NCBI GenBank assembly: GCA_024281175.1
Contig: JAMJTW010000009.1
Coordinates: 59,037 to 102,808, forward strand
Direction: 5' to 3'
Length of the DNA stretch: 43,772 nt
Source: Candidatus Thiovulum imperiosus
GTDB taxonomy: Bacteria; Campylobacterota; Campylobacteria; Campylobacterales; Thiovulaceae
Shown here: positions 1 to 43,772 of the stretch, one piece after another
Layout: every line of letters begins with the position of its first letter
Numbering within the stretch: position 1 is the first letter of the stretch
Notes under the pieces: generated by a model
The model's database searches: none
The model's input: only the letters and a program-made list of their open reading frames with translations
Told to the model about the DNA's origin: nothing
Program-made: the position numbers and the translations under genes

Positions 1-1
1 A

Positions 2-235
2 GAAATTGCAGAACTAAAAGCGAAAGTAGAAGCGATACAAATTCCAGAAGTTCCTGCATTCCCTGAAATTCCAAACTACTCTGGAGAGTTTGCAGAACTA
101 AAAGCGAAAGTGGAAGCGATACAAATTCCAGAGCCTCCTGCATTCCCTGAAGTTCCAAACTACTCTGGAGAGTTTGCAGAACTAAAAGCGAAAGTGGAAG
201 CAATACAAATTCCAGAAGTTCCAAATCACTCTGAA
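2..235 (+). repeat. 84-bp in-frame tandem repeat
   Basis: Units at 2-85, 86-169 and 170-about 235 (third unit shortened) share long identical blocks such as GCAGAACTAAAAGCGAAAGT. The length is a multiple of three, so copy number can change without breaking the frame. The array probably continues left of the window. Confidence 0.85.
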
Positions 236-352
236 GAGATTGGAAATTTAAAGAGTAAACTTGAAGAGATTGCTACAAATACAAAACCAAGAGCTAAAAC
301 AGGTGTTCGTCCAACAGCAAAACCGAGAACTGGAACAACAAAGGCAAAATAG
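2..352 (+). CDS. C-terminal part of a tandem-repeat, probably coiled-coil protein (5' end outside window)
   Basis: The frame is open from the first base to the TAG at 350-352, so this is the 3' end of a longer gene. It encodes 28-residue (84-bp) repeats starting at 2, 86 and 170; the third is shortened. Each unit has a charged helical part (EFAELKAKVEAIQIPE) and a Pro/aromatic part (PAFPEVPNYSG). A further EEIGNLKSKLEEI helix follows, then a Lys/Arg/Pro/Thr-rich tail (KPRAKTGV, KPRTGTTKAK) that could bind nucleic acid or another polyanion. The repeats are nearly identical at DNA level, so copy number may vary. An internal ATG at 110 lies inside a repeat and is not a credible start. I recognise no family; a structural or scaffold role is only a guess. 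The next gene begins at the base after its stop, suggesting co-transcription. Confidence 0.7.
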   Translation, partial: EIAELKAKVEAIQIPEVPAFPEIPNYSGEFAELKAKVEAIQIPEPPAFPEVPNYSGEFAELKAKVEAIQIPEVPNHSEEIGNLKSKLEEIATNTKPRAKTGVRPTAKPRTGTTKAK

Positions 353-1300
353 TTGAAGATTACTATTCTTGATGGAGAAACATTAGGAGAGGTTGATTTC
401 TCTCCTCTAAAAAGATTTGGAGAAGTTGAAACTATTGAAGTTTTTGGACAGACATTTCCAGAAGAGACTTTTGACAGAATAGTTGATAGTGATATTGTGA
501 TTACAAATAAAGTTGTAATTAGTAGAAAGATGATGTTAAAAGCGTCAAGATTGCAACTTATTTACATCACTGCTACTGGAATGAACAATGTTGATTTAGA
601 GTCAGCAAAAGAGTTTGGAATAGCTGTAAAAAATGTTGCTGGATATTCAACAGAGTCTGTTGTTCAACACACTTTTGCAACTCTATTTCATCTCATAGAG
701 AAGTTGAATTTTTATGGAGATTTTGTAAAAAGTGGAGAGTGGACAAAATCCAAACTCTTTACAAATGTCTCAAAACCTTTTATGGAAATTTCTGGAAAAA
801 GATTTGGAATTATTGGTCTTGGAGCAATTGGTCGTAGAATTGGCGAAGTTGCTGAAGCGTTTGGCTGTGAAGTTGTCTATTACTCAACTTCAAATCAGAA
901 TAACTCAAATAGATTTCAAAAACTAAATTTAGAGGAACTTCTTAAAACCTCGGAAATCATATCTGTTCATGCTCCATTAAATGAGAAAACAGCTGGGCTT
1001 CTAAACTCTGAAAATATGAAACTTATTAAAGATGGTTCGGTGATTTTAAATATGGGTAGAGGCGGTATTATCGATGAAGCTGACTTGAGTGAAGTAATTG
1101 AAAGTAGAAATATCTTAGTTGGCTTAGATGTGATTTCGAAAGAGCCAATTTCAATAGAGAATCCTCTCTACAAAGTTCTTAAAAATGAGAACCTTTTCAT
1201 CACTCCTCATATTGCTTGGACATCTATTGAAGCTAGAGAACGACTACTTTCTGCTGTTATCTCTGGTATTAAAGATTTTATTTCTCAAAATAAATTTTAG
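353..1300 (+). CDS. D-isomer-specific 2-hydroxyacid dehydrogenase, NAD(P)-dependent (glycerate/hydroxypyruvate reductase type)
   Basis: 315 residues from a TTG that directly follows the previous stop (TAGTTG). The family is clear: substrate-domain motif TGMNNVDLESAKEFGI followed by NVAGYSTESVVQHTFA, the Rossmann motif GIIGLGAIGRRIGE at about 151-164, NMGRGGIIDEADL with Arg236, KEP with Glu264 and TPHIAW with His286. Arg236, Glu264 and His286 form the usual catalytic set. Such enzymes interconvert 2-oxoacids and D-2-hydroxyacids in the cytoplasm. The NNVD...GYST signature points to the glycerate dehydrogenase/hydroxypyruvate reductase branch, but substrate cannot be fixed from sequence. No ACT domain is present, so it is not a full-length SerA. 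Likely co-transcribed with the repeat protein; a terminator follows at once. Confidence 0.9.
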   Translation: MKITILDGETLGEVDFSPLKRFGEVETIEVFGQTFPEETFDRIVDSDIVITNKVVISRKMMLKASRLQLIYITATGMNNVDLESAKEFGIAVKNVAGYSTESVVQHTFATLFHLIEKLNFYGDFVKSGEWTKSKLFTNVSKPFMEISGKRFGIIGLGAIGRRIGEVAEAFGCEVVYYSTSNQNNSNRFQKLNLEELLKTSEIISVHAPLNEKTAGLLNSENMKLIKDGSVILNMGRGGIIDEADLSEVIESRNILVGLDVISKEPISIENPLYKVLKNENLFITPHIAWTSIEARERLLSAVISGIKDFISQNKF

Positions 1301-1320
1301 GAATCAGACTTCTGATTCCT
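1299..1320. terminator. Palindromic terminator between convergent genes
   Basis: Perfect 10-bp arms AGGAATCAGA (1299-1308) and TCTGATTCCT (1311-1320) with a 2-base spacer, overlapping the stop codon of the dehydrogenase. It sits between that gene and the convergent surE, so it may serve both. The following T-run is weak. Confidence 0.65.
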
Positions 1321-1330
1321 AATTTGAATT

Positions 1331-2116
1331 TTACTTCTTTAACCACTTTTCAAGTTGTTCAACTCTTTCATAAGCAGTCATATCAACTTTGATTGGAGTA
1401 ATAGAAACAGAACCATCAAAAACAGCATCAAAATCTGAACGGAAACTTTTATATCTCTCCTCAACTTCTCTGCTACCCCACTCTAAAGGATGAAGTCCCA
1501 ACCAATAGAGTCTTTCACCTCGTGGCGAGTGATATGTGTGTAAATCGCTACCATAAAGTCTATGTCCTGCGTAAGTAACTTCTATTCGTCCATCTCCTTT
1601 TGGAGGAATATTAATATTCAAAATCTCTCTCTTTTGAAGAGGAAAACCATTTTCAAAAATCTCTTTTACAATTTTTGCAATCACCTCTTTTGCAAATGTG
1701 TAGTCAGTATTTACTCTATTCTCTTTTCCAAGAACTTGAGAAACTGCAATTGATGGAATATCTTGTAAAACACCTTCCATTGCTCCAGCAACTGTTCCAG
1801 AGTAAGTAATATCTTCTCCCATATTTGCGCCCTTATTTATTCCACTAATTACTAAATCTGGAGAGAAGTTTTTGAAAATAGTATTTTTGGAGATATAGAT
1901 ACAATCACTTGGAGTCCCATCATCAACTTTATAAAAGTCTTCACCAACACTCTCCATTCGAAGAGGCATCTTCAAAGTTATGCTGTGTGAACAAGCACTT
2001 TTCTCTGAAGCTGGAGCAATTGTTATAACTCTACCAAAAGACTTTAACACTTCTTGAAGAGCATGAAGTCCATCTGACTCAAAACCATCATCATTTGTAA
2101 GAAGAATAGTCTTCAC
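1331..2116 (-). CDS. surE: 5'/3'-nucleotidase SurE
   Basis: 261 residues, normal family length. The N-terminal ILLTNDDGFESDGL carries the metal-binding Asp9-Asp10 pair; SEKSACSHS contains the conserved Ser40; VISGINKGANMG contains the metal-ligand Asn94. YSGTVAGAMEG and the later YAGHRLYGSDLHTYHSPRGERLYWLG segment are also typical. SurE is a cytoplasmic divalent-metal-dependent phosphatase that removes phosphate from nucleoside 5'- and 3'-monophosphates and is linked to stationary-phase survival. Its ATG overlaps the stop of the upstream small gene by four bases, so the two are translationally coupled. Confidence 0.96.
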   Translation of the reverse strand: MKTILLTNDDGFESDGLHALQEVLKSFGRVITIAPASEKSACSHSITLKMPLRMESVGEDFYKVDDGTPSDCIYISKNTIFKNFSPDLVISGINKGANMGEDITYSGTVAGAMEGVLQDIPSIAVSQVLGKENRVNTDYTFAKEVIAKIVKEIFENGFPLQKREILNINIPPKGDGRIEVTYAGHRLYGSDLHTYHSPRGERLYWLGLHPLEWGSREVEERYKSFRSDFDAVFDGSVSITPIKVDMTAYERVEQLEKWLKK

Positions 2117-2433
2117 TTTAAGAAATCCCTTAAAAGAAGATACTCCTCTTCAATTGTTCTCAAATTTTCAATTAGAGCTATCTCATCATTTTCACCACTT
2201 TCCATCTGCTCTGCTCTCCATTCAAGAGTCTGAAATTCTTTCTCTAACTCTTCTAAGCCAGTTTGGATATATTCTCTCATTGTATCTATATCACTACCTC
2301 GAACTTCACCATCTTTATCAACTTTATAAAAAAGGAGGGCGTATTTACTCATATCATTTGAGTATCTAAAATCATCAGCTATATTTTTGATAGCCTTTTT
2401 TATGCCATCTTTTTTGAAAACCTTTTTTGCCAA
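2113..2433 (-). CDS. Small hypothetical protein co-transcribed with surE
   Basis: 106 residues, probably from TTG (2431-2433) preceded by AAAAAGG. Very charged: a basic N-terminus (AKKVFKKDGIKKAIK) and an acidic, helical C-terminal half (EELEKEFQTLEWRAEQMES and a final EEEYLLLRDFLK) likely to form a coiled coil. No signal peptide, membrane segment or recognised domain. It overlaps surE by four bases, so it is real and shares its mRNA, but I can assign no function. It is divergent from the flagellin gene, with about 97 bp between starts. Confidence 0.75.
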   Translation of the reverse strand: MAKKVFKKDGIKKAIKNIADDFRYSNDMSKYALLFYKVDKDGEVRGSDIDTMREYIQTGLEELEKEFQTLEWRAEQMESGENDEIALIENLRTIEEEYLLLRDFLK

Positions 2434-2484
2434 AAATAACCTTTTTATTAATTTTATCGGATATTTTATTTTTCTCTCTTTTAT

Positions 2485-2492
2485 GACGATAA
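2485..2492 (+). promoter_or_regulatory. Candidate sigma-28 (FliA) -10 element of the flagellin gene
   Basis: GACGATAA matches seven of eight positions of the FliA -10 consensus GCCGATAA and lies 38 bases before the flagellin ATG, a normal leader length. The -35 region is poor (no clear TAAA 15 bases upstream). Flagellin is a typical FliA target, which supports the call. Confidence 0.55.
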
Positions 2493-2530
2493 TGTAAACT
2501 AGATATTTTATAACTAGAAAGGGTTTGGCA

Positions 2531-4045
2531 ATGAGTTATGTTATTAACACAAATGTAGCAAGTATGAATGCTTATGTTCAGTCAAGTCAAAGTAATAAAG
2601 CACTTAGCACATCTCTCGAAAGATTAAGTTCAGGAAATAGAATTAATAAAGCAGCAGACGACTCTTCTGGAATGGCGATTGCTGACTCACTCCGTTCACA
2701 AGCAAACGCTATGAACCAAGCTATTTCAAATGCAAATGATGGTATCGGTATTATTCAAACTGCTGATAAAGCCATTAGTGAGCAAGTGAAAATTATGGAT
2801 ACTATCAAGACTAAAGCTACTCAAGCTGCTCAAGATGGTCAATCTGCAGATACAAGAAAAGCTATTCAAGATGATGTAAGACAACTAATTACACAACTAG
2901 ATAATATTGCCAATACAACTTCTTTTAATGGTAAAGAGCTTCTTTCTGGAAACTTTATCAATAAAGAGTTCCAAGTTGGTGCTTTTAGTAGAAACACAGT
3001 TGATGCTTCTATTTCAGCAACAAACTCTAATAAAATAGGTCACATCAGAGCTGAAACAACTGCTGCTGGTAGTATAAATACTACTGGAACTTCTACTTTA
3101 ACTTTTAGTGGTTCTCACATTCCAAATGGCAGTATGACTCTTGAGTCTGTTGAAATTGGATATGAAGTTGGAACAGGTTTAGGTGCTTTAACAGAAGTTG
3201 TAAACAAAAATGCTGATGTTTTAGGCGTTAGAGCTTCTTATAAAGTTGAAGCAGTTGGAAGTAGTGCTGTTTCTGCTGGACAAGTTGATAGTTTAACAAT
3301 TAATGGTGTTTCTGTTGGAAATGTTGAGAATATTAAAGCTAATGACTCTGATGGTATTTTAGTTGCTGCAATTAATGGTGTTAGTGATGAAACAGGAGTT
3401 ACAGCTTCTCTTGACCAACAAGGACATTTAAGATTAGTTTCTGCTGATGGTAGAGGTATCAATATCTCTTCTGGAACAACAGCTGAAGATGGAACAACTT
3501 CAAACCAACTATCTGGTGTTTCTGGTGTAACAGATGGTTTCCATGGTGGTAGATTAACTCTAACTTCTCTTGGAGCAACTGATATTGAAGTTGCAGACTC
3601 TGGGGTTTTATCTACTGCAATTACAAATTCATCTAATGCAAACTTAACTCTTCGAGATACTCTTGATGGATTTACAGCAGGCGAGGCTGATGCTCTTGGT
3701 GCTTATGCAACTTCAAACTCTTTTGGGTATGGAGATAGTTTAACAGCAGGTGTATCAACTCTTGAAGGTGCTTTTGCAATGATGGATATTGCTGACTCTT
3801 CAATTAAAAAATTAGACTCCACTAGAGCTGAGTTAGGTTCTGTTCAAAATCAACTTCAAGCTACTATCGAAAACCTTCAAGTTGCTGAAGTAAATGTTAA
3901 AGCTTCTGAGTCAAATATTAGAGATATTGACTTTGCTAAAGAGACAGCTAATTTCTCAAAAAATAACATTCTTGTTCAATCTGGTGCTTATGCTCTATCT
4001 CAAGCTAACATTGTTCAACAAAATGTTTTAAGACTTCTTCAATAG
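2531..4045 (+). CDS. fla: Flagellin, major filament subunit
   Basis: 504 residues from ATG 2531, with GAAAGGG just upstream; a TTG two codons earlier is possible but worse placed. The N-terminal D0/D1 region (SYVINTNVASMNA, SLERLSSGNRINKAADDSSGMAIA, NANDGIGIIQTADKAI) and C-terminal D1/D0 region (SVQNQLQATIENLQ, ESNIRDIDFAKE, ending QANIVQQNVLRLLQ) are classical flagellin. The central 200 or so residues, rich in Gly/Ser/Thr/Asn, form the variable surface-exposed part. Flagellin is exported by the flagellar type III system and polymerises into the filament. It is monocistronic, with a FliA-like promoter and a strong terminator. Confidence 0.97.
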   Translation: MSYVINTNVASMNAYVQSSQSNKALSTSLERLSSGNRINKAADDSSGMAIADSLRSQANAMNQAISNANDGIGIIQTADKAISEQVKIMDTIKTKATQAAQDGQSADTRKAIQDDVRQLITQLDNIANTTSFNGKELLSGNFINKEFQVGAFSRNTVDASISATNSNKIGHIRAETTAAGSINTTGTSTLTFSGSHIPNGSMTLESVEIGYEVGTGLGALTEVVNKNADVLGVRASYKVEAVGSSAVSAGQVDSLTINGVSVGNVENIKANDSDGILVAAINGVSDETGVTASLDQQGHLRLVSADGRGINISSGTTAEDGTTSNQLSGVSGVTDGFHGGRLTLTSLGATDIEVADSGVLSTAITNSSNANLTLRDTLDGFTAGEADALGAYATSNSFGYGDSLTAGVSTLEGAFAMMDIADSSIKKLDSTRAELGSVQNQLQATIENLQVAEVNVKASESNIRDIDFAKETANFSKNNILVQSGAYALSQANIVQQNVLRLLQ

Positions 4046-4062
4046 TATATAAAACTACTGAC

Positions 4063-4090
4063 AAAAAGGGGGTTTTATCCCCTTTTCCCC
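4063..4090 (+). terminator. Flagellin terminator
   Basis: GC-rich hairpin: AAAAGGGG (4064-4071), 7-base loop, CCCCTTTT (4079-4086), then a pyrimidine run. It lies 18 bases after the flagellin stop. Confidence 0.85.
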
Positions 4091-4152
4091 CTTGACTATT
4101 CAAAAAAATTTCATTAAAATTTGAACGAGTTAATAAATTTAAAGGACCTAAC

Positions 4153-4590
4153 ATGAAAAAGGGTGACTTTATAAAAGTTGTTTCTGAAAAAGCTTCTATA
4201 TCACGCAAAGATGCTGAAGCAGTTGTAAACGCATCACTAGAAACAATTAGTGAAATTCTCGTAAATAAAGATACAATTACATTTATGGGTTTTGGAACAT
4301 TCGATACAGTTGTTAGAGGAGAGAGAGAAACTACCTTACCTGGAACAAAAAAGAGAATTACAGTTCCACCAAGAAGAAGTGTAAAGTTCAAGGTTGGAAA
4401 AAATCTTAAAGATAGTGTATCTACTATTATAGATAAAGAAGAGCTAAAAGAGGTTACAAAAACAGTAGCTACAAAAACAGCAGCTAAAACAACAGCAGCT
4501 ACAAAAACAGCAGCTAAAACAACAGCAGCTACAAAAACAGCAGCTAAAACAACGACAGCTAAAACCACAAGAACTACAAGAAAGAAGTAG
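4153..4590 (+). CDS. hup: HU-family nucleoid protein with a histone-H1-like Lys/Ala/Thr tail
   Basis: 145 residues. Residues 1-about 93 are a normal HU/IHF fold: KKGDFIKVVSEKA, KDAEAVVNASLETI, FMGFGTFDTV and the DNA-binding arm ending VPPRRSVKFKVGK. HU dimers bend and package DNA. The remaining 50 or so residues are a Lys/Ala/Thr tail built from ATKTAAKTTA repeats and ending KTTRTTRKK, resembling eukaryotic H1 and the tails of some bacterial HU homologues. Such tails add nonspecific DNA binding and compaction (known for other tailed HUs; inferred here). Start ATG 4153, about ten bases after an AAAGGA. Confidence 0.93.
   Translation: MKKGDFIKVVSEKASISRKDAEAVVNASLETISEILVNKDTITFMGFGTFDTVVRGERETTLPGTKKRITVPPRRSVKFKVGKNLKDSVSTIIDKEELKEVTKTVATKTAAKTTAATKTAAKTTAATKTAAKTTTAKTTRTTRKK
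4456..4560 (+). repeat. 30-bp tandem repeat coding for the HU tail
   Basis: Half-unit at 4456-4470, then three 30-bp units at 4471-4500, 4501-4530 and 4531-4560, each encoding TKTAAKTTAA. The last differs by two bases. In-frame slippage could lengthen or shorten the tail. Confidence 0.9.
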
Positions 4591-4629
4591 TTTTATCCCT
4601 TGGCTAAAGTTTTATCTTTAGTCTAAATT

Positions 4630-4716
4630 GCCATAGTGGTGGAATTGGTAGACACGCCAGACTCAAAATCTGGTGATAGCAATATCGTGTCGGTTCGAGT
4701 CCGACCTATGGTACCA
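4630..4716 (+). tRNA. trnL-CAA: tRNA-Leu, anticodon CAA
   Basis: Acceptor arm GCCATAG (4630-4636) pairs with CTATGGT (4706-4712, G1-U72 as in many leucine tRNAs), followed by A73 and an encoded CCA. The D-arm has GGTGGAATTGGTAGACAC, the anticodon loop CTCAAAA gives CAA (reads UUG), and a long variable arm and GGTTCGAGTCC T-arm follow. The 87-nt length and long variable arm mark a type II (Leu) tRNA. Confidence 0.96.
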
Positions 4717-4729
4717 CTTCAGGAAAATC

Positions 4730-5593
4730 ATGAAAATTTTTAAAACTATATTTATTTTACAAACACTACTATTCTCATACACTTTACAATCTGATTATCC
4801 ATTTTCTGGAAATATTATTACTGGTCAAGATTTATTTCCAGAAATAAGAGAAAACATCTTTATTTATAAAGTTCCTAAAGGTGTAAATAAACTTTTTCTC
4901 AAAAGCAAAGATATAGTGGAGAAATTCTCAAAATATGGAATTGAAGTTGAATACTCAAATAGAAGAGTCCGTTTTATTCAAGTTCCTTTAGAGATAGATT
5001 TAGAGTATCTGATTAGCTATATAAGTGATGAATTTCTTGATAGATATCCATCTATGAAAATCAACTCTATTTCTGTAACTCCAAAATACTATATAGATAC
5101 CTTGCCAGAAGAGTATTCAGTTATCTTTACAAATCGTAATTTGCGTAAATCGAATGGCTATTTTTATGTTGAGACAGAGAACAGAGATAGAATATATTTT
5201 AAATATTCCATAGATGCTGATATTACAGTTTTAAAATCTTCTCAAAGAGTTAGAAGAGGTGAGATTATATCTTCTCATAATAGCTATACAGATGAGATGA
5301 AATTTGAGAGATTTAGAAGTGAATATGTAACAGAAGATGAGCTTGGAGCAATTCAGGCAAAAACATATATTCCAAAAGATAGAGAGATAACTTTTAGAAG
5401 AGTTGAAAAACTTACAGTTATTAAAAAAGGTTCTATTGTAAAAGGTTTTATCAAAGATGGTGGTATCTATATAGAAATAGAAGCAATAGCATTAGAAGAT
5501 GGTGGTATTGGTGATGAGGTTCGAATTAGAAGTTATGATGGAGCTATTTTAAGAGGAGTGGTGAAAAATAGCAAACTAATAAAAATTTTGTAA
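4730..5593 (+). CDS. flgA: Flagellar P-ring assembly chaperone FlgA
   Basis: 287 residues from ATG 4730, with AGGA at 4721; a longer reading would begin inside the tRNA and is rejected. A hydrophobic N-terminus (IFKTIFILQTLLFSYTL) looks like a signal peptide. The C-terminal half carries the SAF domain: VLKSSQRVRRGEIISSHN, GAIQAKTYIPKDREITF, VIKKGSIVKGFIKDGGI, and the final IGDEVRIRSYDGAILRGVVKNSKL typical of FlgA. FlgA is periplasmic and assists assembly of FlgI into the P-ring. It fits with the nearby flagellin, though it has its own transcription unit and may be read through from the tRNA. Confidence 0.9.
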   Translation: MKIFKTIFILQTLLFSYTLQSDYPFSGNIITGQDLFPEIRENIFIYKVPKGVNKLFLKSKDIVEKFSKYGIEVEYSNRRVRFIQVPLEIDLEYLISYISDEFLDRYPSMKINSISVTPKYYIDTLPEEYSVIFTNRNLRKSNGYFYVETENRDRIYFKYSIDADITVLKSSQRVRRGEIISSHNSYTDEMKFERFRSEYVTEDELGAIQAKTYIPKDREITFRRVEKLTVIKKGSIVKGFIKDGGIYIEIEAIALEDGGIGDEVRIRSYDGAILRGVVKNSKLIKIL

Positions 5594-5608
5594 TTAGAGT
5601 TTCTAATT
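5592..5608 (+). terminator. Small hairpin after flgA
   Basis: AATTAGA (5592-5598) and TCTAATT (5602-5608) with a 3-base loop directly after the flgA stop. There is no good T-run, so function is uncertain. Confidence 0.35.
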
Positions 5609-5665
5609 TATGTACATCTAAAAAAAAATATATAGAATACACTCCAATTTAAAAAAGGAAACTAT

Positions 5666-6262
5666 ATGTTAGTAACAAATAAAGCACCTGAATTTACAGC
5701 AACAGCTGTTATGCCAAATAATGAAATCAATGAAAACTTCTCTCTTTATGAAAACTTTGGAGAAAATGGTACTGTACTATTTTTCTACCCATTAGACTTT
5801 ACTTTTGTATGCCCAACAGAAATTATCGCTTTTAGTCATAGAATTGAAGAGTTTAAGAAAAGAGGAGTTGAAGTTATTGGTGTTTCTGTGGACTCTCAAT
5901 TCTCTCACTTGGCTTGGAAAAATACAGATGTTAATAATGGTGGTATTGGTCAAATTCAGTATCCATTAGTAGCTGACCTTACAAAATCTATCGCAAAAGA
6001 TTATGATGTTCTTCTTGATGGTGGTGTAGCTTTACGAGGTTCATTCTTAATTGATAAAGATGGTACAGTGAGACATGCTGTAATTAACGATTTACCATTA
6101 GGTAGAAATATTGATGAGATGATAAGAATGGTTGATACTATGCTTTTCACAAATGAGCATGGTGAAGTTTGTGCTGCTGGTTGGGAAGCTGGTGATGAGG
6201 GAATGACAGCTTCTACTGAAGGTGTTGCTGATTATCTTGCAAAACACTCTGAAGAGTTATAA
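5666..6262 (+). CDS. tsaA: Typical 2-Cys peroxiredoxin (AhpC/TsaA family)
   Basis: 198 residues, the usual Prx1/AhpC length. FYPLDFTFVCPTEI carries the peroxidatic Cys49; HGEVCAAGWEAG carries the resolving Cys169. GVSVDSQFSHLAWKN and LRGSFLIDKDGTVRHAVINDLPLGRN are conserved. The enzyme reduces hydrogen peroxide, organic peroxides and peroxynitrite in the cytoplasm using thioredoxin or a similar donor. ATG 5666 is preceded by AAAAAAGGA. A TATAGAAT box at 5631-5638 is a plausible -10 element, suggesting a single-gene unit ended by the hairpin at 6271-6298. Confidence 0.96.
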   Translation: MLVTNKAPEFTATAVMPNNEINENFSLYENFGENGTVLFFYPLDFTFVCPTEIIAFSHRIEEFKKRGVEVIGVSVDSQFSHLAWKNTDVNNGGIGQIQYPLVADLTKSIAKDYDVLLDGGVALRGSFLIDKDGTVRHAVINDLPLGRNIDEMIRMVDTMLFTNEHGEVCAAGWEAGDEGMTASTEGVADYLAKHSEEL

Positions 6263-6270
6263 AACCTTGG

Positions 6271-6298
6271 GAGAAACTCTACTCAGTTTCTCTTTTTT
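6271..6298. terminator. Terminator of the peroxiredoxin gene, overlapping the convergent gene end
   Basis: GAGAAACT (6271-6278), 6-base loop, AGTTTCTC (6285-6292), then six T on the plus strand. One arm also encodes the last residues of the minus-strand methyltransferase, whose stop lies in the loop. Confidence 0.85.
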
Positions 6299-7274
6299 CA
6301 AACCTCATCATCTTAAATCTCTCGCCCATAAAAGCGGGGTCTATTAAAACTTTTACTCTATTTAATTCTGAATGGTAAATATCTTTTGAGACATTCTGAT
6401 CTAACATTTGAAGTAAGTCTATAAGACCAAAATCTACTAACGCTTTCATCTGAGTCTTATACTCCAAAAATTTAGCTCCAGCTTTTTCAAACTCATCTTT
6501 TAAATGTGCGAAATTTACATCATAAGTTATATCACTTTTTCCAAAAAACTTCTGAATTCTAACTTCCTCTTCAAGCAGTGGAAAAACCTTATGTTTATGA
6601 TAAATTCTAATAGAGAAATCTGGTCTAGCCTCCATATCTCCATAATCAAAAGTTATAAATTGAAACTTTTCAGCACTTTCAACCATCTCTTTTGCAAACT
6701 CAAAATATCCTACCGCAATTTCACCTCTATCTTTTCCATACTTTTCTGCAACTTCTCTCAATTCTGGTCTCTCTTCTGAAAATAGAATTTCTTCACCTTC
6801 CACTTTTCCAAACTTCCCTTTATAGTAGAGTTCACAAGGAAATGCGTCGAAAATCTCATTTGCTATAAAAATAGCTTCTTCTAAGTGGAGTTCTGTTAAA
6901 GAGTTTACAAATTGCACTTCTACTTTGTCTTGAAAAGAGTCTCTCAAATACTCTGCCTGTTTTTTTTGAAGATGTTCAAACCTCTCAACAATTACAAAAG
7001 AGAGTGTTTCTAAAAGTTCAGGTTTCAGTGTATAGATAAATTGGATAATATCAGCTAGTAGGTATCCTTTATGAGCTCCAATTTCACAAATTGTTACACT
7101 TTTAGAAAACTTAGTCTCAATAAGTTTTAAAATCTCATTTGCAATTGAACCTCCAAAAAATTGACTTGAACTAACAGCTGTATAAAAATCTCCCTCTTTT
7201 CCAATCTCTTTATAGTGTGCATAGTATCCATAATCTCCATAGAGCCAATCCATCATATATTTGCTAAACATCAT
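6279..7274 (-). CDS. MidA/NDUFAF7-like SAM-dependent methyltransferase
   Basis: 331 residues from ATG 7274, which overlaps the upstream stop as ATGA and has GGAG eight bases before it; a start 24 bases further upstream (7298) is also open. Family features: GDFYTAVSSSQFFGGSIANEI near the N-terminus, SAM-binding CEIGAHKGYLLADII, and FIANEIFDAFPCELYY, the conserved NE.FDA.P segment of the DUF185/MidA family. In mitochondria the homologue NDUFAF7 methylates an arginine of complex I subunit NDUFS2; the bacterial substrate is not settled. The protein is cytoplasmic by sequence. It is translationally coupled to an unrelated lipoprotein gene. Confidence 0.85.
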   Translation of the reverse strand: MMFSKYMMDWLYGDYGYYAHYKEIGKEGDFYTAVSSSQFFGGSIANEILKLIETKFSKSVTICEIGAHKGYLLADIIQFIYTLKPELLETLSFVIVERFEHLQKKQAEYLRDSFQDKVEVQFVNSLTELHLEEAIFIANEIFDAFPCELYYKGKFGKVEGEEILFSEERPELREVAEKYGKDRGEIAVGYFEFAKEMVESAEKFQFITFDYGDMEARPDFSIRIYHKHKVFPLLEEEVRIQKFFGKSDITYDVNFAHLKDEFEKAGAKFLEYKTQMKALVDFGLIDLLQMLDQNVSKDIYHSELNRVKVLIDPAFMGERFKMMRFEKRETE

Positions 7275-8572
7275 TGAATACTCCAGCTTTCTGACCATTT
7301 TGAATTTGATAATGGGTGAAAAGCACCTTTATACTCTATGGAGTAATCATCAAACCAGCTATCTATTTTACTCGGTTCTGATAGTTCTGACTCTTCAGAA
7401 ATCTCTATTTTCTCTTGGAGAACATCTCTTTCAGAAACACCTTCAGCCCAGCTTGTTCCACCACCACATTTTCCAAAAGTAGTTCCAACTAATTTATAAT
7501 TTTCTATATTATCAACTCCATCTTTACTTATAATACAAACTCCATCTCGAACTCCTAAAATTTCAGAATTCAAGAGATGGATATAACTTCTGCTATCCAT
7601 ATAAATACCATCTCCAGCATTTTGAGAAAGACTCTCAATACTCATATTTGAGATAACCATATTATAATCTCCACCTTCAATTTGAATTCCAGCCGAATTC
7701 TCTCCAAAAACGCTATTGGTTTGTAAAATGTAGATATTTTGCATCTTTCCTCCCCAATCTTGCAGAACAAGAGAGTCTCCACGATTTCCAATTAGAAGAA
7801 GGTGTCTAATATTTACATTGCCACTATTTAGAATAAGACCATCTCGACCAGAATTGTAAATTTCCAAATACTCTATTGCTGTGCCAAGACCAACAGAATA
7901 TAGTTCTAATCCGTTATTTCGTCCAGAACCTCCATATCTAATTTGAACATATTTCAAAGTTCCACTGGAGACCTCATCACCAAAAATTTGCAGACCACCC
8001 CAATCTCCACCATTTGGAGAATTTTCTAAAATATCCTTTTGAGAAGTAAAAATGATTGGATTCTCTTTATCTCCTAAAGCAAAAATCTTTGCTCCTTTCT
8101 GAAAAATCAATTTTGATGAGGTGTCTACTCCAAAAAGTGTAGTTCCCTTCTCTACTGTAATTGTAGAACCAGATGAGACATTCACTTCTCCAGATATTTT
8201 CCAAAAATACTTATTTTCTAAAGTTTTTGTGGTAATTACACCTTCTAAAACTTTCACCTCTTTCTCTCCTATATACTCTACTTCAAGTTCAACTGGAGAG
8301 ATATATACTGGAATTGTTTCATCAAATTCTGTGTTTGGAGTCATGTTTGGAAAAGGACTTACATAAGATGATGCATACTCTGTCATCGGTTTCTCATCTG
8401 AAAATTCTTCCGAAGTTTCACTACTCTCTTCTACTTCCGAAGTTTTACTACTCTCTTCCTCTTCCGAAGTATCATTACTCTCTTTTACTGAAGTTTTGTT
8501 ACTGGAACCTCCACTGCTACCTTCACTACAATTTGCTAAAAGTAGCACAACTCCAAAAATTATATATTTCAC
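7271..8572 (-). CDS. Lipoprotein with a right-handed beta-helix domain
   Basis: 433 residues. An N-terminal signal ending LLANC gives a lipid-modified Cys15, followed by a Ser/Gly patch and a low-complexity Ser/Glu/Thr linker (about residues 25-60) made of 9-residue repeats. The rest is a parallel beta-helix: ISGEVNVSSGSTITVEKGTTL, KLIFQKGAKIFALGDKENPIIFTS, GDWGGLQIFG, LKYVQIRYGGSG, then many short coils rich in Asn/Gly. This pattern is common in cell-surface lipoproteins with pectin-lyase folds. No catalytic residues are recognisable. Probably exposed at the outer membrane; ligand unknown. It is divergent from the small HTH gene and overlaps the methyltransferase by four bases. Confidence 0.85.
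   Translation of the reverse strand: MKYIIFGVVLLLANCSEGSSGGSSNKTSVKESNDTSEEEESSKTSEVEESSETSEEFSDEKPMTEYASSYVSPFPNMTPNTEFDETIPVYISPVELEVEYIGEKEVKVLEGVITTKTLENKYFWKISGEVNVSSGSTITVEKGTTLFGVDTSSKLIFQKGAKIFALGDKENPIIFTSQKDILENSPNGGDWGGLQIFGDEVSSGTLKYVQIRYGGSGRNNGLELYSVGLGTAIEYLEIYNSGRDGLILNSGNVNIRHLLLIGNRGDSLVLQDWGGKMQNIYILQTNSVFGENSAGIQIEGGDYNMVISNMSIESLSQNAGDGIYMDSRSYIHLLNSEILGVRDGVCIISKDGVDNIENYKLVGTTFGKCGGGTSWAEGVSERDVLQEKIEISEESELSEPSKIDSWFDDYSIEYKGAFHPLSNSKWSESWSIQ
8407..8496 (-). repeat. 27-bp degenerate tandem repeat in the lipoprotein linker
   Basis: CTTCCGAAGT recurs at 8407, 8434 and 8461, with a decayed fourth unit near 8488. Each 27-bp unit encodes nine residues of the Ser/Glu/Thr linker after the lipobox. 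The frame is kept. Confidence 0.75.
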
Positions 8573-8606
8573 TAATATTCCCTTTTCTCTGAATTATCGG
8601 TAATTG

Positions 8607-8624
8607 AAACTATGTTTATAGTTT
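8607..8624. promoter_or_regulatory. Inverted repeat between divergent lipoprotein and HTH genes
   Basis: AAACTAT (8607-8613), GTTT spacer, ATAGTTT (8618-8624): perfect 7-bp arms in the 117-bp divergent intergenic region. It could be an operator for the HTH protein encoded 66 bases downstream; no direct proof. Confidence 0.4.
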
Positions 8625-8689
8625 TAGTTTTAGTGAAATTTTAAATTTTTCTCTTCTAATCTGCTAAAATCAAAAGAAAAGAGGGAGAT

Positions 8690-8896
8690 TTGGAAGAGAA
8701 GTTTGATTTAAAATCAGAACTTAAAAGTATTGGAATGACTCAAAAAGAGTTTGCTGAATTTACAAATGTTAATCAAAATACAGTAAGTCGATGGATTAGA
8801 GAAGATTTGCCAATGCCAAAATGGGTAAAACTTTTAATAGAAAATTACAGAAAAGCAAAAGTTTTAGACGATATTCAAAGAATTTATAGACTTTAA
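8690..8896 (+). CDS. Small helix-turn-helix regulator (68 aa)
   Basis: TTG start at 8690 with GAGGGAG nine bases upstream. The sequence LKSIGMTQKEFAEFTNVNQ then NTVSRWIRE is a phage-type Cro/XRE helix-turn-helix, followed by a hydrophobic helix (WVKLLIENYRKA) probably for dimerisation. The protein at 38027-38233 has the same length and aligns along its whole core (FKKTLKK, KDFSNILEIS, IQKWKNIGIPKYVIEYLELLE). Both sit beside a KilA-N or BRO-N gene, so this is probably the repressor of that module. Codon usage is not visibly different from neighbours. Confidence 0.75.
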   Translation: MEEKFDLKSELKSIGMTQKEFAEFTNVNQNTVSRWIREDLPMPKWVKLLIENYRKAKVLDDIQRIYRL

Positions 8897-8917
8897 GTTT
8901 AAAAATATATATTTTAA
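8897..8917. promoter_or_regulatory. AT-rich palindrome, candidate operator shared with 38254-38275
   Basis: GTTTAAAAATATATATTTTA, continuing one more A, is a near-perfect palindrome immediately after the HTH stop and before the KilA-N gene. Read on the minus strand it aligns with 38254-38275 upstream of the second HTH gene: both begin TTAAAATATATA and end TTTAAAC, differing by about one indel and two bases. Low sequence complexity makes chance similarity possible. Confidence 0.35.
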
Positions 8918-8988
8918 GTATAGTTATAAAAGAATTGAGCCATCAGCTAAAAAGACTCAATTCAGAAATATCCCTTAAAGGAAATACT

Positions 8989-9741
8989 TTGAAAATTATA
9001 TCAAGAAACTACAATGGTATTGATGTTGTTTTTGACAATTCCAACTTTCTCTATTTAAATGCAACTCAAACAGCAAAAGAGTTTAACAAGTTACCCGCTG
9101 ATTGGCTAAGACTTAAAGACACAAAGGCTTATATTCAAGCTATTTCCCATTATGGGAATTCCCATAATGGCGATTTAGTGGTAGTTCGCAAGGGTGGAAA
9201 TGACCTATCTTTAACAGGAACTTGGATACATAAAAAGCTAATTATCAATTTTGCTCGTTGGCTTTCTCCAGAATTTGCTGTTTGGTGTGATGAGCAAATT
9301 GAGGATATTTTGCAAGGTTCTTTTCCTCTGGAAACTGAAACAGATAGAAATCTAAAAGGTCTTGAAACTTCTATTCGGATTTTAAATGTAAATGAAGCCT
9401 CAAAAATCTTAATGACAAAAACACTCTACAAAAAGATAGGGCTTGAGACATCTTATCTTCCAGACTATTCTGATGAGCAACACACCTATTCACTTTCTCA
9501 TCTTTTGAAAAAATTCCAAATAGGAATCTCGGCAAAAAAACTAAATCAGATTCTAATTTCAAATGAAATTTTGGAAATCAAAACTCGAAAATCTACAAGT
9601 GGAGAGAAGAGTTTCAAATCTCTAACTGAAAAAGGTTTAGAGTTTGGAAAGAATTTGATTTCACCTCACAATCAGCTGGAAACTCAACCTCACTATTTTG
9701 AAACAAAATTTAGGAACTTACTAGATTTGGTGAAACTCTAA
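8989..9741 (+). CDS. KilA-N domain protein, phage antirepressor type
   Basis: 250 residues from TTG 8989, preceded by TTAAAGGA. This start makes KIISRNYNGIDVVF align with the N-terminus of the BRO-N protein at 38419 (EIISKEFNGFNVRI); a TTG at 8935 is open but less likely. The KilA-N domain covers about residues 1-105: LYLNATQTAKEFNKLPADWL, AYIQAI, GTWIHKKLIINFARWLSPEFAVWCDEQIEDIL. A winged-helix-like C-terminal domain follows (YSLSHLLKKF, GISAKKLNQILI, SLTEKGLEFGKNL). KilA-N proteins bind DNA in phages and large viruses and are frequent cargo of mobile DNA. No integrase or phage structural gene is nearby, so this is an isolated accessory gene. Confidence 0.85.
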   Translation: MKIISRNYNGIDVVFDNSNFLYLNATQTAKEFNKLPADWLRLKDTKAYIQAISHYGNSHNGDLVVVRKGGNDLSLTGTWIHKKLIINFARWLSPEFAVWCDEQIEDILQGSFPLETETDRNLKGLETSIRILNVNEASKILMTKTLYKKIGLETSYLPDYSDEQHTYSLSHLLKKFQIGISAKKLNQILISNEILEIKTRKSTSGEKSFKSLTEKGLEFGKNLISPHNQLETQPHYFETKFRNLLDLVKL

Positions 9742-9753
9742 ATTTAGAGTTTC
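9732..9753 (+). terminator. Palindrome at the end of the KilA-N gene
   Basis: Perfect 11-bp arms GAAACTCTAAA (9732-9742) and TTTAGAGTTTC (9743-9753), containing the KilA-N stop. It probably separates the HTH/KilA-N unit from the ATPase gene; TAAAAT at 9757-9762 could be the -10 box of the latter. Confidence 0.55.
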
Positions 9754-9791
9754 TGTTAAAATAGTCTCAAAAAAGTTTAGGACTCAAATAT

Positions 9792-11108
9792 TTGAAATTA
9801 ATTATAAAAAAGTTTCCACCTATAACTCAATCTTTTGAGATAGACTTATCTAAAAAAGTCACTCTTTTTGTAGGTGTAAATAATAGTGGTAAAACTTACT
9901 TGTCTCAATTTATTTGGGGCATAAATAAATTCGGAAAAAAATTATTAGTAAGTCATAAACATAAAGCTATACAATTTATAAAAAATCAAGAGCTTCAGCC
10001 AATAACAGAAGAGATAGTTATAGATATTTCCAATAGATTTACAGAGTCTCTGAAAGAAAACAATATAGGTCAAACTCTGTTTAATAGGGACATGGATATA
10101 GATTTCCAAATTGAATTTAATTTAGAAAAAGTTAAAGAGTTTTATGAAAAAGAAATTAAAAAGATAGATATCAAAAAAGAGATAGAAAGAAGAGAGAAGG
10201 AGGAAAAAGGTTTATTGAAATCATTTATATCTATTGAAGAATTTATGAATTTTATAATCGAAATGAAAATCATTACAAATCAGATTTCAGAAGAACCTCT
10301 TTACATGCCATCAACTAGGCTCTTCTTTCCACAGTTTTATAAATATATTGTTAAAAAAGAGAAAGATTTGAAACATAGTCTCTTAAATAATTTAGACAAA
10401 TTAAATGAGAGAAATAGAGATTTCTTTCAATCTTCATATACAAAAGCAGTAGAGCATCTATTAGATAAACTTTATGACGAGTTGGAAGAAAATCAAAAAG
10501 AGAATAGTTTCTTGAATAAAATTGAAGAGTTAATAGAAGGTCAAATATTGGTTGATAAAGCTGAAGATATTGGAATGGCTGATATTTCATATCAACATCA
10601 ATCTGGCGAAAAACTTCCGATGTATTTGAGTTCTTCAATGGTTAATCAGTTAGCAACTATCTATCTCTATTTTAAATATTGGTTTAAAGAAGATAAAGAT
10701 AACTTCTTGCTTTTAGATGAACCTGAAATGAATTTACACCCATCAAAAAAAATCAAACTAATAGAACTTCTTTTGGATTACGCAAGTAGCAATAAACTTT
10801 TAATAGCTACACATAGTAATACTATGGCAAAAACTATAATAAATTATATTCATCTTTTTGATTTAAAAGAGAAGAAAGCTCCAGAAGAGTTGCAAGAGTT
10901 TGTTGAGAGTGAAAATTTAGACTTGAATTTAGATATAAATCTATCAAGTAATGAAATTGGTATCTACTATTTCACTGGAAATGCAATTGTTTCTTACAAA
11001 GATGATAATGAAACAAATATTCAATTTGGAACATTTACAGAGATTGAAGATTTTCAAAATAGACAAAAAGAGTATTTGATGGAAGAACTAGAAAGCTATG
11101 AAGAGTAA
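9792..11108 (+). CDS. OLD/AAA_21-like ATPase, first gene of a putative defence pair
   Basis: 438 residues, TTG start with AGGA upstream. It opens with an ABC/SMC-type nucleotide-binding fold: Walker A GVNNSGKT (28-35), an insertion of helical, Lys/Glu-rich sequence (about 110-270), a signature-like YLSSSMVNQLATIY (about 280), Walker B FLLLDEPEMNLHP (about 304-316) and the switch region LLIATHSNTM (about 336-345). DEPEMNLHP and ATHS are typical of OLD-like and RecF-like ATPases in anti-phage systems. Unlike OLD/GajA there is no TOPRIM nuclease domain; the C-terminal 90 residues are unassigned. The next gene overlaps by 11 bases and has a nuclease-like motif, so both probably work together. I cannot match the pair to a named system from sequence alone. 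Confidence 0.8.
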   Translation: MKLIIKKFPPITQSFEIDLSKKVTLFVGVNNSGKTYLSQFIWGINKFGKKLLVSHKHKAIQFIKNQELQPITEEIVIDISNRFTESLKENNIGQTLFNRDMDIDFQIEFNLEKVKEFYEKEIKKIDIKKEIERREKEEKGLLKSFISIEEFMNFIIEMKIITNQISEEPLYMPSTRLFFPQFYKYIVKKEKDLKHSLLNNLDKLNERNRDFFQSSYTKAVEHLLDKLYDELEENQKENSFLNKIEELIEGQILVDKAEDIGMADISYQHQSGEKLPMYLSSSMVNQLATIYLYFKYWFKEDKDNFLLLDEPEMNLHPSKKIKLIELLLDYASSNKLLIATHSNTMAKTIINYIHLFDLKEKKAPEELQEFVESENLDLNLDINLSSNEIGIYYFTGNAIVSYKDDNETNIQFGTFTEIEDFQNRQKEYLMEELESYEE

Positions 11109-11640
11109 TTTTTCCAAGAGCAAAGTTCTTAAATATTTAAAAGCAAAAGGTATTGTGGTTGAGGAAACAGATAAAATAGAGATTTCTGAACGCCAAAACA
11201 TATCTTCAAAGAACAATGGGACTCTTCAAAAATTGTATATTGAAAATTTAAATGAAACTTCAAAATATTTTAAATTAAATCCAGAAACTGGTACATTCTT
11301 ACAACCACATGGGAAAAAAGTAGAAAATATTATTATTGAATACACAAATAGAAATGAATTAAAAATTGTATTAGTTGAATTAAAGAGCAAAACTGTTATA
11401 AGAACTGACATTAAAGAGAAATTCCAAGAGTCTCTGAACTGGCTATATCTGTTACTAAGTTTGGAACATGAAAACTTAGATTTAAAAATCTTTGGAATAG
11501 TTGTAGCTCAAAAAAAATTGAATTGGAACTCTTCTGAAAATTTAAATATTTTGCTATCTACTAATGTTCGCTACAAATTGAAATCTTTTTACACTGTAAA
11601 TAGAAAAATGCAAATTAGTTGGAAAGATATTTTGAAATAA
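11098..11640 (+). CDS. Putative PD-(D/E)XK-type nuclease partner of the ATPase
   Basis: 180 residues; ATG 11098 overlaps the ATPase end by 11 bases, so translation is coupled. After a basic N-terminus (SKVLKYLKAKGIVVEETDKIEI) the core reads GTFLQPHGKKVENIIIEYTN, then KIVLVELKSKT, then KFQESLNWLYLLLS. An acidic residue before a strand, an E-x-K on the next strand and a following helix with Gln are the arrangement seen in PD-(D/E)XK nucleases. No membrane segment or signal peptide. I know no family name for it. The likely role is effector of the ATPase, with cleavage of nucleic acid inferred only from the motif. Confidence 0.65.
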   Translation: MKSNFSKSKVLKYLKAKGIVVEETDKIEISERQNISSKNNGTLQKLYIENLNETSKYFKLNPETGTFLQPHGKKVENIIIEYTNRNELKIVLVELKSKTVIRTDIKEKFQESLNWLYLLLSLEHENLDLKIFGIVVAQKKLNWNSSENLNILLSTNVRYKLKSFYTVNRKMQISWKDILK

Positions 11641-11681
11641 AAGAGTACTTTATCTTAAAAGCAGGAACATAGTAAATCTGT

Positions 11682-11687
11682 TATAAT
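11682..11687 (+). promoter_or_regulatory. Candidate -10 box of galU
   Basis: TATAAT, 29 bases before the galU ATG, within the 75-bp gap after the nuclease gene. There is no clear -35 box, as is common for Campylobacterota promoters. Confidence 0.45.
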
Positions 11688-11715
11688 AAGTGTTATTTTA
11701 TAATCAAGGAAACCG

Positions 11716-12534
11716 ATGAAAATAAGAAAATCACTATTTCCTGCTGCTGGATATGGAACAAGATTTTTACCTGCTACAAAAAGCATTCCAAAAGAGATGT
11801 TACCTGTTTTAGATAAGCCTCTAATTCACTATGGAGTGGCTGAATGTATTGAAGCTGGACTTGATGAGGTGAATATCATTTTAGGTCGAGGAAAAGGTGC
11901 AATTGAAGACTACTTCGATAAGAACTATGAATTAGAAACTGAGATAGCACATAAGCCTAAAAAAGTGAAACTTCTTGAGTCTGTAAACTCTGTAATAGCT
12001 TCTGGAACTTTCACTTTTCGACGACAGGGTGCAATGCTTGGGCTTGGAGATGCAATTTTAAAAGCTCAAAGTATGATTGGAGATGAGCCTTTTGGAGTTG
12101 TTCTTGCTGATGATATTTGCGATACAGAGGGAGACTCTGTTATGAAACAGATGGTTGAAGTTTATGAAAAATACCAATGTTCAGTAGTGGCAATTATGGA
12201 AGTTCCAAAAGATAAAACAGAGAGTTATGGAGTGATTTCTGGAAGCGAAGAGGAGGAGGGAGTTTTTAAAGTTTCTGAAATGGTAGAGAAGCCAAAACCA
12301 GAAGAAGCTCCAACAAATCTAGCTATCATCGGAAGATATATCTTAACTCCTGATGTTTTTCCAATTTTAGAGCAAACAGAAGCTGGAGCAGGTGGAGAAG
12401 TTCAAATTACAGATGCTCTGAATGTTTTGGCGAAAGCTGGTAAAGTTGTAGCTTACAAATTTAAAGGAAAACGATTTGATTGCGGTTCTGTTGATGGATA
12501 TGTTGAGGCGATAAACCACTTCTATGGTAGATAG
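11716..12534 (+). CDS. galU: UTP--glucose-1-phosphate uridylyltransferase
   Basis: 272 residues. LFPAAGYGTRFLPATKSIPKEMLPV near the N-terminus is the nucleotide-binding signature; IEAGLDEVNIILGRGKGAIEDYFD, VVLADDIC, MVEKPKPEEAPTNLAIIGRYIL and GGEVQITDAL are all conserved in GalU. It makes UDP-glucose from UTP and glucose-1-phosphate in the cytoplasm, feeding LPS, capsule and glycan synthesis. AAGGA precedes the ATG. The following symporter gene starts within its last codons (11-base overlap), so they share an mRNA, although no functional link is obvious. Confidence 0.96.
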   Translation: MKIRKSLFPAAGYGTRFLPATKSIPKEMLPVLDKPLIHYGVAECIEAGLDEVNIILGRGKGAIEDYFDKNYELETEIAHKPKKVKLLESVNSVIASGTFTFRRQGAMLGLGDAILKAQSMIGDEPFGVVLADDICDTEGDSVMKQMVEVYEKYQCSVVAIMEVPKDKTESYGVISGSEEEEGVFKVSEMVEKPKPEEAPTNLAIIGRYILTPDVFPILEQTEAGAGGEVQITDALNVLAKAGKVVAYKFKGKRFDCGSVDGYVEAINHFYGR

Positions 12535-13864
12535 ATTTAGTAAAATTGGCTTTATTTTAGCCACAGTTGGTAGTGCTGTTGGACTTGGGAATATATGGAA
12601 ATTTCCATATATAACTGGAGAGTTTGGAGGTGGTGCTTTTGTTATAGTCTATCTCTTTACAATTCTCTTTGTTGGGATTTCAATTCTAATCGCCGAGATG
12701 TATCTTGGAAAGTTTGGAGGTAGTGATACTGTTAGCACTTTTGAGAAAGTTGGAAAAGAGAATGGAATTCCGTCCCTGAAATTTGCTGGATTTATGGGTT
12801 TCAATGGTCTAATAATTATGACATTCTACTCTGTTGTAATTGGTTGGATTTTCTACTATATCTGGTCTTCAATAAATGGTTTGCCAAGTTCAGTAGCTGA
12901 AGCCGAAAGTGAATTCACAGACCTCATCAGCTCTCAAATTGGAATTCAAATCTTCTTCCACACTTTTGCAACTCTAACAGTTCTTCATTTTGTAAATGGT
13001 GGAATTAAAAAGGGTATTGAGAAACTCAACAATATTCTAATTCCAACTCTGGTTCTTATCATGATTGCACTCCTTTTCTACTCTATGAGTTTTGATGCCT
13101 TTTCAAAATCTTTCCAATTTCTCTTTTATCCAGATTGGGACAAATTGACTTCTGAAGCGTTTGTTAGAGCTGTTGGACACTCGTTTTTCACACTCTCTCT
13201 TGGAATGGGTGCAATTCTGACTTACTCCGCTTCACTACCAAAAGAGGCAAGTATTACAAAGTCTGCACTTACAGTAAGTTTGTTAGATACGGCAATTGCA
13301 CTTGTTGCGGGGCTTATAATTTTCACTCTACTTTTCCAATATGGTGAAGAACCATCAAAAGGTCCGGGGCTTGTATTTATCTCAATGCCAGTTATCTTCT
13401 ACCAAATGGGTGAAATAGGTTCAGCACTCTCTATTCTCTTTCTTTCGGCTCTTGGAATGGCTGGACTAACTTCTGCGGTTTCACTTGTAGAACCTGCTGT
13501 TCTTTATGTGAAAAATAGATTTGGAGTTTCACGGTTTTGGGCAACAATTGGAATGGGAAGCATCTACTATCTTATAGGTATTTTTGCAATTCTCTCCTAC
13601 TCTACTGAATATGGTGAAATGTTCTCTATTGGTGGAATGGCTATATTCGACATTTTAGAAACCTCATCGGACAAATTTCTATTACCATTTTCTGGTATCG
13701 TGATAGCTCTTGCTGTTGGTTACGGTTTAGGTAAAAAGTTAGAACCTCTCAAAGAGGAGATGGGAAATACCTTTTTTCAAATTTGGCTCTTTACAATTCG
13801 AGTTATCTCACCTCTAGCAGTTCTATTTTTTATGCTAAATCTTTACGGTTTTATAGAGCTTTAA
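12524..13864 (+). CDS. Sodium-dependent symporter, SNF (neurotransmitter:sodium symporter) family
   Basis: 446 residues, inner-membrane protein with many hydrophobic segments. FSKIGFILATVGSAVGLGNIW then KFPYITGEFGGGAFVIVYL at the N-terminus is the unmistakable first transmembrane helix of the SNF/NSS family, including the unwound Na+/substrate site. Bacterial members (LeuT, TnaT, MhsT) take up amino acids driven by Na+. The length, short for twelve helices, fits the 11-helix bacterial type. Substrate cannot be told from sequence; tryptophan or other hydrophobic amino acids are plausible. ATG 12524 lies inside the end of galU. Confidence 0.92.
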   Translation: MVDRFSKIGFILATVGSAVGLGNIWKFPYITGEFGGGAFVIVYLFTILFVGISILIAEMYLGKFGGSDTVSTFEKVGKENGIPSLKFAGFMGFNGLIIMTFYSVVIGWIFYYIWSSINGLPSSVAEAESEFTDLISSQIGIQIFFHTFATLTVLHFVNGGIKKGIEKLNNILIPTLVLIMIALLFYSMSFDAFSKSFQFLFYPDWDKLTSEAFVRAVGHSFFTLSLGMGAILTYSASLPKEASITKSALTVSLLDTAIALVAGLIIFTLLFQYGEEPSKGPGLVFISMPVIFYQMGEIGSALSILFLSALGMAGLTSAVSLVEPAVLYVKNRFGVSRFWATIGMGSIYYLIGIFAILSYSTEYGEMFSIGGMAIFDILETSSDKFLLPFSGIVIALAVGYGLGKKLEPLKEEMGNTFFQIWLFTIRVISPLAVLFFMLNLYGFIEL

Positions 13865-13884
13865 ATTTCACGAGTCTAAATCTT

Positions 13885-14310
13885 ATGAATAGATATAGAC
13901 TCTTCTCCTATGGTGCCAATATGGATTTATCCACAATAGGAGAGAGATATTTAAAATATACCTCATATCAAGTTGCCACATTAGAAAATTACCAATTTCG
14001 ATACAACAAATTATCTTTAGATGAGAAACATAGTTACGCTAATGTTGTGGAAAGAAAAGGTTCTAAAGTAGAGGGTATTTTGTCTATTGTAAACAAATCA
14101 ACTTTAAAACTTTTAGACAAATATGAAGGTTTTCCTGAACACTATTGCAGAAAAGCTATTTATGTGAAAACATTAGATGAAAAGCTAGTAAAGGCTTTTG
14201 TTTATATAGCAAGTCAAAAACATACAGGAGTAGGAAGATTTCCTACTAGTGCTTATAGAGATAAAATTGCTAGAGGTAGAGCCTTAATTAGAAAGATGAA
14301 GCAAATTTAG
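13885..14310 (+). CDS. Gamma-glutamylcyclotransferase (GGCT/AIG2-like) protein
   Basis: 141 residues from ATG 13885; an earlier in-frame start would lie inside the symporter gene and is rejected. RLFSYGANMD contains the substrate-loop motif YGxN (9-12) and LLDKYEGFPEHYCRK the catalytic Glu81 of this fold. The mid-part YANVVERKGSKVEGILSIV and the C-terminal FVYIA also fit. Family members release 5-oxoproline from gamma-glutamyl amines or peptides; in bacteria the exact substrate is often unknown. The upstream Shine-Dalgarno is poor, so translation may depend on read-through from the symporter 20 bases upstream. Confidence 0.8.
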   Translation: MNRYRLFSYGANMDLSTIGERYLKYTSYQVATLENYQFRYNKLSLDEKHSYANVVERKGSKVEGILSIVNKSTLKLLDKYEGFPEHYCRKAIYVKTLDEKLVKAFVYIASQKHTGVGRFPTSAYRDKIARGRALIRKMKQI

Positions 14311-14340
14311 AATTTTGTAGAATTTCAAGAAAGAGAATTT

Positions 14341-16224
14341 TTGAAAAATTATGTTTTGCCTATTTTTCCAGAAAATCCATTAAGTGATGGATTTGAAGTT
14401 GTATCAGAGAGAATTGAGAAAAATAGAGAAGAGATAGAGAGACTTTTAGAAGTTTCTGAAAAGAGCTATCAAAACTTTTTAGTACCATTTGAAAAGTTAG
14501 ATGAAGAGTTAGATGAACTATTTACTCCAATTTATCATCTAAATTCTGTACAAAATAGTAAAGAGTCTCAAGAAGTTTACTCTAAAATTCTTCCTATTCT
14601 TTCAGAGTATGGTACAGAAGTTTCGCAGGATTTAAGGATTTTTGAAGCGTTGAAATCTATATCGAAAGAGGGGCTTTCAAAAGAGGAGATTAAAGTTTTA
14701 GAGAATGCTCTTTTTGACTTTCAACTTTCAGGAGCAGAACTTCCAGAAGAGAAGAAGAGTAGAGTAAAAGAGATAAACTTGAGACTTTCAGAACTTTCCA
14801 ATAACTTTTCTCAAAATCTTTTAGATGCGACAAACTCTTTTGAGATTTTTTTAGAGAGGGAAGATATTGAGGGAATTCCTGAAAGTGACTTAGAAGAAGT
14901 AGATGGGAAATACCGTTTTACTCTTCAGATGCCAAGTTATATCGCTTATATGACTTATGGTCCAAATCGAGAAATTCGAGAAAAAATATATAAGGCTTAT
15001 GTTAGTAGAGCAGAAGAGAATGGAGAGGTTTTAAAAGAAATTTTAGAATTGAGACAAGAGAAAGCAAAAATTTTAGGCTTCAACTCTTATGCAGAACTCT
15101 CTCTTCAGACAAAAATGGCAAACACTCCTGATGAGGTTGTAGATTTTTTAAATGGTCTTGCTGAAAAGTCTAAAGATGTCGCAAAAGAGGAGTTGGAAGA
15201 GATACGAAACTATTCAGGGCTACCAGATTTCAAAAGTTTCGATTTATCTTATTACTCTGAAAAGTATCGAAAAGAGAAACTTGATTTAGATGAAGAGGCT
15301 TATCGTCCCTATTTTGAAAAGAGTTCTGTTGTAGTTGGACTTTTCGATTTCTTAAAATCTATTTTTGGAGTTGAGTTTAGAAAAGTTGTAGAGAGAGTTT
15401 GGGAAGATAGTGCGGAGACTTATCATCTTTTTGAAAATGGAAACCTCATCGGCAGATTGTATTTAGATTTAGATGCTCGAGAGTCTAAAAGGGGTGGTGC
15501 TTGGATGAATGATTGGCAGTCTCATACAAAAGAGAAAATTCCAACAGCTTTTGTTGTCGCAAACTTTCCTCCAAAACTTCTTCGACATGATGATGTTGTA
15601 ACTCTCTTTCATGAAATGGGACATGCAATTCACCATCTCTTCTCAAAAGTTGGAGAACACTCTATCTCTGGAACAAATGGAGTTGAGTGGGACGCTGTTG
15701 AATTTCCAAGTCAGTTTCTGGAAAACTTCGCCTTTGAATCAGATGTTTTAAAAACTTTTGCAAAACATTACGAAACTGGTGAAACTCTGCCCGAAGAGAT
15801 GATAGAGAGATTGCAAAATACAAAAAATTTCCAATCTGCTCTCCAGATGGTTCGACAACTAGAATTTGGTCTTTTCGATATGAAACTTCATATTGGAAAA
15901 GAGAAAGATGTTCAAGAGCTTCTAAATTCCATTAGAGAAGAGATTTCTCCACTAATTCCTCCAAGTTATAACAAGTTTCAAAACGGTTTCTCTCACATTT
16001 TTGCAGGAGGTTACTCAGCTGGATATTATAGTTATAAATGGGCTGAAGTTTTGAGTGCCGATATGTTTTACCAATTTTTAGAAAATCATGAAATAGCAGA
16101 AAAGTATAAAGATATAGTTTTAGCTTCTGGTGGTAGTGAAAGTATGAGTGAACTTTTCAAAAAAGTTTCTGATAGAGAACCAGATGGAAAATATCTTTTA
16201 AAATTGGTAGGAATAGAGAAATAG
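14341..16224 (+). CDS. prlC: M3-family zinc oligopeptidase (oligopeptidase A type)
   Basis: 627 residues from TTG 14341 (AAGAAAGAGA upstream). The zinc motif is VTLFHEMGHAIHHLF with His424, Glu425 and His428; the third ligand Glu lies in the downstream WDAVEFPSQFLENF segment. GGYSAGYYSYKWAEVLSADMF near the C-terminus is diagnostic of the M3A (PrlC/Dcp/thimet) clan. The cytoplasmic enzyme degrades short peptides, including cleaved signal peptides. Total length is slightly below E. coli PrlC (about 680). It follows the cyclotransferase gene by 30 bases and may share its transcript. Confidence 0.92.
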   Translation: MKNYVLPIFPENPLSDGFEVVSERIEKNREEIERLLEVSEKSYQNFLVPFEKLDEELDELFTPIYHLNSVQNSKESQEVYSKILPILSEYGTEVSQDLRIFEALKSISKEGLSKEEIKVLENALFDFQLSGAELPEEKKSRVKEINLRLSELSNNFSQNLLDATNSFEIFLEREDIEGIPESDLEEVDGKYRFTLQMPSYIAYMTYGPNREIREKIYKAYVSRAEENGEVLKEILELRQEKAKILGFNSYAELSLQTKMANTPDEVVDFLNGLAEKSKDVAKEELEEIRNYSGLPDFKSFDLSYYSEKYRKEKLDLDEEAYRPYFEKSSVVVGLFDFLKSIFGVEFRKVVERVWEDSAETYHLFENGNLIGRLYLDLDARESKRGGAWMNDWQSHTKEKIPTAFVVANFPPKLLRHDDVVTLFHEMGHAIHHLFSKVGEHSISGTNGVEWDAVEFPSQFLENFAFESDVLKTFAKHYETGETLPEEMIERLQNTKNFQSALQMVRQLEFGLFDMKLHIGKEKDVQELLNSIREEISPLIPPSYNKFQNGFSHIFAGGYSAGYYSYKWAEVLSADMFYQFLENHEIAEKYKDIVLASGGSESMSELFKKVSDREPDGKYLLKLVGIEK

Positions 16225-16288
16225 TTTCAAAATATTACTTTGTCATTTAAAGATGTCCATGCAGGAGATACATAAATTTGAAAAAAGC

Positions 16289-16294
16289 TATAAT
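16289..16294 (+). promoter_or_regulatory. Candidate -10 box of pnp
   Basis: TATAAT in the 109-bp gap before pnp, 40 bases before the TTG start. The leader is long enough for autoregulatory RNA structure as known for pnp elsewhere, but no clear hairpin is visible. Confidence 0.45.
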
Positions 16295-16333
16295 ACAAAT
16301 TATGTTGTTGATTTGATGATAAGAGGATTATAA

Positions 16334-18442
16334 TTGAGTGTTGAAATAGATTTTGGAAAAACACAAGAGATTTTTAGAATAAACGAGATTGCAAAACAAG
16401 CCGATGGTTCGGCTTGGCTTCAGGAGGGTGGAACAGTCCTTTTAGCCACTGTTGTTATGGACGAGTTGGCTAAATCTGAAGAAGATTTTTTACCTCTAAC
16501 TGTTCAATATATTGAGAAATTTTATGCTGTTGGAAAGATACCAAGTGGGTTTGTTAAAAGAGAGGGAAAACCTAGTGATTTTGAGACCCTCACTTCAAGA
16601 ATTGTTGATAGAGCTTTAAGACCAACCTTTCCAAAAGGATTTAACTATCCTGTTCAGATAACTATCTTTGTTTTAAGTGTAGATGAGAGTGCCGACCTCC
16701 AAACTCTAGCACTCAAATCAGCATCGGCTGCTCTCTACACCTCATCAATACCTGTTCAGAAATCTATTTCTGCGGTTAGAATTGGAAAAGTTGGAGATAG
16801 TTTAGTTGTAAATCCAACTTTAGGAGAGAAAGATGGCAGTTCATTAGACCTCTTTGTTGCTGGTTCAAAAGAGGAACTTCTCATGATAGAGATGAGAACA
16901 GTTGGAAAGAGTGCAAACGGAGTTCAAGACAACGGGAAAATTGGAGAAGATGAACTTGTTTCTGCAATAGACTTGGCTCAGAAAGAGTTAGAAAAAGCGA
17001 ACACTCTATATGAAAATGAGTTTGCACCTTTTGTAAGAGAAACTAAAACCGTGGAACTTTTTGTAAAAGAGATACCAGAAGAGATAGTTTCCTATGTAGA
17101 AACTGAGTATTCAGAAAAGTTACGAGACTCCCTTTCTCACCTTGCTCAAAGTGAAAGAGCTACTATCCTTTCATCTCTTGCAGATGAGGTTTTAGAGAGT
17201 CATGAAGAGTGGGAAAAAGATGATGTTTTAGAGACTCTTCAAAGTAGAAAAAAATCTATTATGAGAGAGATGATACTTTCTGAAAATGTTCGTGCTGATG
17301 GTCGAAATACAAAAACAGTAAGACCAATCTCTATTGAGACAAATGTATTGCCTCAAGTTCACGGTTCATGTCTCTTTACTAGAGGACAGACTCAAGCCCT
17401 TGTAACACTTACAATCGGTTCAAATGAAGATGCTCAAATCTTTGAAGAGCTTACAAAAGTAACGGGTCAGCAAGAGCAATTTATGGTTCACTACAACTTT
17501 CCAGGTTTTTCAGTTGGCGAGGCTTCTCGACTTAAAGCTGTTGGACGAAGAGAGTTAGGACATGGAAATCTTGCAAAAAGAGCTTTAGAGTCAAGTTTAG
17601 ATAATTCTGAGGGTATGACTGTCAGACTTGTTTCAGAAATTCTTGAGTCTAATGGTTCATCTTCAATGGCTACTGTTTGTGGTGGTTCTCTTGCACTTCG
17701 AGCAGGTGGTCAAACAACAACTGAACTTATAGCAGGTGTTGCAATGGGACTTATTACAGAAGATGAGAGATACGCAATTCTTACAGACATCACTGGACTT
17801 GAAGACCATGATGGAGATATGGACTTTAAAGTTGCTGGTTCTCGAGATGGAATTACGGCACTTCAGATGGATATCAAACTTGGTGGAATTTCACTACAAG
17901 TTCTTAAAGAGGCACTACACCAAGCTCGAGATGCCAGAGCAGATATTTTAGAAATTATGGAAGATGCTGAAGAGAATATCATCGTAAATCGAGATGTCCT
18001 ACCAAAAGTGGAAGTATTCTCAATAAATCCATCTAAAGTAGTTGATGTTCTTGGACCTGGTGGAAAAGTGATAAAAGGCATTGTCGAGAATTATGGTGTA
18101 AAAGTTGATATAAATCGAGAGAGCGGAGAAATCAAAATTGTTGGTCGAAAATATGATGATGTTGAAAGTGCTTCAGAGTATATTCGAAAAATTGCTGATG
18201 ACCGAAGCCTTGATGAGATTTACCAACCATTCTCAAGACATATTGGAAAAGTGAAAGATATTGCTAAATTTGGAGCTTTTGTAGAGTTACCATCTGGACA
18301 CGATGGAATGATACATATTTCGAAAATTAGCAGAAGTCGAGTAAACAGTGTTGAAGAGTTCCTCTCTGCTGGTGATGAGGTAGAAGTTGAAGTCCTTTCA
18401 GTTAAAGGCAAAAAGATAGAATTACGAAGAATAGAAAATTAG
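16334..18442 (+). CDS. pnp: Polyribonucleotide nucleotidyltransferase (PNPase)
   Basis: 702 residues, TTG start with AAGAGGA six bases upstream. Two RNase PH-like cores are present (first: AWLQEGGTVLLATVVMDE, GKIPSGFVKREGKPSDFETL; second: VRADGRNTKTVRPISIE, GSCLFTRGQTQALVT, DITGLEDHDGDMDFKVAGSRDGITALQMD). A KH domain follows (about 562-620, VLGPGGKVIKGI), then an S1 domain (about 635-702, IGKVKDIAKFGAFVELPSG). The trimeric enzyme degrades RNA 3' to 5' with phosphate in the cytoplasm. The lipoprotein gene begins 10 bases later. Confidence 0.97.
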   Translation: MSVEIDFGKTQEIFRINEIAKQADGSAWLQEGGTVLLATVVMDELAKSEEDFLPLTVQYIEKFYAVGKIPSGFVKREGKPSDFETLTSRIVDRALRPTFPKGFNYPVQITIFVLSVDESADLQTLALKSASAALYTSSIPVQKSISAVRIGKVGDSLVVNPTLGEKDGSSLDLFVAGSKEELLMIEMRTVGKSANGVQDNGKIGEDELVSAIDLAQKELEKANTLYENEFAPFVRETKTVELFVKEIPEEIVSYVETEYSEKLRDSLSHLAQSERATILSSLADEVLESHEEWEKDDVLETLQSRKKSIMREMILSENVRADGRNTKTVRPISIETNVLPQVHGSCLFTRGQTQALVTLTIGSNEDAQIFEELTKVTGQQEQFMVHYNFPGFSVGEASRLKAVGRRELGHGNLAKRALESSLDNSEGMTVRLVSEILESNGSSSMATVCGGSLALRAGGQTTTELIAGVAMGLITEDERYAILTDITGLEDHDGDMDFKVAGSRDGITALQMDIKLGGISLQVLKEALHQARDARADILEIMEDAEENIIVNRDVLPKVEVFSINPSKVVDVLGPGGKVIKGIVENYGVKVDINRESGEIKIVGRKYDDVESASEYIRKIADDRSLDEIYQPFSRHIGKVKDIAKFGAFVELPSGHDGMIHISKISRSRVNSVEEFLSAGDEVEVEVLSVKGKKIELRRIEN

Positions 18443-18452
18443 GAGAATAGAT

Positions 18453-19109
18453 TTGAAACACACTATTTCACTTAAAACTAAAAATGTTATCGGAAGTTTA
18501 ACTTTAAGCGTAGCAACAGCATTAGCTCTTGGTGGTTGTGCTGGTCCTGGAGATGAGCAGAGTTCAGAAACTCCACAAGCTCAAGAGACTCAAAATAAGA
18601 TACTTACAATTGAAGAGAAGTCTGAAGGACAATATGTAATTGTTGATGAAGCTCTTACTGATGGTCCAAACAAAGCAATTATTCACGACCTCAATGGAAC
18701 TACAAGAGTTTTAAATGAGGAGGAGATGAAAGAACTTGCGGCAGCAGAGATGACAAAAGTTGAGAATGGAACTTCTAACCTTACAGCACCTCCAAAAGAG
18801 GAAGATGAAGGGTTTGGAATGGGCGAAATGCTATTGGCAGGTGCTGCTGGAGCTTTACTTGGCGGTCTTGCAGCAAGTGCTCTTTCTAACAACCAAAACT
18901 ACCAAGCAAATCAAGATAGATATAACCAATCTCCAGCTTACCAAGAGAGAAGAATGAATAGTATGGGTGGAATGGGAGGTGGTGGAAAAACAGCACCTAG
19001 CAGTTCCACTTCAAAACAGAACTTTTTTGGTGGAAGTAGTTCTAGCTCCACTACATCTTCTACTACTTCCACAACAAAGAGTAGCAGTAGTTCATTCTTT
19101 GGTGGATAA
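18453..19109 (+). CDS. UPF0323-family lipoprotein
   Basis: 218 residues from TTG 18453, with AGGAG close upstream. A basic N-terminus and hydrophobic stretch end in LALGGC, a lipobox with Cys29. The body follows the Campylobacter/Helicobacter UPF0323 pattern as I remember it: YVIVDEALTDG, a glycine-rich membrane-like segment MLLAGAAGALLGGLAAS (about 129-145), NNQNYQANQDRYNQSPAYQ, and a low-complexity Ser/Gly/Thr tail ending SSSSFFGG. The C. jejuni member (Cj0371) has been linked to motility/chemotaxis and virulence (from memory). It directly follows pnp. Molecular function is unknown. Confidence 0.85.
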   Translation: MKHTISLKTKNVIGSLTLSVATALALGGCAGPGDEQSSETPQAQETQNKILTIEEKSEGQYVIVDEALTDGPNKAIIHDLNGTTRVLNEEEMKELAAAEMTKVENGTSNLTAPPKEEDEGFGMGEMLLAGAAGALLGGLAASALSNNQNYQANQDRYNQSPAYQERRMNSMGGMGGGGKTAPSSSTSKQNFFGGSSSSSTTSSTTSTTKSSSSSFFGG

Positions 19110-19125
19110 TCTTTGAAGTGTAATA

Positions 19126-19491
19126 ATGGAATTAAATCAAAAAGAGCAACAGTTAGAGAAAATCGACCTTCTAATTCCAGATGAAGATGATTTATCAACT
19201 TTTGAAAGAAACCAGATTGAAAAAGAGTTAATTTTAGAAGAGGTGATGTCTGAAATGGGAAAAGGAAAAGAGTTTTCGCTTACAGCTCTAATTGGTTCTG
19301 TTGCATTTCTATTTACTATTCTCTCTATTATTGGAATGAAAGTTCATTTTAATAATAAGATTTATACTCTTAGTAGAGAGATAGCTTCTCTTAAGCACGA
19401 AAGAAACTTTCTTCTTGAAGAGAATAGTGTTATCAAAATGAAACTAGAAGATGAGAGATATAGAAGCGAAATCGAGTCTCAAATTTTTTAA
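19126..19491 (+). CDS. Small single-span membrane protein with coiled coil (FtsL/DivIC-like topology)
   Basis: 121 residues. An acidic cytoplasmic N-terminus of about 50 residues (ELNQKEQQLEKIDLLIPDEDD) is followed by one membrane helix (FSLTALIGSVAFLFTILSII, about 50-69) and a charged heptad-like segment (IYTLSREIASLKHERNFLLEENSVIKMKLEDE). This is the layout of division proteins FtsL/DivIC, but the residues do not allow a firm match, and other small coiled-coil membrane proteins look alike. It is 16 bases after the lipoprotein gene and ends the pnp unit. Shine-Dalgarno is weak. Confidence 0.7.
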   Translation: MELNQKEQQLEKIDLLIPDEDDLSTFERNQIEKELILEEVMSEMGKGKEFSLTALIGSVAFLFTILSIIGMKVHFNNKIYTLSREIASLKHERNFLLEENSVIKMKLEDERYRSEIESQIF

Positions 19492-19513
19492 AAATACTTA
19501 TATCAGTAAAATT

Positions 19514-19539
19514 GAGAGGTCTCTTTTTTGAGACTTCTC
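19514..19539. terminator. Bidirectional terminator hairpin
   Basis: GAGAGGTCTC (19514-19523), six T, GAGACTTCTC (19530-19539): 10-bp arms with one G-U/mismatch between convergent genes. It is followed at about 19545-19560 by CTCGAAATGACGGAACTCC, a fragment of the dispersed repeat found at 35591 and 39465. Confidence 0.65.
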
Positions 19540-19563
19540 AAGTAACTCGAAATGACGGAACTC

Positions 19564-20340
19564 CTAAATTACTTCAAGTTCACTTTCACTAATAGCTAAA
19601 CCTAACTCAATTTTTATATAGTTATGAAGTTCAAAGTCCTCAACATTTGAGAGGTAGAGATACTCAGTTTCACCTGCTGGGAGTTTTCGGCTATAAAGAG
19701 AGGATATGTTCATTGTATCTTTATAAATCTCTCTATCTTCAGTTATGTTTTCAACATATTTTGTTCTAACAACCTCATCAGCACCTCTTTTCCAAACTCT
19801 ACTATACTCAACACCATCTAAATCAAACTGTTTGCTACCAATTTTTGGACTACTCTCTTCATCACCATCTAACCACTCTTCCCATTCACTTATTGATGGA
19901 GATATAGTTTTATAAGGTATAAATAGTTGGACTGCTGAAATTTCTCCTTTTGAAACTTCAACTTTTAAGAAGAATAGATGTTTTGTATCATCTATATTTT
20001 CAACTATATAGATGTTATAAACTTGTGTTTCACTATCAATTTCTATTTCTCCAACAGAGTGAATATAACCTTTAAGGCTTTTTGGGAATTTGAATTCAAA
20101 ATATTCTCTATTTGCAATGAGTCTATCTCTAATTGCTTCAACATTAACAACACCACCTATTCTTAAATCTAAAGGTAATTTCTGCTCACTCTTCTCTCTA
20201 ATTTTTCTCTCTTTTTTTCTAATTTTCGTATCACTATAAAAGTAGAGACCTCCTATAAGAATTAGGAAAAGAGCAATGACTAAAATTGATGGAATTTCTG
20301 GAGACAGATTTTGAACTAAAGATGAGGTTTCTACTTTCAT
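19564..20340 (-). CDS. DUF2491/YjfK-like protein with one membrane helix
   Basis: 258 residues. A hydrophobic segment at about 18-36 (ILVIALFLILIGGLYFYSD) anchors it, followed by a basic helix and a globular domain: LPLDLRIGGVVNVEAIR, IHSVGEIEID, IYIVENIDDTKHLFFLKVEV, ISEWEEWLDGDE, IGSKQFDLDGVEYSRVWKRGADE. The order of these segments matches my memory of DUF2491 (E. coli YjfK), whose function is unknown. E. coli YjfK lacks an obvious membrane anchor as far as I recall, so the anchor is a difference. Start overlaps the rpe stop by four bases, so it is coupled to rpe. Confidence 0.65.
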   Translation of the reverse strand: MKVETSSLVQNLSPEIPSILVIALFLILIGGLYFYSDTKIRKKERKIREKSEQKLPLDLRIGGVVNVEAIRDRLIANREYFEFKFPKSLKGYIHSVGEIEIDSETQVYNIYIVENIDDTKHLFFLKVEVSKGEISAVQLFIPYKTISPSISEWEEWLDGDEESSPKIGSKQFDLDGVEYSRVWKRGADEVVRTKYVENITEDREIYKDTMNISSLYSRKLPAGETEYLYLSNVEDFELHNYIKIELGLAISESELEVI

Positions 20341-20975
20341 TTTAAACTCCTAATAGCTTCTTCTGGTGATTTGTGTCCAAAAATATAACTTCCAGAAACA
20401 GCTATATCAACTCCAGCATCTTTTAGGACATCTATATTTTTATCACTTACTCCACCATCTACTTCAATGAGAAAATCCAAACCTAATTCTATTCTCATAT
20501 CTCTAAGTTTCTCTATCTTTTTTAAAACAGCTGGAAGAAATTTCTGTCCTCCAAATCCTGGATTTACACTCATAATTAGAACCATCTCTAATTCTGAAAG
20601 AAGATACTCAATATCCTCAACTCTACTATGCGGATTTAAAGCTATTGCAGGTTTAATTCCTAACTCTCTAATTCTCTGAATTAGTCTATGAGGATGCTTC
20701 TCCTCTTCAATATGAAAAGAGATATACTCTGGTTTTAAAGGAGCAAAAAGCTCTACAAAAAAAGTGTTGTTTTGAACCATCAAATGAATATCTAAAGGTT
20801 TTGTTGAACTCTTTGCAACAGCACTAACTACTGGAGGACCAATTGTGAGGTTTGGAACAAAATGACCGTCCATTACATCTACATGAATGATATCTGCTCC
20901 ACTTTCACAAACTTTTTTAACATCTCTATCGAGGTTTCCAAAATCTGCTGACAATAGACTTGGGGCTACTAACAT
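20337..20975 (-). CDS. rpe: Ribulose-phosphate 3-epimerase
   Basis: 212 residues, typical length. APSLLSADFGNL, IHVDVMDGHFVPNLTIGPPVV (metal-ligand His/Asp), DIHLMVQN, SFHIEE, MSVNPGFGGQKF and EVDGGVSDKNI are the standard motifs of this TIM barrel. It interconverts D-ribulose 5-phosphate and D-xylulose 5-phosphate in the pentose phosphate and Calvin pathways. It is coupled to the DUF2491-like gene; the secretion operon lies upstream on the same strand, separated by a hairpin. Confidence 0.96.
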   Translation of the reverse strand: MLVAPSLLSADFGNLDRDVKKVCESGADIIHVDVMDGHFVPNLTIGPPVVSAVAKSSTKPLDIHLMVQNNTFFVELFAPLKPEYISFHIEEEKHPHRLIQRIRELGIKPAIALNPHSRVEDIEYLLSELEMVLIMSVNPGFGGQKFLPAVLKKIEKLRDMRIELGLDFLIEVDGGVSDKNIDVLKDAGVDIAVSGSYIFGHKSPEEAIRSLK

Positions 20976-21024
20976 TTTAACTCTTAAATTTGGAAATAGG
21001 CAAAATTATAACTTAAAGAAAGGG

Positions 21025-21044
21025 AAGAGTCTAAAAAGACTCTT
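21025..21044 (-). terminator. Hairpin after gspD
   Basis: AAGAGTC (21025-21031), 6-base loop, GACTCTT (21038-21044) in the 88-bp gap between gspD and rpe. The same arms recur in hairpins at 32010 and 37840, suggesting a favoured terminator sequence in this genome. Confidence 0.6.
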
Positions 21045-21063
21045 TAAAGTAGAATTTGACTTT

Positions 21064-22911
21064 TTAGTCGTCGAAGTCTATATCGCTTCTAGGTTCAACA
21101 CTCTCTATTCTGATATCATCTTCGTCCATCATCTTTTCAGAGATAAATTTATTTACAACTTTTCTTTCAAGTTCTGAAAGAGTTTTTAGACTGTTTCTAA
21201 GTTCTTCTAAATCTTCACTCTTTTCAACTATGTAAGGAGTTAGCATAATAACAAGATGAACTTTATCTTTAAGATAATATTTGTTTTTGAATAGATATCC
21301 AAGAATTGGTATATCTCCTAAAAATGGAATTTTTGACTCAGCTTCATCAACCTTATTTTTTATAAGACCACCAACAATTACAGAACCACCATTTTTGACA
21401 ACAGCAACTGTTTTAACTTCTCGTTTTGTCGTAGTTGGAGAACCCTCACCACTACCTGCAACAACATCTTCAAGAGTAGCATCAACATTTAAAATAACTT
21501 TACTATCATTAGAAATTCTAGGCTTAATTTTCAAAGTTAGACCGATATCTTCTCGAGTATAAGAGTTTTGAGTATTTCCACCAGAAGTTACTGTTGTTCC
21601 AGATTGAATAGATTGAGTTTGTCCAACATAGATAGAACTCTCTTGGTTATTTATACATAAAATTGATGGTTCAGAAAGAGTATTTGCAGCACTCTTTTTT
21701 CCTAAAAATGCGAGACTAACTCCAAGACCAAAACCTTCTGTAATTCCTGAAGGTAATCCAATTCCACTTGCAACACTAGAAGCTACAAAAGATGAACCAC
21801 CATTTAGAGTAGATGCTAAAGTGTAGAGACCACCTTCATTTAAAGCAAACCCCTCAAGACCGTATTTGAAACCGATATCTCTAGTTTTACTCTCAGAAAT
21901 CTCAACAATTCTAGCTTTTACATAAACCTGTTTTCTCTCAACATCAAGTTTGGCGATAAGTTCTAAAAACTCTTTATACTCTTTTTCAGAAGAGATAACA
22001 ATTAGAGCATTCAACTCTTTATCAACAGTTACAGATGGTTTCTCTTGACCTTTATCATAAACTCTTTTTCCAATAACTTGGTTTAAAATAGAGAGAACTT
22101 CAGACGCTTCTGCATTATTTAATTTTACAAAATAGATGTTTTGGTCTGTCATATTGTCTGACTCATCAAATCTCTTAACATAAGGAAGTAGCTTCTGAAT
22201 ACTTTTATTTGGACCAACAAAAGTTAAAGTATTTGATGTCTCATGTTTGAAGATAGAAATCTTCTCAGTCTCAATTTTATTATCAATGACAATATCAGCA
22301 ATAGATTTTATCTGAGTATAAACATCAGCAACTTGTGCATTCTCTAACTCTACAAATTTTGTCTCTAATCTAACTCTGACATCTAATCTCTTTACAAGTT
22401 CTCGAACAATATTTATATTGTCAGGTAAGTCTGTAATGATAAGAGAGTTTGTCTCTTTTGAAACAAGAAGTTTTCCAGAACGACTTAAAAAGTTCTTTAC
22501 AGTACCAGATAGTGAAGTTGCATCTAAGTTTTTCACTTTTATAAAAGTTGTATGAATTATCTCTTCAGTTGTAACATCTTTTATATCTGGAGAGTCTTTA
22601 TGAGCATCAGATATTCGACTAACAATATAATACCCTTTTCCAGAATTTATGAGAGTGAAACCTTTATCTTTCAAAATCATCTGAAGTAGATGGAAGATAT
22701 TCTTTTTTGGAATTGGCTTTTTGGAAATATAGTTTATCTTTCCTCGAACACTCAACGGAATTAGGATATTTTTATTATCAATTTTTGCCACCATCTTAAT
22801 AAACTCTTCTATCTCCATATCGTTGATATTAAGTTTAACTGTCTCCTCTTTTGCAAAAAGCAAACCTGTAAATAGAACTACTAAAAGTACTCTACTCAAT
22901 TTCGTAATCAA
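21064..22911 (-). CDS. gspD: Type II secretion outer-membrane secretin GspD
   Basis: 615 residues from TTG 22911, chosen because AGGAG lies seven bases upstream; an ATG at 22929 is also open. A signal peptide (ITKLSRVLLVVLFTGLLFAKE) precedes N0 (VKLNINDMEIEEFIKMVAKI) and repeated N1-N3 modules (FIKVKNLDATSLSGTVKNFL, IYFVKLNNAEASEVLSIL, ALIVISSEKEYKEFLELIAKLDVERKQVYVKARIVEI). The secretin core includes SEPSILCINNQESSIYVGQ and IPFLGDIPILGYLFKNKY. GspD forms the outer-membrane pore of the type II secretion system. It is the last gene of a K-L-M-N-C-D operon and overlaps gspC by 20 bases. The C-terminal tail is acidic, possibly a pilotin-binding S domain. Confidence 0.93.
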   Translation of the reverse strand: MITKLSRVLLVVLFTGLLFAKEETVKLNINDMEIEEFIKMVAKIDNKNILIPLSVRGKINYISKKPIPKKNIFHLLQMILKDKGFTLINSGKGYYIVSRISDAHKDSPDIKDVTTEEIIHTTFIKVKNLDATSLSGTVKNFLSRSGKLLVSKETNSLIITDLPDNINIVRELVKRLDVRVRLETKFVELENAQVADVYTQIKSIADIVIDNKIETEKISIFKHETSNTLTFVGPNKSIQKLLPYVKRFDESDNMTDQNIYFVKLNNAEASEVLSILNQVIGKRVYDKGQEKPSVTVDKELNALIVISSEKEYKEFLELIAKLDVERKQVYVKARIVEISESKTRDIGFKYGLEGFALNEGGLYTLASTLNGGSSFVASSVASGIGLPSGITEGFGLGVSLAFLGKKSAANTLSEPSILCINNQESSIYVGQTQSIQSGTTVTSGGNTQNSYTREDIGLTLKIKPRISNDSKVILNVDATLEDVVAGSGEGSPTTTKREVKTVAVVKNGGSVIVGGLIKNKVDEAESKIPFLGDIPILGYLFKNKYYLKDKVHLVIMLTPYIVEKSEDLEELRNSLKTLSELERKVVNKFISEKMMDEDDIRIESVEPRSDIDFDD

Positions 22912-23770
22912 TCTCTTTCTCCTCACCATTTCTTAAAATTCTAAGATTTAAATTTCTAATTTTGCTTATATTTTTATAATATTTTTGAACTTGAGAATAG
23001 CTAGTTATCTCTTCACCATTAATTGCAGTGATAATATCTCCTGTTTTGAGTCCTAATTGGTCAAATGCTGAACCCTGTTTTACAAATACAACTCTAAAAC
23101 CGCGAAGTCTTCTATCAACTCGATAATCTCTAAACTTTATACTTTTCCAGATTTGTCCAGGATTTTTGAGATAGAACTGGACATCTTTTTTCTGTAAAGT
23201 TGCAGAGCTAACCTCATCGCTACCAGGTTCAGTATTTACTTCAACTTCGACCTCTTTCTCTCTCTCATCAAACTCTTCACTCTCTTCAATTGACTTTTCA
23301 GCTTCACTCTCTTTCTTATCATCTTTTCTCTTTTTACCCTCTTCAACAAGTTTTAAGCTATAGTGTTTTCCACTCATAAGAAAGATAGCTTCATCATCTT
23401 TTAAATCTATAAGTTCATAACCCTTATAGACATAATCCAGCTCCACGGTTTCAACATCTTTACCATCTAAAATAGTTGCAAACGCCGTATATGAAGAGAT
23501 GTAAGTTGCTAACAGTTTCCACTTTTTCATATCATAAACCTTTTCAGGTTTTGGTTCTTCCTTTTTTGGTGGAGGAGCTTTCTTTTCAGGCTTCTTATCA
23601 ACTATAAAAAGTTGTCCAATACTTCGATAACTTTCGTATTGGTGAAATGGTTTGTCCACACTTTTACTAACTCCTCTAACTGGTAGAAAGTAAGATAGTG
23701 ATGAGGTTGTAACAATTCCAAAAATAGATGCGACTACTCCTGCTGTAAAGAGATATTTAAAATTTTCCAT
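22892..23770 (-). CDS. gspC: Type II secretion inner-membrane protein GspC with PDZ domain
   Basis: 292 residues from ATG 23770 (GGAGGA about 11 bases upstream); a start at 23797 is also open. One N-terminal membrane helix (YLFTAGVVASIFGIVTTSSL) is followed by a Pro/Lys linker (EKKAPPPKKEEPKPE), the HR domain (WKLLATYISSYTAFATILDGKDVETVELDYVYKGYELIDL), a very charged Lys/Glu linker, and a C-terminal PDZ domain (FVKQGSAFDQLGLKTGDIITAINGEEITSYSQV). This is the classical GspC order. GspC links the inner-membrane platform to GspD, and its PDZ may select substrates. It overlaps gspN by 14 bases. Confidence 0.88.
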   Translation of the reverse strand: MENFKYLFTAGVVASIFGIVTTSSLSYFLPVRGVSKSVDKPFHQYESYRSIGQLFIVDKKPEKKAPPPKKEEPKPEKVYDMKKWKLLATYISSYTAFATILDGKDVETVELDYVYKGYELIDLKDDEAIFLMSGKHYSLKLVEEGKKRKDDKKESEAEKSIEESEEFDEREKEVEVEVNTEPGSDEVSSATLQKKDVQFYLKNPGQIWKSIKFRDYRVDRRLRGFRVVFVKQGSAFDQLGLKTGDIITAINGEEITSYSQVQKYYKNISKIRNLNLRILRNGEEKEIDYEIE

Positions 23771-24293
23771 TGTATAGATATCCTCCACTATTTGCATCTT
23801 TCTCGAAGTTTTTCATAATAGACCGCTCTTTGAGAAGCTCTTCACTTGGAAAGAGAAGAATATCTATATGTTGTTCTAAAAATGAGATACGACCTCGCAA
23901 ATTTCCAAAATTTCCTTCACTTGTGAAAACAGCTTTTTCAGGAGTGGCAACACCATAAGTTAGAACTATTTCATCTAAAGAGAGATTTGAGAATTGAGAG
24001 AGATTTTCTCCCATTGTTACATTAGAAATTGTGACTTGGTTGTAGAGTAGTAGTGGCAAAACTTCCAAATTCTCAAATTTCAAAACTTCCATATCTTGAA
24101 ATATGATATTTCCATTTTTCACATCTAAGAAAATTAAGCCATTTTCAACCTCTTCACCATCTATCACCAACTTATGTTCCACAACTCTATTTTCAAGTTC
24201 ATACCAAATTTTATCTTTTGGTAGTGTCAAAACTGTTGTAATATAGAAAATAGAGAGAAAAGCTATTAGTGACAATAGTATCTTTTTTATCAT
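23757..24293 (-). CDS. gspN: Type II secretion GspN-like protein
   Basis: 178 residues. An N-terminal membrane helix (ILLSLIAFLSIFYITTVLTLP) is followed by KDKIWYELENRVVEH, similar to the start of GspN proteins, then beta-rich repeats (FENLEVLPLLLYNQVTISNVTMG). It is shorter than proteobacterial GspN (about 250 residues). The identification rests mostly on position between gspM and gspC in an otherwise clear operon. GspN is an accessory periplasmic inner-membrane component, not essential in all systems. The ATG overlaps the gspM stop by four bases. Confidence 0.65.
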   Translation of the reverse strand: MIKKILLSLIAFLSIFYITTVLTLPKDKIWYELENRVVEHKLVIDGEEVENGLIFLDVKNGNIIFQDMEVLKFENLEVLPLLLYNQVTISNVTMGENLSQFSNLSLDEIVLTYGVATPEKAVFTSEGNFGNLRGRISFLEQHIDILLFPSEELLKERSIMKNFEKDANSGGYLYNGKF

Positions 24294-24676
24294 TTTGAAA
24301 CCTCCAGAGATAGTAAAGCATTATGTTCATCAACTTTATCAATTTCCAATTTTCTAATTTTCAAATTTGACTTGAGAATCGAAGCTGTAATTTTTTCTAA
24401 ATCTCTCTTATTTAGAGGTTCTTCAAATCTGAAAAAGATAGAGCTGTTTTTCTGTTTCACTTTTGGGTTCATCTTTTTTAGATAATTTATACTCTTTTCA
24501 TCATCTTTTTTGTTGTCCCATCTATCTCTTAAATCGGTTAAAAGAACACCATTCTCTTCTAAAGTTTGTAACTCTTTTTGAAGCTCTTTTAAGTTTTCAA
24601 CTTCTCCACTTTTAAAATTCCATAAAATTAGAAACAGCAGTGTAGAGAAACCAAATATGATAAGATTTTTACTCAC
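24290..24676 (-). CDS. gspM: Type II secretion GspM-like protein
   Basis: 128 residues from GTG 24676, sharing one base with the gspL stop. A membrane helix (LIIFGFSTLLFLILWNF) is followed by a coiled coil (EVENLKELQKELQTLEENGVLLTDLRDRW) and a small ferredoxin-like domain (SSIFFRFEEPLNKRDLEKITASILKSNLKIRKLEIDKVDEHNALLSLEV). That topology and the position after gspL identify GspM, the inner-membrane partner of GspL. It is smaller than the E. coli/Vibrio protein (about 160 residues). Confidence 0.72.
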   Translation of the reverse strand: MSKNLIIFGFSTLLFLILWNFKSGEVENLKELQKELQTLEENGVLLTDLRDRWDNKKDDEKSINYLKKMNPKVKQKNSSIFFRFEEPLNKRDLEKITASILKSNLKIRKLEIDKVDEHNALLSLEVSK

Positions 24677-25602
24677 TAGAATTTCACCTCCAACACATCT
24701 CCATTACCACTAATTTCTGCATTTTTACTTTTTTTCTGAATAGCAGTTTTAATACTATTTCCAAAAGAGTCTCTCTCCATCTCCAATTTGAAATAGAATT
24801 TACTAGGAGAGAGTTCTAATTCGGAAATCTTTCCATATTTGTAAAATTTCTCATTTTTAAGCCAAGCTATCTTTTCTCTCAAATTTTTCTGCTCTTTCTG
24901 AATTGCAAGATATCTTTTTTTAATACTCTCTATCTGAAAAGAGGTGTTTGGTAAATCGAACTTCTCTCTCTTCTCTTCAATCTCTTTTTCCAACTCCTCT
25001 TTTGCTTTGGAAACTTGCCAAATATCTAAACCAAAAGAGAGAGATAGGAAAATTGGAATTAGAGATGCAATTTTAAATAGTTTACCTTTCTCTTCTCCAA
25101 CTCCTTTAAATTTTAAAGAGTATTTTGTTCGCTGATTCTCTGTCAGAAAGTTTGAAACTACAATTTCTCTATCTATTTTTGAAAAGTTTGGAACTTCAGA
25201 AACGATACCATCTATTTTCACAATATCTCTATTTGAGTCTACAGAGATAGGCTCTTCAATTTGGAATTCTGTCTGTGCAGTATAGATATTTCCAATACTC
25301 TTTTCAGAAATTCCAAGTTCTGCTAACTGCTCTAAAATTGAGAAGATATTGTAGGCGATATAGATGAATTTTCCATCATCTTCTTTTACAACTAAGAAAG
25401 AGATATTTTCAAAAGAGGGGATTTTCCCTTCAAAAATAGAGTAGGCATATTTTAGAGCCTCTTTCTCTTTTTTAACTCTGAACTCACCTTTACCTATCCA
25501 GTAGAATTTAGGAGATAGAACAATATCAACTTTACCAGAGATATCAGTTTCTACACCATTTGTAACATAGAGAACTTCTCTACCTTTTTTACTCAACTTC
25601 AA
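24676..25602 (-). CDS. gspL: Type II secretion GspL-like platform protein
   Basis: 308 residues from TTG 25602, overlapping gspK by 14 bases. The N-terminal 175 or so residues form a cytoplasmic actin-like domain (short beta-strands, FLVVKEDDGKFIYIAYNIFSILEQLAELGI). One membrane helix (KIASLIPIFLSLSFGLDIW) is near residue 190, followed by a coiled coil (EELEKEIEEKREKF) and a periplasmic ferredoxin-like end (FYFKLEMERDSFGNSIKTAIQKKS). GspL couples the GspE ATPase to the pseudopilus machinery. Sequence conservation is low, as usual for GspL; context makes the call. Confidence 0.75.
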   Translation of the reverse strand: MKLSKKGREVLYVTNGVETDISGKVDIVLSPKFYWIGKGEFRVKKEKEALKYAYSIFEGKIPSFENISFLVVKEDDGKFIYIAYNIFSILEQLAELGISEKSIGNIYTAQTEFQIEEPISVDSNRDIVKIDGIVSEVPNFSKIDREIVVSNFLTENQRTKYSLKFKGVGEEKGKLFKIASLIPIFLSLSFGLDIWQVSKAKEELEKEIEEKREKFDLPNTSFQIESIKKRYLAIQKEQKNLREKIAWLKNEKFYKYGKISELELSPSKFYFKLEMERDSFGNSIKTAIQKKSKNAEISGNGDVLEVKF

Positions 25603-26530
25603 GTGAAATTATCCTTTTTGTCTTAAAATCGTAAATAAAAGCAAACTCTTCTGTAACAGAGTTTGTTAAATACTCTATCTTTCCACGAATTCGGTAATTA
25701 CTATTTTTCTTAAACTCGCGAATTAGATATTTGGATTTAATCTCCTTGTTTGCTTCATCTTTTATCATATCACAAGAGACCTCATCAACCTCTGTATCAT
25801 CACTTTCTTCAACATCTAAAAGTGGTTCTGTATAGCTCATTTCAAGAGCTTTCACCAAACCCAACTTCATAAAATTACAATCTATCACTGTTTCTGATGA
25901 GGTGTATCCAAAAGTGAAAAAATCTTCCCAAGGAATTTCCAAAACTATATCATCATCATATTTTGTTTGATACTCTCTCAGAATTTCAAAAAAAGCCTCT
26001 TTTGTTAAAATCAGACCTTGAAGTTTTGAAACATCTTGTAAAGCCAATTCTGTATCTATACTTCTTTCAACAACATCTAAATCTATTGTGTCCAAGATAT
26101 AGTTTAAAAGCATCTCTCCATCTTTCACTTGGTAGAAATTGAAGATATACTCAAAAACTGGAATATACTTCTCTTTCAACTTTCTCGGTTCCAAAGGCTC
26201 TTTTTTATTTACCTTATCTAAAATGGAGTTTATATTTATTCCTGTATAGATAGGCTGTAACTCTATTGTGAGAGAAAATCGTCCCTCTTCATCAAAAAGA
26301 GGTGGATAAGCTCCAAGCAACATAGAGAGAGTATCACTACTATCTATATTTTTAATTAGAACCGCCATAACTTTCTCAATATCTCTAACAACAACAGCTG
26401 TTTGATTTACCTTTTCAACATTCTGAATATGTTCAAAACCGCGATTTACTAATTCAAAAGAGGTGGCAATAACGACAGATATAGCAGAGATAATTCCTAG
26501 AGTTACTAAAAGGGCTACTCCCTGTCTCAA
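25589..26530 (-). CDS. gspK: Type II secretion minor pseudopilin GspK
   Basis: 313 residues from TTG 26530 (AAGG eight bases upstream). The prepilin-like N-terminus is MRQG/VALLVTLGIISAISVVIATSF: a Gly before the cleavage point and no Glu at +5, as typical for GspK. The body contains ININSILDKVNKKEP and two helical K-type domains (LLNYILDTIDLD; LQGLILTKEAFFEILREYQ). GspK caps the pseudopilus tip with GspI and GspJ. It is the first gene of this operon; E, F, G, H, I and J are not in the window and must lie elsewhere if the system works. Confidence 0.85.
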   Translation of the reverse strand: MRQGVALLVTLGIISAISVVIATSFELVNRGFEHIQNVEKVNQTAVVVRDIEKVMAVLIKNIDSSDTLSMLLGAYPPLFDEEGRFSLTIELQPIYTGININSILDKVNKKEPLEPRKLKEKYIPVFEYIFNFYQVKDGEMLLNYILDTIDLDVVERSIDTELALQDVSKLQGLILTKEAFFEILREYQTKYDDDIVLEIPWEDFFTFGYTSSETVIDCNFMKLGLVKALEMSYTEPLLDVEESDDTEVDEVSCDMIKDEANKEIKSKYLIREFKKNSNYRIRGKIEYLTNSVTEEFAFIYDFKTKRIISLEVE

Positions 26531-26642
26531 CTCTTTAACCTTATCAATTTATCTCCTTATTTTAAGTAGAGCTTATAAATTTCTTATTTTTTAGAATAGC
26601 GATTTTATCTTATTTTGTAAAATTTTAAGAAAAGAGTGTTGA

Positions 26643-27734
26643 ATGTACAATAGAGAATTAGAAGCTCTTCAGAAAAGAGACCGTTTTCGGAAAAGAGAGA
26701 TTTACTCTTCAAACCTCATCGACTTAGCTTCAAATGACTATTTAGGTCTTTCTGAAAATTGGGAAATTTTTGAAAAAACAGTAATAGAGTTTCGCAAACT
26801 ATCATCTCGTTCTCCAAAAGCCTCTATGTTGGTAAATGGGTATAGTGAAGTTCATGTAGAGTTTGAGAGCCAAATTTCAAAATTGCATGGATTTGAGAGT
26901 GGAATAGTTTTGGGTAGTGGTTTTTTAGCAAACTTTGGACTAATTGAAACTCTAGTTCGAAAGGGTGATGAACTTTTTATGGATAGTGAGTATCACGCTT
27001 CTGGAGTTGTTGCTACAAAATGTTTGGAGAAAGAGCAAGTTCATATCTTTCCTCACAACTCTATGGAGAGTTTGGAGAGTGCTTTAAAGAAATCTAAAGC
27101 GAAGCGAAAAATAGTAGCAGTTGAGGGAGTCTACTCAATGAGTGGAGATTTAGTTCCAAAAGAGGTTTTTGAGATTTCAAAAAAGTATGATGCAATTTTA
27201 ATTGTTGATGAGGCTCACTCTTTTGGAGTTGTTGGAGAGAACCTTTTGGGAGTATTTGATTTGTATAATATTACTCCTGAAAAGAGCCATATAAAAATGG
27301 GAACTTTGGGTAAAGCGATTGGAAGTTATGGAGCTTATATTTTAGCCTCTTCTGAAATAGTCTCATTTTTAGAAAATCGTTCAAAACCACTTATCTACTC
27401 TACTGCACCATCTCTTTTTGAGACTCTCATTTCCTTAAATAGCATAAATTTCATTTCAGAAAATAGAAAAAGATTTGCTGATGAGGTTCGAAAAAGAAGA
27501 GAACTCTTCTCAAAATTTGGAATTTCAAAAGATGCTCTAATTTTTCCAATTCAGATTGGAGACTCAAAAAGAGCTTTAGAAATTAGAGACTTGCTCCAAA
27601 ACTCTGGATTTCTTGTTGGTGCAATTCGTCCTCCAACTGTACAAAAAGCTATTTTAAGAGTAGTTGGAAATATAAAAGTTTCTGAAAATGAGATAGTAGA
27701 TTTTTTTGGAAAATTGCAAATTTTAAACAGATAG
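26643..27734 (+). CDS. bioF: 8-amino-7-oxononanoate synthase
   Basis: 363 residues, PLP-dependent alpha-oxoamine synthase. NLIDLASNDYLGLS near residue 25, GSGFLANFGLIETL, EGVYSMSGDLVP, IVDEAHSFGVVG and GTLGKAIGSYGAY with the PLP-binding Lys224 are diagnostic. It joins pimeloyl-ACP/CoA and alanine to form KAPA in biotin synthesis. Related enzymes (KBL, ALAS) share most motifs, but length and the AIRPPTVQKAILR segment fit BioF. The divergent secretion operon starts 112 bp away; hisS follows by 43 bp and is likely co-transcribed. Confidence 0.9.
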   Translation: MYNRELEALQKRDRFRKREIYSSNLIDLASNDYLGLSENWEIFEKTVIEFRKLSSRSPKASMLVNGYSEVHVEFESQISKLHGFESGIVLGSGFLANFGLIETLVRKGDELFMDSEYHASGVVATKCLEKEQVHIFPHNSMESLESALKKSKAKRKIVAVEGVYSMSGDLVPKEVFEISKKYDAILIVDEAHSFGVVGENLLGVFDLYNITPEKSHIKMGTLGKAIGSYGAYILASSEIVSFLENRSKPLIYSTAPSLFETLISLNSINFISENRKRFADEVRKRRELFSKFGISKDALIFPIQIGDSKRALEIRDLLQNSGFLVGAIRPPTVQKAILRVVGNIKVSENEIVDFFGKLQILNR

Positions 27735-27777
27735 AACTTTTTAAGATTTGATAAAATCAGCTTTAAAAAGGATTTTA

Positions 27778-28995
27778 TTGAAGACAATTCAATCACTTAG
27801 AGGAATGAATGATACTCTTCACAATGTGGCTGATAAGTTTGAATATATCATAAATACTGCAACAGAAATTGCAAAAAATTATGGATATACTCAAATTGAG
27901 ACTCCTCTTCTTGAAGAGACAGCACTTTTTAAGAGAAGTGTTGGAGAGAGTAGTGATATTGTTGGAAAAGAGATGTATCAGTTTCTTGATAAAGGTGGAA
28001 ATGATGTCTGTTTAAGACCTGAAGGAACAGCTGGAGTTGTCCGAAGTTTTATTCAAAACAAATTTGATAAACGGGGTGGAAATGAGAAATTTTTCTATCA
28101 CGGTGCAATGTTTCGATATGAGAGACCTCAAAAAGGGCGACTTCGACTTTTTCACCAATTTGGTTGTGAAAGTTTTGGAGAAAATTCTGTATTTGAAGAT
28201 GTTTCTGTAATTCTTCTAATTAGAGATATTTTTGACGCTTTAGAAATAGGGTATAAATTGAAGATAAATTCGCTTGGTTGCTCAGAATGTATGCCAACTT
28301 ATAGAGAAAATTTAGTCTCCTATCTTGAAGAGAAGCGAGAAGAACTTTGTGAAGATTGCCATAGAAGAATTGAGACAAATCCAATTCGAACTCTTGATTG
28401 TAAAAATGAGAAATGTCAAACAGAGCTTTCAGATTCTCCAAAAATTGTTCAAAATCTTTGTGAAAGTTGTGATTCTGATTTCGAGATTCTAAAAAGAGTT
28501 TTAAAAGAATCTGGAATGGATTTTGAAGTTGATACAAATCTTGTGAGAGGTTTAGACTATTACAACAAAACAGCTTTTGAGTTTGTTTCAGATGAGATTG
28601 GAAGCCAGAGTGCGATTGCAGGAGGTGGAAGATATGACAAACTTGTAGAGTTTTTAGGTGGAAAGGATACTCCAGCTGTTGGATTTGCTCTTGGAATTGA
28701 GAGAATTTTAGACTTGGTTAAAGTTCCAGAAGCTGAAAACTCGGGATACTATTTTGGAACATTAGACTCAGAATATCTACAAAAACTCTATCTTCTTGGA
28801 ACTCAAAAGAGAGGAAAAGAGAGAGTTCATATTGAACTTAAAAAGAGAAGTTTAAATAAACATCTTCAAAATGCTGACAAGATGGGATATAGGTTCTGTG
28901 CAATTCTCGGTTCTGATGAGGTTGCAAATAGTACAATCTGGATAAAAGATTTGAAATTGAGTAGTGAAGATACTATTTCTCAAGACGCTTTTTAA
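27778..28995 (+). CDS. hisS: Histidyl-tRNA synthetase
   Basis: 405 residues from TTG 27778, preceded by AAAAAGGA; an earlier ATG (27748) adds ten residues not expected before the conserved IQSLRGMNDTL. Class II motif 1 (IETPLLEETALFKRSVGE), motif 2 (RYERPQKGRLRLFHQFGCE), histidine motif RGLDYYNKTAFEF and motif 3 (AGGGRYDKLVEFLGG, GFALGIERIL) are present. A Cys-rich insertion (CSECMP, CEDCHRR, CKNEKCQ, CESC) is usual for many HisRS. The C-terminal anticodon-binding domain is complete though compact. Confidence 0.95.
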   Translation: MKTIQSLRGMNDTLHNVADKFEYIINTATEIAKNYGYTQIETPLLEETALFKRSVGESSDIVGKEMYQFLDKGGNDVCLRPEGTAGVVRSFIQNKFDKRGGNEKFFYHGAMFRYERPQKGRLRLFHQFGCESFGENSVFEDVSVILLIRDIFDALEIGYKLKINSLGCSECMPTYRENLVSYLEEKREELCEDCHRRIETNPIRTLDCKNEKCQTELSDSPKIVQNLCESCDSDFEILKRVLKESGMDFEVDTNLVRGLDYYNKTAFEFVSDEIGSQSAIAGGGRYDKLVEFLGGKDTPAVGFALGIERILDLVKVPEAENSGYYFGTLDSEYLQKLYLLGTQKRGKERVHIELKKRSLNKHLQNADKMGYRFCAILGSDEVANSTIWIKDLKLSSEDTISQDAF

Positions 28996-29043
28996 AAAAT
29001 AGTTTTTAGTAAAATACTGTTACTACAATTTTAAGGAGTATGT

Positions 29044-30312
29044 GTGAGAATAGTTGCTTTTTCTCTTTTCTTCGCTTTTACAGTTGGACTTTTTGGAGAT
29101 TCAACTTTTGAAGTGATAAAAAGAGTGGCTAACCTTCCATCTATTGCAGTTGAAAATACAACTGAAGATAAGAAATACGAAGAGTTATCGACAAAATTTT
29201 ATCGAATTTTGATAAATGATTTTATGGTTTTGACCCATTTTGATGTTAAAGATAGTAATCAAAGGTCTACCATGGAAGATGAAAAGGGTGAGTTTATAAA
29301 TCGAAATGTAAATTACATTATGAAATTTAGACTCTCTGGAGATAGTGACAAGAAGTTAAGTTGTGAAGTTAAGATAATAAATCCAGCTGTTGGAACTATC
29401 TATAAAAATAGATATACAATCGCAAATGAAGAACTACACCCATTTGTAGCACACAAAGTTGTTTCTGACGCAAATCACCATTTTAAGATGCCTGAAGTTG
29501 ATTGGTTAAGTAAATATGTCATATTTTCCAGATACACAAGACCAAAACATAGTGAAATCGTAATTGCTGATTACACTTTAACTTACACTAAAACTATTGT
29601 AAAAAATGGTTTAAATCTATTTCCAAAATGGGCAGACTCTAAACAGAGAGAGTTTTACTTCACAAAATATGAGAATGGAACTCCAGTTTTACACAAGATG
29701 AACCCTTGGAATGGAACAACAGAGAGAATTCTTGAAACGCAGGGAATGTTAGCCTGTTCAGATGTTTCCAAAGATGGTAAAAACCTACTTTTAACTATGG
29801 CACCAAATGGACAACCAGATATTTTTCTCTACAATGTAGATACAAAAAAGAGAGAAGCCTTAACAAAATATAAAGGGATAGATGTCTCTGGACATTTTAT
29901 TGAAAATAATAAAAGAATTACATTTGTCTCTGATAGATTAGGATATCCAAACATCTTTGCAAAAGATATCTCTGTTCCAAATGGTAGTGTAGAGCAATTG
30001 GTTTATTACGGGAAAAACAATAACTCTTGTAGCTCTTATGATAGCTATATCATTTACAGTTCAAGAGAGACTGATAACTCTTTTTCAAGTAACACATTCA
30101 ATTTACATCTTATTTCAACAGAGACAAATTTTGTTAGAAGACTTACTGCTACGGGAGTAAATCAATTTCCAAACTTCTCTTCAAATGGTGAGTCAGTCCT
30201 TTTTGTAAAACACTACAAAGAGCAGAGTTCTCTTGGGATAATAAGATTAAATTATAATAAAAGTTTTCTATTTCCGCTTAATATTGGAAAAATTCAGAGT
30301 ATAGATTGGTAG
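29044..30312 (+). CDS. tolB: Tol-Pal system beta-propeller protein TolB
   Basis: 422 residues, GTG start 29044 with AAGGAG upstream. A signal peptide (IVAFSLFFAFTVGLFGD) precedes the N-terminal domain and a C-terminal six-bladed propeller with repeats such as FPKWADSKQREFYFTKYENG, CSDVSKDGKNLLLTMAPNGQPDIFLYN and FPNFSSNGESVLFVK. TolB is periplasmic and links Pal to TolA in outer-membrane constriction during division. pal and cpoB follow in the standard order; tolQRA are not in the window. A TAAAAT at about 29008-29013 may be its -10 box. Confidence 0.93.
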   Translation: MRIVAFSLFFAFTVGLFGDSTFEVIKRVANLPSIAVENTTEDKKYEELSTKFYRILINDFMVLTHFDVKDSNQRSTMEDEKGEFINRNVNYIMKFRLSGDSDKKLSCEVKIINPAVGTIYKNRYTIANEELHPFVAHKVVSDANHHFKMPEVDWLSKYVIFSRYTRPKHSEIVIADYTLTYTKTIVKNGLNLFPKWADSKQREFYFTKYENGTPVLHKMNPWNGTTERILETQGMLACSDVSKDGKNLLLTMAPNGQPDIFLYNVDTKKREALTKYKGIDVSGHFIENNKRITFVSDRLGYPNIFAKDISVPNGSVEQLVYYGKNNNSCSSYDSYIIYSSRETDNSFSSNTFNLHLISTETNFVRRLTATGVNQFPNFSSNGESVLFVKHYKEQSSLGIIRLNYNKSFLFPLNIGKIQSIDW

Positions 30313-30313
30313 A

Positions 30314-30940
30314 GTGATGAGATATATTTTAATTGTAGCAATACTTGTTTTTGTTGGTTGTGGTGAGGATACTCCAACTTCAACACCTGTTGCAAGTGAA
30401 GAGGAGGATTTCAAAGACCTTGAGCAGTTGGAAGAGAACCAAACTAGAGAGGATATGAATATTTCAACTATGGAAGATGGGAATATCTCTGTAAATATGG
30501 AGATAGTTGAAAACAGCTCTTCAGAAGATACCGTAGAAGAGCCTGAAGATATTGCAAATTCAAATCCAACACTACTTTCTGAAGATTTAGAGAGTATCAA
30601 CACTCAACTTGAAAGCATCTATTTTGATTATGATAGATTTTCTATAAAAGAGGAGATGCTTCAAATTGTTGAGAAGAATGTGAAGCTGATGAACTCTGAA
30701 CAGATTTCTGGAAAAGGTATTATCATTGAAGGAAATTGTGATGAGTGGGGTACTGATGAGTACAATTACGCTCTTGGATTGAAAAGAGCTGAAGTTATCA
30801 AGAATATGCTCATTGTTGAGGGTGTAAACAGTGAAAGAATTAAGAGTGTAAGTTATGGAGAGAGCAACCCTATCTGTCTTGAACAAGCTGATAAGTGTTG
30901 GGCAAAAAATAGAAGAGTAGATTTTAGGTTGGAGGAGTAG
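30314..30940 (+). CDS. pal: Peptidoglycan-associated lipoprotein Pal
   Basis: 208 residues from GTG 30314 (or ATG 30317, one codon later). The lipobox LVFVGC places the lipidated Cys at 16. A long acidic linker (about 20-90, rich in Glu/Asp/Ser) is followed by the OmpA-like peptidoglycan-binding domain: IYFDYDRFSIKEEM, IIEGNCDEWGTDEYNYALGLKRAEVI, VSYGESNPICL and AKNRRVDF. Pal anchors the outer membrane to peptidoglycan. It begins two bases after tolB. Confidence 0.95.
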   Translation: MMRYILIVAILVFVGCGEDTPTSTPVASEEEDFKDLEQLEENQTREDMNISTMEDGNISVNMEIVENSSSEDTVEEPEDIANSNPTLLSEDLESINTQLESIYFDYDRFSIKEEMLQIVEKNVKLMNSEQISGKGIIIEGNCDEWGTDEYNYALGLKRAEVIKNMLIVEGVNSERIKSVSYGESNPICLEQADKCWAKNRRVDFRLEE

Positions 30941-31978
30941 ATGAAAAAGTTATTTTTGTTAGTTCTCTCTATTTCACCTCTGTTTAGCGAGATTTCTGTT
31001 TTTGGTGCTGGGGATTTGAGTTCTGATAGTCCTTACGGTTTGACAGAGAGTGAAAAGCAGATAGTTGAAAATAGAGAGAGTATTGAAAATGTTTCGAAAG
31101 AGACAAAAAAGATAGATACAAAAGTGGAGACTCTAAATGATACAGTTAGAGTTTTACGAGAACTGATACAGAATGTTGGTAGACAAAATGTTGAACATCA
31201 GATGAAAATCTCTAAATTGATGGATGACTTGAAGCAAAATCACCTTATTACAGAAATTAAGTATAAGGAGATTTCAGAAAACATCTCTTCTACACAGAGT
31301 CAAGTTAAGAAGCAAGAAGAAGAGACTGCTAAAAGTTTGAATGATAAAATCAAAGAGAGTTTTCAGAGAGTAAACAGCGTTCTTTTAGAGCAGGAGAAGA
31401 GACTTCAAAAAATTGAAGAGGAGATTGATAGAGATTTTAAATCTATTCAAAACAAACTTCTAACAATTCATAAAGATATTGAAACTATAAATAGCAATTA
31501 TGTTACTCAGAAACAGCTAGATTTTGTTGTAAGTGAATTCAACGCTTTTAAAGAGACTGTAATTGGCGAATTTGAGAAGATGTCAAAATATCAAGATGAC
31601 TATTATGATTTTGCAAAACACTCTAACCCTGATATATTTAAAGATGGCGTTGAGATGTTTCGTCTTGCTAAATATAAAGAGGCGATAAAACTTTTTAAAC
31701 ACCTCATCACCAAACATTATAGACCAGCTACTGATAACTTCTACATTGGAGAGTCTTATTACTATTTAAATGAGTACTCTCTTGCTGTAAAACATTATAA
31801 AGATAGTGTCTCTATTTATGACAAATCTAGTTTTATGCCAACTCTACTGCTTCACTCCGCAATCTCTCTTGAGAAAATTGGAGATAGTAGAGAAGCTCAA
31901 ATTTTCTATAAAGTTCTGCAAACCCAATATGGAGATACTCCTGAAGGGAAAAAGGCAAGTGAACTTATCTCTAACTAG
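30941..31978 (+). CDS. cpoB: Tol-Pal cell division coordinator CpoB/YbgF
   Basis: 345 residues, starting at the base after the pal stop. A signal peptide (KKLFLLVLSISPLFSE) is followed by a long coiled coil (about 35-215; VENRESIENVSKETKKIDTK, LEQEKRLQKIEEEIDRD) and C-terminal TPR repeats (FKDGVEMFRLAKYKEAIKLFKHLI, FYIGESYYYLNEYSLAVKHYKDSV, AISLEKIGDSREAQIFYKVL). CpoB is periplasmic and coordinates peptidoglycan synthesis with outer-membrane constriction. The coiled coil is longer than in E. coli (263 residues in total there). Confidence 0.92.
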   Translation: MKKLFLLVLSISPLFSEISVFGAGDLSSDSPYGLTESEKQIVENRESIENVSKETKKIDTKVETLNDTVRVLRELIQNVGRQNVEHQMKISKLMDDLKQNHLITEIKYKEISENISSTQSQVKKQEEETAKSLNDKIKESFQRVNSVLLEQEKRLQKIEEEIDRDFKSIQNKLLTIHKDIETINSNYVTQKQLDFVVSEFNAFKETVIGEFEKMSKYQDDYYDFAKHSNPDIFKDGVEMFRLAKYKEAIKLFKHLITKHYRPATDNFYIGESYYYLNEYSLAVKHYKDSVSIYDKSSFMPTLLLHSAISLEKIGDSREAQIFYKVLQTQYGDTPEGKKASELISN

Positions 31979-32005
31979 AGTTGATGAGGTTTTTCCTCAT
32001 CGACT
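31979..32005. terminator. Terminator built from an inverted pair of the GATGAGG/CCTCATC word
   Basis: AGTTGATGAGG (31979-31989), five T, CCTCATCGACT (31995-32005): 11-bp arms with one G-U pair, between convergent cpoB and carB. The arms contain the over-represented word GATGAGGT and the complement CCTCATC in inverted order, as uptake sequences do in Neisseria and Haemophilus terminators. Confidence 0.7.
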
Positions 32006-32009
32006 TAAA

Positions 32010-32036
32010 AGAGTCTGTAATTTTGAGATAGACTCT
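32010..32036. terminator. Second hairpin before carB end
   Basis: AGAGTCT (32010-32016) and AGACTCT (32030-32036), 13-base loop, directly after the previous hairpin. Its arms resemble those at 21025 and 37840. Confidence 0.45.
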
Positions 32037-32048
32037 TCTATTATAAAT

Positions 32049-35000
32049 CTACTCCATCTCTAAATAGTCTTGAATTGGATTTACTTCAAAACGGTGTTGG
32101 TTCATCTCTTTTAGGGCTTCTGCCGTAGCTTTGGTTGCTGAAAGAGTTGTAAAGTAAGGAATATTTTCTCGAAGAACAGTTTGTCGTATCTGTTTTGCAT
32201 CAGATTTAGAAGCACGATTGTCGGAAGTATTTACAACAAAAGCGATTTCACCATTCTTAAGTTTGTCATCAATATTAGGTCGTCCCTCACTAACTTTAAG
32301 AACAACTTCACTCTGGATACCATTTTCAGCAAAATACTTATGAGTTCCAGAAGTAGCAACAAGTTTAAAACCTAAGTCGATGAGGTCTTGAGCTATTTCA
32401 AGAGAGTGAGATTTGTCAATATCTGTTAGAGAAAGGAACACTTTTCCACTTCTTGGAATTGGGTTTTTAGAAGCGAGTTGCGATTTTGCAAAAGAGGTTG
32501 GAAAAGTTTCTGAAATCCCCATAACTTCACCAGTTGATTTCATTTCAGGCGAAAGAAGTAAATCTGCTCCATCCAGTTTGTTGAATGGGAAAACTGCTTC
32601 TTTCACAGCGATATGATTTTTAAGTTTCGGTTTTAAAATATCTCCATCTCGGTATACAACTTCGTATTTGTCATAAAATCTTAGAGCTTCCTCCAACTTT
32701 TCACCCAACATAACTCTAGTTGCAACTTTTGCAAGTGGAATACCCGTTGTTTTTGAGACAAATGGAACTGTTCGTGAAGCTCGTGGATTTACCTCAATTA
32801 GGAAAACCTCATCATTATAAATTGCGTATTGAGTATTCATAAGTCCTCGAACACCCAAGCCAAGAGCGATAGTTCGAGTTGTCTCATCTATTTCAGCAAG
32901 AATTTTTTCTGAAATAGAGACTGTTGGTAGCGAACAAGCCGAGTCTCCAGAGTGAATTCCAGCCTCTTCAATATGTTGCATAACTCCACCAACATAAACA
33001 CTCTTTCCGTCCGAAATTGCATCAACATCTAATTCTATCGCTCTATCTAAAAATTGGTCTATCAGAACTGGAGAGTCGTTGCTTACAGAAACAGCTTCGT
33101 CCATATAGTTTTCGAGTTCCTCTTTGTTATATACAATTCTCATAGCTCTACCACCGAGAACATATGATGGTCGAACAAGAACTGGATATCCAATTTCGTA
33201 AGCTATTCGATACGCCTCCTCTTTTGTATAAGCAGTACCATTTTCAGGCTGTTTCAAATTGTGATTTCTAAGAAATCGTGCAAACTTTTCTCGGTCTTCT
33301 GCAATATCTATTACAGATGCTTGAGTTCCCGCAATATTTGCACCATACTCTGTAAGTGCATTTGCAAGTTTTAATGGTGTCTGTCCTCCAAAATGGACGA
33401 TGATACCGTCTGGCTCTTCTCGGTCGATTACAGAAGAGACATGTTCAAAATCGATAGGTTCAAAGTAGAGTTTATCACTTGTATCGTAATCAGTAGAGAC
33501 TGTTTCAGGATTACAGTTATACATAATACTTTCGACACCCATATCTTTGAGAGCAAATGAGGCGTGAACACAGCAGTAGTCAAATTCGATACCTTGTCCA
33601 ATTCGGTTTGGACCTCCACCAAGAATTAGAACTTTCTTCTTTCGACTCTTCTCATCTTCTATCTCTTCCAACTGGTTCTTCTCAATAGTAGAGTAGAGAT
33701 ATGGAGTTAGTGCTTCAAACTCTGCTGAACAGGTATCAACTTCATTATATTGGTGTTTAATTCCAAGTCGCTTTCGAGATACTCGAACTTGGGTTTCAGA
33801 AAAGCCCGAAAGTTCAGCGATTTTTGAGTCTGAAAATCCCATACTTTTTGCTTCTCGAAGTAGTGTTTCATTTTGAAGAATTGAGTAGTCGATACTCTCT
33901 TCAAACTTTACAAGCTCTTCGATATGGTAGAGAAACCAAGGGTCGATTTTACACATTCCAAAAATGCTCTCAACACTTTCACCCCGTCGAAACGCTTCAG
34001 CAACATAGAGAACTCTGTCACTATTTGGTCGTCGAAGTTCATGAAAAACTACATCATCTGGAATACCTCGAAATTTTTTGAAACCATCTAAACCAGTCTC
34101 AAGACTCTGAAGAGCTTTCTGAATAGACTCTTTGAAAGTTCGACCCATCGCCATAACTTCACCAACAGATTTCATAGAAGTTCCAAGAGTAGAAGATGCT
34201 TCTGGAAATTTCTCAAAAGTAAATCGTGGAATTTTCGTTACGACATAGTCGATAACAGGTTCAAAAGAAGCTGGAGTTCCTGTAATGTCGTTTGTGATTT
34301 CGTCTAAAGTGTAGCCGACCGCAAGTAGAGTAGCCACTTTTGCAATTGGATATCCAGTAGCCTTACTTGCAAGAGCAGAGCTTCTTGAAACTCTCGGGTT
34401 CATCTCGATTACAGTCATTCGCCCATTCTCTGGATTTACCGCAAATTGAACATTACTACCACCTGTATCAACTCCAATTTCTCGCAAGATGTCAAAAGAG
34501 AGATTTCGCATATGTTGATACTCTTTATCAGTCAGAGTTAGAGCTGGAGCAATTGTAATAGAGTCTCCTGTATGAACTCCCATCGGGTCGAAGTTTTCGA
34601 TTGAGCAGACGATGATACAGTTATCTTCCCTATCTCGAATTACTTCCATCTCATACTCTTTCCAACCAAGAAGAGACTCCTCAATTAGAATTTCTGTAAT
34701 TGGAGAGATGTCAAGCCCTTTTTGAGCAATTTCCTTGAACTCTTCTATATTGTAAGCTACACCACTTCCACCACCTGCGAGAGTAAAAGAGGCTCTAATG
34801 ATTAGTGGAAATCCAATCTCATTTGTTACAGCAATAGCCTCTTCCAAAGTGTAGGCGTATTTCGATTTTGGTAAGTCAATACCAAGTTTCTGCATCGCCT
34901 CTTTAAATTTCTGTCGGTCTTCACCTTTTTTTATCGCTTCAGGTTTTGCACCAAGAAACTCAATTCCCTCTAACATTCCCTTTTCATGCATACTCATTGC

Positions 35001-35294
35001 AACATTTAGCGCCGTCTGCCCTCCCATTGTTGGAAGAATTGCATCGATACTCTCCTTTTTTATAATGTCAGCAATTACATTTTCATCGATAGGCTCAATA
35101 TATGTCCTATCAGCAAATTCAGGGTCAGTCATGATAGTAGCGGGATTGGAATTTATTAGAACTACTCGATACCCCAAACTTTTCAGAGTCTTTACAGCTT
35201 GAGTTCCAGAGTAGTCAAATTCAGAGGCTTGTCCAATTACAATTGGTCCTGAACCAATTAGCAGTATCGTTTTTATATCTTCTCGTTTTCCCAT
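32049..35294 (-). CDS. carB: Carbamoyl-phosphate synthase, large subunit
   Basis: 1081 residues, full length. Two ATP-grasp halves are visible: [20 protein letters not shown] and later [31 protein letters not shown] and [26 protein letters not shown] near residue 830. An oligomerisation region lies between them, and an MGS-like allosteric domain is at the C-terminus ([18 protein letters not shown]). The enzyme makes carbamoyl phosphate for arginine and pyrimidines using ammonia from CarA. carA is not adjacent. About 340 bp of repeat-rich DNA separates it from the divergent surface-protein gene. Confidence 0.97.
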
Positions 35295-35344
35295 TCATTT
35301 CTCTTTTTAAGAAATTATATCTTGATAGCTCTTTTACTCGATTT

Positions 35345-35483
35345 GTCATTTCGAACCCTTTAGGGTGAGAAATCTTTTATTTAGTAAAACGATAAGTTTC
35401 CAAGATTTCTGTATCACTACACTCATATCGAAAACGAAGTTTCTCTAAATGACAAGAGAGGTAGAAACCTATTTGGTTAGTCA
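35345..35483 (-). repeat. Composite dispersed repeat, copy 1 (inverted orientation)
   Basis: Begins GTCATTTCGAACCCTTTAGG (35345) and ends AAATGACAAGAGAG, then CTATTTGGTTAGTC (35470-35483). Read on the minus strand it aligns closely with copy 4 (43611-43690): ACCAAATAGG, TTCT.CCTCT, TTGTCATTT, AAATCTTG.AAACTTATCG. It fills most of the carB upstream region. Confidence 0.7.
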
Positions 35484-35518
35484 ATGAAAGTTATTATAAA
35501 ATCATTAAATATTTTTAG

Positions 35519-35644
35519 GTAATCACTCAGCCCCAAAGCGTAATTTCGACCGACCGTTAAGGGAGTGGAGAAATCTCCATATGGAAAATAGATTTCTCGA
35601 CAAGCTCGAAATGACGGAGTCCTAGAGAGTACCTGAGTGGTTAC
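35519..35644. repeat. 126-bp element with 12-bp terminal inverted repeats (MITE-like)
   Basis: GTAATCACTCAG at 35519-35530 is matched by CTGAGTGGTTAC at 35633-35644 (11 of 12 complementary). Inside, 35591-35615 is a 25-bp block GATTTCTCGACAAG followed by CTCGAAATGAC, identical to 39465-39489. No ORF of note. It ends 20 bases before the surface-protein ATG and may carry its promoter. With copy 1 of the composite repeat it accounts for the whole gap 35295-35663. Confidence 0.55.
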
Positions 35645-35663
35645 ATTTTTAGAAAGGATTTCT

Positions 35664-37779
35664 ATGAAAAAGTTTTTTATCTTTGTGCTTTTTAGCACTT
35701 TTGCTTTGGCTGAAAATTTTTCAGTCTCAACCACTGCCGAGTTGCGACATGCACTCAAAATTGTTGCCGACAACAACGATAGCGATACAATTGTTCTGCA
35801 AGAGGGTTTTTACTCTGTTGTTGATGATGGTATTGGTCAGCTTGATTTCAATTCAACAGAAGATTACAATCTCACTCTTGTTGGAGATGGAAATGTAACC
35901 CTTTCAGGTTATGAACTCTCTCGAGTTTTCTACATCAACACAAATGGTGGAGTTATTTTCAGCAATCTCAACTTTGTTGACGGTTTTACAACTGGATATG
36001 GTGGAGCTATCTATATTGCGAAAAGTAAAGATATTGAGATTTGGGACTCAAACTTCTCAAATAATAAGGCAAATTCTGGAGGAGCGATTTATAATGTTGG
36101 AACAGAAAAAGAGTACATTTCAGGCTATTACGATGAAAATGGAAATTATGTATATGGATATTGGACATATCACTCTCTAAAAATTTTCGACTCAACTTTC
36201 ACTTCTAACTCTTCTGATGATGGAGGAGCGATTTCTGGTGATAATAATGAGATAACAAACTCTTCTTTCACTTCTAACTCTTCTTATTTTGAAGGAGCTA
36301 TTTCTGGTGATAATAGATAATAATGAGATAACAAACTCTTCTTTCACTTCTAACTCTTCTTCTGATTTTGGAGGAGCTATTTATGGTTCAGCAAATATTT
36401 TAAATTCCCTTTTTATTGGAAATAGTGCTAGAAATGGTGGAGCTTTCTATTTAACAGGTCCATCAGAGCTAATTGGTTTAACAGTTGTTGATAATTTTAC
36501 AACCTCATCAACAGGAAAAGGTTCAGCTATCTACTCAACTGCACCTCTAAAAGTTGCTTACTCTGTTTTTGACAACAATCATTATGCTTGGCATTCAGCA
36601 ACAGAGATTTCTGAAACTAGTTTGATTGATGGAAATTTTAGTAAAACTTTTCAAGATAATTATTACAAAATCTATCTACCAACAGATGGAAATTTAACAA
36701 TTGAGACAAATAGCTCTTTTGAAGTTTATACATATCTTTATGATTTTGAAGGAACTGAATTAGATTATAAGTATAGCTACTCCTCTTCAACAATTTCAAA
36801 AGAGCTACTCTCTGGAACTTATTATATAGAAACTAATAATGAGGGTAATGACATAGGCTCTTACACTCTTCAAACCTCTTTTGATAGTTCTGGAGTTGCA
36901 ACGGGAGAATCAGAAGATAGAAACACATCTCTAATCTTCTACCCTGATTTCTCAGGCAAAAACTTCTTCTCTCTCTTCTCAAACTATATTGACTCTTCTC
37001 GAATTTTTGGTGAAGTTGATTTTGAGAGTTCAAATATTCAACCGAGTGAGAGTGATACTCTTTTCAACTTTGAATATAAACTTGATGCAAACTCAACTCT
37101 AATTGATGCAGGTGGAACTTTAGACACTGGAGCCTTAATCCACTCTTTTGGAGACCTTTCAACTCTTGGCGATATTGAGTGTAATGAGAGAGTTGTTGGC
37201 GATGCTATCGACCTTGGAGCTTTTGAATTTGGTGGAATTGATGGAAATAGTTGTGGAGTTGAAAATAATTTGAGCGAGACCTCATCGGAATTGGTAAAAA
37301 TTGAAAGTGGTTGGTCTCTTCGTGCTGTTGATATGAATGTTTCAGATATTCCTGTTGATGTCTCAATCGTTTGGACATATTCAAATGGAAACTGGTCAGC
37401 TTTCTCTCCAGATGGTTCAATGAGTGAAAAAATCACAAATGCTGGTTTTGATATGACAACAGATACTCTGTCTTCTGAAAATGGAACTTGGTTTAAAAGT
37501 AATCTAGATTTCGATTTGGTTATAGCAAAACCTGAAACTGATTTCCAAACTCCAACTCCACCTAGTTTAGTTGCTGAAAATCTTGGTTGGAATTTGCTTG
37601 GAACTGCTCGTGAGCTTCCTGCTGAAGTTATCTCTTGTCAAAATGGTGAAAAAACTTTGATGTGGAAATTTTTTCAAGGTGAATGGCTTCTTTTTGCTCC
37701 AAATATCAATCCATCTCTTTACGATTTGATGTTTAATACTCTTTTAGCAAATGAAGGCTTTTGGGTTCTCTGCGAGTGA
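35664..37779 (+). pseudogene. Beta-helix surface protein with PPC-like domain, broken by a 7-bp duplication
   Basis: Start ATG 35664 (AGAAAGGA upstream) with a signal peptide (KKFFIFVLFSTFALAE). The first frame stops at 36320 after the tandem duplication GATAATA (36309-36315 and 36316-36322); the rest continues in another frame to 37779. Removing seven bases gives one 702-residue ORF. The intact form would have a right-handed beta-helix with 23-residue coils (DNNEITNSSFTSNSS, GGAISG), a pre-peptidase C-terminal-like domain (about 36620-36890: YYKIYLPTDGNLTIETNS, GTYYIETNNEGNDIGSYTLQ) and two related C-terminal modules with GWSLRAVDM/GWNLLGTAR and GTWF/GFWV. Probably secreted or on the surface. 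It may be a pseudogene, phase-variable, or a sequence error. Confidence 0.75.
36234..36362 (+). repeat. 69-bp tandem repeat in the beta-helix gene with a 7-bp slippage site
   Basis: The unit beginning TCTGGTGATAATAATGAGAT and running through AACTCTTCTTTCACTTCTAA is repeated with few changes. At the boundary between units GATAATA is doubled (36309-36322), which shifts the frame. Confidence 0.8.
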
Positions 37780-37790
37780 AAAACGGGATT

Positions 37791-37971
37791 GACCAAATAG
37801 TTTTTTCAGGGCAAAACACCCTGAGGAAGTAAAATAACCGAAGAGTCTTTTTTAGACTCTTCACATTCGTTCAGAGTGAAAGCCCCGCTTTGTCATTTCG
37901 AAATGAGCATAGCGATTGAGAAATCTTAAAAACCTGAAAAGGATTTCTCACCCTAAAGGGTTTGAAATGAC
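37791..37971 (+). repeat. Composite dispersed repeat, copy 2
   Basis: GACCAAATAG at 37791-37800, then the two hairpins above, then an 80-bp imperfect hairpin at 37892-37971 (GTCATTTCGAAATGAG, GAGAAATC, GATTTCTCACCCTAAAGGG, TTTGAAATGAC). The 80-bp part is almost identical to 39507-39586. The stretch between the surface-protein stop and 38026 holds no gene. Confidence 0.75.
37807..37862 (+). terminator. Two hairpins after the surface-protein gene
   Basis: CAGGG (37807-37811) with CCCTG (37819-37823), then GAAGAGTC (37840-37847), 7-base loop, GACTCTTC (37855-37862). The second has the arms also seen at 21025 and 32010. Confidence 0.6.
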
Positions 37972-38026
37972 ATGCTTCTCCACTCTGAAAGAGTTTTACA
38001 ACCGAATAGTCTTTTTGGAGTGGGTG

Positions 38027-38233
38027 TTAAGAATTCAATTTTTCTCGTAAATATTTTTCTCGTTCATCTGCTGAAAGTCTCTCAAGAAGTTCAAGGTATT
38101 CAATAACATATTTTGGAATTCCTATATTTTTCCATTTTTGAATTCCACTATAAGAGATTTCCAAAATATTTGAAAAATCTTTTATTGAAGCTCTATGTTT
38201 TTTGAGAGTTTTTTTAAACTCATTATATTCCAT
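38027..38233 (-). CDS. Small helix-turn-helix regulator (68 aa), paralogue of 8690-8896
   Basis: Start ATG 38233 is chosen because AGGA lies just upstream and it gives exactly 68 residues, like the paralogue; an ATG at 38251 is also open. FKKTLKKHRASIKDFSNILEIS, SGIQKWKN and GIPKYVIEYLELLER form an HTH plus a hydrophobic helix aligning with LKSELKSIGMTQKEFAEF, NTVSRWIRE and MPKWVKLLIENYRK of the other copy. It is divergent from the BRO-N nuclease gene and probably represses it. Confidence 0.75.
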   Translation of the reverse strand: MEYNEFKKTLKKHRASIKDFSNILEISYSGIQKWKNIGIPKYVIEYLELLERLSADEREKYLREKLNS

Positions 38234-38253
38234 CAAATTCCTCAAATACATTT

Positions 38254-38275
38254 TTAAAATATATACTATTTAAAC
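38254..38275. promoter_or_regulatory. AT-rich operator candidate similar to 8897-8917
   Basis: TTAAAATATATACTATTTAA, continuing AC, just upstream of the HTH start. It matches the minus strand of 8897-8917 with about one indel and two changes. Confidence 0.35.
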
Positions 38276-38306
38276 AAAGATATATATTCAAGGTAATTTT
38301 TAAGGT

Positions 38307-38328
38307 TATATTAAATAATTTTAATATA
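38307..38328. promoter_or_regulatory. AT-rich inverted repeat in the divergent intergenic region
   Basis: TATATTAAATA (38307-38317) against ATTTTAATATA (38318-38328), 9 of 11 positions complementary, midway between the HTH gene and the BRO-N gene. Possible second operator; AT-richness weakens the case. Confidence 0.3.
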
Positions 38329-38418
38329 CACTCTTAAAAATAGAGCGATTTAGTGGTGTATCGTGTTCACCAAAACTATGAAATTCCACAAATCGCAAAA
38401 TCAATCAAAGGATAGATT

Positions 38419-39273
38419 TTGGAGATTATATCAAAAGAGTTTAATGGTTTTAATGTTCGGATAGTGCTATCAAACGGCACAGAGTTATTTATTGCAAAAG
38501 ATATTGCAGAACTCTTAAAGTATAAAAGACCAGCAAAAGCGGTAAATGATAATTGCAAAAATGTTATTAATCTTAATGAAATATTAAATAGTTCAATTCA
38601 AAGACTATTTGAAAAAAGTGATATTGAATATTTTCGTAAAACTTTTGGAACTAGGTGGGCAAACACACAATTCATTAAAGAGTCTGATGTTTGGCGACTA
38701 ATTCACAAAAGTCAAAAAGTTACAGAACAAGAAAAGAAAAATATTGTAAATTTCTTTGACTTTACAAAAACAGAAATATTTACCTCAAGGCAAGAAATAG
38801 AGTTTGGAAAAGAACTAAAAAATTTCATAAAAACTATTTACAATTTAGAAGTTCAAACCCAATATTTTGTAAAAAATTACAAGCTGGATTTTTATATTCC
38901 AGAACTCAACTTAGCTATTGAGTTTGATGAAAAACACCACAAATATCAAAAAGAAGAAGATAAGAAAAGAGAAAATGAAATTAAAAATATTTTAAATTGC
39001 AAATTTGTTCGAGTTTCTGAAGAGCAATCTATTGGAGAACAATTAGGCTTAGTAATGAAAGCAATAAATGAAGAACCTAAAAAAGAGATTTCTCTTTCAA
39101 AACGGCAAAAACAGATTTTAGAATATTTACAAAATCAAAAACTTTCAACAAAAGAGTTGTCTAAAAAACTTGGTTTTTCAAAATCAACGATTTTGAAGGA
39201 CTTAAAATTTCTTATTGAAAATGAACAGATAGAAAAAGTTAAAAGCGGAAGAAATGTTTTCTATAAAGCCTAA
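38419..39273 (+). CDS. BRO-N / Vsr-DUF559-like nuclease / winged-helix fusion protein
   Basis: 284 residues, TTG start with AAAGGA six bases upstream. Three parts are visible. Residues 1-about 110 are a BRO-N domain (FNGFNVRIVLSNGTELFIAKDIAELLKY, FIKESDVWRLIHKSQKVTEQEK). About 128-215 resemble the Vsr/DUF559 PD-(D/E)XK fold (LEVQTQYFVKNYKLDFYIP, LNLAIEFDEKHH, FVRVSEEQSIGEQLG). About 222-284 form a winged helix (RQKQILEYLQNQKLSTKELSKKLGFSKSTILKDLKFLIEN). BRO-N proteins are DNA-binding, phage-associated factors; the nuclease part suggests DNA cleavage. The N-terminus aligns with the KilA-N protein at 8989. It is divergent from its HTH neighbour. Role unknown; phage-derived selfish or defence gene are both possible. 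Confidence 0.78.
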   Translation: MEIISKEFNGFNVRIVLSNGTELFIAKDIAELLKYKRPAKAVNDNCKNVINLNEILNSSIQRLFEKSDIEYFRKTFGTRWANTQFIKESDVWRLIHKSQKVTEQEKKNIVNFFDFTKTEIFTSRQEIEFGKELKNFIKTIYNLEVQTQYFVKNYKLDFYIPELNLAIEFDEKHHKYQKEEDKKRENEIKNILNCKFVRVSEEQSIGEQLGLVMKAINEEPKKEISLSKRQKQILEYLQNQKLSTKELSKKLGFSKSTILKDLKFLIENEQIEKVKSGRNVFYKA

Positions 39274-39464
39274 ACTTTTTTCCAACAGAACTCGGAAAGT
39301 TACACGGTATTTCAGGAAGAGAAACGAATTTGAAACTTGAGGCTTTAGGCTTCCAAGTTTCCGAAAACGGAGTTTGGAAACTTACCGAAAGCGGAAAAGA
39401 GTTTGGAATGGAATTTGGAGGGAAGTTTTCCCAACTCAAATGGAAACTTCAAACTCTTCTTTGA
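39267..39464 (+). pseudogene. Remnant of a KilA-N/antirepressor C-terminal domain
   Basis: In a frame different from the BRO-N gene, and without any start codon, this stretch reads PTELGKLHGISGRETNLKLE, GVWKLTESGKEFGMEFGGKF and LKWKLQTLL before TGA at 39462-39464. The pattern ELGK, G-S-x-K/R-x-x-N, then LTExGxEFG matches the C-terminal winged-helix of the KilA-N protein at 8989 (GISAKKLNQIL, SLTEKGLEFGKNL). It is probably the tail of a lost antirepressor gene replaced upstream by the BRO-N fusion. Confidence 0.6.
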
Positions 39465-39489
39465 GATTTCTCGACAAGCTCGAAATGAC
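39465..39489. repeat. 25-bp dispersed repeat block
   Basis: Identical to 35591-35615 (GATTTCTCGACAAG then CTCGAAATGAC). It has the outer ends of the larger hairpin repeat and lies directly after the antirepressor remnant. Confidence 0.7.
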
Positions 39490-39506
39490 GGGGTTTCCTC
39501 TTTTTT

Positions 39507-39624
39507 GTCATTTCGAAATGAGCGAAGCGATTGAGAAATCTTAAAAACATGGAAAGGATTTCTCACCCTAAAGGGTTCGAAATGACATGTAGGTTGTTAA
39601 AGCCTAAAAATACTCTATTTGGTC
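39507..39624 (-). repeat. Composite dispersed repeat, copy 3 (inverted orientation)
   Basis: The 80-bp imperfect hairpin GTCATTTCGAAATGAGCGAA to GGTTCGAAATGAC occupies 39507-39586 and is followed at 39615-39624 by CTATTTGGTC, the complement of GACCAAATAG. With the remnant it fills the gap 39274-39666; no intact gene is visible there. Confidence 0.75.
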
Positions 39625-39666
39625 AGTCCCCAAAAAAATATGTAAAAATTTTAAAAAGGAGAAATT

Positions 39667-40356
39667 ATGGTAATTTTCAGAGCAAAGATAACTCAAAATC
39701 TTCCAATTTTTGATGTGATTTCAAGATTAGTACAAGGTTTTATTTACAGAAAAGTAGCTCCTTATGAGCATGATGGTTTTACACACTCTACGGGAAAAAT
39801 ATTTAAATCTTCAACTTTCAAGTTTGAGTATCGGAGAGACTCTTCAGATTTCAAATTACTTTTCTCTTCGCTAATTCCAGAAACAGAAGAGAAATTTGCA
39901 AAGTATGTGGCAGAGCATGGTTTAGAGTTGGGCAGTATAATTTTAGAAGAGCAAGAGGTGGAGTATCGTCGCAGGGAGTGGAGAAGTAATAAGATTATAT
40001 TTTGGGCAAATGTCTTAATGATTTCAAAAACTGAAAAAGGTAGACGAGAATTTTTAAAACCAACTGATGAGAAATTTCTACCAAATTTAAAAAATCACTC
40101 TTTTCAAAAATTTGAGACTCTTTTTCAAAGAGACTATTTTGGTGGTTGGGAACTTGAAATTTTAAAAAGTAGTGAAAAACCTACTAAACTCTACTACAAC
40201 AAAAAACCCTATTTCACTTGGGGTGCTAAATATCAATTACAAGCCGACCCTGAAATGATAAATATGCTTTTGAGTTCTGGAATTGGTGGACAAACTATGA
40301 AAGGTTTTGGAATGATGCAAGTTGAGAGAGAAAACTTTCTGGAGAGAGATAGTTAG
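39667..40356 (+). CDS. cas6: Cas6-type CRISPR RNA endoribonuclease, orphan
   Basis: 229 residues, ATG with AAGGAG upstream. The C-terminal glycine-rich loop GIGGQTMKGFGM (205-216) followed by a hydrophobic strand is the hallmark of Cas6. The N-terminal RAMP fold fits: QGFIYRKVAPYEHDGFTHST (His35 and His40 are candidate catalytic residues), FKSSTFKFEYRRDSSDFKLLFSS, and HGLELGSIILEEQEVEYRRREW. Cas6 cuts pre-crRNA within repeat hairpins. No other cas gene and no repeat-spacer array are in the window. It lies next to dispersed hairpin repeats and phage-type genes. Its end overlaps the convergent glycosyltransferase by four bases. A remote RAMP-like protein of other function is possible. Confidence 0.82.
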   Translation: MVIFRAKITQNLPIFDVISRLVQGFIYRKVAPYEHDGFTHSTGKIFKSSTFKFEYRRDSSDFKLLFSSLIPETEEKFAKYVAEHGLELGSIILEEQEVEYRRREWRSNKIIFWANVLMISKTEKGRREFLKPTDEKFLPNLKNHSFQKFETLFQRDYFGGWELEILKSSEKPTKLYYNKKPYFTWGAKYQLQADPEMINMLLSSGIGGQTMKGFGMMQVERENFLERDS

Positions 40357-41321
40357 AAAGGATATTTCTCAACTATCTCTTCTGGTTCAATTTCAGAAAT
40401 ATCTCTTTTGTAGATACCTATATTTTTGGAATTTATAAAACGGTATTCAGGACGAAAAGGCTCTATAAAAAGAGCGATTACAGGAACTTCTAAAGCTAAA
40501 GCAATATGCATAATTCCGCCATCAGCACAAATTAGAAGTTTCGAACTTCCAACAACTTTTGCACTCTCTTTTAGAGAGAGTTTTCCAACAAGGTTTTTCA
40601 CTTTTGGATTTCTATTCTCTATCTCTTCTGCTTCTGAAACTCCATTTGAAGAGCCAACAAGAACCACCTCATCGTCTAAAAGTTCTACAACTTCACTCCA
40701 TCGATGGTAAGTTCTTTCTGGGTCATTTCCTCCAATTGCAATTGAGACATAGTTCTTTTTTGAAATTTGGAAGTCGTAAAATAGATGTGTTCTCTTTTCC
40801 GCTTCTACTCCTAAAAACTCCTCATATCTTGCAAAGTGGAAAAGAGTTCTGTTGAATTGGAAACCGTAAAAGAAACCTTGAATTGGAATAAATGGTGTTT
40901 TTGGGAAAAAACGGATCTTCTCTTTCAAACTCTTTGAACTACTCTGGTCCAAAAGAATCAAATCGTAATTTCCCGCTTCTCTCAAATCTGAAAAAACTTT
41001 TGAAAAGTATGGGTCTTCTGAAAAGAGAACTCTATTTCCACTCTGGATATACAGATCAACTTCAAAATCTTTAAGAAGAACTCTTGGAGCTAAATCCATA
41101 AGAGAATCTCCTAAACTGTTGTTTGAATTTGCAAAAATTAGAAGCCTTTTGGAATTCCCAACTCTTTTTCGAACTCTGAAAATTTGTCCTGAAAAGAGAA
41201 AAAAGAGATACCTTTTTAGAAATCGAATCTCATTTTTGATTCTCTTTTTTCTCGAAATCGAATCTGCGTTTGAAGGAATTCGATTCTCTTCTAAAAACTT
41301 TTTCCAATATCTAAAATACAT
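40353..41321 (-). CDS. Glycosyltransferase family 9 (heptosyltransferase-like)
   Basis: 322 residues; the ATG directly follows the trpB stop. The N-terminal half has LLIFANSNNSLGDSLMDLAPRV, the usual GT9 opening; the C-terminal half has VSIAIGGNDPERTYHRWSEVVELL, VVLVGSSNGVSEAEEIE, LSLKESAKVVGSSKLLICADGG and MHIALALEVPVIALF, the sugar-nucleotide-binding half. GT9 enzymes add ADP-heptose or related sugars to lipooligosaccharide core at the inner face of the inner membrane. A basic N-terminus (RKKRIKNEIRFLKRY) may aid membrane binding. Donor and acceptor are unknown. It ends the rsfS-trpB operon. Confidence 0.85.
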   Translation of the reverse strand: MYFRYWKKFLEENRIPSNADSISRKKRIKNEIRFLKRYLFFLFSGQIFRVRKRVGNSKRLLIFANSNNSLGDSLMDLAPRVLLKDFEVDLYIQSGNRVLFSEDPYFSKVFSDLREAGNYDLILLDQSSSKSLKEKIRFFPKTPFIPIQGFFYGFQFNRTLFHFARYEEFLGVEAEKRTHLFYDFQISKKNYVSIAIGGNDPERTYHRWSEVVELLDDEVVLVGSSNGVSEAEEIENRNPKVKNLVGKLSLKESAKVVGSSKLLICADGGIMHIALALEVPVIALFIEPFRPEYRFINSKNIGIYKRDISEIEPEEIVEKYPF

Positions 41322-42512
41322 CTAAATATCTAAAATCTCTTGGGCTTGAACCATATCCTTATCTCCCCGACCAGAGAGATTTGCAATAACAATTTTCCCT
41401 TTCAAATCAGCTTTTCTCAAATATGCAATTCCATGAGCAGATTCAAAAGCTGGAATTAGACCCTCTTTTTGGGAAAGCCAAACAAAAGCGTCAAGAGCTT
41501 CGGCGTCTGTTACAGAGTCGTAGGAAACTGTACCACTATCTTTGTGAAAAGAGTGTTCAGGACCAATTCCAGGATAGTCGAGTCCAGCAGAAATTGAGTG
41601 AGCTTCCAAAATTTGACCATCATCATCTTGAAGAAGATAGCTCATTTGACCATGAAGAACTCCAGCACGACCCTTTTGAAGAGAAGCACCATGTTTTGAA
41701 GTGTCGAGTCCCAAGCCTCCAGCTTCAATTCCAATACATTGAACCTCATCATCTTCTAAGAATGGGTGGAAAAGACCAATTGCATTACTACCTCCACCAA
41801 TTGGAGCAACAACTAAATCTGGAAGTTTTCCCTCTTTCTCCAAAATCTGTTTTCGAGCCTCTGTTCCAATTACAGCTTGGAAATCTCGAACCATCATCGG
41901 ATACGGATGAGGTCCAGCAACTGTTCCAATTATGTAGAAAGTGTCTCTAGCATTTGTTACCCAGTGTCGAATTGCATCGTTCATCGCATCTTTTAAGGTT
42001 TTGCTTCCACTCTCTACGGCGTGAACTTTTGCACCAAGAAGTCTCATTCGGAAAACATTTAGAGATTGTCTTGCTACATCTTTTGCTCCCATAAAAATTT
42101 CACACTCCAAACCGAGAAGAGAAGCAACTGTTGCCGTAGCTACGCCATGCTGACCAGCCCCAGTTTCCGCAATCACTTTCTTTTTTCCAAGTCTCTTTGC
42201 AAGAAGACCTTGAGCAATTGTATTATTTATCTTGTGAGCGCCAGTATGATTTAAATCTTCTCTTTTGAGATATATTTTTGCTCCCAACTCTTTTGAGATA
42301 TTTTCAGCAAAGTAGAGGGGAGTTTCCCGACCGACATACTCTTTCCAGTAGGTATTCACTTCACTCCAATACTCTGTATCAAAACGAACTTTTTCATACT
42401 CTTTCTCCAACTCCAATAGAACTGGCATCAGAGTTTCAGGAACATATCGACCTCCGAAAATTCCAAAATGTCCATTTTTTGGGTCAAATTTTGATGGTTT
42501 AGGAATATACAC
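41322..42512 (-). CDS. trpB: Tryptophan synthase beta chain
   Basis: 396 residues, GTG 42512 with AAGGAG upstream. [30 protein letters not shown] with PLP-binding Lys94, [34 protein letters not shown] and [13 protein letters not shown] identify TrpB1. It condenses indole with serine to tryptophan. trpA and other trp genes are not adjacent, so the pathway genes are scattered or partly so here. It shares one base with the stop of the small gene upstream. Confidence 0.97.
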
Positions 42513-42637
42513 TACTTCTTCTCCTTTTTCTCTTCCATCTCTTTAAGTTTTCTTATCTTTGTCTGGTGATATCCCGAAGAGATAAAAATTAGAAATCCAA
42601 AAAATCCTAAAAAGACTAAAAAATCAATTGCGTCCAT
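42512..42637 (-). CDS. 41-residue single-span membrane protein between rsfS and trpB
   Basis: ATG 42637 overlaps the rsfS end by 14 bases; TAG at 42514-42512 shares its G with the trpB GTG. The product has a hydrophobic helix ([17 protein letters not shown], about 6-22) and a basic, charged tail ([18 protein letters not shown]). Tight overlaps on both sides and the clean frame argue that it is translated. No family is recognised; it could be a small membrane regulator or complex subunit. Confidence 0.7.
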
Positions 42638-42950
42638 TTTTTGCAAACTCCTCTAAAAATTTCTCCAATTTGTAAAGTTTTCGATACTCTTCAGTCATAA
42701 TGTGAATTAGAATATCTCCTAAATCGGCAACAATCCAACCATCAGAGATTTCAACATGTAGAAACTCCTCTTCAGGTTTCAAATTACTTTTTAAGAAATC
42801 TAAAAGAGCTTCATTGTGTCTCTCATTTAAACCTGTACAAATTAGAACACCATCTACAAAATAGTCACTATTTTGAACATTAAAGAACTCTACCTCTTCA
42901 CCCTTATTTTCATCAAGAATTTTTACTATCTTCTCTATTCGCTCTTTCAA
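42624..42950 (-). CDS. rsfS: Ribosome silencing factor RsfS (Iojap/DUF143)
   Basis: 108 residues, TTG start 42950. VEFFNVQNSDYFVDGVLICTGLNERHNEALLDFL and VEISDGWIVADLGDILIHIMTEEYRKLYKLEKF are the core Iojap motifs. RsfS binds ribosomal protein uL14 and blocks 50S-30S joining when nutrients are limited. It is first in the operon rsfS, small membrane protein, trpB, GT9 gene and divergent from the antitoxin remnant. Confidence 0.93.
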   Translation of the reverse strand: MKERIEKIVKILDENKGEEVEFFNVQNSDYFVDGVLICTGLNERHNEALLDFLKSNLKPEEEFLHVEISDGWIVADLGDILIHIMTEEYRKLYKLEKFLEEFAKNGRN

Positions 42951-43003
42951 TTAACTCTCTTTTTTCTCAAAGTGTAGCGGAAAAAGAGTTGAATTCCTTA
43001 TGT

Positions 43004-43019
43004 GATAAAATACTGTATT
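43004..43019 (+). promoter_or_regulatory. Promoter and palindromic operator of the toxin-antitoxin locus
   Basis: TGTGATAAAAT (43001-43011) resembles an extended -10 box. It overlaps AATACTGTATT (43009-43019), a perfect 5-bp-arm palindrome. Ribbon-helix-helix antitoxins usually autoregulate through such sites. Confidence 0.45.
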
Positions 43020-43039
43020 ACAAAATTACAGGAATTTAA

Positions 43040-43267
43040 ATGGTAGCAACTGTCTGATTAGACAATCAGCTTTCTGAAACTCTCGACAATTTAGTTTCAA
43101 AAATGAATAAACAGAAAAGTGAAATTATCAGAGAAGCTATTAGACTTTATGCACAAAATATTGAAAATAGTAAAAAAAGTCGTTTACAAAATGCAATTCA
43201 AAAAACTTTACAAGCTGACTTAAAAGAGAACCAAAAAATGGAAAATATTCTGAATGACGGCATTTAA
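43040..43267 (+). pseudogene. Ribbon-helix-helix antitoxin gene with a stop at codon 6
   Basis: ATG 43040 has AGGAA upstream. The frame reads MVATV, TGA (43055-43057), then LDNQLSETLDNLVSKMNKQK, SEIIREAIRLYAQ and a helical C-terminus to TAA at 43265-43267. V-R-L-D is common at this position in RHH antitoxins, so TGA likely arose from CGA by one transition. After the stop there is no ATG, GTG or TTG until codon 22, beyond the DNA-binding strand. The toxin starts inside the last codons. Confidence 0.75.
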
Positions 43268-43595
43268 AGGTGAAATTTGGTTAGCAAATCTAAATCCAGT
43301 CAAAAGAGAAAATGAAGTTGGAAAGACTCGACCAGTTTTAATTTTTCAAAATGATGATTTGAACTCTAGTGAATATCTAACAACTATCATTTTGCCTTTG
43401 ACGACTTCACTTATCGACAATGTTGAGCCTTTACGATTTCGTGTTTCAAAAAGAGAAAAACTTCTACAAAAATCTGATATTTTAGTAGCACAAATTCGAG
43501 CAATTGACAATTCTCGACTTGTTGAGAAAGTTGCAAAACTAGAAAATTGGGAAATTAAAAAAGTGAAAGAGCTATTTGATGAAGTTTTGGAATGA
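43254..43595 (+). CDS. mazF: MazF/PemK-type toxin endoribonuclease
   Basis: 113 residues; ATG 43254 overlaps the antitoxin frame by 14 bases. FKGEIWLANLNPVKRENEVGKTRPVLIFQNDDLN is the conserved N-terminal CcdB/PemK fold with the GKTRP motif, followed by IILPLTTSL and KSDILVAQIRAIDNSRL. Such toxins cut mRNA at short sequences and stop growth unless bound by antitoxin. All key motifs are intact while the antitoxin has a nonsense codon, so either toxin expression is low, the stop is bypassed, or another antitoxin covers it. Confidence 0.92.
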   Translation: MTAFKGEIWLANLNPVKRENEVGKTRPVLIFQNDDLNSSEYLTTIILPLTTSLIDNVEPLRFRVSKREKLLQKSDILVAQIRAIDNSRLVEKVAKLENWEIKKVKELFDEVLE

Positions 43596-43610
43596 GTAGA
43601 TTTCGAGAGT

Positions 43611-43690
43611 GACCAAATAGGCTTCTGCCTCTATTGTCATTTCGATATGAACGAAGTGATTGAGAAATCTTGAAAACTTATCGTTTTACT
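43611..43690 (+). repeat. Composite dispersed repeat, copy 4
   Basis: GACCAAATAG (43611-43620), a small GGCTTCTGCC hairpin, GTCATTTCGATATGAACGAA (from 43636), TTGAGAAATCTTGAAAACTT and ATCGTTTTACT. It lacks the right half of the 80-bp hairpin but matches copy 1 well. It follows the toxin stop by 15 bases. Confidence 0.7.
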
Positions 43691-43692
43691 CG

Positions 43693-43708
43693 AAGTAAGC
43701 ACTTACTT
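43693..43708 (+). promoter_or_regulatory. Perfect 16-bp palindrome before the last gene
   Basis: AAGTAAG (43693-43699), CA, CTTACTT (43702-43708), 29 bases before the next ATG. Its form suits the operator of a dimeric repressor, perhaps autoregulation by the gene that follows. Confidence 0.45.
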
Positions 43709-43736
43709 GTATTAAAATTAGCATAAAATTACATTT

Positions 43737-43772
43737 ATGAAGAAGAAAAAGTTAGAATTAACCAAGGAAGAT
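43737..43772 (+). CDS. Start of a gene cut by the window end
   Basis: ATG 43737 opens a frame reading MKKKKLELTKED to the last base. Only 12 codons are visible. The basic start followed by LTKED resembles TetR-family regulators, and a 16-bp palindrome lies upstream, but this is a weak inference. No clear Shine-Dalgarno sequence. Confidence 0.4.
   Translation, partial: MKKKKLELTKED

Follow-up and report, generated by a model that had tools for sequence, protein, structure and literature searches.

The window, i.e. the whole stretch of 43,772 nucleotides that was analysed, contains a cpoB-like gene and carB in convergent orientation, and the 70 bp between the two hold two hairpins lying side by side. 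The features of this locus are the following:

30941-31978, + strand: cpoB-like gene of 345 aa, arranged as tolB-pal-cpoB and terminated by TAG at 31976-31978 (ORF, homologues)
31979-32005, no strand assigned: hairpin 1, 11-bp stem with a 5-nt loop TTTTT (sequence, RNA fold, hairpin scan)
31983-31990, + strand: exact word GATGAGGT, local form TGATGAGGTT (sequence, word counts)
31995-32001, - strand: second arm of hairpin 1, CCTCATC (GATGAGG on the - strand), 7 of the 8 word letters matched (sequence)
32009-32037, no strand assigned: hairpin 2, AAGAGTCTGT...ATAGACTCTT, stem of about 10 bp, AAGAGTCT type (fold)
32049-35294, - strand: carB, for the large subunit of carbamoyl-phosphate synthase, 67-74% identical to CarB of Campylobacterota (ORF)

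The cpoB-like gene has one homologue in each of four genomes of the family and fragments in a fifth, with 40-62% identity, and the cpoB-carB pair is non-adjacent in the relatives, where other genes come after cpoB. In G004, one of these relatives, the homologue (G004:C1:1371466-1372423; L146-L148) appears interrupted by in-frame stops or frame changes, which may reflect assembly error or gene decay.

The 11-bp hairpin that the first-pass annotation had placed between convergent cpoB and carB, with GATGAGGT on one arm and CCTCATC on the other, does exist. Positions 31979-32005 read AGTTGATGAGG-TTTTT-CCTCATCGACT, where the stem comprises 10 Watson-Crick pairs and one G.T, its first base directly follows the cpoB stop and its last base stops 43 nt short of carB. 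As + strand RNA, the structure folds at -15.8 kcal/mol (z -6.5) and beats 200 out of 200 shuffles. The exact word is present in the left arm only, that is one copy and not two, the right arm retaining 7 of the 8 letters, and the stem reaches 4 bp past the words. No T-run follows hairpin 1 on either strand (+ TAAAAGAG, - CTAGTTAG). The argument that the missing T-run rules out hairpin 1 was nonetheless downgraded: the gene-end hairpins of the family are mostly devoid of T-tails and, since the T content downstream of those of the window's genome is about that expected by chance, this feature is not excluding by itself.

Hairpin 2 (AAGAGTCTGTAATTTTGAGATAGACTCTT) starts 3 nt beyond hairpin 1 and is of similar length; on the - strand, i.e. 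on the carB side, TTTT comes next. A near-identical copy occurs at L130:17824. Hairpins with a AAGAGTCT arm constitute the commonest gene-end type of the genome and are intergenic in 13 cases out of 14 (397 kb sampled). Like hairpin 1, the AAGAGTCT...AGACTCTT hairpins lie between gene ends, have a stem of 8-12 bp and a weak or absent T-tail; unlike hairpin 1, their stem word is unrelated to GATGAGGT and they are far more specific to intergenic regions. They were observed in the window at 21025, 32009 and 37841, as well as in other sampled stretches of this genome, a strong T-tail being usually absent. As indicated by the hairpin scan, the commonest gene-end stem word in the genome is AAGAGTC, not GATGAGG, and the density of hairpins amounts to 8.5 per kb between convergent genes vs. 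0.96 in coding sequence (9x). A generic terminator scan listed neither of the cpoB-carB hairpins; it found fewer sites than in shuffles and is hence not counted as evidence. As a 3'-end element of the usual sort at this place, hairpin 2 is a better candidate than hairpin 1, and it is the likelier candidate terminator for carB.

Besides these hairpins, a repeated intergenic element, GTCATTTCGAA...GAGAAATCT, partly foldable, is present several times in the window and also in other stretches of the same genome. Its positions in the window are the following:

35346, 37893, 39508, 43637: TCATTTCGA copies of the repeated intergenic element
10258, 19547, 35606, 37898, 39480, 39513, 39577: TCGAAATGA copies of the repeated intergenic element

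Regarding the word GATGAGGT itself, counts were made in the genome of the window (G000; 2,199,814 bases in 36 contigs) and in four relatives of the same family (G001 to G004). The word had been described as over-represented, and the counts bear this out, with 30 occurrences in the window where 1.19 (1.1-1.2) would be expected, which makes it the top 8-mer by z-score, and 1,565 copies in the genome, 782 on the + and 783 on the - strand, against 103 and 101 copies (204 in total) of the reversed control word. It is found in all five genomes of the family at 733-1,565 copies, i.e. about 0.4-0.95 per kb, and is near background in all 55 other genomes of the order, none of which exceeds about 200 copies (60 genomes counted); it is absent from the named relatives L008-L021 of the genome collection, from which no orthologous pairs were obtained. 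Compared with a first-order expectation, the excess reaches 31-fold in G000 and 57-fold in G004 (about 400 kb each), whereas the 24 one-letter variants in G000 stay around background level or lower, apart from some (positions 3, 6 and 7) that reach up to about 2.6-fold. In other words, the enrichment is extreme, exact, strand-symmetric and restricted to the family. The core of the word is identical in the five genomes and the flanks differ, with mostly T-GATGAGGT-T in G000 (T at -1, 0.62; T at +1, 0.54), C-GATGAGGT-C in G001 (C at -1, 0.77; C at +1, 0.66; stretches L196-L204) and a G at +2 in G003 (0.65). These species-specific flanks are possible dialects and resemble those of Neisseriaceae, codon context also contributing. 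Outside genes, the word is if anything depleted in the G000 sample (11 copies vs. 19.6 expected) and in threefold excess in the G004 sample (L102-L121, L156-L174; 106 vs. 37, with 62% of the words inside genes); as the sampled stretches were picked for holding pairs, the intergenic share may be slightly inflated, a bias that renders the depletion in G000 conservative but the excess in G004 less so, and pair rates were for the same reason drawn from genome-wide searches only.

Genome-wide, pairs of the word separated by a spacer of 0-30 comprise in G000 9 convergent and 7 divergent ones (8.6 expected each) together with 10 direct ones vs. 17 expected, 4 of the latter 10 originating from one 15-bp tandem repeat. 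This repeat (G000:C5:82950-83017) lies within a gene and carries GATGAGGT in each unit (GATGAGGTTTCTGAA). If the arms are shortened to 7 letters, with the spacer limited to 30, the convergent pairs number 9, hairpin 1 among them, the expectation of 8.6 being that for 8-letter pairs. Among 11 distinct convergent pairs, 8 are in genes; of the other three, 2 lie between convergent genes and 1 lies where a long gap separates co-directional genes. The divergent pairs that could be located are all inside genes (5/5). Gaps between convergent genes represent 1.06% of the G000 sample and yet hold 2 of these 11 pairs (P about 0.006, from small numbers and with genes called by a simple ORF method). The second of these tail-to-tail pairs, at G000:C31:61600-61622, has the spacer CGTAAAA and, there again, an extended stem. 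The pair at the cpoB end had been taken by the first-pass annotation as independent support for an uptake sequence, and this claim does not hold: pairs are at chance number in G000 and mostly in genes, intergenic words are depleted, and the support expected from hairpin 1 is further undercut by the lack of a T-run and by a hairpin of the usual type 3 nt away.

The situation in the relatives is contrasted. In G004, most likely the cave species Ca. Thiovulum stygium, inverted pairs total 54 vs. about 9 expected, namely 23 convergent and 31 divergent (4.4 expected each), with 1 direct pair vs. 8.8 expected. Gaps between convergent genes, just 2.25% of the sequence, hold 24 of the 53 that were located; 23 more fall between co-directional genes, a single one between divergent genes and the remaining 5 in genes. 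GATGAGG is there the commonest gene-end stem word in the stretches examined, which were picked for pairs. An enrichment of inverted pairs within 30 bp at gene 3' ends, proposed earlier as a check, is accordingly missing by number in G000 and present in G004 (54 vs. about 9). Convergent and divergent pairs number 10 and 0 in G001, 2 and 0 in G002, and 6 and 8 in G003, for expectations of 7, 2.2 and 9.1, respectively, so that no excess of inverted pairs by total number is seen in G001-G003, marine genomes like G000, where direct pairs are also below expectation. Of note, G001 has no divergent pair and a single direct one (7 and 14 expected), G002 being likewise nearly without them, and the convergent pairs of both genomes are at or slightly over chance and mainly in genes. 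The inverted-pair hallmark is present in the family, in G004, and hairpin 1 alone gives it no support.

It is fairly probable that the Thiovulum family possesses a DNA uptake sequence, of which GATGAGGT would be the core, hairpin 1 being an occasional pair, either co-opted or due to chance. The uptake reading is partly supported, by the family-wide data and not by the site of hairpin 1. The word would tag self DNA for uptake by a competence type IV pilus-like system and the pilus would bind it, two steps that we infer. With the word dense on both strands, opposite copies would sometimes fall close to each other, and hairpins made of inverted pairs would thus form from time to time because GATGAGGT is so frequent. 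Such pairs would arise by chance and then be retained as hairpins at gene ends whenever they are of use, an idea proposed for Neisseria by Kingsford and others (PMC1852404). At the cpoB end, a full word and a 7/8 copy, with a stem 4 bp longer, may have provided a gene-end hairpin of this kind, and hairpin 1 and the adjacent AAGAGTCT hairpin probably act jointly as the 3'-end element of cpoB. Co-option of pairs would be occasional in G000 and systematic in G004, and hairpin 1 would fit an early or isolated case.

As for the machinery, the ComEC (PF03772) and DprA (PF02481) families are represented in 5/5 genomes of the family; both comEC and dprA are common in non-competent bacteria as well. 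Type IV pilus genes have been reported in every Thiovulum genome (PMC9938260). The model of the ComP_DUS receptor (PF16732) found no match in the five family genomes and does find ComP in Neisseria wadsworthii. In Pasteurellaceae, the receptor candidate is a different one, PpdA/ComN being predicted (PMC12616744).

Several other explanations have to be weighed. That hairpin 1 is a chance pair without any role, hairpin 2 alone forming the 3' ends of both cpoB and carB, is somewhat unlikely though the most serious alternative: the number of convergent pairs in G000 (9 vs. 8.6 expected, mostly in genes) is what chance would give, and hairpin 2 belongs to the commonest gene-end type, with TTTT on the carB side, but the stem of hairpin 1 is longer than the words by 4 bp, its location between convergent genes is improbable under chance, small as the numbers are, and G004 shows this arrangement systematically. 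The possibility that GATGAGGT is a chromosomal signal, i.e. Chi (RecBCD/AddAB), an FtsK-orienting sequence or another DNA-binding site, and has nothing to do with uptake, is unlikely. Such signals are likewise short, exact and frequent, and the ComP_DUS model revealed no known uptake receptor gene in the five genomes; however, Chi- or KOPS-like sites follow the direction of replication, and the strand counts of GATGAGGT are even within stretches, with a chi2 of 10.2 over 21 stretches in G000 and of 9.9 over 20 stretches in G004, both below the degrees of freedom, which argues against a replication-oriented signal. Besides, inverted pairs at gene ends mark genomes with uptake sequences and would be unexpected for oriented signals.

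A systematic use of inverted uptake-word pairs as terminators in G000 itself, as hairpin 1 and the second tail-to-tail pair could suggest, is highly improbable, as it is contradicted by the genome-wide pair counts, whose total is at chance with 8/11 convergent and 5/5 located divergent pairs inside genes, as well as by the intergenic depletion of the word and by AAGAGTC as the top gene-end stem word. Lastly, an origin of GATGAGGT as a coding by-product, through GAT GAG GTN (Asp-Glu-Val) or codon bias, is refuted: 160 of 297 in-gene copies in G000 do read as Asp-Glu-Val and synonymous-codon shuffles retain 59 of the 168 sense copies, but in-gene copies far exceed such shuffles, above all in antisense (124 vs. 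2.4 in G000, 81 vs. 4.8 in G004), and the word is also in excess between the genes of G004.

Returning to the uptake sequence, it is rather probable that GATGAGGT represents the first DUS outside Neisseriaceae and Pasteurellaceae, of independent origin in Campylobacterota, in the family of the giant sulfur bacterium Thiovulum, with species-level dialects in its flanks and an independent co-option of inverted pairs as gene-end hairpins in the cave lineage. Within the family, the marine genomes, whose pair numbers are at chance, contrast with the cave genome, whose pairs have become gene-end hairpins. If true, a third and unrelated case of uptake sequence, in another phylum, would make it possible to test by comparison what gives rise to such sequences and whether gene-end inverted pairs follow from them; hairpin 1 by itself is of little importance in this respect.

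Among known systems, the closest in phylogenetic terms is that of Campylobacter jejuni, whose self-DNA recognition (RAATTY) depends on the methylation of a common 6-mer and not on an over-represented word; GATGAGGT, in comparison, is at background in the 55 genomes of the order outside the family. Literature searches on GATGAGGT or on uptake sequences in Campylobacterota returned nothing relevant. In Neisseria and Pasteurellaceae, gene ends are documented to carry inverted pairs of uptake sequences (PMC1852404, PMC3630211), as the first-pass annotation had rightly stated for Neisseria and Haemophilus. Like the USS of Pasteurellaceae (AAGTGCGGT), GATGAGGT occurs on both strands and mostly in genes, with a minority of copies in gene-end hairpins, and its copy number is comparable to the 1,471 copies of the USS in H. 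influenzae (PMC1852404); it differs in being an unrelated word without the long AT-rich extended motif, preferences being seen only at -4, -1, +1 and +2. Regarding the DUS of Neisseriaceae (GCCGTCTGAA and its dialects), GATGAGGT is an unrelated 8-bp word from another phylum, with no ComP_DUS match and with unenriched pairs in G000, and the hairpins of Neisseria have about 3.3 A before and 3.2 T after, whereas the pairs of G004 lack such tails. Conversely, both are strand-symmetric and family-wide, with small differences of the dialect kind, for which the DUS is known (PMC3630211), and their abundance is similar, with about 1,900 copies of the DUS per 2.2 Mb vs. 1,565 copies of GATGAGGT in G000. 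The likeness is most marked between G004 and Neisseria meningitidis Z2491: in the latter, 94 of 231 hairpins are tail-to-tail and same-orientation pairs are rare (PMC1852404), just as the inverted pairs of the former are concentrated between convergent genes and its direct pairs are rare.
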